NCBI GenBank assembly: GCA_017347445.1
Contig: AP021856.1
Location: forward strand, 124,001-188,000
From: Candidatus Brocadia pituitae
GTDB taxonomy: Bacteria > Planctomycetota > Brocadiia > Brocadiales > Brocadiaceae
Direction: 5' to 3'
DNA length: 64,000 bases
Position 1 is the first letter of the stretch, and each line of letters begins with the position of its first letter. Made by a program: the position numbers and the translations under genes. This document shows, one piece after another, positions 1 through 64,000 of the stretch. The notes under the pieces are model-generated. The model had not been told where the DNA came from. It ran no database searches and worked only from the letters and a program-made list of their open reading frames with translations.

Positions 1-8
1 TTTCTTCG

Positions 9-36
9 CTGGTTCAATCGTCCTCGATTGAACCAG
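9..36. repeat. Perfect 12-bp inverted repeat with 4-nt loop
   Basis: Positions 9-20 and 25-36 are exact reverse complements. No T-run follows on either strand, so a REP-like palindrome is more likely than a strong intrinsic terminator, although it lies just downstream of the glycogen phosphorylase gene on the minus strand. A 14-bp unit is then repeated in tandem at 51-64 and 65-78. Confidence 0.6.
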
Positions 37-123
37 TCGTAGAAAAAACAATGAGCAATTATCAATGAGCAATTATCAATTGATGTTTTTCCATGTAATT
101 GTTCATTCATCATTCTTCATCCC

Positions 124-2634
124 TTACACCGGGCATGGCTTCACCTTCCAGATATCAGCGGCATACTCTGCAATCGTGCGGTCGCTGGAAAATTTTCCTG
201 AACCGGCCACATTCAGAATGGCCTTGCGCGCCCATTCCTGCGGGTTGGCATACAATTCACACAGCCGCTGATCTGCATCGAGATACGCCTTGAGGTCGGC
301 CAGATGCATATAATGGTCGCCCCTGGTCAACAGGGTGTCACGTAACGGCGCAAAAACCCCCGGCTCATATCGGCTGAAATGGTCAGAGAATATCAAGTCG
401 AGTGCTGCGCGCGTTTCTGCATCGTTATCATAGTGCCAGTGCGGATTGTACCAACTGCGGCTGTCGGCTACCTGCTGGGCAGTCAGTCCAAACAGGAAAA
501 AGTTTTCCTCGCCCGCTTCCTCAGCCATTTCAATCGTTGCACCGTCGCGCGTGCCAATCGTCAGCGCTCCGTTCATCATAAACTTCATGTTGCTCGTGCC
601 GCTGGCTTCATAGCCTGCCGTCGAGATTTGGTTGGAAACGTCACTGGCAGGTATGAGTCGCTCCGCAAGTGAAACGCAATAGTCCGGGAGGAACAGGACT
701 TTGAGCCGTCCGCGCACCGCTGGGTCGCCATCGATGGTGCCGGCAAGGTTGTTAATGAATTTGATAATGACCTTTGCCAGCCGGTAGGCAGGCGCCGCTT
801 TGCCGGCGAAGAAAAATGTTCGCGGTTTCATATCCAAATTGGGATTGGCGCGCAACCGGTTGTAAAGCATCACGATGCGCAGCGCATTGAGTAATTGGCG
901 TTTGTATTCGTGGATGCGCTTGACCTGGCAATCGAAGATGCTGTCCGGGTCCACCGTCTGACCATAGCTCGATTTTAGCCAATCGGTAAATTGCACCTTG
1001 GCTGCATGTTTTGCCTTGAGAAAGGCGTCACGGAAACCTTTGTCGTCCGCAAACGGTCTCAGTCTGGCCAGTTGATTAAGGTCGGTAATCCAGCCGTCAC
1101 CGATAGAACTGGTAATCGTAGTGGCCAGTGCCGGATTCGCCAGCAGCAGCCACCGCCGTGGCGTAACGCCGTTGGTTTTGTTATTGAAACGATCCGGAAA
1201 CATTTCTGCAAAATCCCTGACCGTCATCGTACGCAAAAGCTCTGAATGAATTGCGGCCACACCGTTTGTGCTATGCGAGCCGACTATGGCAAGGTTGGCC
1301 ATGCGAATTTTACGAACAGGGACTTCCTCGACAATGCTCATACGGGCGACACGGTCCTCATCGCCGGCAAAGTGAGCGCGAACATCATCAAGTATGCGGC
1401 GATTGATTTCAAGGATGATTTCCAGCAAGCGCGGGAGCATCCTATCAAACCACGCGAGCGGCCACTTTTCAAGGGCTTCCGGCAACAGCGTGTGGTTCGT
1501 ATACGCCAAAGATTTTTGGGTGATATTCCACGCCTGGTCCCATTCGAGATGCGCTTCATCAAGCAGGATGCGCATCAGTTCGGGCACCGCCATCGATGGG
1601 TGTGTGTCGTTCAACTGCAGGGCGACTTTCTCGGGAAGTGTATTCCAGTCGGCATTGCTGCGCTGGAACCGGCGCACAATATCTGCCAGCGAGCAGGCAA
1701 CAAGAAAGTACTCCTGGATAAAGCGCAAACCCTGTCCCATACTCGTGGTGTCGTCGGGATAGAGTACCCGTGTAAGGGACTCAGCCGTCAGTGTCTCAGC
1801 CAAAGCACCGACAAAGTCACCGCTGCTGAATCTCTGAAAATCAAAATAATCCGGGGCGGCAGCGGCCCAGAGCCGCAACGTATTGATCGTCTTGCCTCCG
1901 TACCCTACCACGGGGCGGTCGAACGGGATACCAAGCAGATGGGAAGGCTGGCCGGGAATTGCGCGCAGCGAACCGCCGCATATTTCAAATGAGCAGTTCA
2001 GCTTGACCTCAACCATGTCCTGCAGCCTGGCGACTTCCCATGGGTCGGGCCAGCGAAGCCAGTTGTCAGGCTGTTCGTACTGCCAGCCATCCTTAAGAGA
2101 TTGCTTGAAGATGCCATACTCATAACGAAGGCCGTAACCCATCCCTGGTAGTTGCATCGTGGCCATCGAATCAAGGAAACACGCCGCCAGACGCCCAAGC
2201 CCTCCATTCCCCAGGCCTGCATCAGGTTCCTGTTCGAGTAGCCCTGGCAAATCAATATGCTTCTGCTCAACGGTTTGTCTGGCAAGATCACTGAGCAGGA
2301 GATTCGTAACATTGTTGGCCAGGGAGCGGCCAATGAGAAATTCCATGGAAAGATAATAGATGCGTTTCGGATTCACACGATCATACGTATCCTTCGTGCT
2401 GATCCATCGCTGCGAAAGGATATCCCGCACCGAACGGGCGAATGCCTCAAATTGCTGCCGTGCACCGGCAGTCTTTATATCTCTGATGTTATCAAAGATG
2501 AGGTGTCTCTCATAAAATGCATTGTCAGTGCCTGAAAATTGAATAGGACCGCACCCATATTGTTTGAGGAGATCCGGCCTGGCAACCTGCCCCGAAGGCG
2601 TCACTACGGGGGCTTTCCTGTTTTTTGCACTCAT
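124..2634 (-). CDS. glgP: Glycogen/alpha-glucan phosphorylase (classic type)
   Basis: An 836-aa GT35 phosphorylase that releases glucose-1-phosphate from the ends of glycogen in the cytoplasm. Visible family signatures are the EQEPDAGLGNGGLGRLAACF stretch near residue 130, VALQLNDTHPS in the middle, VKRIHEYKRQLLN near residue 560 and the pyridoxal-phosphate lysine region GTSNMKFMMNG near residue 670. Length is normal for bacterial GlgP (about 800-840 aa). The start is preceded by an AAAGGA Shine-Dalgarno sequence. It is unrelated in subfamily to the second, shorter phosphorylase at 36.8 kb. With glgX at 4.7 kb it forms a glycogen-breakdown set, though the two genes are on opposite strands and separated by a histidine phosphatase and repeats. 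Confidence 0.96.
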   Translation of the reverse strand: MSAKNRKAPVVTPSGQVARPDLLKQYGCGPIQFSGTDNAFYERHLIFDNIRDIKTAGARQQFEAFARSVRDILSQRWISTKDTYDRVNPKRIYYLSMEFLIGRSLANNVTNLLLSDLARQTVEQKHIDLPGLLEQEPDAGLGNGGLGRLAACFLDSMATMQLPGMGYGLRYEYGIFKQSLKDGWQYEQPDNWLRWPDPWEVARLQDMVEVKLNCSFEICGGSLRAIPGQPSHLLGIPFDRPVVGYGGKTINTLRLWAAAAPDYFDFQRFSSGDFVGALAETLTAESLTRVLYPDDTTSMGQGLRFIQEYFLVACSLADIVRRFQRSNADWNTLPEKVALQLNDTHPSMAVPELMRILLDEAHLEWDQAWNITQKSLAYTNHTLLPEALEKWPLAWFDRMLPRLLEIILEINRRILDDVRAHFAGDEDRVARMSIVEEVPVRKIRMANLAIVGSHSTNGVAAIHSELLRTMTVRDFAEMFPDRFNNKTNGVTPRRWLLLANPALATTITSSIGDGWITDLNQLARLRPFADDKGFRDAFLKAKHAAKVQFTDWLKSSYGQTVDPDSIFDCQVKRIHEYKRQLLNALRIVMLYNRLRANPNLDMKPRTFFFAGKAAPAYRLAKVIIKFINNLAGTIDGDPAVRGRLKVLFLPDYCVSLAERLIPASDVSNQISTAGYEASGTSNMKFMMNGALTIGTRDGATIEMAEEAGEENFFLFGLTAQQVADSRSWYNPHWHYDNDAETRAALDLIFSDHFSRYEPGVFAPLRDTLLTRGDHYMHLADLKAYLDADQRLCELYANPQEWARKAILNVAGSGKFSSDRTIAEYAADIWKVKPCPV

Positions 2635-2652
2635 CTCAATATCCTTTCTGAA

Positions 2653-2941
2653 GTTATACTCAAGGTGATCATAGAACGTGCATGTTAAATTGACAGCCGG
2701 GTGGCACGGACAAACTCTGTTTGTCCGTGTTGAACTTGCACGACATGGTTTACAAATTATTTATTTAGAAACTTGGATAGACAATAGTAAGTCAAACCAT
2801 TGCAAGTATAAAGCATTGAGCCGTATTACAAACACACGGACAAGCACAGCTTGTCCGTGCCGCCCGTCCGTGGTTAGATTGTGATGGCTATGGATCAAGT
2901 TCATAAATCAAAACACACATTGTGAACCCCTTGAGTATGCC
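2653..2941 (+). mobile_element. MITE-like element, copy 1 (GTTATACTCAAG ends)
   Basis: A non-coding element of about 289 bp that reappears in inverted orientation at 7428-7703. Similarity covers the whole length, from a GTTATACTCAAG left end to a CTTGAGTAT right end, which are imperfect inverted repeats of each other. Inside are two palindromes built on CACGGACAA/TTGTCCGTG (near 2682-2706 and 2836-2862), a central segment containing TTGGATAGACAATA, and a right part with TTAGATTGTGATGG. There is no reading frame for a transposase, so it would have to be moved in trans. It fills the whole gap between glgP and the next gene. Confidence 0.75.
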
Positions 2942-2962
2942 TGCTTTTTTACTGCGGAGCTA

Positions 2963-3562
2963 TCACGTACCGACGTGATGATCATCATTCCACAACCGTA
3001 TTACCGGATGTGAAAGATCATGTTTATAACCCAGGGTGCTCAGGCTCGCGGTGCTGAGCATAAAATAGGCGCAGGAAACTGTTGGCTCAAGTCCGAGCCA
3101 TCGGACCGTAATGACCCTGATAAAGTGCCCGCTCGAAAAAATCAGTACATTCCCGTTAACCTTGCGCACTCTGTCTACCACCCGATCCGCCCGCGCTGCG
3201 ACCTGAGCCGGTGATTCTCCTCCGGGACAGCCGTCACGGAAGAGCTGCCAATCCGGGTGTTGGTCATGTACCTCACGGGAAAGGCGACCTTCATATTCAC
3301 CATAGTCCCATTCGACCAGGTCGCGGTCGACCTCCGCCATAGCCCCGAAACCGGCCAGTTCACATGTCCGCACAGCCCGCTGCAGCGGACTGGTAAATAC
3401 CTTGGCAAAAGTTATACCTTTCAGACGTTCCCCAAGCCGTCGTGCATTCCGCTCGCCGCGTTCGGTCAGCGGCAAATCGGTAAGACCCGTATACTGCCCC
3501 GTCAGACTCCAGGCCGTTTCACCATGTCTGGCGAGATAAATGATGGGAAGCTCGTCGCTCAT
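2963..3562 (-). CDS. Histidine phosphatase family protein (phosphoglycerate mutase-like)
   Basis: A 199-aa protein of the histidine phosphatase (PGAM) superfamily. The catalytic motif LARHGETAW lies at residues 10-18 and is followed by GQYTGLTDLPLTERGERNA, typical of the GpmB/CobC branch. The acid/base region is present (LVEWDYGEYEG near residue 84), as is the second histidine in FSSGHFIRV near residue 146. A good AAAGGAG ribosome site precedes the ATG. The substrate cannot be read from sequence; sugar phosphates or nucleotides are both possible. Lying between two glycogen genes, a sugar-phosphate role is attractive but only inferred. Confidence 0.85.
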   Translation of the reverse strand: MSDELPIIYLARHGETAWSLTGQYTGLTDLPLTERGERNARRLGERLKGITFAKVFTSPLQRAVRTCELAGFGAMAEVDRDLVEWDYGEYEGRLSREVHDQHPDWQLFRDGCPGGESPAQVAARADRVVDRVRKVNGNVLIFSSGHFIRVITVRWLGLEPTVSCAYFMLSTASLSTLGYKHDLSHPVIRLWNDDHHVGT

Positions 3563-4421
3563 GATTTCCTATCTCCTTTGTCCTGCCCCAAATAAATCGG
3601 AATGCGTAGCGCGGGTGTTGTCCCCGCTGGCGGGAGCTAGGGGGTGGATTTCCACCGCCAAATGCCGGCCACACTTGTCCTCGACATAGATCGGGGAAGG
3701 GATCGGCGCTACAAGCATTGCTAAAAAGGTCAAAATATTATTTGCAAGACACCAATCCGAACGAGTCGCAAAAAACCCCTGTCTGCCCGACAGGCAGGCG
3801 AAGCACAAATTCGTAAGTCAGCTCAACGCTGACAGGATTATTACAACAAAAAAAGCCTTACTACAAAAAGATATTTGCAGTAAACACACAAAGAAAGTTG
3901 TCCTTGCAAGGGCGCTCACCCGCAGCAATCTCTCTGTGACGGTCATTCCGAACAAAGCGGGAAATCCCATGGGTTTGCTTCGCTTGGGCTCGCAATGACC
4001 AGCACATGTCAACGTATTTCATGTGTTTACCATCGTTAAAATATCTTCGGCAGTAAGGCCGTCTTTTGGAAAAACGGTTTAAGCTGTTTAAACAGCTTAA
4101 ACCGCTTAAACCGTTTGCTAAGACCTTGTTACTTTGCGTCCCCTGATCACTCAGGGTTTGCTCGTATCGGAAGTATTGAATTTTAAGTGCCTGTAGTACG
4201 CAACGATACAGGTAACACAAAGAGATGGTTACTGTCAAGCAAAAAATAACCGTACCTGCCTGGCGCGGTGCAGCTAATACCAATTCTCCTTTGTGAAAGC
4301 GGGAGATTGTCTCGGAAAAGACCTTCGCAATGACACTGGCTATGCCTCTGCTGTTCCCATAACAAATACTACGACAAATCGTATTTGCAATCGATGCTGA
4401 AGCTTATATAATAAAGACAAT
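3563..4421. other. Long repeat-rich intergenic region without a credible gene
   Basis: No reading frame here has a recognisable domain or ribosome site. The region holds degenerate repeats: 3597-3705 resembles, in inverted orientation, 4437-4565; a segment near 3990-4013 (CTCGCAATGACCAGCACATG) recurs inverted at 34338-34362; and 4075-4104 is a perfect palindrome. It appears to be a landing zone for small non-coding elements. Confidence 0.6.
4075..4104. repeat. Perfect 30-bp palindrome
   Basis: Positions 4075-4089 (CGGTTTAAGCTGTTT) are the exact reverse complement of 4090-4104, with no loop. A further half-site CTTAAACCGTTT follows directly at 4105-4116. No T-run follows. It could be a protein-binding site or a REP-type unit. 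Confidence 0.75.
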
Positions 4422-4618
4422 GTAACAATAGAGCTTTTTGAAAAGGGTAGCGCCGATCGTTCGGCTGAGCTCACGACGAAGCCCCTTGTGATCGGCATTG
4501 GGCGGGGGAGAAATCCACCTTCCAACCCACGTTAGCTGGGGACACACCCGCGCTGCGCATTCCGTTTTCGATAGGTTTTGCATAAAGGTGCGGGTTTTTT
4601 AAAAAGCTCTGTTGTTAC
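4422..4618. mobile_element. MITE-like element with GTAACAAT ends, copy A
   Basis: An approximately 197-bp non-coding element bounded by near-perfect inverted repeats of about 23 bp: GTAACAATAGAGCTTTTTG on the left and the reverse complement of GTAACAACAGAGCTTTTTA on the right. The same ends are found at 27806-27938, 34056-34271 and 44437-44586. The inner segment is a degenerate repeat (motif GTTCGGCTGAGCTCACG near 4459) and differs from the interiors of the other copies. No coding capacity. Confidence 0.7.
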
Positions 4619-4709
4619 AAGATATGTGTGGTGAGAAAAAGGGTTTTTTCGCATGCTTTCCGACATATACGATCTTAATAACTAAAACACCAAGGAGAAA
4701 GGAGAATAT

Positions 4710-6794
4710 ATGACGCCCGTTGATATCAAGAGCCGTAGCTCACCGCTCGGCGCAACCGTTCGTGGGAACGGTGTAAACTTCAGCGTTTATTCCCGTAATG
4801 CTACCGGCATGGAATTGGTGTTCTTTGATCGCGAAGATGACAAAAAGCCGTCCCGCATTATCCAAATTGATCCTTTTGATCCCTGGTCCGGCCACACCTA
4901 TCATTACTGGCATGTCTTTGTGCCTGGCGTTCGGGAGGGACAACTTTACGGATATCGGGCACGCGGACCGTATGAGCCTGATAAGGGGATGAGGTTTGAT
5001 TCCGCCAAAGTGCTTCTCGATCCCTATGGCCGCGGTGTTGTTGTTCCCGTGAATTACAGCCGGGAAGCTGCCGGCAAAGCAGGCGACAATGCCGCTGTGG
5101 CAATGAAAAGTGTGGTGGTGGATACCGGAAAGTATGACTGGCAGGGAGACGTCCCGCCGAAACAGCCATCCGCGCGTACGATTATTTACGAAATGCATGT
5201 GCGGGGCTTTACCCGCCATCCCAGTTCAGGCCTCCCCGAAAAGACACGAGGCACTTACGCTGGTTTAATTGAGAAGATTCCGTATCTGCAGGAACTCGGT
5301 GTTACTGCGGTCGAATTACTCCCGGTTTTCCAGTACGATGCACAGGATTGTCCGCCGGGACTTATTAACTACTGGGGTTACGCACCGGTATCTTTCTTTG
5401 CACCGCATCAGGCCTACAGTTCGCGCCGGGATCCGCTTGGTCCGGCAGATGAATTTCGCGATATGGTCAAGGCGCTGCACCGGGCGGACATCGAAGTCAT
5501 TCTTGATGTCGTGTTCAACCACACCGCCGAGGGCAACCATGCCGGGCCAACGCTGAGTTTTCGCGGGTTGGACAACAGTATATACTACATCCTCGATCAA
5601 GATCGCACATATTACTCAAATTACAGCGGCACGGGAAACACACTCAACGCCAATCATCCTGTCGTGCGCCGCATGATTGTGGATAGTCTCCGTTATTGGG
5701 TCGAAGAGATGCACGTAGACGGTTTCCGCTTTGATCTTGCATCGATCCTTGCACGCGACGCGTCAGGCGCTCTGATGTCAAACCCGCCCGTACTCTGGGA
5801 TATTGAGTCGGACCCGGTTCTTGCTAGTACAAAGATCATCGCAGAGGCATGGGATGCCGCCGGCCTGTATCAGGTGGGTAGTTTTGTTGGAGATAGTTGG
5901 AAAGAATGGAATGGACGATTTCGCGACGATGTTCGCAGCTTCTTCCGGGGCGAGAAAGGTTCCCTGGCGCGCTTTGCCGACCGGTTGGTGGGAAGTCCCC
6001 AGATATATGGACATGAGAACCGGGAGGCGGAGCAAAGCGTCAACTTCGTGACCTGCCACGATGGTTTTACGCTCAATGACCTCGTTTCCTATGACAACAA
6101 ACATAATGAAGCCAACGGCGAAGACAATCGTGACGGCACAAACGACAATCTCAGCTGGAATTGCGGAACCGAGGGACCTACGGATGATCCGGCAGTGGAA
6201 CAACTGCGGAACCGGCAGGCAAAAAACTTTTTGACGGTCACGTTACTATCGCTCGGGATGCCCATGATTCTCATGGGTGACGAAGTGCGGCGCACCCAGA
6301 ACGGCAATAATAATGCCTATTGTCAGGACAACAATATTGGCTGGTTTGACTGGACACTGGTCACAACACATGCCGATCTGCACCGCTTTGTGCAATTACT
6401 TGTTGCACGAAGACGCCTGCGGGACACGGAGTACGAACAACAGCGGATAAGCCTGAACCAGATGATCGGTGAGGCCAACAAGTCCTGGCACGGCACAAAA
6501 CTTGGCCAGCCGGACTGGGGGGACGATTCGCACAGCATCGCATTCACCGCGGAGCTAAAAAAACAAAGGCTCCTCGTCCACATGATCATGAATGCATACT
6601 GGGAGCCGCTCGACTTCGAACTGCCGCAGGCAGAAAACGGGGGGAAAAACCACTGGCGCCGGTGGATCGACACTGCCCTCGATTCCCCAAATGACATTGC
6701 CGAATGGCAGGTATCGCCACCGATTCCAAATCATCCTTATCAGGCGGCGCCGCGCTCTGTGGTAGTACTCTGGAGAAATACATCCAACGATTAA
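4710..6794 (+). CDS. glgX: Glycogen debranching enzyme GlgX (isoamylase type, GH13)
   Basis: A 694-aa GH13 enzyme that cuts alpha-1,6 branch points of phosphorylase-limit glycogen in the cytoplasm. The N-terminal CBM48-like domain starts with SSPLGATVRGNGVNFSVYSR. The catalytic barrel shows region I VILDVVFNHTAEG (near 265-277), the nucleophile region DGFRFDLASIL (near 340), the acid/base region IIAEAWDA (near 378) and the HDGFTLNDLVSY motif (near 448) typical of GlgX. Length is close to E. coli GlgX (657 aa). A strong AAGGAG repeat precedes the ATG. It pairs functionally with the glucan phosphorylases at 0.1 and 36.8 kb. Confidence 0.95.
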   Translation: MTPVDIKSRSSPLGATVRGNGVNFSVYSRNATGMELVFFDREDDKKPSRIIQIDPFDPWSGHTYHYWHVFVPGVREGQLYGYRARGPYEPDKGMRFDSAKVLLDPYGRGVVVPVNYSREAAGKAGDNAAVAMKSVVVDTGKYDWQGDVPPKQPSARTIIYEMHVRGFTRHPSSGLPEKTRGTYAGLIEKIPYLQELGVTAVELLPVFQYDAQDCPPGLINYWGYAPVSFFAPHQAYSSRRDPLGPADEFRDMVKALHRADIEVILDVVFNHTAEGNHAGPTLSFRGLDNSIYYILDQDRTYYSNYSGTGNTLNANHPVVRRMIVDSLRYWVEEMHVDGFRFDLASILARDASGALMSNPPVLWDIESDPVLASTKIIAEAWDAAGLYQVGSFVGDSWKEWNGRFRDDVRSFFRGEKGSLARFADRLVGSPQIYGHENREAEQSVNFVTCHDGFTLNDLVSYDNKHNEANGEDNRDGTNDNLSWNCGTEGPTDDPAVEQLRNRQAKNFLTVTLLSLGMPMILMGDEVRRTQNGNNNAYCQDNNIGWFDWTLVTTHADLHRFVQLLVARRRLRDTEYEQQRISLNQMIGEANKSWHGTKLGQPDWGDDSHSIAFTAELKKQRLLVHMIMNAYWEPLDFELPQAENGGKNHWRRWIDTALDSPNDIAEWQVSPPIPNHPYQAAPRSVVVLWRNTSND

Positions 6795-6826
6795 CCTGAT
6801 GTTTCGCTTTGAATATCGGTGGGAAA

Positions 6827-7111
6827 ATGGTGCAGCGTGAGGTGCCGGAAAGCTGCGTAGAAAAGTGCCCCGTGGGAAGTGGGTGCGTCGGGAAAGAGCG
6901 GTATCAAAAATATCTAAAAGGCAGTATCACAAGAGATGAAATTGCTGAACATCCCGCAAGCTCACAAAAATTTTCTTCACCTATCTGTGATTCTGCCGAT
7001 AATACGATGATGCTTTCGTGCCACAACAAAACGGAATCTCAGGAAGGTGGGGTATGTCATTATCTTTCAGCTCTTCAGTTTCTGGTATACATGCAGCATT
7101 ACAGGTGTTGA
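6827..7111 (+). CDS. Possible small cysteine-containing protein, unrecognised
   Basis: A 94-aa frame starting ATGGTGCAG behind GGTGGG. Its first half looks protein-like: CVEKCPVGSGCVGKERYQKY is a tight three-cysteine cluster followed by a charged helix (GSITRDEIAEH). The second half is less convincing and overlaps the start of the following flagellar-type gene by 58 nt in another frame. I do not recognise the family. The cysteine cluster could bind a metal or iron-sulphur centre, which is speculation. It may instead be a remnant, because the gap between glgX and the next gene has no other content. Confidence 0.3.
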   Translation: MVQREVPESCVEKCPVGSGCVGKERYQKYLKGSITRDEIAEHPASSQKFSSPICDSADNTMMLSCHNKTESQEGGVCHYLSALQFLVYMQHYRC

Positions 7112-7398
7112 ACGTATCCGCGCATAATGTCGCAAACATGAATACCGATGGGTTTAAAAAACAGCATGCCAACCTGAGCGAAGGTAACCATGGCAGGGTT
7201 ACCGTCAACATTACGGAAGGCGCCGACCCGGGGCCGTTATATCAGCATGCAAATGGGGCTATCGTTGAAGCATCAAACGTTGACATGAATGAAGAAATCC
7301 TCAGGCAGATAAGCGCCAAGCACCTCTTTTCCGCCAACGCCGTTACCTTGAAAACATCCGCAGAAACACAAAAGGGTCTCATAGACCTCCTGGCTTAG
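7054..7398 (+). CDS. Flagellar basal-body rod protein-like (short FlgC/FlgG-type paralogue)
   Basis: A 114-aa protein with the N-terminal rod signature of axial flagellar proteins: short helix, then GIHAALQVLNVSAHNVANMN followed by TDGFKKQ. The C-terminal helix (EEILRQISAKHLFSANAVTLKTSAETQKGLIDLL) matches the other half of the coiled rod pair. The usual central domain is reduced to about 50 residues, so it is at the short, FlgB/FlgC-like end. No other flagellar gene is in the window. The start chosen is the ATG behind GGAAGGTGGGG; an upstream GTG at 7018 would add 12 non-family residues. The isolated position suggests a stray paralogue rather than a core rod subunit. Confidence 0.75.
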   Translation: MSLSFSSSVSGIHAALQVLNVSAHNVANMNTDGFKKQHANLSEGNHGRVTVNITEGADPGPLYQHANGAIVEASNVDMNEEILRQISAKHLFSANAVTLKTSAETQKGLIDLLA

Positions 7399-7427
7399 GA
7401 TTCCTTTTCATATCGAATAATAAGATA

Positions 7428-7703
7428 GTTATACACGAGCGGCTCACTATTTGTGATTTATAAACTTAATACAGAGCCACCATAATCTAACGGGGTGGCA
7501 CGGACAAGCTATGCTTGTCCGTGTTTTTGTAATACTGCTTATTGCTTTGTGCTTGTAATGGTCTGACTTGTATTGTCTATCCAAATTTTAAAATGAATAA
7601 CTCGTAAACAATGTTGTGCAAGTCCAACACGGACAAACGAGTTTGTCCGTGCCACCCTGTTATCAATTTAAAATTCACATTTTATAAGCATCTTGAGTAT
7701 AAC
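7428..7703 (-). mobile_element. MITE-like element, copy 2 (inverted relative to copy 1)
   Basis: The reverse complement of this 276-bp stretch aligns end to end with 2653-2941. Both have the GTTATACTCAAG end, the two CACGGACAA palindromes, the central TTGGATAGACAATA and the TTAGATTATGGTGG segment. The minus-strand orientation given is relative to copy 1. The two copies bracket the histidine phosphatase-glgX-rod gene segment as inverted repeats. Confidence 0.75.
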
Positions 7704-7709
7704 CCACAC

Positions 7710-8327
7710 CTATTTTAGTATATCCTCAAACTGGACAATTCCTGCTCCCATATCTATCAGATGAGTATTCTCCTTGCAATCAAATGTTAAAAGGGTTTTG
7801 CCCCATGAAATTACTTTCTGGCAAAATTGTTCTGTCTTACCGCCCGATGTTGCATGAGCAACAAATATCTGATCAGCTATTGCTGCTACAAACTCATTCC
7901 GTTTCGTGCCAAGTTCTGTTGTAATCCTGTGATGTTTTAGGTCAAATGGTGAGAGAATTAAGAGACGCCCTTCGTTCATTGGCAATCGCCATGTATTTGG
8001 TATCCGCATACCTTCTATGCTCCGGGCAGGACAAATGATGATTGGCTGTGAGCCACGCAGCAAAATCTCCAAAAATTCGCGCTCTATTGGGCTATGAAAG
8101 CCGCCTATGACAGTCACACCGGCTTGTCGCAATTGCTGTGCGAGGTCGTAGGTTTTCAAGATAAGGGTGCCGGGACACTTAACCGAACAGAACAAGGCTA
8201 ATGATTTGTTCTGAAGGATGCTGAGATCTCCCAAAACAGTGATAAATTCTGGTGTGTCATCACCAAGATACGTTTGGAGGTTAACTGGGTAAGAAGGGTT
8301 GCTTTTATGCAATTTTGTTATGTTCAT
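7710..8327 (-). CDS. DprA-like SLOG-domain protein
   Basis: A 205-aa protein made almost only of the Rossmann-like SLOG fold found in the DNA-processing protein DprA. Visible are the opening YPVNLQTYLGDDTPEFITVLGDL, typical of the DprA/Smf lead-in, LALFCSVKCPG as the first strand, VTVIGGFHSPIEREFLEILL (the glycine-rich loop equivalent) and PIIICPARSIEGMRIP. The helix-turn-helix extensions of full DprA are missing, so it belongs to the short stand-alone group. DprA proper protects incoming single-stranded DNA; short homologues often sit in accessory or defence regions. It neighbours a RAYT and its palindromes, and shares no operon. Confidence 0.7.
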   Translation of the reverse strand: MNITKLHKSNPSYPVNLQTYLGDDTPEFITVLGDLSILQNKSLALFCSVKCPGTLILKTYDLAQQLRQAGVTVIGGFHSPIEREFLEILLRGSQPIIICPARSIEGMRIPNTWRLPMNEGRLLILSPFDLKHHRITTELGTKRNEFVAAIADQIFVAHATSGGKTEQFCQKVISWGKTLLTFDCKENTHLIDMGAGIVQFEDILK

Positions 8328-8355
8328 AGGATATTTTTTTCGATTCCTTTTCCTT

Positions 8356-8430
8356 GTAGGGGCGAAGCATTTTTTTTGACAAAATTCCGGTGTACTATAT
8401 TGGATGAGAAAAAAAATGCTTCGCCCCTAC
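8356..8430. repeat. REP-like hairpin, right flank of RAYT 1
   Basis: A 75-bp inverted repeat: GTAGGGGCGAAGCATTTTTT at the left and its complement at the right, with a conserved spacer (AAAATTCCGGTGTA). A near-identical copy stands at 9131-9203 on the other side of the transposase gene. The transposase stop codon TAG (8427-8429) lies inside its right arm. Confidence 0.85.
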
Positions 8431-9080
8431 GTTCTGACATCCATCTGCCGTCCAACCCGGTATTTGGTTTCGTAATCGATGATGAAGTCTAATTCCTCGT
8501 TCGTAAAACCATATTTTTGCTTCATCTCGTATTTCACCTTTTCTATGGATAAGCAAGGCCTGTCAGGATTATCCATATCGTATGCCCACATCACGGGATT
8601 GTACAGAATATAACGACGAATTATATTCAATGACTTTTCGTTTCGGATGATGTGATCATAATAGTTGCGCTGCCACAGTGAAATACCTTTTATATTGCGT
8701 AATTCATTAATTCGACGTGCAGAAAATGTTTTTAGCGCACGCACGATTTCTGGCAATCCATGCCGTTTGATAATGGTAGGGGCGGGGGTTAAACCCGCCC
8801 CTACCATATCTATTTCAGTTAAAATAATAATTCCATGTGCATGATTGGGCATGATTACGAATGCGTCTAATTTCACATTCGGATAATGATGTGGCAAATC
8901 ATTCCAATGCGTTTGAACAAGTTTTCCAAATAAATTCAACTGCATCGTTTCGCCAGAAATATTTCCAAAGAGGCATACCCTTTTTTCTGTGCAGATGGTC
9001 ACAAAATATGCCCCGGGTCTTGTATAATCGTATCCCTTTAAACGGATCGAACGACGGCGGTGTTTTTCAGGATCGTATAT
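8427..9080 (-). CDS. REP-associated tyrosine transposase (RAYT 1, Y1/HUH type)
   Basis: A single-strand transposase of the IS200/RAYT family. The HUH motif is in MPNHAHGIII and the catalytic tyrosine region in WQRNYYDHIIRNEKSL. The homologous N-terminus (YDPEKHRRRSIRLKGYDYTR) extends upstream to about 9080, but there the codon aligned with the usual start is ATA, and no ATG is in frame; the first standard start is GTG at 9002, inside the conserved domain. So either a rare start is used or the start has been lost. A 29-bp palindrome (8776-8804) lies in frame after the HUH strand and encodes the insert VGAGLTPAPT. The gene is flanked on both sides by 75-bp REP hairpins. Confidence 0.8.
   Translation of the reverse strand: MYDPEKHRRRSIRLKGYDYTRPGAYFVTICTEKRVCLFGNISGETMQLNLFGKLVQTHWNDLPHHYPNVKLDAFVIMPNHAHGIIILTEIDMVGAGLTPAPTIIKRHGLPEIVRALKTFSARRINELRNIKGISLWQRNYYDHIIRNEKSLNIIRRYILYNPVMWAYDMDNPDRPCLSIEKVKYEMKQKYGFTNEELDFIIDYETKYRVGRQMDVRT
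8776..8804. repeat. Palindrome inside RAYT 1 coding sequence
   Basis: A 29-bp palindrome with arms GTAGGGGCGGG and CCCGCCCCTAC, sharing GTAGGGGC ends with the flanking REPs. It is in frame and encodes residues VGAGLTPAPT between the HUH beta-strand and the following helix. The second RAYT has a different palindrome at the same protein position. Confidence 0.85.
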
Positions 9081-9130
9081 CGTTTTTTTTGTTTTGATTG
9101 TTTGGTTGCATGGTTGTTTGGTTATTAATT

Positions 9131-9203
9131 GTAGGGGCGAAGCATTTTTTGTGATAAAATTCTGGTGTAATTTATTGGGTGAGAAAAAATGCTTCGCCCC
9201 TAC
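9131..9203. repeat. REP-like hairpin, left flank of RAYT 1 (5' side of the gene)
   Basis: A 73-bp inverted repeat almost identical to 8356-8430, with the same arms and the same spacer core AAAATTCTGGTGTA. It lies upstream of the transposase and 18 bp from the end of the membrane operon. Confidence 0.85.
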
Positions 9204-9220
9204 ATATACGAATTATAATA

Positions 9221-9970
9221 TTATTGCAAAATCCCCAGCCAATCCCTGAGTAAAAACTGAATCCGGCCGATGAGCAAGGACAACCTGCCCATGACCGTAT
9301 AGCCGAAGGATGCGCCAAAGGAGATCATGAGAAACCAGATGCCGATCTTCGACACCGTTCCGATCGTCCCTTTGTGCTCAACGGAAAAGATGAAGTAGAT
9401 GAGTACGGAGATAACACCGAGCAGGATAAGTACAGTGTTGATGCTGGAAAAGATGGTTTCCCCGCCGGAAAATACGGGATGCAGGGAGGGTTTTGTCTGT
9501 TCAAGGATGAATGCGGAAATGACGCGCGGGATGCTCACTCCTGCACCAAGTCCCACCACAAATGCAAACGTCCATCGACTCAGCCACGATAGTTTTCTCG
9601 AAAATCTCAGGAGCATAAAGATCCCAAGCATGGAAGGAATGATCAATGCATATTGAGGGGCTTTCGTTGCAGCCTTTGAAAACATTGGGACGATAAGGGG
9701 GTCATAGAGGTCGGGTTTTAAGAAATTAAACCAGGTAATGATGATGGTATACCCCAGGGATACGCCTACATAAAGATTTTCTGCGATCTTGAAGGCGGGA
9801 TTGTCCTTATACAGGAAGCTGTAAATGGCCAGGGTAAGTCCAACGCCGAGGATAACGCCAAACCCATCGAAGGAGAAAGGAAGTTTCCCCGATGCCATTA
9901 AAAAGATATTGATGCAGACGAATAATCCAATCGTGCCAACAAGAATGAAGAAATTAGAATCCTTACGCAT
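9221..9970 (-). CDS. Polytopic membrane protein, gene 4 of an unknown four-gene operon
   Basis: A 249-aa protein with about seven hydrophobic segments (near residues 7-26, 37-54, 62-81, 107-123, 133-155, 175-197 and 207-226). No motif was recognised. It follows the preceding gene by only 3 nt, so the two are co-transcribed and probably translationally coupled. Loops rich in Arg/Lys (LLRFSRKLSWLSR) suggest cytoplasmic faces. Context: the other genes encode a six-segment membrane protein, a doubly anchored globular protein, and a secreted/anchored protein with a fibronectin-like front. A membrane complex is inferred; function unknown. Confidence 0.75.
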   Translation of the reverse strand: MRKDSNFFILVGTIGLFVCINIFLMASGKLPFSFDGFGVILGVGLTLAIYSFLYKDNPAFKIAENLYVGVSLGYTIIITWFNFLKPDLYDPLIVPMFSKAATKAPQYALIIPSMLGIFMLLRFSRKLSWLSRWTFAFVVGLGAGVSIPRVISAFILEQTKPSLHPVFSGGETIFSSINTVLILLGVISVLIYFIFSVEHKGTIGTVSKIGIWFLMISFGASFGYTVMGRLSLLIGRIQFLLRDWLGILQ

Positions 9971-9973
9971 GCC

Positions 9974-10777
9974 TTACCTTTTGGATATAAAATAGATGAT
10001 GTTGCCAAAGATGACAAAAATAATAATAATCACATGCACCACGCTTTGTGGGCGCATACCGATTACGGCGCTGCCCTTTTTCCCGACCAGCGCCTCATAT
10101 TCTGCTGCCCCCTTGAGGCCGCCAAGCAAGCCGATCAGTTGTTTTGACTGGAGAAAGGGATACATATCGGGACCCATCACGGCGGTGCATCCCGCACCCA
10201 GTTCAAATCTATATTTTTCCTTCCCAAATGCTATCCAGGTCTCTATCGTTGTCCCTGCTGCAAGATCGAATAAAAAGTCGATTTCCCGTAATGAATCGAT
10301 ACCCTGCAAGACCGGTAACGTCGTGGTGTCATTCCCATAGAAATCCTTGGGGAAGGCCGAATAAAGGTTTTCCCCCATATTGATAATGAGGGATGCCGAG
10401 CCGGGTTTGTAACCTAAAAAGGCATAGTCTTCACCATGTTTTTTCTGATATTGATTGGCCACAGAGGTCATTGCCTGCTCAGCCAGTCCAGGAGCGCCCG
10501 GGTAATGGGTCATGCCAATGACTTTTAAATCCCTGCGAAAACAATGGTGGAGGAAGGCAACGGCCATGGGCTGGAGTTCTTCCTTTGAGGCGGGATCATA
10601 ATCAAAGGCAATCATGACGTGGGAACCCTTTGGCAATGACTCTATTTTTTTATAAATTCCCAGAACCGGTTCTGAGGCGGGTATGGGCAGTTCAAATCGC
10701 AGAACGAGTGAGACAATCACCGCTATGGTAATGATTGCAAAGATAATGCGGCGGTCTATCCGTAAAAGCCTTTCCAC
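9974..10777 (-). CDS. Doubly membrane-anchored protein, gene 3 of the unknown operon
   Basis: A 267-aa protein with one membrane segment at the N-terminus (residues 12-28) and one at the C-terminus (residues 247-264), leaving a soluble domain of about 215 residues between them. That domain begins SLPKGSHVMIAFDYDPASKEELQPM and has an alternating strand/helix pattern. No catalytic motif was recognised. Its start overlaps the stop of the upstream gene by one base, a sign of translational coupling. It is most likely the soluble partner of the two polytopic proteins on either side. Confidence 0.75.
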   Translation of the reverse strand: MERLLRIDRRIIFAIITIAVIVSLVLRFELPIPASEPVLGIYKKIESLPKGSHVMIAFDYDPASKEELQPMAVAFLHHCFRRDLKVIGMTHYPGAPGLAEQAMTSVANQYQKKHGEDYAFLGYKPGSASLIINMGENLYSAFPKDFYGNDTTTLPVLQGIDSLREIDFLFDLAAGTTIETWIAFGKEKYRFELGAGCTAVMGPDMYPFLQSKQLIGLLGGLKGAAEYEALVGKKGSAVIGMRPQSVVHVIIIIFVIFGNIIYFISKR

Positions 10778-11430
10778 TAATCACCCCCGCCCAGATACGA
10801 CCGCTCAATGCCAAAGATGATTTTGAGAGAGGTCGCAATCGCCCCCAGACTCACTCCCAGAAGAATGCCGCGTTTGGCTGCGAGGTTTGGAACCGCCATG
10901 ATCCAGTCAGCGACTGCCGGGATGTACTGAGAAATATAATTCCCAATGGGCACCCTTCCGAGCATAACGATAACAGCGGCAATGAGCAATACCGTTGATT
11001 CATTGGTGCGTGCGCGAAAGGTCCGGTAGGCCGCAGATGCGATAAAAAAAGCCAGAATGGAAAAGATCGTAGCGCCTGCAGGCACCTGAATATAATAATA
11101 AAGCCAGTCAAACATCGTACCTTCCTGCTTGTCATTCCAGAAAAATTTGCCCCCATTCAGAAAACCAAAGAACAGGGTAATAATCGCCCCAAAATAGACA
11201 AAGACGCTATATCCCCAACCCTCTACCTTCCTCTTAATCCTCGTCCAGTGGAGATGAAGCAGGCTATAGGCGCCAATAAATACGGCAAAACCCGCTATAA
11301 TCCGATCCCATTTGGATACTACCTCCAGCAAGTCCTGTGAGAGTTTATGAGGGACATAGTACTGCATGGCCATGAGGATGCCCATGACAAAGGCGATGAT
11401 GAGTGGGATGGTACGTTTAAGAAAATTCAT
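10777..11430 (-). CDS. Polytopic membrane protein, gene 2 of the unknown operon
   Basis: A 217-aa protein with about six hydrophobic helices and a short N-terminal positive stretch (MNFLKRT). It has no transporter signature that I know. A loop with FLNGGKFFWNDKQEGTMFDW lies between helices 3 and 4. A 176-bp repeat element separates it from the first gene of the set, so co-transcription with that gene depends on reading through the repeat; coupling with the next gene is tight (one-base overlap). Confidence 0.75.
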   Translation of the reverse strand: MNFLKRTIPLIIAFVMGILMAMQYYVPHKLSQDLLEVVSKWDRIIAGFAVFIGAYSLLHLHWTRIKRKVEGWGYSVFVYFGAIITLFFGFLNGGKFFWNDKQEGTMFDWLYYYIQVPAGATIFSILAFFIASAAYRTFRARTNESTVLLIAAVIVMLGRVPIGNYISQYIPAVADWIMAVPNLAAKRGILLGVSLGAIATSLKIIFGIERSYLGGGD

Positions 11431-11452
11431 AGTATTTATTATTTAAATTTAT

Positions 11453-11628
11453 TTAGCCACGAATCGACACAAAGTAGCACGAACAAAATATCGGCACAAT
11501 ATTCTCCCACTACAAACCATAGCCAAGTTTATTTTGCACTTGTATTGCTAATCCAACGATTTTGTAAGATAAGTCCTTGAACAATATCTTATTTTCATTC
11601 GCGTCCATTTGTGCAAATTCGTGGCTAA
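11453..11628. repeat. 176-bp element with 12-bp terminal inverted repeats
   Basis: The ends TTAGCCACGAAT (11453-11464) and ATTCGTGGCTAA (11617-11628) are exact inverted repeats; further short matches follow inside (CACAAAG/CATTTGTG-like). The interior has no reading frame. It sits between the first and second genes of the membrane operon, suggesting insertion of a MITE-like element into an existing operon. Confidence 0.65.
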
Positions 11629-11634
11629 CCATTC

Positions 11635-12885
11635 TTAAAAAGCCTCAAATAAATGCGTGATAAATGTCAATCCGAAACTGGCAAGTATCGTACCTAATAT
11701 CAGGATGACAATGAGAAGCCCCTTTCCCACATCCTGTGCCCTGAGGGTACCCATGAGCATCGGTTCTCTCGACAAATAGGCGCTGGCTGCATACAGCTCC
11801 TCTCCAATCAGGGTATAGTCACACGTGGTGATAAAGAAAGGCAACTGGGTGTAGGCGTCGGTACCGGCGATCTGGATTGCACCGGTAGAAGCGCCGGTTT
11901 CTGCCAGGATCAGTGCCTCTGCATAGAAATATCCGACAAAAAAATTAGCGGCCGGTCTCTCCCGGGTCATGATGCCGCCAACCGCCGCTACATAAGGAAA
12001 TTGTTCCGAGGCTACCAAGAAGACATTGTCAGAGTTATAGGCATCAGGACGTCCCGCTTCAAGGTACGATTCCTTCACCACTTCCTGGCTAACAGACATC
12101 ACAATGGGGTCATTATTCACAACTTTTAGGTTTGCATCATAATCTGCAATCTTCCGTGCAATCCTGCCCAGGATACTTATTGCTGCAATAGTCGATATGC
12201 TCCCCATACCGGTCAGCCCGTGAACAAAAAGCACGGGCTTGCCCATTTCCGTAGCGCGACCCAGGGCCTCGTCCACGGCATCCAGCCCACTTATCTTTCG
12301 TAAGAACATATTGGGGTTTCGGCGTGCATGCACGATAAAATAAAAAATAATCACCGAGAGGATGATCATGATGATAAAATTGTTTGCCTTTTTCATGTGC
12401 AACCAATTTCCACGCGCCTTTGCAGAGGCTACCGTATCAAAGACAATTTTATTCTCCCCGGAGACCATCCCTAACTTGAAGTAATAGACCTGCCTCTTGT
12501 CAATTGGCTCTCCGTTGAACACCTTTCTGGGAAATATCTGAACATAATGATAATTTTCATTCGATTTTTTATGGCCGTAAATTTCGGGGACCCCCGTTCG
12601 ATAACTGGTATTCGATTTTATGCGAATCGCCTCTTTTTCAAAGTCGCCGTTTTTATCCCTGTCGATGTAAACCACGTAGAAAACATCGGGGGCATCATTC
12701 GGAGAGATTGACCAGGTCAGTGATATCGTTTCCCCTGCATCGTTTGGGGTATCAAATGCCCTGAATTCTGCCGGAGGAATAAGAAAGGATGGTAGCTGAG
12801 CGAAGATTCCTGTATTGAGGAAAAATGGCAGAAAGAGAATAATAACTGCTGTAAAAAATTTTATTTTCACGACAAACGTTTTCAT
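11635..12885 (-). CDS. Secreted/membrane protein with fibronectin-like N-terminus, gene 1 of the unknown operon
   Basis: A 416-aa protein. It starts with a signal peptide (KIKFFTAVIILFLPFFLNTGIFA), continues with a fibronectin-III-like domain (residues 35-155: PPAEFRAFDTPNDAGETISLTWSIS, PDVFYVVYIDRD), has a membrane helix near 168-187 (NNFIIMIILSVIIFYFIVHA), then a cytoplasm-side domain of about 190 residues (MGKPVLFVHGLTGMGSISTIAA, MTRERPAANFFVGYFYAEALILAETG) and a final membrane helix (393-412). The domain layout resembles, from memory, proteins annotated DUF6754; I could not verify this. Function unknown. It heads the four-gene set, reading away from the potassium channel region. Confidence 0.75.
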   Translation of the reverse strand: MKTFVVKIKFFTAVIILFLPFFLNTGIFAQLPSFLIPPAEFRAFDTPNDAGETISLTWSISPNDAPDVFYVVYIDRDKNGDFEKEAIRIKSNTSYRTGVPEIYGHKKSNENYHYVQIFPRKVFNGEPIDKRQVYYFKLGMVSGENKIVFDTVASAKARGNWLHMKKANNFIIMIILSVIIFYFIVHARRNPNMFLRKISGLDAVDEALGRATEMGKPVLFVHGLTGMGSISTIAAISILGRIARKIADYDANLKVVNNDPIVMSVSQEVVKESYLEAGRPDAYNSDNVFLVASEQFPYVAAVGGIMTRERPAANFFVGYFYAEALILAETGASTGAIQIAGTDAYTQLPFFITTCDYTLIGEELYAASAYLSREPMLMGTLRAQDVGKGLLIVILILGTILASFGLTFITHLFEAF

Positions 12886-13269
12886 GGTAAAAAATAGACG
12901 GGATACACGAGGTCAAAAGACAAACCTTTTCCTCTATTAGATTATTATCATTATAATTTGTTGCCTCGAAATTACAACATATTTTAAACCCAAAACCCAA
13001 GATATGCGGAGATAGGGATTTGTCTGATTTAAGAAGATGCAAATCTATAAAGATTATTGGTGTAATAGAGTTTTAAAGAGGTTTGATTAATGCGGCAACG
13101 GTATGAAACTTGCCTGAAAGTGGATTTTTCTCCGGCAAGAGATATTGACATCTGTGCTGCTATGCTATAACATACGTTACATTCGAGGCAGCCTTTCAAT
13201 CCTTATAAATTCAGAAAACGTTACAAACCAGCACTAAAAATGCTTGCCAAAAAATGAAGCATTTGATTC
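12886..13269. other. Intergenic region with divergent regulatory DNA
   Basis: No gene is visible. A plausible sigma-70 promoter reading rightward, TTGACA (13145-13150) with TATAAC (13166-13171), precedes the Fic remnant and channel gene. The spacer of 15 nt is short; a shifted -10 (TAACAT, 13168-13173) gives the usual 17. The promoter of the leftward membrane operon must also lie here but was not identified. Confidence 0.4.
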
Positions 13270-13488
13270 CTAAACAAGACAGCTTCACCTATGCATTCCC
13301 TTATGAAGAATCATCCATTTACAGACGGCAACAAAAGAACTGCCATCGCATCTGCATCGTTTTTTCTTCTTTGCAACAATTATCGCCTCAAAACATCGAA
13401 CAAAGGACTTGAACGGTTTTACCCTGAAAGTGGCCATTTTTTCAGATTGTCTTTTTTTATTGCCCCGGCAGGTAAAAAAATACCATGA
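13270..13488 (+). pseudogene. Fic/Doc-family toxin remnant
   Basis: The frame encodes the Fic active-site motif HPFTDGNKRTA preceded by KTASPMHSLMKN, matching the end of helix and loop in Doc/Fic proteins, and continues into ASASFFLLCNNYRL. A TGA stop lies about eight codons upstream of the homologous start, so the N-terminal two-thirds of a Fic domain is missing, and the C-terminus is short. Only about 70 residues of a domain of more than 120 remain. It overlaps the first bases of the potassium channel gene by four nt. No antitoxin partner was found. Fic/Doc proteins AMP- or phosphorylate targets; this copy cannot fold as an intact domain. Confidence 0.7.
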
Positions 13489-14315
13489 TACAGAAAATAA
13501 AAAACAGGATAGAAGAGATTTTGAATGGGGTATCAACCGCAGATATATACGCCAGGATATTCCAGGTCTTCATTATTACGTTGATTTTTCTGAATGTGTT
13601 TGCCGTTATCCTGGAAACCGTAGAAGGCATTTTCTCCCGTTGTACGATGGCATTCAAGGCATTTGACGCATTCTCCGTGTCCGTATTTACGGCTGAATAC
13701 CTTCTCCGCTTATGGACCTGCACGAGCGATAAGAGATTTCGTGGCGCTCTAAAAGGAAGGCTTCGGTTTGCCGCGACCCCTTTTGCCCTTGTGGATTTGA
13801 TGGCGATTTTACCATTTTACGTACCCATGTTCCTTCCCCTTGATTTGCGCGTGATAAGGGCATTACGGCTTTTCCGGCTGCTTCGTATCCTAAAAATGGG
13901 ACGCTATTCTGAGTCTTTGAGAATGATGGGAAACGTGCTTAGGGAAGAAAAGGAGGCACTCCTCGTAACAGTATTTGGGGTATCAATCCTGTTGGTAATC
14001 GCCTCAAGCCTCATGTACTTTATTGAAAACGCAGCCCAACCCGATCTATTTTCGAGCATCCCGGCGGCAATATGGTGGGGTGTGGCCACCGTAACCACGG
14101 TTGGCTACGGCGACATGTATCCAATAACTCCGCTGGGAAGGTTTTTGGGGGCAATCATTGCCATCCTGGGGATTGGTGCGATTGCGATACCGGCAGGAAT
14201 TGTTACCACGGGTTTTACCAAGGAAATTCAGAAAAGGCATGGGAAAAAAAGCATGTGCCCGCACTGTAGGAAAGATATAAATGAACCACCAGAAAAACCA
14301 GCCACTAACACGTAA
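13485..14315 (+). CDS. Voltage-gated potassium channel (Kv-type, six membrane segments)
   Basis: A 276-aa inner-membrane channel. The S4 sensor is visible as LDLRVIRALRLFRLLRILKM (near residues 125-144) with arginines every third residue. The pore helix and selectivity filter read TTVGYGDMYP (near residues 204-213). S1 to S3 precede (FIITLIFLNVFAVIL; FDAFSVSVFTAEYLLRLW; FALVDLMAILPFYVPMF). The C-terminal tail contains a CPHC motif after a short charged helix. Length is normal for KvAP-like bacterial channels. The ATG is preceded by GGCAGGT. It would set potassium flux or membrane potential; in the window it stands alone. Confidence 0.93.
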   Translation: MIQKIKNRIEEILNGVSTADIYARIFQVFIITLIFLNVFAVILETVEGIFSRCTMAFKAFDAFSVSVFTAEYLLRLWTCTSDKRFRGALKGRLRFAATPFALVDLMAILPFYVPMFLPLDLRVIRALRLFRLLRILKMGRYSESLRMMGNVLREEKEALLVTVFGVSILLVIASSLMYFIENAAQPDLFSSIPAAIWWGVATVTTVGYGDMYPITPLGRFLGAIIAILGIGAIAIPAGIVTTGFTKEIQKRHGKKSMCPHCRKDINEPPEKPATNT

Positions 14316-14402
14316 ATGCGAAAAAACTTTGTAACATTTCAACCGTTTGCTAAATTACCTTATCGAATCGCAGTCAATTTATCACAGATGATGTATTTAA
14401 AG

Positions 14403-14510
14403 AAATGAATAATCTTGTTGATGACATGGTTGTTAATTATTACCATTAAAGATGGAAACGGCTATTTTTTTTCGTAATGCACCATCTCTTGAAAAAGGGG
14501 GATAACGACA
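14403..14510 (+). promoter_or_regulatory. Leader of Slp paralogue 1, duplicated before paralogue 2
   Basis: About 100 bp ahead of the first Slp gene (from GAATAATCTTGTTGATGACA to the GGGGGA ribosome site) recur almost unchanged at 15117-15223 before the second. The duplication therefore included the control region. TTGATG near 14417 could serve as a -35 element; no certain -10 was found. Confidence 0.45.
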
Positions 14511-15032
14511 ATGAAGATAAACGGGAGAGGTCTTGCTCATTCTTTCGGAGTGCCGATTGTTGTATTGCTATTCGTGATGAGTTGTGCGCCGGTTATATCG
14601 AAGCAGATCAGAGATCAAGTCAGACCAGACATCACTTTTAATGCAGTAATCAATGATCCTGAAGGCTATAAGGAACAAATGATCATCTTAAGTGGGATTG
14701 TTCTCAAGACCGAGAATACCAAAGAAGGGACGCTACTGCAAGTATTACAGCGCCCCGCTGGTTTCCGGGGAAAGCCTAAAGACGTGGATGAAACCAGCGG
14801 GCGGTTTCTGGCGCTTGACAGTCGTTACTTAGATGTGAATGTATTTACGGAAGGACGAGCGGTTACCATTGCGGGAGAGATTCAGGGGAAAAGGACACTT
14901 CCCCTGGATAAAACAGAGTATACGTATCCCCTGATTTCTGTGAAGGAATTATATCTTTGGCCAGCCACAAGCAGGTATAGCGATCCATATTCCTCCGTGC
15001 ATATCGGCTTTGGTGTTGGATATTCTCACTGA
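14511..15032 (+). CDS. Slp-family outer-membrane lipoprotein, paralogue 1
   Basis: A 173-aa lipoprotein: N-terminal signal with lipobox VMSCAPV (Cys near residue 25), then the Slp-type domain with a ILSGIVLKTENTKEGTLLQV core and GRFLALDSRYLDVNVFTEGRAVTIAGEI. Slp proteins are outer-membrane lipoproteins linked to starvation or acid stress in enterobacteria; the exact role is unknown. The opening after the lipobox, CAPVISKQIRDQVRPDITF, is shared with both following genes. The C-terminal tail (residues 155-173) is short and moderately aromatic, unlike the other two copies. The gene is preceded by a leader that is repeated before paralogue 2. Confidence 0.85.
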   Translation: MKINGRGLAHSFGVPIVVLLFVMSCAPVISKQIRDQVRPDITFNAVINDPEGYKEQMIILSGIVLKTENTKEGTLLQVLQRPAGFRGKPKDVDETSGRFLALDSRYLDVNVFTEGRAVTIAGEIQGKRTLPLDKTEYTYPLISVKELYLWPATSRYSDPYSSVHIGFGVGYSH

Positions 15033-15223
15033 TAAAGATTGTAATATGGGCAAGATGGTTTGTACTCCAGGAAACATCGCAAGATATTTCCACACAGGGT
15101 ATTCTTTTTTCTCTTGATGAATAATCTTGTTGATGACATGGTTGTTAATCATTACCATTAAAGAGGGAAACAGCTATTTTTTCATAATGCACCATATTTT
15201 GAAAAAACGGGGGGATGATCATG

Positions 15224-15760
15224 ATGAAAATAAACGGGAAAGGCTTCGCTTGTTCTTACGGAATGCCGGTTGTTATATTTTTGTTCATGACGAGCTGTGC
15301 ACCGGTTATATCGAAGCAGATCAGGGAGCAAGTCAGACCGGACATTACTTTTACTGCAGTACATAACGATCCCGAAAGCTACAAGGGGCAGATGATTGTC
15401 CTCAGTGGGGTTATTATTGAGACTGAAAATAACAAGGAAGGAACGCAGTTGCAAATCTTACAATGCCCTGCCGGGTTTCGCGGGAAGCCCAAGAATGTGG
15501 ATGAGACCAGCGGAAGATTTTTGGCTCTTGATAGCCGTTATTTGGAGGTAAGTGTTTTTAGTAAAGGGCGATCCGTAACGATTGCCGGAGAGATTGTGGG
15601 AAAGAAGGTCATTCCTTTGGGTCAGATAGAGTATCACTATCCACTGATTTCAGCAAAAGAAATCTACCTCTGGCCTGCGGAAAAAACGTATCCTAACCGC
15701 TACTATTATTACCCTCAAGGCTCTTGGTGGTGGCGGAGCCGCTATCCGTATTATTATTGA
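15224..15760 (+). CDS. Slp-family outer-membrane lipoprotein, paralogue 2
   Basis: A paralogue of the preceding gene, about 178 aa, with lipobox MTSCAPV and the same Slp core (QMIVLSGVIIETENNKEGTQ, GRFLALDSRYLEVSVFSKGR). Three in-frame ATG codons compete (15215, 15221, 15224). The last one matches the first paralogue in sequence (MKINGKG) and in the 8-nt distance from the GGGGGGA ribosome site, so it is preferred. The C-terminus is strikingly aromatic: YYYYPQGSWWWRSRYPYYY, with clusters of Tyr and Trp. This tail is absent from paralogue 1. It may bind carbohydrate or pack against the membrane, which is speculation. Confidence 0.85.
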   Translation: MKINGKGFACSYGMPVVIFLFMTSCAPVISKQIREQVRPDITFTAVHNDPESYKGQMIVLSGVIIETENNKEGTQLQILQCPAGFRGKPKNVDETSGRFLALDSRYLEVSVFSKGRSVTIAGEIVGKKVIPLGQIEYHYPLISAKEIYLWPAEKTYPNRYYYYPQGSWWWRSRYPYYY

Positions 15761-15806
15761 TAACCCTTATACCTAAATACAGCGAGTATCTACGAGAATA
15801 AACAAG

Positions 15807-16379
15807 ATGCCCTTTATATTTTCGCCCTACAGGTTGATTGTTTTATTGGTTTTGTTGACAGGCTGTGCGCCGGTTATCTCAAAACAAATCAGGGATCAGG
15901 TCAAACCGGAGACAACTTTTGCGGAGGTATTGAAGTCCCCCGAACGTTACCAGGGCCAGATGATTGTTTTAAGCGGGATTATTATCTCCGCAGCAAATAC
16001 AAAAGAGGGCACCTTGCTCCAGGTATTGCAACGTCCTGCGGGTTTTCGTGGTCAACCGGAAGGTGGAGACAAAACAGAAGGAAGATTTTTGGCGCTTGTT
16101 ACCCAGTACCTGGATATGTATGTCTATACCCAGGGGAGAGAAGTTACCGTTGCGGGAGACGTTCAGGGAAAGAGGACTTTGCCTTTGGATAAGATCGAGT
16201 ATGCGTATCCATTGATTCATGTAAAGGAATTGTACCTTTGGCCAGTAATTGAAGATAATGATTTTGATTTCTACCCCTACTACTACCATCCGTTTTTTTA
16301 CTATAACGATTATTGGTGGTGGCAGACACATCATGTAGATAGAAGAAGATGCCACGAACCCCGGAAGTCCAAAAAATAA
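15807..16379 (+). CDS. Slp-family outer-membrane lipoprotein, paralogue 3
   Basis: A 190-aa third paralogue with lipobox LLTGCAPV, the shared CAPVISKQIRDQV opening and the Slp core (QMIVLSGIIISAANTKEGT, GRFLALVTQYLDMYVYTQGR). It is 46 nt downstream of paralogue 2, with no duplicated leader and a weak ribosome site, so it is probably co-transcribed with it. The C-terminal tail again is aromatic and low in complexity (YPYYYHPFFYYNDYWWW) and ends in a basic, Arg/Lys/His-rich stretch. Divergence from the other two is greater than between those two, suggesting an older duplication. Confidence 0.85.
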   Translation: MPFIFSPYRLIVLLVLLTGCAPVISKQIRDQVKPETTFAEVLKSPERYQGQMIVLSGIIISAANTKEGTLLQVLQRPAGFRGQPEGGDKTEGRFLALVTQYLDMYVYTQGREVTVAGDVQGKRTLPLDKIEYAYPLIHVKELYLWPVIEDNDFDFYPYYYHPFFYYNDYWWWQTHHVDRRRCHEPRKSKK

Positions 16380-16646
16380 TCTTTGCGGGGAGCAAGGCGG
16401 CTGCAAGGCATAGGTGTTAAGTTAAACGGTTTTCAGATGATTGCCTCTTGTGACTCACAACGGCATGAGAACAATCGGAAATGCGACGGGTAGTTGTCTC
16501 CTGCTGGCGGGGGATCAAGGGGGTGGACTGGCAGAATCAGGGATTTTGGCAATCTCCTAATCTGAATATCTATAGTTCTACAGTTAACCCCGAACCCCGA
16601 ACCCTGAACCTACCGAACCTTCTGCTTGCTGTTTATCCTTTGCCAT
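16380..16646. other. Repeat-bearing spacer between convergent genes
   Basis: No gene. 16479-16532 (AATGCGACGGGTAGTTGTCT and onward) is a degenerate relative of the repeat near 3600-3660. Near 16583-16612 there is a short degenerate tandem array of the heptamer CCCGAAC. No clear terminator hairpin was found. Confidence 0.4.
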
Positions 16647-18041
16647 TCAGCGGTGGCTCTGCCCCTTGCAAAGCCTTGCCATATAACCGCCGTCTCCGGC
16701 ATTCATGCCGGGAAGACAATAGTCCTCTGCTTCGAGAAAGAATTGGGATTCAGTGTCCACAAACTTTTTTATCACCGCATCGTTTTCTTCCGGTTCGATG
16801 CTGCAGGTGCTGTATACGAGAGAGCCTCCTGCTTTCAGCATGGAGGTGCCTGTTTTCAGGATCGAGTATTGAAGAGAGGCTAGTTTTTCAATGTCACTTT
16901 CTTTTAATCTCCACCTCGCCTCAGCGCGGCGCGCAAGCACGCCGGTATTGGAACATGGGGCATCGATGAGTACCCGTTCGAATTGAGTATGGAAGGGAAG
17001 CCGGCCTTCAGATGCATCACCGCACACAAGGGTGACATTCCGGAGTCCCATCCGCCGGCAATTTTCTTTGATTAACTGCATGCGTTTTAAAGAAATGTCC
17101 ACGGCATATATCCACCCAGTGTCTCCCACTAATTCTGCAATATGGGTCGTCTTGCCACCGGGTGCGGCGTACAAATCCAGCACGACGTCTGATTTTTCTG
17201 CCTTGAGGAATTCTGCCACCTTCATAGCAGAAACGTCCTGCACAAAGAATAATCCTTCCGCAAATCCGGGTATCTCTGAAACGGCAACGTCGTCAACGAC
17301 AACCGCATCATTGACGGTGTGTGAAGGAATACCATTTTGGTTGAGCAATGTAACATATTCCCGGGTTGATATCTTTCCTTGATTTATGCGAAGGAATAGC
17401 CTTGGCGTACGATTGCCGGCTCCGCAGATTTCGATGGTATCATCCTTTCCATACCTGCGGAGCCATCGTTGTATGAGCCACTCCGGATAGCTATACGTAA
17501 CGGATAGACAGGAAGAGAGCGCTTCGCTGGGATTGGGGAATATTGGAGTCCGAAAGACACACCAGGTATTTTCCCGTCGGAACAAGGCCCTCTGCGGGTC
17601 GGTAATTTCTGATGCAGGTGCGGATTTGTTGTGAATGCTGCGTTCGATGGAACGGAGGACTGCATTCGTAAACCTGGCGGCATCTGTGCGGTGAGTTAAT
17701 TTTTTTACCAGTTCGACCGATGTGTTTACCGCAGCAGAAGAGGGGATTTTGTCTAAATAGATGATCTGATAGAGACCGAGCCTCAGGGCATGTAATATCC
17801 ATGGCTCTATCCTGGCAAGTGGAATTTTTGAAAAAGAGGAAATAAGGGCATCAAGAGATAAACGATGGCGGGTAACACCCTGTGCCAATTCGGTAAGGAG
17901 TCTTTTGTCCCGCGCAGACAAATTACCCCGTGAACATCTTTCAGAGAGTAATTCACGGACAAAAACCTCTTGTTCTTCAGCTGCCCTCAGGATATGGATG
18001 CATTCATATCGGACATCTGCCTTAGGTGAGGAATTTTTCAA
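16647..18041 (-). CDS. rsmB: 16S rRNA (cytosine-967-C5)-methyltransferase
   Basis: A 464-aa SAM-dependent methyltransferase. The N-terminal NusB-like RNA-binding domain covers about residues 1-150 (RDKRLLTELAQGVTRHRLSLD, AAVNTSVELVKKLT), followed by the catalytic domain with the SAM site DLYAAPGGKTTHIAELVGD (near 300), DAPCSNTGVLARRAEARW with the first catalytic Cys (near 370) and YSTCSIEPEEN with the second (near 418). The start is a TTG preceded by AGAGG and overlaps the end of the DUF116 gene by 20 nt, so the two are coupled. It is the last gene of def-fmt-DUF116-rsmB. def-fmt-rsmB clusters are common in bacteria, which supports the call. Confidence 0.93.
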   Translation of the reverse strand: MKNSSPKADVRYECIHILRAAEEQEVFVRELLSERCSRGNLSARDKRLLTELAQGVTRHRLSLDALISSFSKIPLARIEPWILHALRLGLYQIIYLDKIPSSAAVNTSVELVKKLTHRTDAARFTNAVLRSIERSIHNKSAPASEITDPQRALFRRENTWCVFRTPIFPNPSEALSSCLSVTYSYPEWLIQRWLRRYGKDDTIEICGAGNRTPRLFLRINQGKISTREYVTLLNQNGIPSHTVNDAVVVDDVAVSEIPGFAEGLFFVQDVSAMKVAEFLKAEKSDVVLDLYAAPGGKTTHIAELVGDTGWIYAVDISLKRMQLIKENCRRMGLRNVTLVCGDASEGRLPFHTQFERVLIDAPCSNTGVLARRAEARWRLKESDIEKLASLQYSILKTGTSMLKAGGSLVYSTCSIEPEENDAVIKKFVDTESQFFLEAEDYCLPGMNAGDGGYMARLCKGQSHR

Positions 18042-18465
18042 TTGCCTCTTTTACCTCGTCCAGATAGACATCCGTATCCTTACAATATCCGTGAGGCCTG
18101 AGATTGGGTACCGCAAAGATTGCCTTAGACATGGCTGCCATCAGACCCGTCCTGAGTTCCTTTTCGCAGGCAATCGCAATTACCCCGTGGATGTCTTCCG
18201 CCATCACCCTTTGAAGGGCGGCGCGTCCTCCGCTGGCAAGGGTAATATGGACGCCGTACTTTTCAGAAAATTCTATCAGGTCCTTGACCTTACATTTCCC
18301 GCAGCGTTTACATTCATTTAAATCATTTTTAACATTCTGTTTACACTGCGAACTCTGAATGCAGTGGGGGAATAAAATCAATAGATTTTTCGGAGAACAT
18401 TTTTTCTTGCGAAACTTCATCATGAGGTTATTGATAGAAACAACTTTTTTATCAATAAATTCCAT
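18022..18465 (-). CDS. DUF116 family protein
   Basis: A 147-aa protein of the DUF116 type. It shows a cysteine-rich front (FPHCIQSSQCKQ, then CKRCGKCKVKDL) and the conserved core ASGGRAALQRVMAEDIHGVIAIACEKEL with a further Cys near residue 100 and HGYCKDTDV near 128. The clustered cysteines suggest a metal or iron-sulphur site; the biochemical role is not established to my knowledge. It lies between fmt and rsmB and overlaps rsmB by 20 nt, so it is part of the translation-linked operon. A short GGCAGG ribosome site precedes the ATG. Confidence 0.85.
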   Translation of the reverse strand: MEFIDKKVVSINNLMMKFRKKKCSPKNLLILFPHCIQSSQCKQNVKNDLNECKRCGKCKVKDLIEFSEKYGVHITLASGGRAALQRVMAEDIHGVIAIACEKELRTGLMAAMSKAIFAVPNLRPHGYCKDTDVYLDEVKEAIEKFLT

Positions 18466-18521
18466 AGTACCTGCCTTTGTATAAATGGTAAAAGGTTATT
18501 TTGCCGCAGACAACTCCGGGC

Positions 18522-19481
18522 TCACGACACAAACATGTCCCCAGCGGTTATCCTATGACCACGGATATATTCCTGCGCATCCATCACGCGTTTACCCTCC
18601 GGTTGTAATTGGGTAATGCAAATAATTCCGTCTAATGTTGCCACATGAATGCCACAGGGGGTAATTTCGCATATCATACCGGGGGTAAGAGGTGATTTTG
18701 TCTTTGACATATCGTGAAACTGCGTATTCTGTATAAGAATTCTTACTCTTTCTTTTGAATCGTTTTTGATAAGATAGGCATAAGCGCCGGGAGAAGGCGT
18801 CAATCCGCGCACCAGATTATGAATTTTTTGCGCCCCCTGTGCCCACAGAATCAAGCCATGTTCTTTTTTTAACTTCGGCGCAAAGGATACGCCATTTTCG
18901 TCCTGTTGTGTATAAGTGGCTTTTCCCGTTTCTATCAGGTGCAAGGCATCAATTAATAGCTCTGCGCCCATTACAGACAGCCTTTTTTCAAGTCCTCCTG
19001 CGTTCTCACTCATCGATAACGGCGTTGCTTCTTGAGCAATAATTTCGCCAGCATCCATCCTGGCAGTCATAACTACGGCAGTAACGCCGGTAACGGTTTC
19101 GCCTTGCATGATTGCCCAGTTAATAGGGGCTGCTCCGCGATATTTTGGCAATAACGACGCATGGATATTCAGGCAACGGTGTCGCGGAAGATGAAGGATT
19201 GTATTGGACAAAAACTGACCAAAGGCAACAACAACGATACATTCGGGCGAAAGATCCTGGAGTTGTCTTATTACCGGCTCATCATTGATGTTGACAGGTT
19301 GCAGAATCTTTAATCCCCGTTCTTGTGCCTTTACCTTCACTGGTGAAGGACTCGGTATTTTACTTCTTCCTCTGGGTCTGTCCGGCTGTGTAACAACCGC
19401 AATGACTTTGTGCGATGATACCGTCAATGAGTATAAACTGGGAACGGCAAATTCAGGTGTTCCCATAAAGACTATCTTCAT
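18522..19481 (-). CDS. fmt: Methionyl-tRNA formyltransferase
   Basis: A 319-aa enzyme that formylates initiator Met-tRNA. The N-terminal formyltransferase domain starts MKIVFMGTPEFAVPSL and contains the catalytic segment LNIHASLLPKYRGAAPINWA (near residues 107-126), which includes the Asn, His and following Asp-region of the family, and MQGETVTGVT. The C-terminal anticodon-arm domain runs from about 210 (IHNLVRGLTPSPGAYAYL). Length matches E. coli Fmt (315 aa). It is second in the cluster after def, 57 nt downstream. Confidence 0.96.
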   Translation of the reverse strand: MKIVFMGTPEFAVPSLYSLTVSSHKVIAVVTQPDRPRGRSKIPSPSPVKVKAQERGLKILQPVNINDEPVIRQLQDLSPECIVVVAFGQFLSNTILHLPRHRCLNIHASLLPKYRGAAPINWAIMQGETVTGVTAVVMTARMDAGEIIAQEATPLSMSENAGGLEKRLSVMGAELLIDALHLIETGKATYTQQDENGVSFAPKLKKEHGLILWAQGAQKIHNLVRGLTPSPGAYAYLIKNDSKERVRILIQNTQFHDMSKTKSPLTPGMICEITPCGIHVATLDGIICITQLQPEGKRVMDAQEYIRGHRITAGDMFVS

Positions 19482-19537
19482 TCAATACATCAGCCTCTGT
19501 TCTCAGGGTGTCTTTTCTTTTTCGGGAAACCTGTCAC

Positions 19538-20059
19538 TCATACAGGGACTTTTGCGCCTTTGTAGAGACGTTCAAATTCTTTTAACTGTTGAGAAATCGC
19601 CAGTCGGTTTGAAGGACCCATCCTATCAATAAAAAGCTCTCCGTTGAGATGGTCCAATTCGTGCTGCCATGCACGGGCAGCCAGCCCTTCCGCCTCTATC
19701 TCTATTTTCAGGCCTTTCAGGTTATACGCGTGCGCCTTGATCCGCTGTGCCCGGATAATCTTGCTCATAATGCCAGGGAAACTTAAACAACCCTCTTCTT
19801 TATTCAGCTCGCCGGCTTCTTCGACAATGACCGGATTAATAAATACCTTCTCTCCATGGCTTGTCCCGCCAACATCAATAAGAAACAGGCGGACAGACCA
19901 CCCCACCTGTGGTGCTGCAAGACCTACACCCTGGGCATGGTGCATCAACTCCATCATCTCTTCTATTTTTTTGCATGCTTCTTTATCAATTTCCTTGAGT
20001 GGTTTTGCCTTTTGACGAAGCACGGGATCAGGGTAAAGGACAATATTCATAGGTATCAT
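19538..20059 (-). CDS. def: Peptide deformylase
   Basis: A 173-aa metalloenzyme that removes the formyl group from nascent chains. All three motifs are present: GVGLAAPQVG (near 43-52), EGCLSFPG with the metal-binding Cys (near 91-98) and HELDHLNGELF with the two metal-binding His (near 134-144). The N-terminus could be either M at 20059 (MIPMN) or the second Met at 20050; most family members begin close to the second. It opens the def-fmt-DUF116-rsmB cluster. Confidence 0.96.
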   Translation of the reverse strand: MIPMNIVLYPDPVLRQKAKPLKEIDKEACKKIEEMMELMHHAQGVGLAAPQVGWSVRLFLIDVGGTSHGEKVFINPVIVEEAGELNKEEGCLSFPGIMSKIIRAQRIKAHAYNLKGLKIEIEAEGLAARAWQHELDHLNGELFIDRMGPSNRLAISQQLKEFERLYKGAKVPV

Positions 20060-20247
20060 TTCTCATCGAACGTTATGAATTTTAAGGGGCATCTTCTGAC
20101 GTCTGTCTTTACAAAAGGCTGAAACTCCTTAACATCGGGAGGGACGCCTCTGGCCGATACAACACGGTGATGGATTATAAGATTTTAGATTGTAACTATA
20201 CTAAAAAAAGAGAAAGAATGCAAGTTTCTTCCGTTTTCCTGTTGACT

Positions 20248-20275
20248 TTGAATCATAAATTACTTACATTATAAA
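20248..20275 (+). promoter_or_regulatory. Likely sigma-70 promoter of rpsT
   Basis: TTGAAT at 20248-20253 and TATAAA at 20270-20275 with a 16-nt spacer, about 65 nt ahead of the rpsT start. It is the only good -35/-10 pair in the gap between the divergent def and rpsT genes. Confidence 0.5.
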
Positions 20276-20340
20276 ACTTTAGTTTCCACATTTATGCCGG
20301 ATATCTTATTTATCAACTTTCATTAAAGGAGTCGTGTACC

Positions 20341-20622
20341 ATGCCTACCATGAAGTCGGCCAAGAAAAGGCTCAGGCAAAACGAGAAACGAAACTTAAGA
20401 AACAGATCTTGCCGGTCTGCACTGAAAACGAAGATAAAAGGTTTTTTAGGCATCGCAAAAGAGGGAAAGGCTCAGGCAGCAGAAGAGGAACTCCGGCTCA
20501 CCGTGAAAACGATAGACCAGGCTGTCTCTAAAGGAATTCTCCATAAAAAAACGGCAAACAGAAAAAAATCACGTTTCGCGAGAAAGCTGAATCAGATAAA
20601 GGCTGCATCACAAAAGAGCTAA
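20341..20622 (+). CDS. rpsT: 30S ribosomal protein S20
   Basis: A 93-aa basic ribosomal protein that binds 16S rRNA. It shows the S20 pattern: MPTMKSAKKRLRQNEKRNLRN at the N-terminus, a middle helix with SALKTKIKGFL, and ILHKKTANRKKSRFARKLNQI near the C-terminus. Length is standard (about 87-95 aa). The AAAGGAG ribosome site lies at the right distance. It is a single-gene unit, with the HDAC-family gene ending directly after it on the opposite strand (convergent, no gap). Confidence 0.95.
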   Translation: MPTMKSAKKRLRQNEKRNLRNRSCRSALKTKIKGFLGIAKEGKAQAAEEELRLTVKTIDQAVSKGILHKKTANRKKSRFARKLNQIKAASQKS

Positions 20623-21558
20623 TTATCTACAAAGCAATGCCTTGAGGTGGGATTCTATACAGAGCGGAAGCGCTGTAACATGGTAACCGCCCTCAAGGCA
20701 TGACACAACTCTGCCCTGACAGTATCGCTCTGCCGATTTTACAACAATTTCCGTTAAGGTGCAGAAATCTTCAATCTCTAAGTTTAGCCCACCGATAGGA
20801 TCCTTCTTGTACGTATCAAAACCTGCTGAAACAAGGATAAAGTCCGGTACAAAATGAGCTGTGTTCTGGTCCATGATATCCGCAAAGAATTCCAGATAAT
20901 TTTTTGACATCGTATCTGCCGGCAGAGGTACATTGACGGTAAACCCCTTGCCTTTCCCCAGCCCGGTTTCTTCCTTCCTGCCGGAACCCGGATAAAACGG
21001 GTAACGGTGCAGAGAACAATAGAATACCGTTGGGTCATAGTAGAACGTATCCTGCGTACCGTTGCCATGGTGAACGTCCCAGTCAACAACAAATACCTTT
21101 TCCAGCCGGTAGTGAGACTGGAGGTATTTTGCGGCAATGGCGACATTATTAAAGAGACAGAACCCCATGCCGCGTTCGGGTGTGGCGTGGTGGCCCGGTG
21201 GACGCACCAGGCAAAAGGCATTTCTCTCTTCGCCCTTCATGATCAGATCTATTGCCGTTAGTGGCGCCCCTGCTGCATAAAGAGCGGCCTGGTATGATGC
21301 TGCAGAAACCACGGTGTCGGCGTCCAGATATCCCCCACCGGTATCCGAGATTTTTTTGATCATCTCGATATAGGCTTGCGGATGAACGAGGCCAATTTCT
21401 TCCACGGATGCAGCGCGGGGTTTTTCCATCCGCAATTGGTTCCACAGGTTGCTTTGTCTGAGATGTGTTACCGTATTTTCAATCCTTTTGGTATTCTCAG
21501 GATGGCCATAGCCCGTATCGTGTTGCAGAAAAATATCGTCATAGATCAGCAATGTCAT
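20623..21558 (-). CDS. Histone deacetylase/AcuC-family amidohydrolase
   Basis: A zinc-dependent deacetylase-like protein of about 311 aa. Family motifs are HPENTKRIENT near the N-terminus, LVRPPGHHATPERGMGFCLFNNVAIAA (the active-site His pair), VFVVDWDVHHGNGTQDTFY (zinc Asp and His) and VSAGFDTYKKDPIGGLNL (second zinc Asp). Substrates of bacterial members include acetylated polyamines and acetyl-lysine; which applies here is unknown. A longer frame opens at 21612 with GTG, but that codon lies inside a 28-bp REP palindrome (21603-21630), so the internal ATG at 21558 (MTLLIYDD), where family similarity begins, is preferred. Confidence 0.9.
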   Translation of the reverse strand: MTLLIYDDIFLQHDTGYGHPENTKRIENTVTHLRQSNLWNQLRMEKPRAASVEEIGLVHPQAYIEMIKKISDTGGGYLDADTVVSAASYQAALYAAGAPLTAIDLIMKGEERNAFCLVRPPGHHATPERGMGFCLFNNVAIAAKYLQSHYRLEKVFVVDWDVHHGNGTQDTFYYDPTVFYCSLHRYPFYPGSGRKEETGLGKGKGFTVNVPLPADTMSKNYLEFFADIMDQNTAHFVPDFILVSAGFDTYKKDPIGGLNLEIEDFCTLTEIVVKSAERYCQGRVVSCLEGGYHVTALPLCIESHLKALLCR

Positions 21559-21602
21559 ATCTTTTAAACCGTAATCCGATTCCTCGCGCAAAATGTTCAA
21601 AG

Positions 21603-21630
21603 GCAGGGACACGGTGCACCGTGTCCCTGC
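21603..21630. repeat. REP palindrome, 3' flank of RAYT 2
   Basis: A 28-bp palindrome GCAGGGACACGGTG/CACCGTGTCCCTGC, three bases from the RAYT 2 stop codon. It is one of three copies around and inside this transposase gene (also 21874-21901 and 22224-22251). Confidence 0.9.
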
Positions 21631-21632
21631 GG

Positions 21633-22181
21633 CTATTTTATGTTGGCTGGATTTTCTTTGTCAAATTCCCATTGTAATGGATTGTTGATAATGTATTCCC
21701 TGATTTGGTTCAAATTTTTTTCATTACGGATTATATGTTCATAAAATCGAGATTGCCATACTGCCTTTCCATAAGATTTTTTGATTTCGTTTATCCGTTT
21801 TTTTGTTACCGCCTTGAATGACCTTATTATTGTTGGGATGGAATTGGACGTCGGTCTGCCAAATTGTTCAAATGTAGGGACACGGTGCACCGTGTCCCTA
21901 CCATCATCCAAAATTATGATTATTCCATGTACATGATTCGGCATCACAATGTATTTATCTATGATAATATTCGACCGTATTTCTGCCGTTTTTACCCATT
22001 CGTTTTCAACAATCATACCATATTCATTCGATCTCATTTCACCATGTATTACATCGCCTAAAATACATTCTTTGTTATGTGTGCATATCGTTATAAAATA
22101 TGCGCCTGCCTTTGAATAATCATATTCCTTTAATCGGATTGACCTTCGATGGTGTTTGTCTGGATCATATGTCATTTTCAT
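21633..22181 (-). CDS. REP-associated tyrosine transposase (RAYT 2)
   Basis: A 182-aa Y1/HUH single-strand transposase. The N-terminus YDPDKHHRRSIRLKEYDYSK, the HUH motif in MPNHVHGIIII (residues 80-90) and the tyrosine motif WQSRFYEHIIRNEKNL are intact, so unlike RAYT 1 this gene looks complete. Residues 94-103 (GRDTVHRVPT) are encoded by a 28-bp palindrome placed in frame at the same structural site as the palindrome in RAYT 1. Identical palindromes flank the gene on both sides. The upstream one lies between it and the STAND gene. RAYTs cut and rejoin single-stranded REP hairpins; here gene and hairpins form one unit. Confidence 0.9.
   Translation of the reverse strand: MKMTYDPDKHHRRSIRLKEYDYSKAGAYFITICTHNKECILGDVIHGEMRSNEYGMIVENEWVKTAEIRSNIIIDKYIVMPNHVHGIIIILDDGRDTVHRVPTFEQFGRPTSNSIPTIIRSFKAVTKKRINEIKKSYGKAVWQSRFYEHIIRNEKNLNQIREYIINNPLQWEFDKENPANIK
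21874..21901. repeat. REP palindrome inside RAYT 2 coding sequence
   Basis: A 28-bp palindrome GTAGGGACACGGTG/CACCGTGTCCCTAC, in frame, encoding residues 94-103 of RAYT 2. It is nearly identical to the two flanking copies. Confidence 0.9.
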
Positions 22182-22223
22182 TTCCGATTATACCGTTATA
22201 CAGATATGCCGTTGTATGCCGAT

Positions 22224-22251
22224 GTAGGGACACGGAGCACCGTGTCCCTAC
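22224..22251. repeat. REP palindrome, 5' flank of RAYT 2
   Basis: A 28-bp palindrome, GTAGGGACACGGAG with a near-perfect complement, differing by one base from the internal copy. It lies between the RAYT 2 start and the stop codon of the STAND gene (8 bp away). Confidence 0.9.
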
Positions 22252-22258
22252 GATATAA

Positions 22259-25200
22259 TTAAAAACCATTTCTCTCCTCTTCAATTTTTGCTTGCTCAAT
22301 TTTTCGGTCTAAAGAGATTACGTATTCATCAATCCACCGCTTTACATTTTCATTTTCCTCTCCCTTATTGAAATCAAGCAATTGTTGCTTTTTGTTTTGG
22401 TAGTGAAGACTTGCGGGACCACTCCAGCCTTCTGTTGAAAAGTTTGCCATTAGATTCCTTCGAACATCGTCTCGCATGCCGTAACGTATGAGCACTTCTC
22501 GCGCAAAACAGGTTTTCCCTTCTTCTCGAAAAAGTTTTTTAGGAACAAAACTTGCAAAATACCATGCACGATTTTCTATATCCTCATCTACCCATTTAAA
22601 AATTAGTTCCAATGGAAATATAGGCAGCGCCCCCTTTCCTTCATCATCAAAAGAAAAACCACCTCTTAACCACTGTTTGATATGGTATGATTGCGAGCCT
22701 ATCGGTGGACCCAAATATTTTGTTACTAATATCCAAACTTCTCTGGGATATTTCTGAGTAATTTCATCAAGTACAGCTTGTGTTATGTCGTGAATATTAT
22801 CCAGAATGGTTCCATCCTCTCCAAAATGTTGAAGTATTTTGTCTGCAATTTCTAAATTATTTTTAGGATAGAACTTTATAAAAGCCTTTCCTATGTTCGC
22901 CCAATGGTAGTCATCCATCTGATCGTGCTTGCCAGAATTTAGTTTTTGAAATAGCAAAGGATGCAACAACAATCTCATTGTTAGTTCTACTGGCAAGATG
23001 TGTTCGGGTTCTTTGTAGATATAATAAAGATGATACATATCTAATGAGGTTGAGATTGCATAAATATCTGAGCTGGTGAGTAAATAATCAATAATTATTT
23101 TAAATACATCTTCAGATAGATTTTGCGCAATTTTTCCTGTACGAAATATCCAAAAGTATCTAATAGTTATAATACCTTTTTTTGCTAGATCAAGAATACG
23201 CAAGGCGGCTTGATCAGACATTCCCGAATATTTAGTTAATTCAGGAATCCAGGTATTTAATTTAATATCTTCCTTCATAGTATCAAGTGTGTTTTCCCAT
23301 CTAACTCGGTCTTTCTCAAAAATGATACGGAAATATCCACTGAGAAAATTAACACTGGGGTTTTTGTTTGCATTTCGTTGTGCTTCAAGAAGTATAGGCA
23401 AGAGAGAAAAATTATTATCTTTTCTCCCAATTTCATATCCAAAACGGTAACCATTTTGTGCTTCTGTTGTTACTAACCAATCTAATTCTGGTTTCAAAAG
23501 GTTATTATTTGCAACTGCTTGTTGTGTTAATGCCTCAATTTGTAATTGGAGTTGATTTAACTGAGTACCCTCTTCATCATAATTATCTTCAACAATATCC
23601 ATACCAACGTAGCGTTTCATTTTTGATGAAAAATCATTTCCAATAAATGTATCTCTAAGTTGTTCTAAACGCTGTCGCGTCTCAATCGGCAGTTCTTTAC
23701 CAATATAATTGAGGATTTCAATAACTCTTGTTAATATCTTCTTCTTGTCTCCGTAAGGTTTTTGTTTTAATTCATTTACTGTATCAATAACCATATCAGT
23801 CAAATTTTGAATTCTTACTAATCCCCAAACACGATGGAGAAGAATATCAATTCCTTGTTGCTGTTCATCTTCTGGTAAACTATCCAATCGTTTGAATAAT
23901 AGTTGCCACACCTGACGATATGCATCAAACAATTCTCCGTATGTTTTCGGCATCCACAATTGTGGTTCTTTTCGTAATCCTTGATATTCAGCACCTACTG
24001 TACGTGTGAAGTGTTGTGTTTCTAATGCAAGATCACAAGCATGTAATCCAAGTTTTCTTCGTTCTTTTGAGCTTGATTCTAATGCTTCTTTGAGAACTGG
24101 AAGGCGCTCTTTTGGTGAAGCTTCTGTGGGAGCTACTTGCCCACGAGCTGGAGAAAATAGTTCTGCAAAAATACCACCGGCATTATTTGAATAGGTTTCA
24201 TTTTCTGCCTCCCCAAGTACAAGAAGTAATCTTGCTGCGTCCCCAAATAAGTCCCTCCATACTGCGATCTTCTCAAGTGCCAACACAACCTCTCTACGTC
24301 CAGTTGTGAATTGCAAAAGTTCTTCTTTAGTCCATTTACCAATTGTTCTTTTAAGACATTCTAATGCCGACTTCGGATCGGCCTCGGTTAGCGCTAAAAA
24401 AAAAGGCGCCCCAAGTTTTGTTTTTAAAATAGCATCATTCTGAAAAGGACCATTTTTACTAAGAAGTTCTTTAACAATCTGAGAAGCAACCTCAGAACTT
24501 GCTGCATATTTAAACATTTCACAAAACCAATCAAGCAAAGAAGTGGGTATATTTTGAGAAAACTCATTAAGATTGAATGTATTGCCGTAAATATTCCACC
24601 AGTCAATCCAAAGTTTAATATGGAGTGCTTTGGGTGTGATATAGAGCGTATTTTCACCCTGAAGAATTCTCCGTGCTTTTAAATTATTTATAATTTCTTG
24701 GAATCTTGGCCATGTAATTTGTAGGTCTGCTCTCTCGATTATTTTAGCTATCGCTTGTGCTTCGCTAACAACAGGCCGTCCATAGCCGAATCGCTTAAAA
24801 AGTGCTAAATGTCGAAGAATTGTTCGCCTTTGTCCTACCTCTGGATTATTTGGATCATCACCACTCACAATATATCGTTCCCACACATTAACTGTATCGG
24901 GAGGTTTTAATAAATCTTCTGGATTTGTCTTTAAATTAAATCCAATAACATGGGCCACACGGGGAGATCCACTACATAACTCTGACCACCTATCAGCCTG
25001 ATCTTTGGGAATTTGGTACTCTTGGATTATTTTGCTTATCTGTTCATTGTCTAATGGTGGGATATCAAAGTAAACGATATTACCAGATGTATCATCGCAC
25101 TCATTATAAATTGAAATAATTCTAATTCTTGGTCCTCGATACTTTAACTTATCCCAAATATATGATCTACTATCTGGATTGCATTCATCAAGAACCAAGA

Positions 25201-26050
25201 TTACAGAGAATTGATTGTCATCTCTTAAAATCTCGGTCATTAGATCGCTGTCCCTGAATTTATTTGCACCATCAACGTAAATAACAAATGGTAATAAATC
25301 ATCAGAACGAGTTGCCTCTAAAACGAGTTTCGTCTTCCCAATGCCGGGTTCACCATAAATACGAATATGCACAGCTTTATTGTTATTCTGTCGTAGTGCT
25401 GTTTGCAGGTTTGAAATAAATTTCTTTTGTTTTTCTCCTGCGACAAATTCTTTTTTCATATCATCATTTTCGGACCAACTTCTATGCGATTGAAATCTTG
25501 ACCTGTCTAATCCTTTAGTTCGCAAGGCTAAAGATGGAAATGGTGTGAGGAAACCACGGAGTTTATTCTGTTGCCATATTTCAATCTTTGCATTATTGTA
25601 TTTTCGATCAATAAGGATTAATTTTTCTTTAAACTTATTAACTAATTGATCGTCTTTGGTTTCAGGATTATCCCATCCGAATAGGACAATGATTAGTGTC
25701 CCGTCTTTGTCTAAACATGATTTCACTCTGGGTTTCAACTCATTAGTATTATCTTTAAATAGAATGCTTTTAATATGACATTCGTTACTTAAAGAAAAGT
25801 TACCGGTTTTAATTTGATAACGAGTCAATCCTTGTTTAATAATTCCCTGTCCACTGCTTGCACTAACATTATGTACTTCGGCATCAATACCTCCATCCGC
25901 AACAGTGATTGCGCTCGGCACATTTATAAGATTTTTCCCAATTCCAAGGGCGGTAGCTTCTGCCCATAATAACTCTCGGAAAAAATCCACAGCTTCTTGA
26001 GGACTTAAGCGATCGAAATCTCCATTTATGACTGTAAAAATTGTATCCAT
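22259..26050 (-). CDS. Nuclease-STAND NTPase with helical-repeat C-terminus (candidate Avs-like defence protein)
   Basis: A 1263-aa protein in three parts. Residues 1-170 look like a PD-(D/E)XK nuclease: ADGGIDAEV (51-59) followed by YQIKTG (78-83), the Asp...Q-x-K pattern of Mrr/Cap4-type enzymes. Residues 205-480 are a P-loop NTPase with Walker A GEPGIGKT (233-240), Walker B VILVLDE (283-289) and a winged-helix-like end. Residues 500-1263 are helical and repeat-like (AASSEVASQIVKELL, TEADPKSALECLKRTIG). This order, nuclease-STAND-sensor repeats, is that of antiviral STAND (Avs) proteins, which recognise a phage protein and then cut DNA. The family assignment is inference. It appears richer in A+T than its neighbours, has a weak ribosome site, and lies beside a RAYT, all compatible with acquisition by transfer. 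Confidence 0.7.
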   Translation of the reverse strand: MDTIFTVINGDFDRLSPQEAVDFFRELLWAEATALGIGKNLINVPSAITVADGGIDAEVHNVSASSGQGIIKQGLTRYQIKTGNFSLSNECHIKSILFKDNTNELKPRVKSCLDKDGTLIIVLFGWDNPETKDDQLVNKFKEKLILIDRKYNNAKIEIWQQNKLRGFLTPFPSLALRTKGLDRSRFQSHRSWSENDDMKKEFVAGEKQKKFISNLQTALRQNNNKAVHIRIYGEPGIGKTKLVLEATRSDDLLPFVIYVDGANKFRDSDLMTEILRDDNQFSVILVLDECNPDSRSYIWDKLKYRGPRIRIISIYNECDDTSGNIVYFDIPPLDNEQISKIIQEYQIPKDQADRWSELCSGSPRVAHVIGFNLKTNPEDLLKPPDTVNVWERYIVSGDDPNNPEVGQRRTILRHLALFKRFGYGRPVVSEAQAIAKIIERADLQITWPRFQEIINNLKARRILQGENTLYITPKALHIKLWIDWWNIYGNTFNLNEFSQNIPTSLLDWFCEMFKYAASSEVASQIVKELLSKNGPFQNDAILKTKLGAPFFLALTEADPKSALECLKRTIGKWTKEELLQFTTGRREVVLALEKIAVWRDLFGDAARLLLVLGEAENETYSNNAGGIFAELFSPARGQVAPTEASPKERLPVLKEALESSSKERRKLGLHACDLALETQHFTRTVGAEYQGLRKEPQLWMPKTYGELFDAYRQVWQLLFKRLDSLPEDEQQQGIDILLHRVWGLVRIQNLTDMVIDTVNELKQKPYGDKKKILTRVIEILNYIGKELPIETRQRLEQLRDTFIGNDFSSKMKRYVGMDIVEDNYDEEGTQLNQLQLQIEALTQQAVANNNLLKPELDWLVTTEAQNGYRFGYEIGRKDNNFSLLPILLEAQRNANKNPSVNFLSGYFRIIFEKDRVRWENTLDTMKEDIKLNTWIPELTKYSGMSDQAALRILDLAKKGIITIRYFWIFRTGKIAQNLSEDVFKIIIDYLLTSSDIYAISTSLDMYHLYYIYKEPEHILPVELTMRLLLHPLLFQKLNSGKHDQMDDYHWANIGKAFIKFYPKNNLEIADKILQHFGEDGTILDNIHDITQAVLDEITQKYPREVWILVTKYLGPPIGSQSYHIKQWLRGGFSFDDEGKGALPIFPLELIFKWVDEDIENRAWYFASFVPKKLFREEGKTCFAREVLIRYGMRDDVRRNLMANFSTEGWSGPASLHYQNKKQQLLDFNKGEENENVKRWIDEYVISLDRKIEQAKIEEERNGF

Positions 26051-26282
26051 ATTTAAACCAAACTTTATAAAGTCTGCATGAGACTGTTACCTTAGGATAA
26101 TTAATCGTGTTTGCTCAATTATAAGGAAACTGGATATATTTTATCGATGTTTTTCTCTGCCAAATATTCCTGTGGGATAAGATCGGAAATGGTATGTTTC
26201 AAGTCATTGAGATTCCTTCGTAAAAGGATGTCGTGGTGATGTAAAATACCTACCCACAATTGCGGGACTTAATTTTAGCACC

Positions 26283-27470
26283 TCAGTCAAAATCAGCATA
26301 TATCTCTCCAAAATTTATATTTGCGATGTTAACTCTCTCATACAGCTTTTTTATGGATAATTTTGCATATTGAAGGTCAGGGCTTGCGCTTCCATTCTGT
26401 ATCGAAACGGACGCCTCTATGAATCCGGCGAGGCTGTCGGCTGCCTTAACAAGTTCCCCGTCTTTTGGATTGAAGCTGTCGTTGTTATACGTCTCATTGA
26501 TCTCTTTACTGCTGAAATTTTCTTTCTTCCCGTTTATTGTCACAACACTGTCAAATTCGTCCTCAGTAAACATCTTAATTTCCGGATGCCATGCCTCCGG
26601 AATCAGACCATACACTTCTTTCTCCATCTGCTCTTTCTCATACCCTTTTATCAAGTCACTGAGTCCTTCGACCGACCTTTTTACCGGGGATATGATATCC
26701 CTGGTAAGGACTTCCGGCAGGTCATGAAACAAGCCGGTGAAGTAGTTGTTAACACACCTTTTTCTGCATGCCTTTATTTCCAGTGAAAAGAGGTAAGAAA
26801 GTATAGCAACAAATAACGAATGTCCCAGAACGGAAGTCTTTGGTATTCTGTGGAGATGAGCCCATCGTGACTGGAATCTGAGTTGGCCGCACAAGTCGAT
26901 AAAATTTTTGTATTTTGAATGCTTCGTCAATTGATCCGCGCCCTTTAAGTCATAGTATCGTTCCTGCTTTTCCTGTAAATCTTTTCTTATCGTATCTATC
27001 TCGTAGCCATCCGGATTTGCATGTTCAATAATGTTGAACTCCCACTTTGTAGCATAAAAGTGGGCGGCGCTCAGGATCCTTTTGTTTAACGTGTCGTCAC
27101 TCCTCAAAAAATAACTGCAAAATCTCTCACAGAAATCCCTGCCTAAAGGCGATAGAATGAATTCCAATTCTTTATAAACCCACTCGTTTAATTGTTTGTA
27201 TTTATTTGCGTCTTCCTTTATTTTATAAAAAATGGGCGGCTTTAAATCGGTAATGACGATGCGCTGCAAAAGTTCAAAAATCCCTCCTTCAATGATGTCT
27301 ATCCAGTTAAAACCCTGCTTATCTTCCTCGAATTTACCGAGAAAATAAGCAATTACCATTTTATGGGCCTGCTTATCCAGTTCTATTAATTCTATAGGAC
27401 GTATCTTATCGTTCCATCTTTGCATGTAAGCCGCATCAAAAATTTTGAGAAGTAGTGCCTTTCGTATCAT
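26283..27470 (-). CDS. HD-domain phosphohydrolase-like protein
   Basis: A protein of about 395 aa with a metal-dependent HD domain: SVLGHSLFVAILSYLFSLE (first His), NNYFTGLFHDLPEVLTRDIISPVKR (His-Asp pair) and DGELVKAADSLAGFIEA (final Asp). The first half is helical with no recognised domain. HD proteins act on nucleotides or other phosphate esters; the FHDLPEVLTRD pattern resembles the YfbR/5'-nucleotidase branch. The frame extends upstream to 27527, but the Met at residue 20 (MIRKALLLK), behind GGGGATCTT, is a better start. It ends 233 nt before the STAND gene on the same strand, so a joint defence role is possible but not shown. Confidence 0.75.
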   Translation of the reverse strand: MIRKALLLKIFDAAYMQRWNDKIRPIELIELDKQAHKMVIAYFLGKFEEDKQGFNWIDIIEGGIFELLQRIVITDLKPPIFYKIKEDANKYKQLNEWVYKELEFILSPLGRDFCERFCSYFLRSDDTLNKRILSAAHFYATKWEFNIIEHANPDGYEIDTIRKDLQEKQERYYDLKGADQLTKHSKYKNFIDLCGQLRFQSRWAHLHRIPKTSVLGHSLFVAILSYLFSLEIKACRKRCVNNYFTGLFHDLPEVLTRDIISPVKRSVEGLSDLIKGYEKEQMEKEVYGLIPEAWHPEIKMFTEDEFDSVVTINGKKENFSSKEINETYNNDSFNPKDGELVKAADSLAGFIEASVSIQNGSASPDLQYAKLSIKKLYERVNIANINFGEIYADFD

Positions 27471-27805
27471 GATATTAAGATCCCCGACGAACAGATAGAC
27501 GAACAGGTAATGGGTATGAGTCGACAAATTTATAGCCTAAATCCTGTTTATTATCAAGGGCTTTTTGAAGGAGAAGAGGTGGTTGGAAATCATGAAGGGT
27601 GGGGCAAGGCTATGCTGGACAGATTTTTTTGCAATGAATTATACAGCCCATTGGGATAGCAAATGAAAAATTGCCCTGTTATTTCGTAAGAAAATATTTT
27701 TAAAAACGAGTGATCTTATGATAAGATGAAAAGTAGCCATTCGGAAACTTTTATGACAGAGTAGTGCCAATGCATTCCTTGACACTACTGGTAGTTTGAA
27801 ATCTT
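27471..27805. other. Intergenic region before the N-ATPase block
   Basis: No gene was seen. The stretch separates the leftward HD gene from the rightward ATPase operon and should carry promoters for both, but I found no convincing -35/-10 pair. It ends at the start of the GTAACAAT element at 27806. Confidence 0.35.
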
Positions 27806-27938
27806 GTAACAATTTAGTTTTTTGAAATCATTTTGCATGAATGGTATTATCTATTGTAGGGGCAGGTTTCAAACCTGCCCCTACACGGCATGTAAAACGT
27901 TGTTATTTTGGAAATTTTTCAGAAAGCTAAACTGTTAC
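27806..27938. mobile_element. MITE-like element with GTAACAAT ends, copy B
   Basis: A 133-bp element: left end GTAACAATTTAGTTTTTTGA, right end the reverse complement of GTAACAGTTTAGCTTTCTGA. Inside is a 29-bp palindrome (27856-27884) with GTAGGGGC ends, the same class as the REPs around RAYT 1. It ends about 20 nt before the first gene of the N-ATPase operon; a sister copy begins 24 nt after its last gene. Confidence 0.7.
27856..27884. repeat. REP palindrome nested in MITE copy B
   Basis: A 29-bp palindrome with arms GTAGGGGCAGG and CCTGCCCCTAC. It shares its outer GTAGGGGC/GCCCCTAC with the palindromes at 8356-8430, 8776-8804, 9131-9203 and (in part) 44492-44562. Confidence 0.85.
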
Positions 27939-27949
27939 GAAATCTTTAA

Positions 27950-29729
<1,780 letters not shown>

Positions 29730-29730
<1 letters not shown>

Positions 29731-30008
29731 TGGAAAATAAAAAATTCTCCAGGGATATTGAGAAATCGGCCAAAGAACTGCTTAATGCCCGAAAGGAGGA
29801 GTCGAATTTCTGGCGTTATGCTAATGTCCTTGGTGTTGGAGGATGGGTTTTTGTTATCCCGGTAGTCGGAGGGGCTTATCTTGGGAGGTATCTGGATAAA
29901 AAAATGCACGGTGAAGGTATTTCGTGGACGATAACCCTTATAATCATTGGTATAGCTGTTGGTATTTATAACGTCTGGTATCTGTTCATCAGGAAACCAC
30001 AGCAATGA
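29730..30008 (+). CDS. atpQ: N-ATPase accessory membrane subunit AtpQ (AtpI-like)
   Basis: A 92-aa small membrane protein with a charged N-terminal half (KKFSRDIEKSAKELLNARKE) and two hydrophobic helices (YANVLGVGGWVFVIPVVGG and SWTITLIIIGIAVGIYNVW). It matches the AtpQ/AtpI-type protein placed between atpC and atpB in N-ATPase operons, thought to help c-ring assembly. N-ATPase operons normally have a second small membrane gene, atpR, next to it; here none is present. The start ATG overlaps the atpC stop (TGATG); a GTG one codon earlier is less likely. Confidence 0.75.
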
Positions 30009-30670
30009 AAATATTTAATATTTTCCCGGAAACAATTTTTTCGATTGGCCCCGTTCAGATCACAGACACGGTTATTACCACATGGTTTGTTATGGCGGCT
30101 ATAATAACCATCTGCTATCTTGCGACAAGAAAACTCTCCATAAAGCCATCTTTTTTTCAGGAGATTTTAGAGGCTGTCTTTGAGGCTATCGAAAAAACAA
30201 TAAAGGATATCATCCCGTTAAACCCCTGGCTGGTTTTGCCGGTGCTGGGAACCCTGTGGATCCTTATCGGTTTTTCCAATCTTGCCGGTTTAATACCGGG
30301 GTTGAAAACCCCTACCGCGGACCTCAATACAACCGTCGCATTTGCATTAATATCTTTCTCAATGACCCACGTCATTGGCATAACAACTCAAGGATTTAAA
30401 GGATATCTCCTCCACTACAAAGAACCAACCTGGATATTGCTTCCCTTCCACCTTATAGCAGAGGTCACACGGACTGTGGCGCTTGCCGTTAGGCTCTTTG
30501 GGAATATGTTAAGTGGTGATATGATCGCCATAATACTTCTCGGTATAGTCGGCTTGCTGGTGCCGATCCCGTTTAGTTTGCTGCATATTATTATTGGTCT
30601 TATACAGGCGTATATATTTGGTGTTTTAACCCTGGTGTTTATAGCAGGTGGCATAAGAACGAAATCATGA
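30005..30670 (+). CDS. atpB: N-type ATPase subunit a
   Basis: A 221-aa Fo subunit a, which forms the ion half-channels against the c ring. The essential arginine lies in AEVTRTVALAVRLFGNMLSGDM (near residues 148-169). Five or six hydrophobic helices are visible, including LVLPVLGTLWILIGFSNLAGLIPG and the final ILLGIVGLLVPIPFSLLHIIIGLIQAYIFGVLTLVFI. The ATG overlaps the previous stop (ATGA). Confidence 0.93.
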   Translation: MKIFNIFPETIFSIGPVQITDTVITTWFVMAAIITICYLATRKLSIKPSFFQEILEAVFEAIEKTIKDIIPLNPWLVLPVLGTLWILIGFSNLAGLIPGLKTPTADLNTTVAFALISFSMTHVIGITTQGFKGYLLHYKEPTWILLPFHLIAEVTRTVALAVRLFGNMLSGDMIAIILLGIVGLLVPIPFSLLHIIIGLIQAYIFGVLTLVFIAGGIRTKS

Positions 30671-30683
30671 AAGGAGATTGAAG

Positions 30684-30950
30684 ATGGATGCTAAAACCGT
30701 AGTTATTTCTGCTTCTATAATAGCCGCCGCCCTTGTCATGGCGATTGGTGGATATGGTCCTGCAAGGGCACTGGGCGCGGCGCTTACAGAGGCGCTTGAC
30801 GCAATAGCAAGGCAACCTGAGTCCTCTGATAAGATCATGAGAGCGCTTTTTGTTGGAATGGCATTGATAGAATCAATTGCCATATATGCATTTGTTATCG
30901 CATTGATTATCCTTTTTGCAAATCCTCTCATCGGGTATATCTTAAAATGA
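30684..30950 (+). CDS. atpE: N-type ATPase subunit c
   Basis: An 88-aa hairpin proteolipid of the rotor ring. The polar loop is ARQPESSD (42-49). Helix 2 carries the ion-binding glutamate E63 in the motif E63-S64-x-x-x-Y68, typical of sodium-binding c subunits. In helix 1, however, the position of the second ligand (Gln in Ilyobacter, Glu in other N-ATPases, 12 residues before the loop ARQPE) is Leu30, and the Thr normally after S64 is Ile65. So the sodium site is only partly conserved. The start is the ATG behind AAAGGAG; the TTG two codons earlier is within the ribosome-site spacing. Confidence 0.92.
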   Translation: MDAKTVVISASIIAAALVMAIGGYGPARALGAALTEALDAIARQPESSDKIMRALFVGMALIESIAIYAFVIALIILFANPLIGYILK

Positions 30951-31687
30951 AATTCAACATCTGGACACTGCTGTTTCAGATAATAAACTTTATTGTACTG
31001 CTGTTTATTCTGAAAAGGATATTATATAAACCCATACGGGAAATTATAGAAAAGAGGAGAGGGCTTATAGCAAAAACCGTTGAGGATGCAGAAAAGACAA
31101 AAAAAGAGGCACAAGAGCTTAAGGAAAAACACGAAGAAGCGTTGGAAAAATTAAAGGAAATGCAAAGCCAGATGATCGAACAAACAAGGGAGGAAGCTCT
31201 TAAAGACAGAAATAAGTTGCTGGGTGAGGCAGAGAAAGACGCAGCGAAAATAACCGAAAAAGAAAAGGCCTTGTTTGATGCGGAAAAAAGGAGGGTAGAA
31301 GCAGCATTAAAAAATAAAACCCTTGAAATTGCCTCTGCCTTTGCATCAAACCTTTTAGAGGACATTTCAGACGAAGAGCTTCATAAGGCCATATTCAGAA
31401 AGCTCATAAAAGAAAATGAGAAAATGGTTTCTGATATCTCGAAAATAGAGGAGAAAGGCGAAACATTACCTATAGACCTTGTAAGTGCATATCCTTTAAA
31501 AACAGATGAAATAAAGATGTTTCAGGAAACTCTGGAATCACAGCTTACAAAAAAAGTGAACATTACTACGACCGTTGACAAGACGCTTATCGCTGGGGTA
31601 AGGGTAAAGGTCTGCGACATGATTTACGACTCCTCGCTGGCAGGTCAGGTAAATGCACTCGCTTCCAGGCTGAAAGAAACCACATAA
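30947..31687 (+). CDS. atpF: N-type ATPase subunit b with C-terminal delta-like domain
   Basis: A 246-aa peripheral-stalk subunit. Residues 5-25 form the membrane anchor (IWTLLFQIINFIVLLFILK), 30-140 are a long charged coiled coil, and from about 140 to the end there is a domain resembling the delta subunit (SAFASNLLEDISDEELHKAIF, KVNITTTVDKTLIAGVRVKVCDMIYDSSLAGQVNALASRL). N-ATPases have no separate delta gene, and this fusion is how they attach the stalk to F1. Overlaps the atpE stop by four bases. Confidence 0.92.
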   Translation: MKFNIWTLLFQIINFIVLLFILKRILYKPIREIIEKRRGLIAKTVEDAEKTKKEAQELKEKHEEALEKLKEMQSQMIEQTREEALKDRNKLLGEAEKDAAKITEKEKALFDAEKRRVEAALKNKTLEIASAFASNLLEDISDEELHKAIFRKLIKENEKMVSDISKIEEKGETLPIDLVSAYPLKTDEIKMFQETLESQLTKKVNITTTVDKTLIAGVRVKVCDMIYDSSLAGQVNALASRLKETT

Positions 31688-33184
31688 ATGGAAAAGGAAC
31701 TAACGGTTTTTTGGGAAAAAGTAAAAGAAAAAGCCACAACCAGCAGATTCTCTGTCGGAATTACCGAAGAGGGGAAAGTGCTGGCCGTGGGTGACGGCAT
31801 TGTGCATGTCGCTGGTTTGAGAGACGCAAAACTCTACGAACTGATAAAGTTTGAAAGTGGCGACGAGGGAATAGTTTTTGATCTCGATATCAACAGCATT
31901 GGCGTGGTGCTTCTCACTGAGCAGAATGGAATACGCGCGGGTGACAAAGGATATAAAACTGAACAAATTGCTTCTGTAAAGGTAAGTGAAGAGCTTTTAG
32001 GGCGGGTATTGGATGCCCTCGGTAATCCCATAGATGACGGACCGAAACCAGAGCAAACGACATCCTATCCCGTAGAAAGAGAAGCCCCTCCGCTGTTGAA
32101 AAGAGAATTTATTACTGAACCTCTTTACACCGGTATAAAGGTCATAGACTCTATGCTTGCCATAGGCAAAGGGCAAAGGGAATTAATTATCGGCGACTCT
32201 TCAACAGGTAAGACGTCAATAGCGGTAGACACGGTTATCAATCAGAAAAACAGTGGGGTAATCTCTGTTTTTGTTGTCATAGGGCAGAAGAAGTCACAGG
32301 TCTTAAAGATTCTTGAAGAGGTAAAGAGATACGGTGATTTCTCTAAAACCATATTTGTTATTGCCGATGCCTCAAATTCTCCAGGCCTTCAGTATATTGC
32401 GCCTTACAGCGCTACTGCCATTGCCGAGTATTTTCTCGACAAAGGGAAGGATGTCCTCGTTGTTTACGATGACCTGACAAAACATGCGGATGCATATCGT
32501 TCATTAAGCCTTTTACTGAAGAGACCGCCGGGGAGAGAGGCATATCCGGGCGATATATTTTTCATCCATTCAAGACTTCTCGAGCGCTCTGCAAAACTCA
32601 ATCAAAAAAACGGGGGCGGATCCATCACCGCCCTTCCGATCGTGGAAACACAGCAGGGCAGGATATCATCCTATATTCCTACAAATCTCATATCGATAAC
32701 GGATGGGCAAATATATCTTGATGCCTTCTTGTTCAACAAAGGTATCCGGCCCGCAGTGGACGTTAGCAAGTCTGTGTCGAGGATAGGGGGAAAGGCTCAG
32801 GTTGAAGCAATGAAAGCCGTGGCTGAAAGACTGAAAATAGATTATTCCAGATTCACTGAAGTGGAAGTATTTACCAAATTCGGGGCGCATTTAGAAGAAG
32901 AAACGGCAAAACTCATCAGGCGCGGGGAACGGTTAAGGGAAATCCTGAAACAGCCGCAGTTTCATCCCTTCACCCTTGAAGACGAAGTATTAAGCTTCGT
33001 AATTTTAGAATCAGGCATACTCGATACTATTGAAACTGCCGCGGTAGAAAAAGTTTGCGAGGAGATACTCAACAAGATAAAATCCACCTTTCCGGAAATT
33101 ATAAATACTATGAATCGTGATGGGTGTCTGGGGAAGAAAGACTTGGATGCCTTAAAGGATTTCATTGCAAAGGAAAGGGACTAA
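31688..33184 (+). CDS. atpA: N-type ATPase subunit alpha
   Basis: A 498-aa F1 alpha subunit. Nucleotide-binding loop GDSSTGKT at residues 169-176, preceded by YTGIKVIDSMLAIGKGQREL; the arginine-finger region is in AVDVSKSVSRIGGKAQ (near 358-373). It starts directly after the atpF stop with no gap. Length matches other alpha subunits (about 500 aa). Confidence 0.95.
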   Translation: MEKELTVFWEKVKEKATTSRFSVGITEEGKVLAVGDGIVHVAGLRDAKLYELIKFESGDEGIVFDLDINSIGVVLLTEQNGIRAGDKGYKTEQIASVKVSEELLGRVLDALGNPIDDGPKPEQTTSYPVEREAPPLLKREFITEPLYTGIKVIDSMLAIGKGQRELIIGDSSTGKTSIAVDTVINQKNSGVISVFVVIGQKKSQVLKILEEVKRYGDFSKTIFVIADASNSPGLQYIAPYSATAIAEYFLDKGKDVLVVYDDLTKHADAYRSLSLLLKRPPGREAYPGDIFFIHSRLLERSAKLNQKNGGGSITALPIVETQQGRISSYIPTNLISITDGQIYLDAFLFNKGIRPAVDVSKSVSRIGGKAQVEAMKAVAERLKIDYSRFTEVEVFTKFGAHLEEETAKLIRRGERLREILKQPQFHPFTLEDEVLSFVILESGILDTIETAAVEKVCEEILNKIKSTFPEIINTMNRDGCLGKKDLDALKDFIAKERD

Positions 33185-33186
33185 AC

Positions 33187-34032
33187 GTGCTTTCTTCTCT
33201 GGATATTGAAAAAAAGACAAGGGCATTATATACCATAGAGGATATTGTCAGCGCTATGAAGGCATATGCGGGGGTTACCATACGAAGGACCGAAGATATT
33301 GTACAAAATATAAGGGCATACGAAAAGAATCTGCTTTATGCGATGGCCGATATTGTAACGCATTACCCGGAAATATCATCAAAGGAACAAAACAAAGGGA
33401 AAAGAATTCTCGCGGCTTTCGGTTCCTCACAGGGGCTCTGCGGTTCTTATAATGAAAAAATGGTTGAGGTTGTTTCCGGAGTAATTACCCGTAATGATAT
33501 GCTATTCGTGATCGGAAAAAGGCTTAAATTGTCTCTGGAATTAAAACATATAGCCTATGGAGATGCTAGCGACTCAGTAGCAAGCATTAGCGGAATACCA
33601 TCAGCACTGAAAGAAACGGTTGCAAAAATAATGAATATCTACCGTAAGGAAGAGTTCTATAACCTGACCCTCATCTTTACCAACATTTTTGAGAAAAAGG
33701 CGGAGGTCTCCGTGGAACAAATCCTCCCCCCCGATACGCGTAAAATACTTGCTTTAAACCCAACCAGGGTCCCGCCTTTCACCTATCTGGAACCAAAGAA
33801 AATATTTGGGAAGATCCTGGAAGAGTTTTTGTTTATCAGCCTTTACCGATGCTACATGGAGTCACTCAGAAGCGAGAACTGGTATCGATTAAGAAGCATG
33901 GACGGCGCATCTGAGACCCTTAAACGACAACTTTCGAACCTTAATTCTATACAGATGTACACCAGACAGGAAGAAATTACGGAAGAAATGCTAGAGATAC
34001 TGGGAAGCGGGATGTTCTATAAAAAATATTGA
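33187..34032 (+). CDS. atpG: N-type ATPase subunit gamma
   Basis: A 281-aa central rotor shaft. The N-terminal helix (LDIEKKTRALYTIEDIVSAMKAYAGVTIRR) and the C-terminal helix (MESLRSENWYRLRSMDGASETLKRQL) match gamma subunits, though more divergent than housekeeping ones, as usual for N-ATPases. Between them the Rossmann-like part contains LAAFGSSQGLCGSYNEKM. The GTG at 33187, three bases after the atpA stop, is the natural start; the frame is open further upstream inside atpA. It ends the operon; the GTAACAAT element copy C follows 24 nt later. Confidence 0.9.
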   Translation: MLSSLDIEKKTRALYTIEDIVSAMKAYAGVTIRRTEDIVQNIRAYEKNLLYAMADIVTHYPEISSKEQNKGKRILAAFGSSQGLCGSYNEKMVEVVSGVITRNDMLFVIGKRLKLSLELKHIAYGDASDSVASISGIPSALKETVAKIMNIYRKEEFYNLTLIFTNIFEKKAEVSVEQILPPDTRKILALNPTRVPPFTYLEPKKIFGKILEEFLFISLYRCYMESLRSENWYRLRSMDGASETLKRQLSNLNSIQMYTRQEEITEEMLEILGSGMFYKKY

Positions 34033-34055
34033 GGAAGTTTGTTGCAGGAACTTTT

Positions 34056-34271
34056 GTAACAATTTAGTTTTTTGAAAAAGTATAGGGAAAAGCTCCGTTA
34101 GGAGCGATATATTTATAGACAAACCATTATGCCATAATCAAGCTCCATCGGAGCGACATGTTTTTCCTGTGTTTCACATGACGCTCCGATGGAGCTAAGG
34201 CTTTGCATATTGCATTTTCTATAAACATCTCACCCCTACGGGGCTGTTTTTCAAAACAACTAAAATGTTGC
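34056..34271. mobile_element. MITE-like element with GTAACAAT ends, copy C
   Basis: A 216-bp element: left end GTAACAATTTAGTTTTTTGA (identical to copy B), right end the reverse complement of GCAACATTTTAGTTGTTTTG. Its interior contains a different family of palindromes built on GCTCCGTTAGGAGCG and CGCTCCGATGGAGC. It starts 24 nt after the last N-ATPase gene, opposite copy B at the front of the operon. Confidence 0.65.
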
Positions 34272-34462
34272 GAACCATTTTATTTTTCAAAATAAATACA
34301 TGTTCTGCTACCTTTCTATAGTAAACGTATTAAATAAGTTGACATGTGCTGGTCATTGCGAGCGACAGCGAAACAATCCCACTATTAAGATTACTTCGGG
34401 CTGGCGACCTCGCAATGGCAACTTTCTTTATGCGCTTAATATAGTCTAGCCAAGGAGGAACT
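34272..34462. other. Spacer before the LOG gene with a dispersed repeat
   Basis: 34338-34362 (starting GTTGACATGTGCTGGTCATT) recurs inverted near 3990-4013. TTGACA in it could serve as a -35 element for the LOG gene, but no matching -10 is clear. Confidence 0.35.
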
Positions 34463-35254
34463 ATGAATCACCCTGATAGACCAATTGAGGTTGAACCAGC
34501 TTATCATAATCAAATATTTCTCGACAGCGACGACGGAAGACCTCTTCGCATTCTGGCCGAGTACCTTGAGCCTCTTTACCGTCTCCGGCGAGAAGGGATC
34601 CATGACACCATTGTTTTTTTCGGATCTGCCAGAATGAAGGAAGACGGGTCGCTCGGACAGTATTACAAGGATGCGCGTTTGTTGGCGCGGCTTCTGACTG
34701 AGTGGTCACTCAGACTTTCTGATTCAAGACGATTTGTGATCTGTTCTGGCGGCGGAGGCGGCATTATGGAGGCAGCGAATCGAGGCGCTGCGGATGCAGG
34801 CGGCAGCACGGTCGGATTCAATATCGGTCTGCCCTATGAACAGCGCCCTAACCCCTACGTCACTCCATCGCTCTTATTTGAATTTCACTACTTTTTCATG
34901 CGCAAACTGTGGTTTTCGCATCTGGCACGGGCACTCATTGTGTTTCCTGGAGGATTCGGCACGCTGGACGAGTTTTTGGAGATGTTAACACTTGCACAAA
35001 CAAAAAAGATTGACCGGGACATCCTCATCCTTCTCTACGGCTCTGAATACTGGAAAGAGGTGATCAATTTCGACACCCTTCTGAAGTACGGGATGATCGG
35101 TGCAGAAGATCTGGATCTTATTCATCGTGTGGACGACGTGCAAACCGCCTTTGAATTTCTCAAAAACTGCCTGCCGAAAGAAAAAGAAGCGGTTTGCCCC
35201 GCGATCGCTAAGGCGAAATTTTCAAAACCGCGAATTGAGGAGGCTTCACGATGA
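34463..35254 (+). CDS. LOG-family (lysine decarboxylase-like) Rossmann protein
   Basis: A 263-aa protein of the LOG/TIGR00730 type. The two family motifs are present: CSGGGGGIMEAANRGAADAGG (near 93-113) and ALIVFPGGFGTLDEFLEMLTLAQTKKI (near 157-183), the PGGxGTxxE signature. Members act as phosphoribohydrolases on nucleoside monophosphates, or are of unknown function in bacteria. It has a strong AAGGAGG ribosome site. Its stop overlaps the start of the next gene by four bases (ATGA), so the two form an operon. Confidence 0.9.
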   Translation: MNHPDRPIEVEPAYHNQIFLDSDDGRPLRILAEYLEPLYRLRREGIHDTIVFFGSARMKEDGSLGQYYKDARLLARLLTEWSLRLSDSRRFVICSGGGGGIMEAANRGAADAGGSTVGFNIGLPYEQRPNPYVTPSLLFEFHYFFMRKLWFSHLARALIVFPGGFGTLDEFLEMLTLAQTKKIDRDILILLYGSEYWKEVINFDTLLKYGMIGAEDLDLIHRVDDVQTAFEFLKNCLPKEKEAVCPAIAKAKFSKPRIEEASR

Positions 35255-36657
35255 TAGAACTGGAATTTATAGGCGCAGCGAAGACCGTCACGGGATCTAA
35301 ACATTTACTACGTACATCGCGCGCATCTGTGTTGCTGGACTGTGGTTTGTTCCAGGGCCATCGCAAGGAGGCTTACGAAAAAAATCGGAATTTCTCAATA
35401 GATGGCAAACAACTCGACGCCATTGTTTTATCTCATGCCCATATCGACCATTCAGGCACCCTGCCATGCATTTTTAAAAATGGCTATCGCGGCCCGATCT
35501 ACGCCACACCTGCCACTCGCGATCTTTGTTCACCCATGTTGATGGATACAGCGTGGATAATGAAGCGTGATGCCGAACACATCCAAAAACTTGTCTCGCG
35601 GGGTGCTAAAGATCTCGATCCCATCGAACCTCTTTATGGCGAAAGGGATGTAATCGGTACGCTGTCACAGTTTATAGGAATTCCCTACTATAGAAACCAA
35701 GCCATTGCACCAGGCATTTCATTGTCATTTTTCGATGCTGGCCATGTATTGGGAAGCGCCATATCCGTGCTCGATGTCGAAGACAATGGCCAGAAAGTGC
35801 GTCTCGCTTTTACAGGTGACTTAGGCCGCAAGCATCTTCCCATTTTGCGGGACCCGGAAATTCCGGATGGGATATCATGTCTTCTGGCGGAAAGCACCTA
35901 TGGAGGCAGGCTGCACGATCCGATTGAATTGACGACTGAGGCACTGGCTGAAGTGATCAATCGCACCAGCAAAAGGGGAGGGAGAATTGTCATTCCGTCC
36001 TTTGCTCTGGAGCGTGCCCAGGAGATCATCTATGAACTCAAGAAACTTCATGACCAAAAGCGGATTCCTTCAATTCCAGTGTATATCGATTCTCCTCTCA
36101 CTGTAAAATTGACCGACGTATTCAAACTGCACCCTGAGTGCTACGACGCGGAGACCCTCGCTCTCCTTCAGAGCGAGAATTCGCCCTTTGAATTTCCAGG
36201 CCTAAAGTATATTTCAAGCGTCGAAGACTCAAAGAGAGTATCTTCGGCCACTGAGCCATCCATTGTAATTTCAGCAAGCGGTATGTGCGAAGGCGGAAGA
36301 ATTCTGCATCATCTCGCTGCCACGATCGAGAATCCCAGGAACACCGTTATTATCGTTGGATTTCAGGCAGAGCACACATTAGGGAGAAGATTGGTGGAAA
36401 AGCGACACGAAGTAAAAATTTATGGAGTCATGCACCGCCTCGAAGCCGAGGTGGTTGTCCTGAACGGCTTCTCTGCCCACGCAGATCAGAATGGATTGCT
36501 CTGCTTTGCTGATGCCGTCCGAAGTCAGGGGCATCTGGAGAAAGTCATTCTTGTGCATGGAGAGCCAAATGCTCAGGAGACTTTGAAAACAAAACTTAGT
36601 ACACAGGGTTTCCAATCCGTTAAAATCCCAGTCCCTGGAGAGGTAATGAAACTATGA
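35251..36657 (+). CDS. Beta-CASP metallo-beta-lactamase (RNA metallo-hydrolase family)
   Basis: A 468-aa metallo-hydrolase related to CPSF73/Ysh1-type nucleases. Zinc motif SHAHIDHSGTLP (near 58-69), TGDLGRK with the bridging Asp (near 190), the beta-CASP part with VIPSFALERAQEI (motif A) and ISASGMCEGGRILHHL (motif B), then GFSAHADQNGLL (motif C, near 407). All metal ligands look intact. Prokaryotic members process RNA ends; the precise target is unknown. Translationally coupled to the LOG gene. The pair is probably a two-gene transcription unit. Confidence 0.9.
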   Translation: MIELEFIGAAKTVTGSKHLLRTSRASVLLDCGLFQGHRKEAYEKNRNFSIDGKQLDAIVLSHAHIDHSGTLPCIFKNGYRGPIYATPATRDLCSPMLMDTAWIMKRDAEHIQKLVSRGAKDLDPIEPLYGERDVIGTLSQFIGIPYYRNQAIAPGISLSFFDAGHVLGSAISVLDVEDNGQKVRLAFTGDLGRKHLPILRDPEIPDGISCLLAESTYGGRLHDPIELTTEALAEVINRTSKRGGRIVIPSFALERAQEIIYELKKLHDQKRIPSIPVYIDSPLTVKLTDVFKLHPECYDAETLALLQSENSPFEFPGLKYISSVEDSKRVSSATEPSIVISASGMCEGGRILHHLAATIENPRNTVIIVGFQAEHTLGRRLVEKRHEVKIYGVMHRLEAEVVVLNGFSAHADQNGLLCFADAVRSQGHLEKVILVHGEPNAQETLKTKLSTQGFQSVKIPVPGEVMKL

Positions 36658-36838
36658 TTATTGATTCGCAGATGACCACAAAAAGAGGATGCAGTGCATG
36701 TTAAAACAGGAAGGCACAGCATCATGAACCTGGAAGGAAAATATCTCTTTGTGGCACATGGTGTATCTTCCAGCGTTGAGATAGTATTCACCAGTTCTAT
36801 AAGTAACAATCATCAGCAGCAATCCTTTGAGGGTAAAT

Positions 36839-38974
36839 ATGACAGAACAGATTCAAGATAAATTCAAACATGTTCCGGACAGGATTTCAGGGCTTGTTGA
36901 ATTAGCGTACAATCTCTGGTGGAGCTGGCATCCCGAGGCAAGGATGCTTTTTAAGATGCTCAATCGCACTGCCTGGAAGATAAGCATACACAACCCGGTA
37001 AAAATGCTTCATGAAGTTGATAAAGAAATTCTCAATGAAGCTGTACGGGATCAAAAGTTCCTCAGGCATTATGATTCAGTTATGGCACGATATAAATCCG
37101 ACACGACCACAAACAACGGTTGGTTTTCTAGCAATATTTCCGATCCTCATATATTGCCTATCGCCTATTTTTCTGCTGAATACGGTCTTCACCACTCCCT
37201 TCCTTTTTATGCAGGAGGCCTCGGTTTTCTTGCAGGGGATTTTGTAAAGGAATGCAGCGATCTTAAGATCCCTTTGGTGGCGGTTGGATTTATGTATCCT
37301 GGCGGATATTTGAAACAACGAATTAAACCTGACGGATGGCAGGAAAGCGAGAGTGAGCTCCTGGACAGGGAAAATGTTCCAATTTGCCGTATATTCGATA
37401 ACAAAGGAAATCGTTTGGTAGTAAAAGTACCTTTTATCAATCCTCCTATATATGTTGAAGTCTGGAAGGTGCAGGTAGGAAAGGTATCCCTGTATCTGAT
37501 GGATACGGACACAGACGTAAATGACCCATGGAATCGTACTATATCAGCCCGTTTATACAGCGGGGGACAGGAACAACGATTAAGACAGGAAATTGTCCTG
37601 GGAATAGGCGGCGCACAGGTGCTCAGTACCCTTGGCATAAAACACTCCGTCCTTCATTTAAACGAAGGTCATCCGGCCTTTGCCATTCTTGAAAGAATCA
37701 GGGAAAGGGTTGAAGACGGTATGAAATACCAGGAAGCCCTTGATCAGGTGAAGGCAACAACGGTATTTACCACTCACACCCCGGTACCGGCAGGTCATGA
37801 TGTGTTCCCCTTTCCGTTGATGGAAAAGTATTTTAGCGCCTATTGGCCTGTACTTGGATTAGATCGTGATATCTTTTTCAGCCTGGGAATCAATCCGGAA
37901 GCGCCAGATGCAGGATTTAACATGACCGCATTCGCACTCAGGATGTCCGCCTATCACAACGGCGTAAGTAAAAAACACGGAGAAATTGCAAAACGGATGT
38001 GGAAATCTCTCTGGCCTGGTATTCCGGAAGAAAAAACACCCATTGATCACATTACAAACGGAATTCACATCCCGACCTGGATTGAGCCAAAAATGCAACT
38101 CCTTTTCGACAAATATTTGGGATCCAACTGGTTAGCAGATCACGACGACCGGGATACCTGGAAACTCATTGATGACATCCCGGATGGAGAACTATGGAGT
38201 ATCCATTCATGGTTAAAGATGAAATTAATAACAATCATCAGGGAAAGGGCAAGAAGAAGATGGCACAATGATAAGGCCGACACACAAATAATTATTGCAT
38301 CGGGTGTGCTTCTTGACCCCAATCTATTGACACTGGGTTTTGCCAGAAGATTTGCTACCTATAAGAGAGCCACATTGATTTTTCAAAATGTTGAGCGCCT
38401 TAAGAAGATGCTGAATGATCCCTGGAGGCCTGTGCAGATTATCTTTGCGGGAAAGGCCCATCCCGACGACAACCCAGGAAAACAACTCTTGCAACAAATA
38501 TTTAATGCAGCAAAGGACCCGTCTTTCGGTGGCCGAATAGTTTTTGTTGAGGATTACGATGAACAATTAGCGCAGTATCTTGTGCATGGTGTTGATGTAT
38601 GGCTGAACAATCCTCTTCCCCCTCTTGAAGCGTCCGGTACGAGTGGAATGAAGGCATCTCTGAACGGTGTTCCCCAGCTAAGCATACTCGATGGTTGGTG
38701 GTCAGAAGGATTTAATGGTAAAAATGGCTGGGGCTTTGGTGACGGTGCTGATAATGTGGAAAACAGGGATGCCGTCGATTCCGATGCCTTGTATACACTC
38801 TTAGAGAATAAAATAATCCCCACCTATTATCGTGTCGATAAAGACGGAGTGCCTCATGAATGGGTTGAGGTTATGAAAGAAGCGATAGAAAGCAATTCCC
38901 CCCTGTTCAGCGCCCGGAGAATGGTGAAGGAATATGCGATAAGGTTTTATCAAAACACATTGAAATCGGCATAA
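36839..38974 (+). CDS. Alpha-glucan phosphorylase (short, archaeal/Thermus-type)
   Basis: A GT35 phosphorylase of about 711 aa from a different branch from the 836-aa GlgP at 0.1 kb. The N-terminal DUF3417-like part (RISGLVELAYNLWWSWHPEARMLF) is diagnostic of the alpha-1,4-glucan phosphorylases called AGPase-type glgP in Thermus. Further motifs are PIAYFSAEYGLHHSLPFYAGGLG, VLHLNEGHPAFA, TTHTPVPAGHD and, near the C-terminus, GTSGMKASLNG with the PLP lysine. The ATG at 36839 has GAGGG upstream; a TTG 12 nt earlier is a weaker start. It would act on shorter glucans or maltodextrins, complementing the first enzyme. Confidence 0.93.
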   Translation: MTEQIQDKFKHVPDRISGLVELAYNLWWSWHPEARMLFKMLNRTAWKISIHNPVKMLHEVDKEILNEAVRDQKFLRHYDSVMARYKSDTTTNNGWFSSNISDPHILPIAYFSAEYGLHHSLPFYAGGLGFLAGDFVKECSDLKIPLVAVGFMYPGGYLKQRIKPDGWQESESELLDRENVPICRIFDNKGNRLVVKVPFINPPIYVEVWKVQVGKVSLYLMDTDTDVNDPWNRTISARLYSGGQEQRLRQEIVLGIGGAQVLSTLGIKHSVLHLNEGHPAFAILERIRERVEDGMKYQEALDQVKATTVFTTHTPVPAGHDVFPFPLMEKYFSAYWPVLGLDRDIFFSLGINPEAPDAGFNMTAFALRMSAYHNGVSKKHGEIAKRMWKSLWPGIPEEKTPIDHITNGIHIPTWIEPKMQLLFDKYLGSNWLADHDDRDTWKLIDDIPDGELWSIHSWLKMKLITIIRERARRRWHNDKADTQIIIASGVLLDPNLLTLGFARRFATYKRATLIFQNVERLKKMLNDPWRPVQIIFAGKAHPDDNPGKQLLQQIFNAAKDPSFGGRIVFVEDYDEQLAQYLVHGVDVWLNNPLPPLEASGTSGMKASLNGVPQLSILDGWWSEGFNGKNGWGFGDGADNVENRDAVDSDALYTLLENKIIPTYYRVDKDGVPHEWVEVMKEAIESNSPLFSARRMVKEYAIRFYQNTLKSA

Positions 38975-39182
38975 ATGACTCTGTTGATTAAGTCTCCCCA
39001 AACACCATTTTTTGAAAAAATCCCTTGTCCTTGAGAGGTGTGGAACAGCGAAGCAATTCAAACCACGGAGATTGCTTCTGACAAAACCCTTGCAATGACA
39101 GCGTTTTTTTACGTTTCCTCTGGGGTAAATGGCCCGCGGTTTTACAAGCGTCGTCTCGCCATACCAGGAATTTCAGCATATT

Positions 39183-39746
39183 CTATTTGCCAAGCATTCC
39201 CTTTTTGAGTGAACTGTCAACGGGCTTTTCTCCCAACCAGATGGCAAACAGTGCCTTTTTAAAATCAAGTCCCTTAATTGTCCCCATCAGTTTTCCTTTA
39301 ATCGATACACGCACCCCTTCTCCCGGTGTGTAGATAATTTCATAGACGTCCCCTTTTCTGGCTTCTTCTGTGAAGAAGGAATTAAATTTATCAGCGTTTT
39401 CCCTGATAGGGCCGAGATTCCCCATAGTGGCGTTGGCAAATCCTTCGTTCCATGCGTCAACCAGTTCTTTGCCGGAAACTCCGTCATAGATAAATTGCAT
39501 CCGGATTGCCATCGGTTCATCCGCATTAATGATCTTTTTCGCATCACTCTCATTTTTCCTGAGATACAGCCCTCCTGCATAAACCTTTACAAAATATTTT
39601 TTGCGCAATCCTGCCCCGTTCAACATGAGCTGTTCCTTGCCTGCCGTGATTGTGTCAGGCAGGTTCATGCCGCCGATTTCCTTCGCCTGCACCGGCGCTA
39701 TGATTATGAAAGCCAAGCATAGTACGGTGAGTATTTTCCTGATCAT
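39183..39746 (-). CDS. Secreted chalcone-isomerase-like protein
   Basis: A 187-aa protein with a signal peptide (KILTVLCLAFIIIAPVQA). The mature part starts KEIGGMNLPDTITAGKEQLMLNGAGLRKKYFVKVYAGGLYL, the pattern of bacterial chalcone-isomerase-like proteins, and continues with VSGKELVDAWNEGF and GVRVSIKGKLMGTIKGLDFKKALFAIWLG. Bacterial members are periplasmic and probably bind lipids or fatty acids rather than chalcones. The leader contains the AGGCTGCC...GGCAGC repeat (39778-39800), which also precedes the peroxiredoxin gene at 45.8 kb. Confidence 0.85.
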   Translation of the reverse strand: MIRKILTVLCLAFIIIAPVQAKEIGGMNLPDTITAGKEQLMLNGAGLRKKYFVKVYAGGLYLRKNESDAKKIINADEPMAIRMQFIYDGVSGKELVDAWNEGFANATMGNLGPIRENADKFNSFFTEEARKGDVYEIIYTPGEGVRVSIKGKLMGTIKGLDFKKALFAIWLGEKPVDSSLKKGMLGK

Positions 39747-39777
39747 TTTCCATCCCTTTCCTGAAAGATTTTTACTT

Positions 39778-39800
39778 AGGCTGCCTTTGGCAGCGACTTT
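39778..39800. repeat. Short hairpin repeat AGGCTGCC...GGCAGCGACTTT
   Basis: A 23-bp unit with stem GGCTGCC/GGCAGC, nearly identical to 45854-45877. Both lie in the 5' leader of a minus-strand gene, and this one also marks the point where the HAD-like gene is cut off. Confidence 0.6.
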
Positions 39801-39803
39801 GCG

Positions 39804-40241
39804 TTACTTTGCCATTTCCGTGTATAGCCGCTTGGTCACGGGATGTTTCACGGTTGCAGTCCACTCCTTCACGATCTGTTCGAACTCCTCGGTAGTCATC
39901 CCCACGTGCGTGGCCATGACAATTTCCAGCATCGAGCGTTCACCCTCCGCGCGTGCACTCATCACATCGCCTTTGAGGAGTGAGGCGAACGGGTTGCGGC
40001 GCATATGAAACAACATTGGTGCACGCAGTTCAGTGAAGGGTTCCAGCCAGATACGTACCGTTTTTTCTTCCTTTGGCTTAGCTATGACTTTTGCAGGTAA
40101 GACGGTTATAGTCGTTGCCGATGCCAGGAATGCTTCAACAGCTACCCATATACTTGCACTTTTCAGATAGTTTGACAGGTTTTTACAATGGCCTTTCATC
40201 ATGAGTTCTCTTGCCTTTCTTCCACAAAGATGAGTTTTCAA
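39804..40241 (-). pseudogene. Truncated HAD-superfamily phosphatase-like gene
   Basis: A frame of 145 codons whose second half (NPFASLLKGDVMSARAEGERSMLEIVMATHVGMTTEEFEQIVKEW, then HPVTKRLYTEM) matches the cap region of a HAD-family hydrolase known in many bacteria. The N-terminal catalytic Asp motif (FDNDGTLW-type) and the whole C-terminal half, which should continue after RLYTEM with YQPMLELL and VSGGG, are absent. The 3' cut coincides with the AGGCTGCC repeat, and the 5' end opens inside a hairpin repeat at 40230-40255. A signal-peptide-like stretch at the front is not from the HAD family. Probably a gene remnant rather than a functional protein. Confidence 0.6.
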
Positions 40242-40325
40242 AGGTGAAAACTCATGTAGCCGCAGGGCTTTAGCCGTTCGGCTGATCTCACGGAGAAGCC
40301 TGTGTTGACTGAAGTCTGCGGCTAT
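40230..40325. repeat. Composite hairpin repeat
   Basis: ATGAGTTTTCA (40230-40240) pairs exactly with TGAAAACTCAT (40245-40255), and GTAGCCGCA (40256-40264) pairs with TGCGGCTAT (40317-40325) as an outer stem. The inner GTTCGGCTGATCTCACG is similar to a segment inside MITE copy A (near 4459). Confidence 0.55.
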
Positions 40326-40482
40326 TATGGAATTGTAGTATCGCTCCTTAAAACTTCATTTTTATGTAAATTTTTTGGAACCCCCTTTATTCCATCTCAT
40401 GAGGAATATTTGTTTGTAGCCATGTTGCGCTCTGTAGTTTTGCTCCTGCCTTTTTTGCCATCAGCTTCCATTTTATCAACTA

Positions 40483-41259
40483 TTACCATGGCTTTAAGGT
40501 GAAAAATCCGCGTTCCTTTACCTGGTAATCCTTTGGTGTCTTGACGAGCTCAACGCACTCTCTTGCCCAATCATTTATAATATCTTTTGCATGCCCCCAC
40601 CAGGTGACTGCCTTCAGGTCAATGATGCGCATTTGGGCCTCCTTGCGGTCGGCGAACATAAAGAGCGTCTCACCGGTTACCCCGTCTTTCAGCCGTCCTT
40701 CGATTGCCACGCTTGGCCGTCCTCCTGCAGCCGCCGCTCCGCCACCAACAGCTATTCCAGCCGGGCCCAAGGCAGGGGCAGCCAGCCTGAGTGCTCCCAT
40801 CGTTGCCTTGCTCGGCACCAGTTCCACAATAGCCAGTTCCAGCACCACCGTTCGAGGGCCTGGCGAGCTAGCTAGTTTCAGTCCTGGTCTCTCGTCTTTT
40901 TGAAATGCCTCGCAAAATTTTTCTTCCGTATACTGTGCAAGTTTCAGTGCGCTTTCCTCAAGGTCCTTGTTGCCAGGATTGGCAGCCTTCCATCCGGTAT
41001 TTTCCATAAGATAGTCGGTGTTAACCGGAGCAAGTACTATGTAGTCATAATCTTCCTTTTGAACGCCAGGCTTCACCCAGACCCTGTCAAAAGGGAATCG
41101 CTCTTTCTGTGGCGCCATTTTCTCCGGTTCCTTTAAAAATCCAGCATCCGGCGCCGGGGCGGTCTTGCATCCCAGGGGGATGCTCAGAAGTGTTGCCCCC
41201 AATAAAATAGATCCGCAGTTCACGGCAATACGTCTAACCATAGTTTTTCTTCTACCCAT
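40483..41259 (-). CDS. DUF3313-like lipoprotein
   Basis: A lipoprotein of about 258 aa: basic start (MGRRKTMVRR), signal, lipobox-like IPLGCK, then a domain beginning RVWVKPGVQKEDYDYIVLAPVNTDYL and containing TVVLELAIVELVPSKATMGAL, a Gly/Ala-rich turn (AVGGGAAAAGG), SVAIEGRLKDGVTGETLFMFADRKE and a C-terminal helix with WGHAKDIINDWARECVELV. This matches DUF3313 lipoproteins, anchored in the outer membrane, with unknown function. The frame is open to 41304, but the ATG at 41259 behind GGGAG fits a signal peptide better. Confidence 0.75.
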   Translation of the reverse strand: MGRRKTMVRRIAVNCGSILLGATLLSIPLGCKTAPAPDAGFLKEPEKMAPQKERFPFDRVWVKPGVQKEDYDYIVLAPVNTDYLMENTGWKAANPGNKDLEESALKLAQYTEEKFCEAFQKDERPGLKLASSPGPRTVVLELAIVELVPSKATMGALRLAAPALGPAGIAVGGGAAAAGGRPSVAIEGRLKDGVTGETLFMFADRKEAQMRIIDLKAVTWWGHAKDIINDWARECVELVKTPKDYQVKERGFFTLKPW

Positions 41260-42013
41260 ACTCCCATACTCCTTTCTTTTTAAAAGAAACATCCATGAGC
41301 CCATGGCTCACAAGAGATAATAAAAAAGTCACCCTGAGCGGCAAAAAAGATTCTTTACTCAGAATGACAGTACGTTGTTATTTTCCAGCGAAGCTTCCAA
41401 AATTATTCACACAATCCTTACAAATCCTAGCATGTCGTTTCAGTGCGGTAGAACATTAAATATTTAAACATAAATCAACCGACGAATAGCTGTCTTATTA
41501 TACAGCTATCCATCCTTACAACACCTTTACAAGCGACGTATTATAATACGTACATTTTGGTATAGAATACGGTAATAAAACATGCCGCTACTATACCATA
41601 CTTAATTGTTGTGTTCAAAACGAAATTGTTACGAAGTAAAGATCCGCTAGCATAAAAATGTCAAAATTATAAAACAAATTTCCTTGAATACCTTAGTATT
41701 GTTGGTAAAATAAAAAATTCTAGTGTAATAACCCCATAAAAACTGCTGAACTGACTTCTCAGCTTTGACAAAATATCGTTTTCTGTTTTCGGCACTACTA
41801 TGATTTTTCAAACAATATGCTTCTATAATTTAATCGTATAGGAATTTTCATTTTATTTGAGCGGTTTTTGGGGGGGTAGAAGCAAAAAATCCCCCTTAGA
41901 AAAGGGGGCGCGGGGGTTGTAAAGTTTCCAGAAAAAGAACAACCCCCTGAATCCGCCTTTATTAAGGGGGACTTAAACGGAATAACTTGTGATAAAGAAG
42001 GTTAAATGGCACC
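41260..42013. other. 750-bp gene-free region with an inverted-repeat element
   Basis: No credible reading frame. The region is A/T-rich. 41619-41636 (TTCAAAACGAAATTGTTACG-like) resembles a right end of the GTAACAAT element family without a clear left partner. 41888-41974 is an inverted-repeat element described separately. No promoter for the downstream YjbQ gene was identified with confidence. Confidence 0.4.
41888..41974. repeat. Inverted-repeat element AATCCCCCTTA...TAAGGGGGA
   Basis: An 87-bp element with outer arms AATCCCCCTTA / TTAAGGGGGACTT and inner arms GGGGGTTGT / ACAACCCCC. A partial copy is found at 59692-59735. No coding capacity. Confidence 0.6.
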
Positions 42014-42412
42014 TTGGATAAGATTCAGGTAACAACTCACGCACGTGCAGAGCTTATCGATATCACACGGGAAGTGGATAAACTCCTTGCAAAACAAGCA
42101 ACGAAAGAAGGGATATGTTATATCTATGTGCCGCATACTACGGCTGCCATCATGATCAACGAAAACGCCGATCCTTCAGTTCGGGAAGATATTTTAAACG
42201 ACCTTAACAGGCTGGTACCCTGGAATGGCCGCTATACCCATAGCGAAGGGAATGCTGCGGCCCATATCAAATCAACCTTGGTGGGATCTTCAGTATCCGT
42301 ACCCGTCTCCTTTGGGAAATTAGCGCTTGGAACGTGGCAAGGTGTCTATTTCTGTGAATTTGATGGACCAAGATGCAGAGAAGTTTTTGTACAAATTATA
42401 AAAAAGGAATAA
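42014..42412 (+). CDS. YjbQ family protein (UPF0047)
   Basis: A 132-aa protein of the YjbQ/UPF0047 family. Conserved elements are CYIYVPHTTAAIMINENADPSVREDI (near 36-61), with the His and Glu of the putative active site, HSEGNAAAHIKSTLVGSS (near 78-95) and LGTWQGVYFCEFDGPR. E. coli YjbQ has weak thiamin-phosphate synthase activity, which is probably not the main role. The frame begins with TTG at 42014; an out-of-frame ATG lies 8 nt before it, and the ribosome site AAGAAGG is somewhat distant. It is closely followed by a CPBP protease gene. Confidence 0.88.
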   Translation: MDKIQVTTHARAELIDITREVDKLLAKQATKEGICYIYVPHTTAAIMINENADPSVREDILNDLNRLVPWNGRYTHSEGNAAAHIKSTLVGSSVSVPVSFGKLALGTWQGVYFCEFDGPRCREVFVQIIKKE

Positions 42413-42419
42413 CATCCGC

Positions 42420-43181
42420 ATGGAACCAGGAATGGTATTGGATTGTCGCTGGAAATTGAAGGATGCGGCAAAGGTATTTCTCGTCTATATAATCCTCATG
42501 TTCGTCGGCATGCCGGTAATGGTGCGGGCCATGAAAATCTTCTTTGGTTTTCATGTGCTGAACGACATTGGCCCGCGGAACCTGATACTTTTCCTTTCCC
42601 TTTTTATTAATGTATTGATCTGTTCTTATGTGTTGTACATTGTCTGTATTGAATATCGGCAACCAGTTACCGCATTGGGTCTGTCTGGAGTAAATTTATC
42701 GGAAAACATCAGATACGGCATCAAACGATATGCAATCACGCTTCCCCTCATACTACTCGCAGGTTTCGTCATCAATCTGATCTCCAGCTATTACGGACGA
42801 ACACCTGAAATGCAGGATGTGGTTCAATGGGTGTTGGAAGAAAAGTCGATTTTTATCCTGGTGAGCCTGATCTTTTTTGGAATTGTTATTGCCCCGGTTA
42901 TGGAGGAAATTATGTTTCGCGGATTTCTGCAAACGGCATTGAAAAACTCAGTCTGTGGGCGGTATGCCATTGCAATTACCGCATCACTTTTTGCTGCGGT
43001 ACACATGGACATCTTTGCCTTTTTACAAATATTTATCCTGGGAATGCTTCTTGGTTATTTATATGAAAAGACCCAAACCCTCGTTGCATCTACTGTTGTG
43101 CATATCCTGCACAACTCATTAACCCTGGTGTTTTTACTCTATTTTAAGTATTTTATGAAAGGGAAGATACCGGTATTTTAG
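42420..43181 (+). CDS. CPBP-family intramembrane metalloprotease
   Basis: A 253-aa membrane protein with about eight hydrophobic segments. The CPBP (Abi/Rce1) motifs are present: VMEEIMFRGFLQTAL with the Glu-Glu-x-x-x-Arg (near 160-174), AAVHMDIFAFLQIFILGMLLG with the first His (near 196-216) and a final VVHILHNSLTL with the His-x-x-x-Asn (near 226-236). Members cut membrane proteins or prenylated substrates, and some act in bacteriocin immunity. It starts 8 nt after the YjbQ stop and is followed by tyrS, likely as one transcript. Confidence 0.88.
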   Translation: MEPGMVLDCRWKLKDAAKVFLVYIILMFVGMPVMVRAMKIFFGFHVLNDIGPRNLILFLSLFINVLICSYVLYIVCIEYRQPVTALGLSGVNLSENIRYGIKRYAITLPLILLAGFVINLISSYYGRTPEMQDVVQWVLEEKSIFILVSLIFFGIVIAPVMEEIMFRGFLQTALKNSVCGRYAIAITASLFAAVHMDIFAFLQIFILGMLLGYLYEKTQTLVASTVVHILHNSLTLVFLLYFKYFMKGKIPVF

Positions 43182-43218
43182 CGGTACTGCATCATGATAT
43201 ATGAACCCCGGAGGCATT

Positions 43219-44436
43219 ATGTTTAAGGATGTGGATGAACAATTAGAGGTATTACTGCGTGGGGCGGTAGATATTGTTACGAAAGAAGAATTGGTAAAAA
43301 AAATCAAGAGATCACAAGCGGAAAACAAACCTCTTCGCGTAAAATTAGGACTCGACCCCACCGCTCCAGACATTCATATCGGCAACGCCATCCCTATCCA
43401 TAAATTACAGGCGTTCCAGTCACTCGGCCATACCGCCATACTCATCATCGGGGATTATACGGCAACCGTTGGCGACCCTTCAGGCGTAAACAAGACGCGT
43501 CCCATGATCACGTACGAAAAAGTATTGGAAAACGCCAGGACATATCTTTCGCAGGCAGGGAAGATTCTCGATTTAAAGAAGACAGAGGTCATCTATAACA
43601 GCGAGTGGTTTAAAAAGATGGCCTTCCATGATGTCATCCAACTCGCCGCAAAGATGACCGTGGCCAGAATGATGGAACGGGATGATTTTACCAAACGCTA
43701 TAATGCTGGCATCCCTATCAGCGTCCACGAATTCATCTACCCACTCATGCAGGGCTATGATTCCATTATGGTAAAAAGTGACATAGAATTGGGTGGCACG
43801 GATCAATTATTCAGCCTGCTGGTTGGAAGGGATCTGCAAAGGGATGCGGGTGTGGAACCTCAGGTCGCTTTGACTACCCCACTCCTTGAAGGAATTGATG
43901 GAAATAAAAAGATGAGCAAAAGTCTTGGGAATTATATCGGTGTTACGGAATCTCCGCGTGAGATGTTTGGCAAGGCGATGTCCATTCCGGACAATCTGAT
44001 GCGCAAGTATTTTGAACTTGCAACTGACCTGAATGCCAATGAGATTAACAAGCTTCTCGACGTTCAAACCCACCCACGCGTAGCGAAGGCAGCCCTGGCA
44101 AAGGCAATGATTCTGCGCTATCACTGTGCTGAGGAGGCAGAAGCTGCCGCTGCAGAGTTTGACCGTGTCTTTAAAGGACATGAACTTCCGGATAAAATAC
44201 CTGATATTGAAATATCCGGCAGCGAGCTGGCTGATGGTAAGATATGGATCGCGAAACTTATTGTCTTGTGTGGCTTTGCCGCAACCAACAGTGAGGCACG
44301 ACGATTGGTTCAACAGGGTGGAGTAAGCATGAACAACATCTCCATCAATGATCCCACGCTGAATATCGAACTACAGCCCGGTATTATCCTCAAGGTTGGA
44401 AAGCGAAGATTTGCGAGAATTGCACTGAAAATATAG
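43219..44436 (+). CDS. tyrS: Tyrosyl-tRNA synthetase (TyrZ-like, class I)
   Basis: A tyrosyl-tRNA synthetase of about 405 aa. The HIGH-like motif reads PDIHIGNAIP (near 46-55), and the KMSKS loop GNKKMSKSLGN is near 229-239. The C-terminal S4-like RNA-binding domain is visible as NSEARRLVQQGGVSMNN. The ATG at 43219 has an ideal GGAGG site; the frame extends to an upstream ATG at 43201 that lacks one. The protein belongs to the TyrRS branch with a longer spacer after HIGN. Confidence 0.95.
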   Translation: MFKDVDEQLEVLLRGAVDIVTKEELVKKIKRSQAENKPLRVKLGLDPTAPDIHIGNAIPIHKLQAFQSLGHTAILIIGDYTATVGDPSGVNKTRPMITYEKVLENARTYLSQAGKILDLKKTEVIYNSEWFKKMAFHDVIQLAAKMTVARMMERDDFTKRYNAGIPISVHEFIYPLMQGYDSIMVKSDIELGGTDQLFSLLVGRDLQRDAGVEPQVALTTPLLEGIDGNKKMSKSLGNYIGVTESPREMFGKAMSIPDNLMRKYFELATDLNANEINKLLDVQTHPRVAKAALAKAMILRYHCAEEAEAAAAEFDRVFKGHELPDKIPDIEISGSELADGKIWIAKLIVLCGFAATNSEARRLVQQGGVSMNNISINDPTLNIELQPGIILKVGKRRFARIALKI

Positions 44437-44586
44437 CCAACAATTTGGTTTTTGGAAAATTCCAATAATTACGATTTTTTTACCGCCTAATGCAGGGGCG
44501 GGGCATTTGCTGGTTCGAGTATGAACGCATTTAACTAATTAGAGCAAATGCTTCGCCCCTACTTTTTTAAAAGCCTATATTGTTAC
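44437..44586. mobile_element. MITE-like element with GTAACAAT ends, copy D
   Basis: A 150-bp element with left end CCAACAATTTGGTTTTTGGA and right end complementary to GTAACAATATAGGCTTTTAA. It starts directly at the tyrS stop codon. The interior is an inverted repeat 44492-44562 of the GTAGGGGC class (GCAGGGGCGGGGCATTTGCT ... AGCAAATGCTTCGCCCCTAC), as in copy B. Confidence 0.65.
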
Positions 44587-44687
44587 CCTTGTGTTATTCG
44601 GACATCTGAACCTTGACGCAGGGTTTTAATGGGAGATCTATATTATTTTTCTGATCCTTTGGGTAATCAGCGCACTCTGCGGTAAAA

Positions 44688-45356
44688 ATGGATAATGCGC
44701 TCATGGTATTCCTCAAATATCCAAATCCCGGACAGGTAAAAACCCGTCTGGCAGCGGACATCGGCAAAGAAAGGGCATGTTTCATTTACCAAGCACTTGC
44801 AGAACAGATTGTCAGGCATATCTTTCCTGTCAAACCGAGAACCTATGAAGTGGGTATCTTCTTTACCCCCGCGGATAAAGAAGACGAAATCAAGGCATGG
44901 CTGAATCCTCTCCTTAGCACCATACCGGGAGCCTACGTGCAGTTTATATCTCAGGAAGGTAATGATCTGGGCGACAGAATATCCCATGCCTTCAAAAAAA
45001 CATTGCAAAGTTATTCACATGGAAAAGAAGATAAGATGTCTTCATCACGTAAAGCGATAATCATAGGGACTGATTGCCCCGAAATAGATGCTGAACTCAT
45101 TGAAAGCGCCTTTGAAGTGTTAAAAGAGAAGGATGTTGTTATCGGGCCATGCAAAGATGGTGGTTATTACTTAATCGGTATGTCCAGACACATGCCAGAT
45201 TTATTTACGGGCATAGACTGGAGTACCAACCGTGTGTTTGCCCAAACAATCGAAAAGATACAGAAAAAGAATTTATCCTGCGGCATCCTTAAGACACTCG
45301 CGGATATTGACCGTATCGAAGACTTGTACGGGAGGAAAGATTCCCCGTTGTGGTAA
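44688..45356 (+). CDS. DUF2064/TIGR04282 glycosyltransferase-like protein
   Basis: A 222-aa protein with a nucleotidyl/glycosyltransferase GT-A-like fold. Family elements are ALMVFLKYPNPGQVKTRLAADIG at the start, GNDLGDRISHAFKKTL, IIGTDCPEIDAELIESAFEVL (metal-binding Asp region) and CKDGGYYLIGMSRHMPDLFTGIDWST. The same family has been linked to arsenosugar biosynthesis in some bacteria; substrate here is unknown. No co-transcribed partner is visible; bcp follows on the opposite strand. Confidence 0.85.
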   Translation: MDNALMVFLKYPNPGQVKTRLAADIGKERACFIYQALAEQIVRHIFPVKPRTYEVGIFFTPADKEDEIKAWLNPLLSTIPGAYVQFISQEGNDLGDRISHAFKKTLQSYSHGKEDKMSSSRKAIIIGTDCPEIDAELIESAFEVLKEKDVVIGPCKDGGYYLIGMSRHMPDLFTGIDWSTNRVFAQTIEKIQKKNLSCGILKTLADIDRIEDLYGRKDSPLW

Positions 45357-45368
45357 TGCAGAGCTACA

Positions 45369-45830
45369 CTATTTTTCTGAAAGTGCTGAAAAAGCCTGCA
45401 AGACCTCCTCTGCATGGTTTTTTACATCTACCTTCTTAAAGATATGAACAATCATGCCCTTTTCGTTGATCAGATAGGTGTATCGTTTCGCCATCATTGA
45501 GCCTAAAAGCCCGCCCGATGCGCCATAGGTTTCTGCTACTTCTTTTTTCTCATCACTCAGCAAAACAAAGGGTAAGTTATGTTTTTCCTTAAACTTTCGG
45601 TGAGATGCCGGTGAATCAAAGCTGGCGCCTAAAACAACAATTCCTGCCTCCTGCAAGGCGTTGTATCCGTCCCGAAGGCTGCATGCTTCTTTTGTGCATC
45701 CGGGCGTGTTGTCCTTTGGATAAAAATAAAGAACTACCTTCTTGCCGTGAAATTCTGCGAGTGTGCGTGTCTTTCCCGTGTCATCCTGTACAGTAAAATC
45801 AGGTGCAGGATCGCCTACCTTTACCAGCAT
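45369..45830 (-). CDS. bcp: Thioredoxin-dependent peroxiredoxin (BCP/PrxQ type)
   Basis: A 153-aa peroxiredoxin that reduces hydroperoxides. The active site reads FYPKDNTPGCTKEACSLRD: peroxidatic Cys45 and, five residues on, Cys50, the resolving position of the PrxQ class. The fold is complete (DFTVQDDTGKTRTLAEF at the start, VLLSDEKKEVAETYGA in the middle). An oxidative-stress enzyme in an anaerobe is expected. Its leader contains the hairpin repeat at 45854-45877. Confidence 0.95.
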   Translation of the reverse strand: MLVKVGDPAPDFTVQDDTGKTRTLAEFHGKKVVLYFYPKDNTPGCTKEACSLRDGYNALQEAGIVVLGASFDSPASHRKFKEKHNLPFVLLSDEKKEVAETYGASGGLLGSMMAKRYTYLINEKGMIVHIFKKVDVKNHAEEVLQAFSALSEK

Positions 45831-45853
45831 ACCATCTCTTCCTTTCTCGAATT

Positions 45854-45877
45854 AGGCTGCCTGTGGCAGCGACTTTT
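45854..45877. repeat. Second copy of the AGGCTGCC...GGCAGCGACTTT hairpin
   Basis: 24 bp, one base different from 39778-39800 in the loop. It lies in the 5' leader of bcp. Confidence 0.6.
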
Positions 45878-45956
45878 GATGCATGACAATGCCATCAAAA
45901 AGACATTGGTTGCCATAATACAAACTTTGAAATTCCTTATCTTAAATAGACCTTCG

Positions 45957-45994
45957 GCGACTCCCCCCCCGTAAACGGAAGGGGGGAAGTCGCC
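45957..45994. repeat. Hairpin GGCGACT...AGTCGCC
   Basis: A 38-bp inverted repeat (GGCGACTCCCCCC with its near complement GGGGGGAAGTCGCC) in the spacer between bcp and the metal-binding protein gene. REP-like; no T-run. Confidence 0.55.
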
Positions 45995-46008
45995 TGAACC
46001 TAAAGGAC

Positions 46009-46046
46009 AAAAGGCACCCTTCACGTTAAAGAGAAGGGTGCCTTTT
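46009..46046. terminator. Bidirectional intrinsic terminator
   Basis: Stem AAAAGGCACCCTTC / GAAGGGTGCCTTTT with a 10-nt loop, A-run on one side and T-run on the other, so it works for either strand. On the minus strand it ends the transcript of the metal-binding protein at 46.1 kb. Confidence 0.8.
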
Positions 46047-46112
46047 GCTAATCACTATTGATGTTATTTCTCTTTTTAACAGCGCATCTTTGCGCCGGGA
46101 TAACCGGTTTCT

Positions 46113-46400
46113 CTATTTATGTTCTTTATCCCTCATGCAGTCACCCGGGTTCTTTTTAAATTTGTCAGCGCATCCTTCGCAACAGAGATAAATCGTCTTT
46201 CCCTCATGTTCTGCCTTTACCGCTTTCTCTTTATCACCGATGGCTTTCCCGCATGCCACGCATTTCGTCTCTGCCTTTACCGCAGTCGAGACTTGTTTTG
46301 TGCTGCAGCATTCACCGGCTACGGCAGGACTGCTTACAGAAAAAGCCGTTGAAAATAATGCTACTGAAGCAACGCCGGCAAAATACCCAATCCTCTTCAT
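46113..46400 (-). CDS. Small exported TRASH/YHS-like metal-binding protein
   Basis: A 95-aa protein with a signal peptide (AGVASVALFSTAFSVSSPAVAG) and eight cysteines: an ECCS pair directly after cleavage, CVACGKAIG, then YLCCEGCADKFKKNPGDC. The arrangement Cys-x2-Cys...Cys-Cys-x2-Cys-x-x-x-Phe is that of TRASH/YHS-type zinc or copper sites. Likely a periplasmic metal sensor or carrier. Good GGAG ribosome site, and an intrinsic terminator at 46009-46046 defines a single-gene transcript. Confidence 0.75.
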   Translation of the reverse strand: MKRIGYFAGVASVALFSTAFSVSSPAVAGECCSTKQVSTAVKAETKCVACGKAIGDKEKAVKAEHEGKTIYLCCEGCADKFKKNPGDCMRDKEHK

Positions 46401-46494
46401 ACACCATCTCCTTCTTCTTCAAAAACACTTTTCTGAAATAAAGAACCAATCTCAGAATAGTAACAAATATCCGACAAGAAGCAATTGCAAAACT

Positions 46495-48186
46495 TTAGTT
46501 GTCTCGATGGCCTTTCAAAACCTCTATTGTATTTCTGATTTCTTCACGGTCGGGCGCACCGGGATTGAGTTTCAGGTAAATTTCATAATCATTCAATGCC
46601 CTTTCATTTTTCCCGATCTTCAGGAAAGTATTTCCGCGATGAAGGTATGCTAAGGGATTATAAGGAAACAGTTCGATGGCAATATTAAAGTCTTCGATGG
46701 CTTCATCAGTCATTTTCAACTGGTTCTTAATTTGTCCCCGTTCGTAATATACGCCGGCAAGCCGCGGGTTTAGCTCGATCATCTTGTTGTAGTCCTCCAG
46801 GGATTTTTCGATCTCTCCCTTTCCCCGATATGCCTTAGCCCGGATATAATAGGCAAAGGCATTGCCTTTGGTCCTTTGTATGAAGGTTGAAATGTCTGCA
46901 ATCGCCTCGTCAAAGCGTTGTGCGTCGGCATGGAGAATGCTCCTTTTCATGTAAATTTCCGTATTATCGGGATCGAGTTCCAGCCCCTTATTGAAGTCAG
47001 CCAGGGCTTTTTCCGGCTCACCCGATTCTGCATAAACCAGACCACGCTGTGCATACGCCAGTGCAAATTTTGGATCGAGCGCGATGGCATGGCTTAAGTC
47101 TTCGATGGACAGATCCCCCCTGCCAATCATCTTAAAGGCAATGCCCCGGTTGTAAAACGAGAGGGTGAAATTGGGATGTAGCGATATTGCCTTGCTGTAA
47201 TCCATGATAGCCCTATCGAAAATCTCCATCGAGGCATATGCGGAACCACGATTGTAATAGACCGGTGCATAGTCAGGATTCAAGGCAATGGCCTTGTTGT
47301 AATCATCCAGTGCGCGGTCACTATCATGCATCTTTTCATACATTACCCCACGGTTGCAGAAGGCTACGGCGTCATTGCCATGTAATTGGATGGCGCGGTT
47401 TGCGTCTTGTAATGCCGCTTGTACATTGTCTTTCTCTTTTTGTATGAGAGAGCGATTGAGATAAATATCGGCAATAACTTCATTCCGGGTAAGATTTTTG
47501 AGATAACATCCATTTCTGATGCTTGTCTGTGAGATACGCTTCCCAGGCATGTTTATGTAATAACTGTCAGGCGTAAACATGCCTTCATATCCTGTCTCAA
47601 TATTTCTCCGGAAATCCCCGTCGTCATACCGGACAAAAATATGTTCCGGCACGCTTACGCCATAGATGGGCAAGCGTAATTCTTCTGCTGTGCACAGATA
47701 AAGGAGGGAGAGTCCTACGCAGTTGCCGGTCTTGGTGTCCAGTACCCTGTTGAGGGAGAGAGAGTCGAGATCGCCCGTTTGAACATAGGTAAACTGGAGT
47801 TCATTGAAAAGGACACGATTGATCGTTTTTATAATCTGTTCTGGTTCTGTTTCGTCACGGAGACTGATTTTGATATTTTTCACAATATCGGCCAGTTTCC
47901 TGAGATATCCGTCCATATCAATCTCAGGATAAGATTCCTGTGCAATTTCAAAGACCGTTCTTGCAAGGTTTGCCTGTTGAGGGCAGATCTCCCAGCCTGG
48001 GCTTTGCCTTGAATCATCTCCAAATAAAACCGGCAAAAAATGTCTGAGACCTGCAAAAGGATATTGAAAACTGAAAATCGTCCAGACCACACCAACAAGA
48101 AGGAATTTGCTGCCGGCATGGGCGAACCGGAACCAGAACATTTCAGATGTGTCATGATGGAGTTGAGATTTCCAGCGGGTACTCAT
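46495..48186 (-). CDS. Transglutaminase-like/TPR protein
   Basis: A protein of about 563 aa. A membrane helix near the front (FLLVGVVWTIFSFQYPF) is followed by a SirB1-type transglutaminase-like domain (TKTGNCVGLSLLYLCTAEELRLPIYGVSVPEHIFVRYDDG, with Cys, His and Asp of the catalytic triad in the right order) and at least nine TPR units (pattern YYNRGSAYASMEIFDRAIMDYSKAISLHPN). The frame runs up to 48270 inside the sugar transferase gene; the ATG at 48186 is chosen to reduce the overlap and is uncertain. It follows the exopolysaccharide genes on the same strand and may serve in assembly or export. Confidence 0.75.
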   Translation of the reverse strand: MSTRWKSQLHHDTSEMFWFRFAHAGSKFLLVGVVWTIFSFQYPFAGLRHFLPVLFGDDSRQSPGWEICPQQANLARTVFEIAQESYPEIDMDGYLRKLADIVKNIKISLRDETEPEQIIKTINRVLFNELQFTYVQTGDLDSLSLNRVLDTKTGNCVGLSLLYLCTAEELRLPIYGVSVPEHIFVRYDDGDFRRNIETGYEGMFTPDSYYINMPGKRISQTSIRNGCYLKNLTRNEVIADIYLNRSLIQKEKDNVQAALQDANRAIQLHGNDAVAFCNRGVMYEKMHDSDRALDDYNKAIALNPDYAPVYYNRGSAYASMEIFDRAIMDYSKAISLHPNFTLSFYNRGIAFKMIGRGDLSIEDLSHAIALDPKFALAYAQRGLVYAESGEPEKALADFNKGLELDPDNTEIYMKRSILHADAQRFDEAIADISTFIQRTKGNAFAYYIRAKAYRGKGEIEKSLEDYNKMIELNPRLAGVYYERGQIKNQLKMTDEAIEDFNIAIELFPYNPLAYLHRGNTFLKIGKNERALNDYEIYLKLNPGAPDREEIRNTIEVLKGHRDN

Positions 48187-48241
48187 AAACCAAAGGGCAC
48201 AATTTTTTGCTAAAAAACGATGCGAGCACAGCCAGACGGAT

Positions 48242-49645
48242 CTAATATGCATGTTTATTGATAAAGCCATTCCAGAACGTTAGCCAAATAATTTTCAGAT
48301 CAAAATGCAAGGACCAGTTTTCAATGTAATACAGATCGTATTCAATCCGTTTTTCCAGTGAAGTATTGCCACGCCAGCCGCTAACCTGAGCCCAGCCGGT
48401 AATTCCCGCCTTCATTTTGTGCCGCAACATATATTTTGGAATAGCGTTTCTAAAGTTTTCTATGAAGACTGGACGTTCCGGACGAGGACCAACAATACTC
48501 ATATCGCCACGCAACACATTGAAAAACTGCGGAAGCTCGTCCAAGCTCGTTTTTCTCAGCAGCTTGCCTATTTTTGTGCACCGCGGATCGTCCTGTTTCG
48601 TCCACACTGGGCCCGTTGTCATCTCTGCATTTACCTCCATCGTTCGGAACTTGATCATATGAAATATCCTGCCATCCATTCCCATCCGTTCCTGTTTAAA
48701 GAAGACAGGGCCATGGGAAGTGCTTTTAATCAGAAGCGCGATGATTCCCAGAAGAGGTGATGCGCACATTAACACGATAGAGGCAACAACAATATCCAAA
48801 AGCCTTTTTACGATAATATTCCATCCATAGAGCGGTGTGTCACGAAGGCTAATAAGCGGCATGCCCTCAAACTCACTTACGCTGCCCCGCAAGGTAATAA
48901 ACTCAAAAAGATCGGGCAAGACCATGATGCTCACCATCTCATCGCCAAGATAATTCAGAACTTCTCTCAGTTGATTGTGGGCGTTAAAAGGCAATGCGAC
49001 AAAAACAATATCAATGGTATGCTTCACAACGAAAGCGCGGACATCGGAATACCTTCCCAAAACCCGTATTCCCTGTAAAGTATTTCCAACAACGGTTGAG
49101 TCGTTTGTCAGGAAACCGGAGATCTGAATTCCAAGCTCCGGATGTTTCCGCAATATTTTTACCAGATCTTGTCCCAGATTTTCTGTGCCAACAATCAAGG
49201 CATACCTTTGGTTGTAGCCTTTCTGCCGTAAAAAACGCAAAAATTCCCGAAACAAGATGCGTGTCAAACTGAGAGATATAATATTGAGCAGCCAAAAATA
49301 AAAGAACGTCATCCGGGAAAATTCATATTGCCGGAAGAGGAAGGTGAGCGAGATAAGGATGAGGGTGGCAAAGGTCGAGGCCTTACCAATATCCGCAATC
49401 TCAGAAAGTCTGGTTGAAACTCTGCGCGGACGGTACAGACCAAACATCCGAAAAACTATCCCCCACAAAGGAATCATGAAAATGAGGAGGGTCAGATATG
49501 TCTTAAATGGGGGTATCCCTTTATAAACCGGTACGATGCCTGAGTAAAACCGCAGATAATATGACAATATCCACGCACCTGACAAGGCAAGCCAGTCTGC
49601 GAGAAGGAGCACCGATTCAAAAAACTTGCTATGTTGCTTCAGCAT
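48242..49645 (-). CDS. Undecaprenyl-phosphate sugar phosphotransferase (WcaJ/WbaP type)
   Basis: A 467-aa polyisoprenyl-phosphate hexose-1-phosphate transferase that starts exopolysaccharide units on the lipid carrier. Residues 10-130 contain about four membrane helices, the middle has a CoA-binding-like Rossmann part (RYALIVGTENLGQDLVKIL), and the C-terminal third is the catalytic domain: FKQERMGMDGRIFHMIKFRTM, RKTSLDELPQFFNVLRGDMS, VGPRPERPVF, KMKAGITGWAQVSGWRG. It overlaps the preceding glycosyltransferase gene by 7 nt. Confidence 0.92.
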   Translation of the reverse strand: MLKQHSKFFESVLLLADWLALSGAWILSYYLRFYSGIVPVYKGIPPFKTYLTLLIFMIPLWGIVFRMFGLYRPRRVSTRLSEIADIGKASTFATLILISLTFLFRQYEFSRMTFFYFWLLNIISLSLTRILFREFLRFLRQKGYNQRYALIVGTENLGQDLVKILRKHPELGIQISGFLTNDSTVVGNTLQGIRVLGRYSDVRAFVVKHTIDIVFVALPFNAHNQLREVLNYLGDEMVSIMVLPDLFEFITLRGSVSEFEGMPLISLRDTPLYGWNIIVKRLLDIVVASIVLMCASPLLGIIALLIKSTSHGPVFFKQERMGMDGRIFHMIKFRTMEVNAEMTTGPVWTKQDDPRCTKIGKLLRKTSLDELPQFFNVLRGDMSIVGPRPERPVFIENFRNAIPKYMLRHKMKAGITGWAQVSGWRGNTSLEKRIEYDLYYIENWSLHFDLKIIWLTFWNGFINKHAY

Positions 49646-50784
49646 ACCTGTTTTTCGATGTAGTGTTTAAACTTTTCTTTAAACAGTAAACGATCAAAAT
49701 CTTCCGCATGGTTTCTAATCAGACGCGGGTCAAACTGGTTCATGTGACGTTCAAAAAACATCACCGCCTCCATTAAAGATTCTGCCGTTTGTTTTGTGAA
49801 AAATACTCCGGTGGGTGATTCCGGGTGCAGAAGGGTCTTTCCGGCTGGAGAAGCACAATATATCCCCTGCACCGTTTCCAGCACGCCGCCCTTTGCAAAA
49901 GCAATCACCGGCTTTCCGCAGGCCTGTGCCTCTAAAGGGACGATCCCGAAATCTTCTTCCCCCGGAAAGATCAGTGCCTTGCAGCCCCGATAAAATTCCC
50001 GCAAGGACTCATTGGATTGCCAGCCAATACATTGGACGTGCTTTTTTGCCATCTTTCTGATGTGCCCTTCTTCCTGCCCGCCTCCGACAAGAATGAGCGG
50101 CAAACCCAGTCTTTCAAACGCATCTATCGCAATATCGATCCTCTTATACGGAGCAAAGGCTGACACAAGCAGGTAATAGTTCCCTGCTTTGTGACCCTCT
50201 GACGGCGTATAAAACGAACAATCCACAGGTGGATGAATAACCTCTGCTGGTCTCTTGTAATATTTTTTTATCCGATGTGCAACATGATGCGAGTTTGCTA
50301 CAAAGGAATCTACCCGTTCACTGGAAATAACGTCCCATATTCTTAAATAATGAGCAACGAAAGGCATCAGAATCCTTGGGATGAGCCCCTTTTTACCAGC
50401 GCCAAAATAGGTGTGATATTGGTCCCATACATACCGCATGGGAGTGTGGCAATAACATATATGGATTGCCGTTGAAGGGGTTAGAATACCTTTTGCCACA
50501 CAGTGACTGCTGGACAGGACCAAATCATATTCACCCATATTGAATCCTTCTATTGCCAAAGGGAATAACATCAGAAAAGAGCGATAATATCTTTTCGCCA
50601 AAGGCACCCTTTGAAGGAAAGAGGTTTGTATCTTTCTGTCCTCGATGAGCCTTGAAACCGTACCCCGGAGATGGATTAAGGTGAAGATGTCTGCATCAGG
50701 AAAGAGTTCGCAAAACACCTCTAAAACCTTCTCTCCTCCGCGCATTCCGGTAAGCCAGTCATGAACTATTGCTACCCGAACCAT
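49639..50784 (-). CDS. Glycosyltransferase family 4
   Basis: A 381-aa GT-B glycosyltransferase. N-terminal part: VAIVHDWLTGMRGGEKVLEVF, then ICYCHTPMRYVWDQYHTYFG; C-terminal nucleotide-sugar domain: YLLVSAFAPYKRIDIAIDAFERL and PGEEDFGIVPLEAQACGKPVIAF with the two catalytic-site Glu. A mannosyl- or glucosyltransferase acting on the lipid-linked oligosaccharide is likely. First gene of the leftward three-gene exopolysaccharide operon. Confidence 0.93.
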   Translation of the reverse strand: MVRVAIVHDWLTGMRGGEKVLEVFCELFPDADIFTLIHLRGTVSRLIEDRKIQTSFLQRVPLAKRYYRSFLMLFPLAIEGFNMGEYDLVLSSSHCVAKGILTPSTAIHICYCHTPMRYVWDQYHTYFGAGKKGLIPRILMPFVAHYLRIWDVISSERVDSFVANSHHVAHRIKKYYKRPAEVIHPPVDCSFYTPSEGHKAGNYYLLVSAFAPYKRIDIAIDAFERLGLPLILVGGGQEEGHIRKMAKKHVQCIGWQSNESLREFYRGCKALIFPGEEDFGIVPLEAQACGKPVIAFAKGGVLETVQGIYCASPAGKTLLHPESPTGVFFTKQTAESLMEAVMFFERHMNQFDPRLIRNHAEDFDRLLFKEKFKHYIEKQVC

Positions 50785-51130
50785 GTGCCCTCTTATTATG
50801 TGTCCTCTAGGGAAAATAGATAGTACCGTTAAATCTACGTCAATGGCATTTCAAAGTCAAGCGGAAAGTCTTTGGGTAAAAACCAGCAGACACAGCAATG
50901 CTTTTAGAACATTTTGTCTCATAAGACTGGATAAAAATGTCTATTTTTTAGACAGTCAATATATTTTTGTACACTTTTTGCTGAAAATTCATACGTTATC
51001 CAAATTTTTTTGCTGAAAAAAAATAGAGTTATTGAAAATAAATTTTGTTACTTTATAATTTATAAGATGCGCGGATGGCAGATTCTAAAAATAACTGAGT
51101 GTCAGGAATAATTGTTGCTTGGTGTCTGCC
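50785..51130. promoter_or_regulatory. Divergent exopolysaccharide control region
   Basis: A 346-bp gap between the divergent glycosyltransferase and sugar transferase genes, with no further gene. A good promoter reading rightward is TTGAAA (51032-51037), 16-nt spacer, TATAAT (51054-51059), about 72 nt before the sugar transferase start. Confidence 0.6.
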
Positions 51131-51790
51131 ATGAATAAATCAACGTATGCAGTATTTCAGTTACTCCGCCCTTATAGAAGCTGTTTTATTATCATGAAAA
51201 TGGATGATTGCTTGAAGAGGATATTGGATATTGTTTGCAGTTTTTTTTTTCTCGTTTTTTTCTTACCCCTGTTCTTTATTATTGCCCTATTAATAAAAAT
51301 CGATAGCAGAGGCCCGGTTTTCTTTTTACAAAAACGGTGTGGCACGAATGGCAGGGTATTTTCTATGTACAAGTTCAGAACAATGGTTAGAGATGCCGAG
51401 GCATTAAAAAAAAGGCTCAAAAATGAGATGGACGGTCCTATGTTTAAAATGAGAAATGATCCAAGAATTACTGAAGTTGGAAGAATTTTGAGAAAATTTA
51501 GTCTTGACGAATTGCCTCAGTTATTGAATGTTTTGAAAGGGGAGATGAGTCTTGTAGGACCAAGACCTCTGGCGGATGAAGAAATGGAAGGAAATGAGCA
51601 TTGGAAAAGAATCAGACTTTCTGTTAAGCCTGGTATGACTGGATTATGGCAAATAACGGGGAGGACAAGTGGTAGATTCAACGACTGGGTGAATTACGAC
51701 ATTACCTATGTGCAGAAAAGGTCATTCCTTTTTGATCTCAAAATCCTTTTCTCAACCATAGTTACTGTTTTTATCAAAGCAGGGTCGTAG
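51131..51790 (+). CDS. Bacterial sugar transferase (single-domain initiating type)
   Basis: A protein of about 219 aa with one membrane helix (CSFFFLVFFLPLFFIIALLI) and the full bacterial sugar transferase domain: RGPVFFLQKRCG, FSMYKFRTMVRDAE, RKFSLDELPQLLNVLKGEMSLVGPRPL and KPGMTGLWQITGR. It lacks the long N-terminal part of the 48.2 kb enzyme. The start is uncertain: ATG at 51131 is used; Met at 51194 (MKMDDCLKR), where similarity begins, is also possible. It could start a second polysaccharide or replace the long enzyme. Confidence 0.9.
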   Translation: MNKSTYAVFQLLRPYRSCFIIMKMDDCLKRILDIVCSFFFLVFFLPLFFIIALLIKIDSRGPVFFLQKRCGTNGRVFSMYKFRTMVRDAEALKKRLKNEMDGPMFKMRNDPRITEVGRILRKFSLDELPQLLNVLKGEMSLVGPRPLADEEMEGNEHWKRIRLSVKPGMTGLWQITGRTSGRFNDWVNYDITYVQKRSFLFDLKILFSTIVTVFIKAGS

Positions 51791-51851
51791 CACCAATTAT
51801 CCACGATACAGATATCAATTATGGCCTCGAGTTCAGATCGTTCCGTATGAT

Positions 51852-52562
51852 TTATCCCTTCTGTAACAGACGGACGAATTTCTCTTTCCAGTCCTTATAA
51901 TCAACCACATAATTCCACCCGCAAACCTTGTTTAATTCTCTGCCTTGCAGTATCCCATCGATTTTGGCAGCACATTCCCTGGTTTCTTTCTGCGGGCCGA
52001 AGGGGTTGAAGCGCATTCCCTCTCCTGCGAGAAACAGGTAGTCGCAGATAAACAGGACATCATTGAAGAGGTAAAAGGTGAAGCCTGGGGTATGACCTCC
52101 GGAGTGAAAGGCCTCTAAACCCAGCTCAACAAAATTCTCCGTAAAGGTCACATCAAAAGTGAAGTCACGGCAGATGTTATGGACAGAGTCAAGCTTGTGT
52201 ATCAGGACCGGGGCGTTGAACAAGCTGCGGTACTGATTGCTGGCACCAAGAAAGTGGTGATGCGTAAACATGATAGAGTCTGCTGGTTTAAGGCTTGTAT
52301 CAAAGCATGATGGACTATCCACCCAGAATGCCTTCCCATTTGTCTCGATACGGTAAGCGGCATGTTCAAAGCCGAGAGGCGGGACGGAGTTTAAACGGGT
52401 AACCTTATCGTTCACGGGGGTGCACTCGACTTTGTACTTTATAGAGCATTCCTCCGAAGTAATGAATTTTTCATGTGGAGCCCCGCAGAACGGGCAAAAG
52501 TCCGGATAGTAGCCGACCATATTGAAGCCGCACACGGTACAGACATATTGTTCCTTTTGCAT
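51852..52562 (-). CDS. Metallo-beta-lactamase-fold protein with N-terminal rubredoxin-like knuckle
   Basis: A 236-aa protein. Residues 7-28 (CTVCGFNMVGYYPDFCPFCG) form a rubredoxin-like four-Cys site. The rest is an MBL fold: WVDSPSCFD, SIMFTHHHFLGASNQYR, GLEAFHSGGHTPGFTFYLF and DVLFICDYLFL. The usual motif H-x-H-x-D-H is reduced to H-x-H-x-L-G, so the Asp and third His of the metal site are missing, whereas the later GGHTPG and Asp are kept. Relatives include flavodiiron-like and other redox MBL proteins; function here is unknown. The gene has its own promoter and lies downstream of fluoride riboswitch 2. Confidence 0.75.
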   Translation of the reverse strand: MQKEQYVCTVCGFNMVGYYPDFCPFCGAPHEKFITSEECSIKYKVECTPVNDKVTRLNSVPPLGFEHAAYRIETNGKAFWVDSPSCFDTSLKPADSIMFTHHHFLGASNQYRSLFNAPVLIHKLDSVHNICRDFTFDVTFTENFVELGLEAFHSGGHTPGFTFYLFNDVLFICDYLFLAGEGMRFNPFGPQKETRECAAKIDGILQGRELNKVCGWNYVVDYKDWKEKFVRLLQKG

Positions 52563-52633
52563 GGTTTTCTCCTTTCCTTCATATCGTATTTGCAGCTAAT
52601 ATTCATTATTGTATTTCTTCGATAGCAGCCGTC

Positions 52634-52662
52634 ATACTATAATTTGAAACAAGTCATGTCAA
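52634..52662 (-). promoter_or_regulatory. Promoter of the MBL-rubredoxin gene
   Basis: On the minus strand: TTGACA (52662-52657), 17-nt spacer, TAGTAT (52639-52634). It lies between riboswitch 2 and the gene, so the gene can be transcribed independently of the riboswitch terminator. Confidence 0.55.
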
Positions 52663-52696
52663 GCTAATATCGGCAGGTGATCTGGGGTTTTTAAAA

Positions 52697-52776
52697 ACAA
52701 AAATACTCCTATTGAGGCATTTGACATCAACAGGAGTTATCAGCTACAAGGTAGCAGTTAAGCGAACTCCATCGCT
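52697..52776 (-). promoter_or_regulatory. Fluoride (crcB-type) riboswitch 2 with terminator
   Basis: Reading the minus strand from 52776: AGCGATGGAGTTCGCT (hairpin AGCG/CGCT), then a GCTAC/GTAGC hairpin, then CTGATAACTCCT. The loop GGAGTT can pair with AACTCC, the pseudoknot of the fluoride aptamer. AACTCCT is also the 5' arm of a following stem (ACTCCTGTTGA / TCAATAGGAGT) ended by ATTTTT, a ligand-controlled terminator. Compared with copy 1, the P2 pair G-C is changed to A-T and the P3 stem is changed on both sides, which is compensatory change. No crcB/fluc or EriC gene is near. The next gene downstream, 135 nt away, is the MBL-rubredoxin gene. Confidence 0.85.
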
Positions 52777-52842
52777 TTCATAAAGACAGAACATGAGGCT
52801 TATTTGTGCATATCTCAGCCCGAATTCAACCTGTTCTGTTAC

Positions 52843-54235
52843 TTACATCATAGTCATCTTTATTCGTTCTGTTTTTGCGTCCCTCAGGTTTATGGTATTC
52901 CATACCTTCTCCAGATTTTCTTTGTGCTCTTCCAGGGTTTTAGTCCTGTTCGCTAATACCTCTAGCGCAAGCCGTACCGACTCGCTACCAGCCCTTCGCC
53001 TCTCTTGTCCCTTTTGTATGGCTTGTTCTATTTTGGCAACAAGATCGCTCCCGAGATCCTTCATCTGTTTCGAATAATGGTCGATGGTTTTCCTGATCCT
53101 TGCTGTGAGTTCAGAACGTGTCCTGCCACAGTTCCGGCTAACATCAGAGGACACCCATTCCATCATCTCGTTCAGGATCATTTTTCTGCTCAGGGATTTC
53201 GGCAGGAAGGTGCGCAGGATGGACTTGACCTCTTTTTCCGTTGGGATGGTATATTCCTGGACCATGTAATAGAAACCGGTATCCCTGGCCAGTTCAACGG
53301 AAAATTCGTATTGTTCCATGCATACCTCAAAGAGGATTTCGGCGGCCGTTTTAAACTCGTTGATGATGTTGTTAGAACGTCTTGTAAAACGATTACAGGT
53401 TTCCTGGATATTCGTTGAGATTACCTGCTCGGTATCCTCCCTAAACAGATCGAATCCTTTAACAATTTCATCCTTGAACGTCATTATTCGCTGTTTTTGC
53501 CTTTAATGCTTCCCTGGCAGAGATAGGCCAGATTTTCTGAACGGTAAATTCCATCTCCTCCAATACCTGTCTATTGAAGGCAGCTATTTCTTCAATCTCT
53601 TTTGGCGTTAGATTATCGATCTTATTCAAAACAAAGAATATCTTCTGGGTAGAGCCTTTGATGGTATCAAGGAGTTCTTTTTCTACTTGTGAGATAGGAA
53701 CATCGGCGCTCATGAGGAACAATGCCGCATCCAGATGGTCCAAAAATTCATAGGTCGTTTCTGTGTTGTGCAGGAAGGTGGATCCCACTCCGGGTGTATC
53801 TACCAACAGTATCCCTTTTTCGAGGAAAGGGGATGGATACCCGATGCGTGCGCATCGTACGCCCTTTATATTTTTTGGATTTCACTTCTCCGTTACATAG
53901 TCGGAAAGTTCCTCTATGCGAATTTTCTTCTCGTTGCCACCCTCTATAGAGACCGAACAGCTAACCTCTTCGCCATACTTCAGGATTGTCACAACAGAAG
54001 TCGGTGGTACAACGGAAGAGGGGAGGATTTTCTTGCCGATCAGGCTATTAATAAGCGTCGCCTTGCCCCTTTTAAATTGTCCCAAAATCACCAGATTAAA
54101 ACAATTTGCTATCAACTGTTCCTTGACCATGAGCAACCTGTTGTCCACGGCACCCATGTCATCCTTTATCAGTAACTCGATATTTTCAATGGTGCCTAGC
54201 ATTTCTGTTTTATGCCTTATAAATTCTTCCAACAT
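52843..54235 (-). pseudogene. Dynamin-like GTPase gene, broken by an in-frame TGA and a frameshift
   Basis: Three pieces together encode a bacterial dynamin-like protein. Piece 1 (54235-53882) starts behind GAGGAGG and has the G1 loop region LGQFKRGKATLINSLIG, with Ala in place of the Ser/Thr that binds magnesium. It stops at TGA (53882-53884); reading on in the same frame gives NPKNIKGVRCARIGYPSPFL and then LLVDTPGVGSTF (G3) and LNKID (G4) to 53468. Piece 3 (53484-52843) is in another frame and is mostly helical stalk (LEEHKENLEKVWNTI). The total of about 460 codons is short, so a deletion at the frameshift is likely. Dynamin-like proteins remodel membranes. Loss of function is inferred, but sequencing error at the TGA cannot be excluded. 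Confidence 0.8.
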
Positions 54236-54345
54236 GAAAAACACCTCCTCAAAAACAAAAGCATTGGGTGCAATAACCTTCGAATCTGAAAAATTTATTG
54301 TCTACCGCTTGCCTTTCTCCCTTCACGACCCCTACCCTTTTCTGC

Positions 54346-54546
54346 TTAAACCATCCAATTACACGCCGCAAAATAGCTACGGATATCGAGCGTAAAATCA
54401 CCGTTACGCAAAACGATATGACCATTGTTTAATTTATTATTTGAAATCCAGTACATTAAAAATGCATCACATAAATCTGACTCTGTATATTCAACATCCA
54501 ACAAGCCTGAGTTCTGGAGATCCCTAATACCAATAATCTTTTCCAT
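54346..54546 (-). CDS. 66-aa unknown protein directly under fluoride riboswitch 1
   Basis: A 66-aa protein starting MEKIIGIRDLQNSGL behind a strong AGGAGGG site, 48 nt after the second terminator of the riboswitch leader. Composition is ordinary for a soluble protein (acidic middle YTESDLCDAF, aromatic end DIRSYFAACNW). I do not recognise it. The dynamin-like gene starts 110 nt downstream on the same strand, so the two are probably one transcript. Because it is the first gene after a fluoride aptamer it is a candidate fluoride-response factor. Confidence 0.6.
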   Translation of the reverse strand: MEKIIGIRDLQNSGLLDVEYTESDLCDAFLMYWISNNKLNNGHIVLRNGDFTLDIRSYFAACNWMV

Positions 54547-54593
54547 AAATCCCTCCTATGAATTTAGGACAGGAATTTATTTGTAGCATAACA

Positions 54594-54632
54594 AAAAACC
54601 CCTGTCGAGACCGTGGCTTCGACAGGGGTTCT
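54594..54632 (-). terminator. Second terminator behind the fluoride riboswitch
   Basis: On the minus strand: AACCCCTGTCGA, 9-10-nt loop, TCGACAGGGGTT, TTTTTT. The 5' arm AACCCC is similar to, but does not fully match, the AACTCC arm that the aptamer loop can pair with, so this hairpin should not be controlled by the same pseudoknot. Confidence 0.75.
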
Positions 54633-54641
54633 TGTAAAGAA

Positions 54642-54718
54642 AAAAACTCCTATCGAAGCAAACCTTCAACAGGAGTTATCAGCTATATTATAGCAATTTA
54701 GGCGAACTCCATCGCCTG
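54642..54718 (-). promoter_or_regulatory. Fluoride (crcB-type) riboswitch 1 with terminator
   Basis: On the minus strand from 54718: GGCGATGGAGTTCGCC, TAAATT, hairpin GCTATA/TATAGC, then CTGATAACTCCT. This is very close to the Bacillus cereus crcB aptamer as I remember it. The loop GGAGTT can form the pseudoknot with AACTCC. In the alternative fold AACTCCTGTTGAAG pairs with CTTCGATAGGAGTT over 14 pairs (two wobbles), followed by seven T: a terminator that fluoride binding would prevent. A promoter TTGACA...TTTATT lies just upstream. Controlled genes: the 66-aa ORF and the dynamin-like pseudogene. Confidence 0.9.
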
Positions 54719-54738
54719 AAATTTAATTATGCATGAAA

Positions 54739-54767
54739 TAAACTACGTGTGCAACTGGTTGTCAAGC
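54739..54767 (-). promoter_or_regulatory. Promoter of the fluoride riboswitch 1 transcript
   Basis: TTGACA (54767-54762 on the minus strand), 17-nt spacer, TTTATT (54744-54739). Transcription would start about 10-15 nt before the aptamer. Confidence 0.55.
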
Positions 54768-54801
54768 AGATATTATGAAAATAAATTGGTAACAAAGATT
54801 T

Positions 54802-57800
54802 TTATGCAACCTTCTTCTCGATCTCCTCAAATTTAACGGCCACCTTCATGGATACGCCCGGTTCCTGCATGGTAATCCCATACATCACATCGGCAACGCT
54901 CATGGTCACCTTGTTGTGCGTAATGACGAGGAATTGTGTGTCCCGGGTAAATTCTTTGATGATATGAGTAAAGCGGTTGATGTTGCTCTCGTCCAGGGCG
55001 GCATCCGCCTCGTCCAGGATGCAGAATGGACTGGGCTTTGACTGGAATACGGCAAACAACAACGCTACGGTGGTCATTACCTTTTCACCACCAGAGAGGA
55101 GGGTGATGGAACGCAGCTCTTTGCTTGGTGGCTGCGCCATGATCTCTATGCCAGCCTCCAGGATGTCCACATTTTCCTCTAACAGGACATCAGCCTTGCC
55201 CCCGCCAAACAGCTTTCGGAACATTACCTGAAAATTCTGACGAATGTCATTGAAAATTTTTTCAAATAATTCCCGGCTGGTGTGATTGATCTTTGTTATC
55301 AGGTTCTGCAGGGCATCCTGGGATTTTTCGAGGTCTTCCTTCTGATTTACCAGGAATGTCTCGCGGATCTCAAGTTCGTCCTGCTCTTTGATGGCCTCCA
55401 GGTTCACGTTCCCCAACCTTCCGATCTTTCCTTGAAGTTCCTCGATTTCCCGGGAAACTGCCTCCCAGAAGTCAACATGAGGCTGAGTGGGATCGGCTGG
55501 TTCTGCCGGAGGCGTGATTAATTCCAAGGTAATTTCACCGGTAGTAGTATCCAGGTCCGACAGATCGAGCTGATATTCCTCCCGAACGCGTTCTTCGAGG
55601 TTGCTTTGGCGGATTTGATATTCATTTTCCTTCAGTTTTAATTCCTGGAGTTGCTGTTCGAGCTGTTTCTGTTCTGTGCGCTTTTCTTCAAGGTGCTCCT
55701 TTAATTCTACGGCTTTCAGATGATGGCCATCCCGTTCGGCCTTGAGAGATGCAATAGTTCCTTCCAAAGCATTCTTCTTTGTACCAAGTTCACTGAGGAG
55801 AAGTTCCAGGCGTTGAATCTCTTCCTCAGCCTCCAGCCTTTTCTGATGACAGTTTTGACACTCTTGTATACTTTGGGTGATCTGCGCTTGTGTTTCCCGC
55901 ACCTCTGCATCGAATCTCTGTAACGCCTTACTCAGACCATCTTTCTTTTCCAGTCTCTGCGCAAGGCCAACTTTCACCGCTGTTATTTCCTCCTGGACAC
56001 TCTTTTTCAGATGCTCCTTTTCTTCTGCAAGCATGGAGGATTCTTCTACCTGTTGCTCTAACTGTTTGCGTTGCTGATTAAACTGCAGTAACTCTGCCTG
56101 TAAATCCCGCTCGCGTTCAGCAGCATTTTCTACTTCCACATCGATCTCTTCGATCTCGTTTTCGTTGATCTTTTTTTCTGCCGCGAGTTCGTCCCGCTTC
56201 TGTTCATTCTGGGCAAGTTCATTGTCTTTGGAAATTTTCAGGATATTTACCTGCTCTATTCTCTTTGCAAGTTGAGCCGTCTCCGCTTCGAGACCTGTAA
56301 GCTCTTCGATGTGGTATTGTTTATCAAGCTCCAGTTTCTCGAGGGTTTGCCGGATGTGAATCAGATCCTCTTCGATCTTCTTGAGTTCACTTTTTCTGGA
56401 TATGATCCCCACCTGTCCCTGCCTCTTACCACCACTGAGCGCACCTTCTGGCTCCAAAAGCTCTCCATCAAGCGTAACATAGCGGAGCGTGCGGTGGTCG
56501 TTACTCAGGAAAAGGGCAGCAGCAAGATCCTTAACAACAACCGTACTATTCAGGAAGCTATCGATCACCCTGCAAACCTCTTCCGGATTGCTGACGAGTG
56601 TACGTGCAACACCGACAATATCAGATTTTTGCAGGATTTCGTCAGATACCGAAGCGTGACCATGGATTCTGTCTAACGGGAAAAAGATTGCATGCCCTTT
56701 CTGATTCTTCTGTAAGAATGCAACCGCCTGAACAGCGTCATCGGTAGTGTCTGTAACAATACCCTGTACCCTTTCACCCAAGGCAGTTTCAATAGCTAAC
56801 GCATACGGGAGATCAACTTTTACCAGGTCGGCAATCATGCCCCGTATGCCCTTTATTGCCGCAGGGTCATTCCTGGACTCCTCCAGGATGGCCTTAGCGC
56901 CAGACTCCACCCCTTCCGCCCGCGCTTCGAAGTCCATGAGCACTTCGTGCCGGGATGTTTTGCTGCTCTGCAGTTGTTTTTGCTGATTGATCTGCTCGTC
57001 CAAAGAACGCACCATACTCACCAGTTCCTGAATGCGTCCCTTTGAGGCAGATAATTTTAGGTCTAAGCCATGGGACTCTTCCACGAGGGCATCTTTTTCC
57101 TTCGCGGTTTCCAGATGTTTAGCCATCAGGGAGTCAGCGAATGAAGAAATCTCCTCTTGCCTCTTAATAAGCCTCAGCTTCCTGCCTTTCAAGGTGTTCT
57201 TCCCGGTAGTCAAGCTGCCAATTTCATTCTGAAGACTAGATTCCTGCTGGAGGACAGAGATGACCTCAGCCTTCTTCTCGTCGATGCCCTGATAGAGCAG
57301 ATCACATTCGAAGCTGATCTCTTTCTGAAAGGCCTCTTTTGACTTCTGGATATCAACAAATTTTACCATCTCCTGCCCTACCGTGTTCACCAGTTCCTTA
57401 GTCTCTGCGATCTTATTGTTTATCTCGAATACCTTGTTTTCTAGGCCCTTTTGCTGCTCCGTGTATTTCTCACGAAGCATTTCTGACTCCTTTATGCGCT
57501 CGTGATCATAGGTTATTTTATCCTGACTTTTGGATATTTGAGTCTCCAGATTAACCCGTTCGGCCAGCATCTGCGTCAGTTGCTTTTCCAGTTGCCCAAT
57601 GATGGCATCAATTGCGGCTATTTGCACATCAAATTCATTCATTTCGGCAAGCGCCTTATTGTTTTGTTCTACCGTCTTGTTGATCTGTTCAGAAACAGAC
57701 GCTTTTTTCTCCTTGAGATTACGATAGTTTCGCAACGAAAGCCCGACCTTTAATTTTTTGAGATGTTCCACATACTCCTGATATTTTCTTGCCTTCGATG

Positions 57801-58425
57801 CCTGAAGTTTCACCGAACGAAGCTGTTTCTGCAATTCTTCAATGATATCGCCAACCCGGAGGAGATTTTGTTCCACGTGTTCAAGCTTACTTAATGCGGC
57901 CTTTTTACGCGATTTAAACTTACTGATCCCGGCAGCTTCTTCAAACAGGAGCCGCCTTTCACGGGAATCCGCCTGCAGCATGGCCTCCACGTTGCCCTGC
58001 TCAATGACGGAATAGGCATTTGCGCCAAAACCGGTATCGAGGAACAACTCCCGGATATCCTTTAACCTGCTTGTCTGTTTGTTGAGCAGGTATTCTGACT
58101 CTCCCGATGTATATAAACGGCGGGTTATGCAGACCTCGGTGTATTCGAGGGGTAAGAGCCCTCTGTTATTTTGGATGGTCAGAGAAACCTCGGCGTATCC
58201 CAGGGATGGCCGTTTATCCGTGCCGTTAAAGATTACGTCCGCCATTTCATTACCCCGGAGCGACTTTACACTCTGTTCACCAAGTACCCACTTGATGGCG
58301 TCAATGACATTGCTCTTGCCGCATCCATTCGGTCCGACGATAACGGTTATTCCGTCTTCAAAGGCGATTTCAGTTTTTTCCGCAAAAGATTTAAACCCGA
58401 ATAATTCCAGTTTTTTCAGTTTCAT
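54802..58425 (-). CDS. smc: Chromosome segregation ATPase SMC
   Basis: A 1207-aa SMC protein, the DNA-loop-extruding ATPase of the condensin-like complex. The head is formed by the N-terminal Walker A GPNGCGKS (residues 31-38) and the C-terminal signature LLSGGEKVMTTVALLFA with Walker B CILDEADAALDESN. Two long coiled coils flank a hinge near residues 500-640 (AIKGIRGMIADLVKVDLPYALAIETALGERVQGIV). The frame is open to 58506, but family similarity starts at MKLKKLELFGFKSFAEKTE, so the ATG at 58425 is chosen. No scpA or scpB is adjacent. The nrd operon terminator at 58466-58502 separates it from upstream genes. Confidence 0.96.
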   Translation of the reverse strand: MKLKKLELFGFKSFAEKTEIAFEDGITVIVGPNGCGKSNVIDAIKWVLGEQSVKSLRGNEMADVIFNGTDKRPSLGYAEVSLTIQNNRGLLPLEYTEVCITRRLYTSGESEYLLNKQTSRLKDIRELFLDTGFGANAYSVIEQGNVEAMLQADSRERRLLFEEAAGISKFKSRKKAALSKLEHVEQNLLRVGDIIEELQKQLRSVKLQASKARKYQEYVEHLKKLKVGLSLRNYRNLKEKKASVSEQINKTVEQNNKALAEMNEFDVQIAAIDAIIGQLEKQLTQMLAERVNLETQISKSQDKITYDHERIKESEMLREKYTEQQKGLENKVFEINNKIAETKELVNTVGQEMVKFVDIQKSKEAFQKEISFECDLLYQGIDEKKAEVISVLQQESSLQNEIGSLTTGKNTLKGRKLRLIKRQEEISSFADSLMAKHLETAKEKDALVEESHGLDLKLSASKGRIQELVSMVRSLDEQINQQKQLQSSKTSRHEVLMDFEARAEGVESGAKAILEESRNDPAAIKGIRGMIADLVKVDLPYALAIETALGERVQGIVTDTTDDAVQAVAFLQKNQKGHAIFFPLDRIHGHASVSDEILQKSDIVGVARTLVSNPEEVCRVIDSFLNSTVVVKDLAAALFLSNDHRTLRYVTLDGELLEPEGALSGGKRQGQVGIISRKSELKKIEEDLIHIRQTLEKLELDKQYHIEELTGLEAETAQLAKRIEQVNILKISKDNELAQNEQKRDELAAEKKINENEIEEIDVEVENAAERERDLQAELLQFNQQRKQLEQQVEESSMLAEEKEHLKKSVQEEITAVKVGLAQRLEKKDGLSKALQRFDAEVRETQAQITQSIQECQNCHQKRLEAEEEIQRLELLLSELGTKKNALEGTIASLKAERDGHHLKAVELKEHLEEKRTEQKQLEQQLQELKLKENEYQIRQSNLEERVREEYQLDLSDLDTTTGEITLELITPPAEPADPTQPHVDFWEAVSREIEELQGKIGRLGNVNLEAIKEQDELEIRETFLVNQKEDLEKSQDALQNLITKINHTSRELFEKIFNDIRQNFQVMFRKLFGGGKADVLLEENVDILEAGIEIMAQPPSKELRSITLLSGGEKVMTTVALLFAVFQSKPSPFCILDEADAALDESNINRFTHIIKEFTRDTQFLVITHNKVTMSVADVMYGITMQEPGVSMKVAVKFEEIEKKVA

Positions 58426-58465
58426 GATCGTGATAATGCAAAATGAGAAAAGACTTCCTGGTACT

Positions 58466-58502
58466 AAAAAGGGGTATTTCGTTTTTGCGAAACACCCCTT
58501 TC
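58466..58502 (-). terminator. Intrinsic terminator upstream of smc
   Basis: On the minus strand: AAGGGGTGTTTCG, short loop, CGAAATACCCCTT, TTTT. It ends the transcript coming from nrdG and the Lys-rich mini-gene. Confidence 0.8.
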
Positions 58503-58684
58503 TCATTATACATACTACAGTTGGTCTCTGAAATGAAAATATAAGAATTTTTTATACATTAACCATGAATATCAAAACCTATGAGATATACAAAATTTTC
58601 TTTGTTGCTAAGATAATAAACTTCTGAATCTAAAAGTATCTTAAAGGATTTTTAAAATACCAGGCAACGAACACGTACTCTTAT

Positions 58685-58777
58685 CTATTTCTTTGTTGGC
58701 TTCTTGGTGCTTTTCTTTGCGGTTGCTTTTGTTGTCTTTGTTGTCTTTGATGAACTTCCACACTTCTTCATCGCCAT
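58685..58777 (-). CDS. 30-aa lysine/threonine-rich mini-protein
   Basis: A reading frame of 31 codons with an exceptionally good ribosome site (AAAGGAGGTGATT, close to a full match to the 16S tail, 5 nt before ATG). The protein starts MAMKKCGSSSKTTKTT and ends KKPTKK: 11 Lys, 7 Thr, 4 Ser and a single Cys in 30 residues. The composition resembles the tail of histone-H1-like nucleoid proteins. It lies 53 nt after nrdG on the same strand, before a terminator and the smc gene. A DNA- or RNA-binding peptide is possible; nothing beyond composition and the ribosome site supports a function. Confidence 0.6.
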   Translation of the reverse strand: MAMKKCGSSSKTTKTTKATAKKSTKKPTKK

Positions 58778-58830
58778 AAATAATCACCTCCTTTCTTTGA
58801 CTGAGTATGAGACCAAACAGTATAATGAAA

Positions 58831-59565
58831 TTACCAATTTCGCTGCAAAACTTTTCCCTCCTCACCCCGCACACAGCAGTGGCCAACATATTTGTCGGCC
58901 CGCGCGGCAAAACCTCTGAGCATTTCGGTGGGATACGGCTCAATTTTTAACATCCCGGCATCCAGACAATGATTCGGACGAAATGCCTGCAAGATGTATC
59001 GCCCAGCACCTTGTATGGTTCTGGCAATTTCCTCAATGTCATCTCCGTCAAGCTGTGACGGACATACGGTAGTGCGAAATTCATACTCGATACCACTTGC
59101 CATGATAATCCGGATACTCTCCCGGATATCTTCAACATTACACGGTACGCCAGAGACCAGATCGTATTTTTCCCTCTGAAGAGGAGCCTTGATATCCATA
59201 GCCACACAATCCAGAAGCTTTTTGGCAATCATGTCCTTTACGATACGCGGATTTGTGCCATTGGTGTCCAAACGCACCAAGACTCCCGTATCTTTCAATA
59301 ACGTAAGGAATTTTTCGAGATGTTTGTGGGAGGTTGGCTCACCGCCAGTAACAACTACTCCATCCACCCATCCGGCATTTTGCCTTATCTTGTCAATCAC
59401 GGCATCAACAGGGATAGACTCCAGATCATTCGGCGTTTGCACTAAATGAGGGGCGTGGCAATATGGGCAACGCAGGTTGCATGTAGGCAAAAAGATTATC
59501 GAGACAATCTTCCCTTCCCATTCGATAAGACTATTTTCTATAAATCCCTTGATTGGTACGATCAC
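58831..59565 (-). CDS. nrdG: Anaerobic ribonucleotide reductase-activating protein (radical SAM)
   Basis: A 244-aa radical SAM enzyme. The cluster motif is CNLRCPYCHAPHL (Cys-x3-Cys-x2-Cys, residues 29-41); VVVTGGEPTSH is the SAM-binding GGE (near 73). KGFIENSLIEWEGKIVSIIFLPTC at the start matches the NrdG type that activates NrdD by making its glycyl radical. It is downstream of nrdD, separated by a 216-bp repeat-bearing spacer. The frame begins with a GTG without a clear ribosome site. Longer than the E. coli NrdG (154 aa), as in most anaerobes. Confidence 0.88.
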   Translation of the reverse strand: MIVPIKGFIENSLIEWEGKIVSIIFLPTCNLRCPYCHAPHLVQTPNDLESIPVDAVIDKIRQNAGWVDGVVVTGGEPTSHKHLEKFLTLLKDTGVLVRLDTNGTNPRIVKDMIAKKLLDCVAMDIKAPLQREKYDLVSGVPCNVEDIRESIRIIMASGIEYEFRTTVCPSQLDGDDIEEIARTIQGAGRYILQAFRPNHCLDAGMLKIEPYPTEMLRGFAARADKYVGHCCVRGEEGKVLQRNW

Positions 59566-59781
59566 GCTATGACGAATAAATAGACGGGATAAGCGAAGCA
59601 GGTCTATTCCCGTCTGTGCCCTCTAAAAAATTTAAAACTTTAAAACCAAGGTTGGGTGCGCTCCGCTTCACCCAACCTACATACTGCACTTAATCCCCCC
59701 CCCCTTAACAAGAGGGACGAAGGGGGTTGTAAAAAACTTCCTTATAAAAAATCACACATAAAACACCTTGCTGTCCGAGAT
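59566..59781. repeat. Repeat-filled spacer between nrdD and nrdG
   Basis: Three palindromic units in 216 bp: AGACGGGA...TCCCGTCT (59582-59615), GTTGGGTG...CACCCAAC (59651-59676), and a partial copy of the AATCCCCCTTA element (59692-59735, full copy at 41888-41974). No gene. Confidence 0.6.
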
Positions 59782-62235
59782 TTAGCACTTCGTAGCGCAT
59801 GATGCAGCAGATACCGGCATCTCATTGGGCACAAGATCGCTCACCGTATAGTTACCCTTGTGACGATCTGCCAGCTCTCCGATCTTGGACTTGTTCCAGT
59901 TATTAATGCGGCTAAAATACCCCACGATTCTCGAAATACCATACACATTTTTGGAGCCGCAGTGCCCGCAAATATCGGTAAGTTTTTGAGTAACCTTCTT
60001 GCAATCATTGCAAATGGTAAACTCCGGGGAGATGGTCACCTGTGCAGCCTGGGTGTTCTTAAAGGTCTTTTTGACTAAATTCATAATGCTGGATGCCGGA
60101 GGCCGTTCTTCGCCGACAAATGCGTGGATAATAGCGCCCGACTCGATCATCGTATGGAACTTACTCTGGAGGAAGATTCGAGTAATCATATCCACCGGGG
60201 CATCCGGACGCAGATGCACGCTATTGGTGTAGTAGAATTCGTCTTTTTCAATGCTTCCCTTGACCATATCCGCTGCCTCCGGATAATTTCTTATATCAAC
60301 CTTTGCGAGCCGCCTGCTGGCGCTTTCCGCCGGAGATTCCTCTAAGGAGAATTTCAACTTATATTTCTTGCCCGCTTCCTTCACGCGCATATACATGTGA
60401 GAAACGACCCGCAATCCCTGCTTAATCATATCGTCGCCTTCATGCAATTCTCTTCCGGTCATAAATTGCAGGCATTCATTCAATCCCAGGATACCCACGA
60501 TATAGGTTGATGTCTCCAGATCCACATAAGGACGTCCATCCTTTGCCCTCTTGCCAATCTCCCATAGGGGCATTTCCGGGCTGGCCATCAGCTTTGCGGC
60601 AAATGCCTTTTTCTGGAGATGTGCCTTTACGGCAATCTCGATACCTTTGTCAATCTCTTTGTACAGCGCATCCCAATTCCCCCTGCCTGCCCGGTAGGAT
60701 GCCTGGGGAAGGTTAATCGTGATATTCTGAAATCCACAAAAACGCATACTTTCCGGATGTTTAATCATGTAATTATCGTCTATCGTGGTGCGCAAACGGC
60801 AGCACGCCGAGAGGGTGATCTCATCCCTGTCGAAGATAAAATAGGGAACGCCATTTTCGCTGGCAATCTGGCAAGCATATTCAAGGATTTCGTATTGTTT
60901 CGGATCGGTAAGGGTGTCCTCATTAATATGGAAATCGCACTTTGGAAAGGCGAAGACGTGGCCGTAACAATCCCCTTCACGCCATACGTCCAGCATAGCC
61001 AGGGTAAACTGACGCGCCGTCTCCTCGTAGTCCCCATAAGTCTTTCCGGTGGGTTTACCGCCAGGCCCGATAGCAGGGATGTTCCTTAAATATCGCGGAA
61101 TACCGGTATGGACATTGAAATCCAGGAACAGGGTCTGCCCCCCGCGGGAAAACGCGCTCTGGGAACAACTGAAGATAAGATGCTGTGCCTCCTGTTTCAT
61201 CTCTGCATAGCTCATCCCTTCCAGATAAGGGGCATACATGATATTGACATACGCTACACCAAGCGCCCCGGCATAATAGGCCTGCATTGACGCAAGAAAG
61301 GTATTCAGATGTCCCGTCAGGGTGCGCGCATGCTTTGCGGGAGCGGATTCCGTGTCAAGATTTTGGAGCGACAATCCGTACTTCTTCAAATATTCAAGAG
61401 AGTGGGACGAGCAATATACCCGTGTCGGATAGCCCAGGTCGTGGATGTGCACCATCCCGTTCAGATGGGCATCCGCCACATCTCTGGAAAACACCTCCTG
61501 AAGGGCAAACTGTTTTAAGGTGTTTTCAGCAATTGCAAGATTAATTGCCTCCGGGTTGTTAGTGGCAATATTGCTGTTCTCCTTGTTCTTTGACATGATC
61601 AACTCTTCGAGATCGTACTTCGGCATACCAATCACGGTCTGTTTTTCGAGTTTTTTATTGCAGCCCCTCTCAAAGAGTTCGTTATCTACCAGCTCGCGTA
61701 TCAGCGACGTGGAGATGCGGCTTAAGCCGGAAGAAAAAACCCGTTGTTCAACAGTGCCTGCAATTTCAGATGCAACCTCCCCGGAAATATCAGCCTCCTT
61801 CTCCAGGGCTTCCGCAATCTTTCTCTTATCCCAGGGAAAGGTTTCATCTTTTGTCTCGGTATCGACCAAAAGGGAGACATCCGTGGTATCTGCCCGTTTC
61901 TTCGTCTGCTTTCTCACACGAAGGGATTCCCTAGATCTAGCCCTTTTATCACGATAAAGGATATACGCCTTAGCCGTTTTGGCATGTCCTGTTTCAATGA
62001 GCACCTTCTCTACAACATCCTGTATCTCTTCAATGCCAGGTTCGGTTTTTTGCCCTGCATATTTTTTTTCTAAAAACATGGTAACAACGACCGCCAGCTC
62101 ATCCGCCAGGGCGCGGTCCTCACCACCCACTGCCTGCGCAGCCTTGAAAATGGCATCAGCGATCTTTTTTTCGTTAAAAGGTACTAATCTTCCGTCGCGT
62201 TTTACTACGTGCTCCATTGCTGTTGCTGTGTTCAT
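59782..62235 (-). CDS. nrdD: Anaerobic ribonucleoside-triphosphate reductase (class III)
   Basis: An 817-aa glycyl-radical enzyme that makes deoxynucleotides without oxygen. It has two N-terminal ATP-cone-like segments (VKRDGRLVPFNEKKIADAIFKAA at 9-31; FPWDKRKIAEALEKEADISGEVA near 130), the catalytic barrel with VHIHDLGYPTRVYCSSHSLEYL and CSQSAFSRGGQTLFLDFN, and near the C-terminus the four-Cys zinc site (CNDCKKVTQKLTDICGHCG) followed by the glycyl-radical segment SRIVGYFSR. The double ATP cone implies dATP/ATP control. It follows nrdR by 18 nt and is the reason to see the cell as an anaerobe. Confidence 0.95.
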   Translation of the reverse strand: MNTATAMEHVVKRDGRLVPFNEKKIADAIFKAAQAVGGEDRALADELAVVVTMFLEKKYAGQKTEPGIEEIQDVVEKVLIETGHAKTAKAYILYRDKRARSRESLRVRKQTKKRADTTDVSLLVDTETKDETFPWDKRKIAEALEKEADISGEVASEIAGTVEQRVFSSGLSRISTSLIRELVDNELFERGCNKKLEKQTVIGMPKYDLEELIMSKNKENSNIATNNPEAINLAIAENTLKQFALQEVFSRDVADAHLNGMVHIHDLGYPTRVYCSSHSLEYLKKYGLSLQNLDTESAPAKHARTLTGHLNTFLASMQAYYAGALGVAYVNIMYAPYLEGMSYAEMKQEAQHLIFSCSQSAFSRGGQTLFLDFNVHTGIPRYLRNIPAIGPGGKPTGKTYGDYEETARQFTLAMLDVWREGDCYGHVFAFPKCDFHINEDTLTDPKQYEILEYACQIASENGVPYFIFDRDEITLSACCRLRTTIDDNYMIKHPESMRFCGFQNITINLPQASYRAGRGNWDALYKEIDKGIEIAVKAHLQKKAFAAKLMASPEMPLWEIGKRAKDGRPYVDLETSTYIVGILGLNECLQFMTGRELHEGDDMIKQGLRVVSHMYMRVKEAGKKYKLKFSLEESPAESASRRLAKVDIRNYPEAADMVKGSIEKDEFYYTNSVHLRPDAPVDMITRIFLQSKFHTMIESGAIIHAFVGEERPPASSIMNLVKKTFKNTQAAQVTISPEFTICNDCKKVTQKLTDICGHCGSKNVYGISRIVGYFSRINNWNKSKIGELADRHKGNYTVSDLVPNEMPVSAASCATKC

Positions 62236-62252
62236 TTCCCTTCCCCTATGGT

Positions 62253-62762
62253 CTAATGTTGAAGAGATATACTGCGGGAGTCAGTACCCCCATCTTTTTT
62301 CTTCTTTTTTTCACCCGTCATGAGCGGCTTCAGCTCATCAATAAATTCTGAGATATCCTTAAACTCCCGATATACTGATGCAAAACGCACATACGCCACT
62401 GCATCAAGGATCTTCAGTTTTTGCATCACCAGCGACCCGATGAAACTCGCAGTCACTTCCCGGTCAAACTTGTTGTAAATTTCACGTTCTATTTCATTTA
62501 CAATATTTTCCAGTGTGTCGGTCGAAACTGGTCTCTTTTCACATGCCTTCAAAAATCCATTTAATATCTTCTTACGATCAAACGACTCCCGTGTTCCATC
62601 TTTCTTAACGACACGCAAAGGACTTTCTTCAATCCGCTCGTAGGTCGTAAAACGGCGACCGCAGCCCAAACATTCCCGTCTTCGTTTAATACTCAGACCA
62701 TCCACCGATGTCCTGGAATTAATAACCTTGTCATTGTCTACCTTACAGAATAAACATTGCAT
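62253..62762 (-). CDS. nrdR: Ribonucleotide reductase transcriptional repressor
   Basis: A 169-aa repressor with an N-terminal zinc ribbon (MQCLFCKVDNDKVINSRTS, then CLGCGRRFTTYERIE) and an ATP cone (VVKKDGTRESFDRKKILNGFLKACEKRPV). It senses ATP/dATP and binds NrdR boxes ahead of reductase genes. Length is slightly above the usual 150. It leads the nrdR-nrdD-nrdG set, so autoregulation of the operon is likely; the A/T-rich palindromic stretch in the promoter (62848-62870) is a candidate NrdR site. Confidence 0.95.
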   Translation of the reverse strand: MQCLFCKVDNDKVINSRTSVDGLSIKRRRECLGCGRRFTTYERIEESPLRVVKKDGTRESFDRKKILNGFLKACEKRPVSTDTLENIVNEIEREIYNKFDREVTASFIGSLVMQKLKILDAVAYVRFASVYREFKDISEFIDELKPLMTGEKKKKKDGGTDSRSISLQH

Positions 62763-62847
62763 AAAATTTTACAGAAACACCCCTGGAAAACTGGATATTT
62801 TGCGCGCACCTGGTTATGCAGGATGGCTATATATATGACGGCCAGAG

Positions 62848-62875
62848 TATATAATATACAATATACATATGTCAA
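62848..62875 (-). promoter_or_regulatory. Promoter and possible NrdR box of the nrd operon
   Basis: On the minus strand: TTGACA (62875-62870), 16-nt spacer, TATATA (62853-62848). The spacer and -10 are an A/T-rich near-palindrome (ATATGTATATTGTATATTAT) similar in style to NrdR boxes. Confidence 0.55.
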
Positions 62876-62997
62876 GGAGATTTTTGAAAAGAGGAAAAAT
62901 TCCCGTGATTCAGGGGTTTTCTGACTGCCACTTCCCATTGCACTGCAAAATACGTGACTTAATTCTTTTTCGTCTCATGATTATTTATTCCAGTCTC

Positions 62998-63168
62998 TTA
63001 TATTTTGCATGCCCTCAATTTTTCTCTTAATTCTTTTTCCCGGTCACTTAGAACTAAGTTGGCGAACTCATTGATCTCTTCCAGCCATGTTAATTTATCC
63101 TCGGTGGATAATTTCATATATTCAATGATTTTTTCATCTTCAAAAGTATAGATAAATCCCTTATCCAT
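62998..63168 (-). CDS. 56-aa charged protein, partner of the nucleotidyltransferase
   Basis: A 56-aa protein beginning MDKGFIYTFEDEKIIEYMKL and ending in a strongly charged helix (SDREKELREKLRACKI). Its start overlaps the end of the nucleotidyltransferase gene by 8 nt, so the two are translationally coupled. Pattern and size resemble small partner proteins found beside MNT/AbiEii-type nucleotidyltransferases. I do not recognise a named family. Confidence 0.6.
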   Translation of the reverse strand: MDKGFIYTFEDEKIIEYMKLSTEDKLTWLEEINEFANLVLSDREKELREKLRACKI

Positions 63169-63664
63169 CCGTTTCTCCCATATATTTTCTTACCTTTTTC
63201 AGCATTTCAATGTCGCTTAAATCCTGAGGTCTTCCGCTCAATTCTTTCATCCTTATTATATCATCTACTGATGCCAGATAAACATCTATATCCTTTGCCT
63301 TTTTCACGGTCCTGTTTATAAATGACTTTTCAAAATCCAGTGGATGGACAAGCACAATATCAATCACCTTGTAGTTGTCTTTTTTATGATAAAAACTGAA
63401 TGCCTTAAGATTTTTATTTTCAATCCAGTCCTTCACTTTATCATGATTTGCAAGGTCGTCAGGGTTCACAGGCAGGCGCGGGATAAAACCTAATTCCGTC
63501 AATAGAGAGGTTATCTTGAGGACATTTTCTTTGCCCATAGCGATAACAATGTCAATGTCCTGAGTTACCCGTGGAACACCATAGAGATTGACGGACAAAC
63601 CACCTACGATGAGATATCTGGCCTTGCTCTTATACAACCCTTCCAGTATCTCAAAATAATACAT
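63161..63664 (-). CDS. Nucleotidyltransferase (AbiEii/MNT-like, toxin-antitoxin type)
   Basis: A 167-aa minimal nucleotidyltransferase. The motif is YLIVGGLSVNLYGVPRVTQDIDIVIAM: Gly-Gly-x-x-x-x-x-x-Gly, then Thr-x-Asp-Ile-Asp with two metal Asp (near residues 18-44). A later DIVLVHPLDFEKSF and SVDDIIRMKELSGRPQDLSDIEML complete the AbiEii/DUF6036-like pattern. Such enzymes act in toxin-antitoxin or phage-abortive systems by adding nucleotides to tRNA or partner protein. It is the middle gene of three small coupled genes. The ATG at 63664, behind CCGGAG, is preferred to the GTG at 63673. Confidence 0.75.
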   Translation of the reverse strand: MYYFEILEGLYKSKARYLIVGGLSVNLYGVPRVTQDIDIVIAMGKENVLKITSLLTELGFIPRLPVNPDDLANHDKVKDWIENKNLKAFSFYHKKDNYKVIDIVLVHPLDFEKSFINRTVKKAKDIDVYLASVDDIIRMKELSGRPQDLSDIEMLKKVRKYMGETDG

Positions 63665-63665
63665 A

Positions 63666-63782
63666 TCAGGCACTCCGGATCTTCTTCAAAACCAAATATC
63701 TCTCGTGAGATCCACCAGGCAAGGTTTCAATGACCTTACCCTCAGTCTGCCACATTTCTACTTCCGACATCCTTCTTTCCAT
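63666..63782 (-). CDS. 38-aa small protein leading the nucleotidyltransferase operon
   Basis: A frame of 38 codons (MERRMSEVEMWQTEGKVIET, ending LVLKKIRSA). Its TGA is separated from the next ATG by a single base, typical of translational coupling. The stretch GKVIETLPGG is reminiscent of the start of OB-fold proteins such as IF-1, but the length is too short for a full OB fold. A Met at 63770 is an alternative start behind AAGAAGG. A regulatory leader peptide or a short antitoxin are both possible. Confidence 0.4.
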   Translation of the reverse strand: MERRMSEVEMWQTEGKVIETLPGGSHERYLVLKKIRSA

Positions 63783-63808
63783 TATATACTTGCTTAAAAT
63801 CTGATGAA

Positions 63809-64000
63809 TCACTTATTCAGCGCGTCAATCTTCGCCGCCAGAATAAAATCACTTTCTGTCAATCCATTGATCTTGTGGGTGTAAATTTTGATCTCCACCT
63901 TTCCCCAAGTAAAGGTGATTACGGGATGGTGCCCCTCCTGCTCGGCGATTTCGCCTACCTTATTCACAAAATCAAGTGCTTTACGAAAGTCGGGAAATTT
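63809..64000 (-). CDS. Pterin-4a-carbinolamine dehydratase, C-terminal part (runs off the window)
   Basis: The last 63 codons of a gene whose start is beyond the window edge. The visible protein ([20 protein letters not shown], then [20 protein letters not shown], then [19 protein letters not shown]) has the PCD/DCoH pattern with the catalytic EGHHPxxxxxW segment. It dehydrates 4a-hydroxy-tetrahydropterins; in bacteria without phenylalanine hydroxylase it may serve molybdopterin metabolism. Confidence 0.9.

Follow-up and report, generated by a model that had tools for sequence, protein, structure and literature searches.

Two predicted fluoride riboswitches, a 66-aa gene and a broken dynamin-like GTPase gene lie together on the minus strand of the window, which is the 64,000-nt stretch of DNA that was analysed. 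A scan of the window with the Rfam model RF01734 (gathering score 34 bits) gave exactly two matches, both on the minus strand and both above the gathering score, at the places where an initial annotation had located two fluoride riboswitches. No RF01734 match beyond these two is present elsewhere in the 4.08-Mb, one-contig genome, that of a Brocadia-type anammox bacterium. The features are listed below in the direction of transcription.

54737–54765, minus strand: promoter-like site of copy 1, TTGACA, 17 nt, TTTATT (from the sequence, consensus match only)
54663–54725, minus strand: fluoride riboswitch aptamer, copy 1 (RF01734, 50.4 bits, E 5.4e-11; covariation over 46 copies)
54645–54677, minus strand: terminator T1, whose 5′ arm is the AACUCC pseudoknot strand of the aptamer (14 pairs and a T tract)
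54597–54630, minus strand: terminator T2 behind copy 1 (from the sequence; conserved in 34 Brocadiaceae leaders)
54346–54546, minus strand: 66-aa gene, an intact open frame with the Shine-Dalgarno sequence AGGAGG (no Pfam match)
52843–54232, minus strand: dynamin-like GTPase pseudogene, with Dynamin_N in both N-terminal pieces (lesions by alignment with the intact gene of genome G004)
53882–53884, minus strand: in-frame TGA in the switch I region of the pseudogene, a Gly codon in relatives (same alignment)
52724–52785, minus strand: fluoride riboswitch aptamer, copy 2 (RF01734, 43.3 bits, E 1.1e-8)
about 52703–52739, minus strand: terminator-like hairpin of copy 2, which reuses AACUCC and is weaker than T1
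52634–52662, minus strand: promoter-like site after copy 2, TTGACA, 17 nt, TAGTAT (10 of 12 positions, consensus match only)
51852–52562, minus strand: gene for an MBL-fold protein whose N-terminal domain is rubredoxin-like; as a riboswitch target it is not conserved

Both stems and the pseudoknot of the aptamer are 98% paired across 46 Brocadiales copies. Both-sided changes are found at seven pairs, compared with 2.4 in shuffles, and two copies carry a double compensatory change of the entire pseudoknot core, from GGAGUU/AACUCC to GAGGUU/AACCUC. The pairing of a GGAGTT loop with a downstream AACTCC and the compensatory stem changes, both noted in the initial annotation, are thus supported by covariation that includes the pseudoknot itself. 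Judged by model score and covariation, the two window RNAs are genuine fluoride riboswitches; fluoride binding itself is predicted. The crcB RNAs have an aptamer, a pseudoknot and a terminator arm that overlaps the aptamer (Weinberg 2010; PMC2864571), and the window leaders likewise have all three. They differ from crcB RNAs in the gene that appears to be controlled, which is a dynamin gene and not an exporter gene, and the Brocadiaceae leaders add a second, cross-complementary terminator.

The terminator of copy 1 reuses the AACTCC arm (54677–54645), as had been proposed, and copy 2 has its weaker counterpart. The second terminator, T2, is situated within roughly 10–20 nt after T1 in 34 Brocadiaceae leaders; none is found after the copy 2 hairpin. 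In copy 1 the T2 5′ arm can pair with the T1 3′ arm at 13 of 14 positions (−16.6 kcal/mol). The 34 leaders give a mean of 12.5 of 14 pairs and −15.6 kcal/mol, against −14.7 for permuted arms (p 1e-4, by a permutation that ignores relatedness and with T1 and T2 resembling duplicates) and −4.8 for shuffled ones. Because T1 and T2 look like duplicates, part of the cross-complementarity comes free. The two arms have, in addition, changed together in the Kuenenia lineage. In the relative G010 the dynamin ATG is only about 20 nt past the T2 tract, and expression of the gene therefore requires that T2 be passed and does not always stop transcription. The tandem terminators with cross-complementary arms suggest a two-step antitermination relay. 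Among the matches listed in a search of the open-access literature, no paper was found that has both a riboswitch and the phrase 'tandem terminators'. A promoter-like site, TTGACA-17-TATATT, is likewise found upstream of the riboswitch in G004 and G010.

The transcript of copy 1 had been described as leading to a module of a 66-aa open reading frame and a dynamin-like GTPase. Both genes do lie behind copy 1, but a working module in this genome is not supported, as the dynamin gene is broken. Genome G004, of the same genus, has an intact gene of about 600 codons, which served as the reference for alignment of the lesions. In addition to the in-frame TGA, the P-loop has GKA in place of GKT, where T or S is found in 58 of 58 relatives, and a deletion of about 400 nt with a frameshift is present near 53470. 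With a stop codon, an altered P-loop and a frameshifting deletion, neither the reading frame nor the P-loop is intact. The N-terminal part nevertheless displays a dN/dS of 0.07–0.11, which is not raised and resembles comparisons between intact copies; decay is thus recent. An assembly fault is an unlikely source of the lesions, since these comprise a substitution as well as the ~400-nt deletion and the genome is in one contig. The 66-aa gene, by its dN/dS of 0.11–0.14 relative to the nearest orthologues and its good ribosome-binding site, is a real gene under purifying selection; a Pfam search of the protein gave no match.

The promoter-like site after copy 2, several of the dynamin lesions and the T2 terminator behind copy 1 were absent from the initial annotation. 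The first of these bears on the suggestion, made there, that copy 2 directs the MBL-rubredoxin gene. In favour of a fluoride switch for this gene, it is the next one on the same strand, 162 nt downstream of copy 2. However, the TTGACA-17-TAGTAT site is between the copy 2 terminator and the MBL gene and could serve this gene without the riboswitch, and no MBL-rubredoxin homologue is found in any of 28 regions taken from relatives. These two observations make regulation of the MBL gene by copy 2 doubtful. A conserved link is lacking, and we regard a fluoride switch for this gene as quite improbable.

Relatives of the window genome, the nearest of which include Candidatus Brocadia sapporoensis, show what usually follows these riboswitches. 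The riboswitch and a close dynamin are both present in the same 23 of 33 Brocadiaceae genomes and both absent from the other 10 (23/23 versus 0/10; Fisher p 1.1e-8, relatedness not taken into account). The gene after the riboswitch is usually an intact dynamin gene of about 600 aa, or the 66-aa gene followed by the dynamin gene, as the initial annotation would lead one to look for in other Brocadiales. Nearly every relative also has a paralogous dynamin of about 584 aa; no riboswitch is found beside it among the matches listed. CrcB (PF02537) is absent from the window genome and from 33 of 33 Brocadiaceae genomes, and the only full-length CLC protein of the window genome is nearer to ClcA (E 1.6e-37) than to CLC-F (E 4.3e-9). 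As a product of fluoride riboswitch operons the dynamin resembles the exporters CrcB/Fluc and CLC-F, whereas the Brocadiaceae are without CrcB and the full-length CLC of the window genome is not CLC-F-like.

A second riboswitch is often found downstream of the dynamin gene in Brocadiaceae. It leads either to a dynamin-stalk paralogue or to PII, zinc-ribbon and FocA/NirC-type genes. The stalk paralogue, seen in several Brocadiaceae, is GTPase-less, about 275–315 aa in length and corresponds to dynamin residues ~296–595. It is located as follows.

L047:9358-10188, L045:6572-7405, L040:5336-6283, L056:5286-6113 and L057:9080-9907: GTPase-less stalk paralogue

The PII-like, zinc-ribbon and tandem FocA/NirC-type transporter genes are found after the second riboswitch at L052:9738-12947 and in similar regions.

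The operon that usually follows copy 2 in relatives is gone from the window genome. This, together with the broken dynamin gene, raises the question of whether the riboswitches are mere leftovers here, controlling nothing functional except perhaps the 66-aa gene. The FNT-type homologues of the lost operon are elsewhere in the genome and are 64% identical or less, and five of 10 same-genus genomes are without both the riboswitch and the close dynamin. Opposed to this are the two aptamers, which score well above threshold, the intact T1, T2 and promoter-like site, and the purifying selection on the 66-aa gene. We give leftovers about an even chance for the window genome. Such a reading does not conflict with what we propose below as the main explanation of the dynamin family overall.

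A scan of 84,980 GTDB species genomes was made with a dynamin alignment that held no RNA information, and 80 loci were kept. Sixty-five of these are outside Brocadiales and 63 of the 65 were scanned with Rfam. RF01734 is present above threshold, on the same strand and no more than 1.2 kb upstream of the dynamin gene, in 41 of the 63; in three more (L140, L155, L162) it precedes an antiporter gene that shares an operon with the dynamin gene. The remaining 19 loci show no riboswitch at threshold, and some are at contig edges. Riboswitch-dynamin loci span about ten phyla, including Bacillota, Nitrospirota, Thermodesulfobacteriota, Myxococcota (NCBI naming), Actinomycetota, Bacteroidota, Atribacterota, Armatimonadota, KSB1 and others. 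As Brocadiaceae and bacteria of many other phyla have kept the link, the dynamin is no chance neighbour of the riboswitch. Not every member of the family is under fluoride control, given the 19 loci without a riboswitch and several Scalindua dynamins: the Scalindua-type proteins at L102, L103, L104 and L105 (63–65% identical) have no riboswitch at threshold. L104 is filed under Alphaproteobacteria and is probably misbinned. If the Scalindua strains are marine, one may speculate that constitutive expression of the dynamin could suffice under the steady fluoride level of seawater.

Outside Brocadiales the dynamin genes neighbour those of CPA2 Na+/H+ antiporters (16 loci), universal stress proteins (UspA, 16), enolase (six) and H+-pyrophosphatase (four), as well as HAD and MFS proteins. 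Among the associates of fluoride riboswitches, a review lists antiporters, enolase, pyrophosphatase and HAD proteins (PMC11139923). The earlier statement that the window riboswitches control no known fluoride gene therefore holds only locally; elsewhere the same dynamin adjoins antiporter, UspA, enolase and pyrophosphatase genes. These neighbourhoods can be read from the sequences themselves, as can the riboswitches, the conservation of their place ahead of the dynamin gene, and the lesions of the window copy. Outside Brocadiales, 10 of 45 genomes with the dynamin encode CrcB as well, so that the dynamin is not simply a CrcB substitute. Sixteen riboswitch loci from Planctomycetota outside Brocadiales have no dynamin gene downstream; nine of 10 genes examined behind them encode CrcB or Na+/H+ antiporters. 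The dynamin might also merely travel with fluoride clusters and serve another role, such as phage defence or vesicle release, and a part in phage resistance is reported for a bacterial dynamin, DynA (PMC8844932). Yet the riboswitch is directly before the dynamin gene itself in the 41 distant loci, where the neighbours differ, and hitchhiking of this kind is hardly to be expected.

At the protein level, the G1–G4 GTPase motifs (G-x-x-x-R-GK[TS], D-T-P-G and N-K-x-D) are invariant in 58 sequences of intact relatives. An AlphaFold model of one relative (pLDDT 84) shows a GTPase domain together with a long, helical two-bundle stalk. Foldseek gives Nostoc BDLP (top match, E 2.8e-23) and mycobacterial IniA as best matches. 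VIA-align scores of Z 21–31 are obtained with BDLP, IniA and mitofusins, the best being those with mitofusins and IniA, and the best sequence-profile match is BDLP (8.7e-38). Thus the protein shares a Dynamin_N GTPase and a long helical stalk with Nostoc BDLP (2j68/2j69), the Campylobacter DLP pair (5owv) and IniA (6j72), which are its best matches in sequence and fold. Unlike these, it is about 600 aa in length, riboswitch-led and without a predicted membrane-spanning helix (maximum 19-residue hydropathy 1.3), and it has an F-Y-Y motif conserved in the low-confidence tip region of the model. The F-Y-Y motif is a candidate membrane-contact site. DynA and IniA are not known to be under riboswitch control. 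DynA of B. subtilis and IniA of mycobacteria are stress-linked, membrane-remodelling dynamins tied to antibiotics or phage (PMC8844932; PMC6715688). The dynamin described here resembles them in this respect and differs in its linkage to fluoride.

Our main reading, to which we assign a probability of about 0.6, is that the window locus represents, in decayed form, the Brocadia version of a fluoride-ON dynamin operon that is conserved and in relatives has a terminator relay and a membrane-protecting function. Fluoride control in vivo, the T1–T2 relay and the membrane-protecting role are what we infer for these relatives. In the absence of fluoride the AACUCC strand would build T1, T2 would then form and transcription would stop. 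With fluoride bound, the aptamer pseudoknot would keep AACUCC; the freed T1 3′ arm could capture the emerging T2 5′ arm, and the polymerase would read past both terminators. Read-through would yield the 66-aa product and the ~600-aa dynamin-like protein. This protein, peripheral and with the fold of BDLP, IniA and mitofusins, may remodel or seal membranes that passively take up HF, so that acid and fluoride leakage is reduced. In the window genome the dynamin gene has recently been pseudogenized and the copy 2 operon is gone, with the 66-aa gene left intact behind copy 1. The proposal in the initial annotation of a fluoride-linked membrane-remodelling module may accordingly be right for the family, where the link is kept across phyla, but is not supported for this genome.

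HF diffuses through membranes into cells and lowers the proton-motive force (PMC11139923). Since HF enters by the membrane, and DynA and IniA respond to membrane or envelope stress, protection or repair of the membrane under fluoride is the favoured role, from the fold and by analogy with these two proteins. The main rival is replacement of a poisoned target. Fluoride with Al or Be mimics the γ-phosphate and jams GTPases, and the riboswitch might boost a fluoride-tolerant dynamin that replaces the housekeeping one, as proposed for enolase and pyrophosphatase. Both of these enzymes are encoded in the same gene clusters as the dynamin, the ~584-aa dynamin of nearly every relative could be the constitutive counterpart, and fluoride inhibits phosphoryl-transfer enzymes (reviewed in PMC11139923). 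The fluoride-linked and housekeeping dynamins are, however, only ~33% identical over part of their length, which is far for a spare copy, and replacement is considered rather unlikely. Wider than the main reading is the proposal that fluoride-induced dynamin is a widespread, exporter-independent membrane defence against HF entry or damage, joined in anammox bacteria with a riboswitch relay of two stages, T2 being disarmed by the released T1 arm. It is put forward tentatively, as somewhat less likely than not.

Fluoride resistance as known consists of exporters, helped by a small number of metabolic or pH-related functions. The riboswitch-led dynamins point to a branch of this defence that has apparently gone undescribed. 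Neither the RNA nor the protein fold is of a new kind; what appears to be new is that the two are paired, how widely this occurs, and the tandem arrangement of the terminators. No paper joining the fluoride riboswitch or crcB with dynamin was found in the open-access literature; priority is unproven. If the reading is true, a membrane-remodelling GTPase behind fluoride sensors in about ten phyla would be an effector of a new type. For bacterial dynamins, most of which have no clear role, it would supply a defined inducer, and their function would become directly testable.

Several minor observations can be added. A second, independent decay of the dynamin is seen in Scalinduaceae, where genome G056 has only dynamin fragments after the riboswitch (L059:6962-7273). 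The fluoride gene clusters of several phyla repeatedly encode DUF6062 proteins and short zinc-ribbon/HEAT proteins (L158:7969-8589 and 9646-10371; L141:9659-10375), whose genes are candidate new fluoride-response genes. The window also has a c-di-GMP-I riboswitch (RF01051, 45.4 bits) at 4046-4172 on the minus strand.
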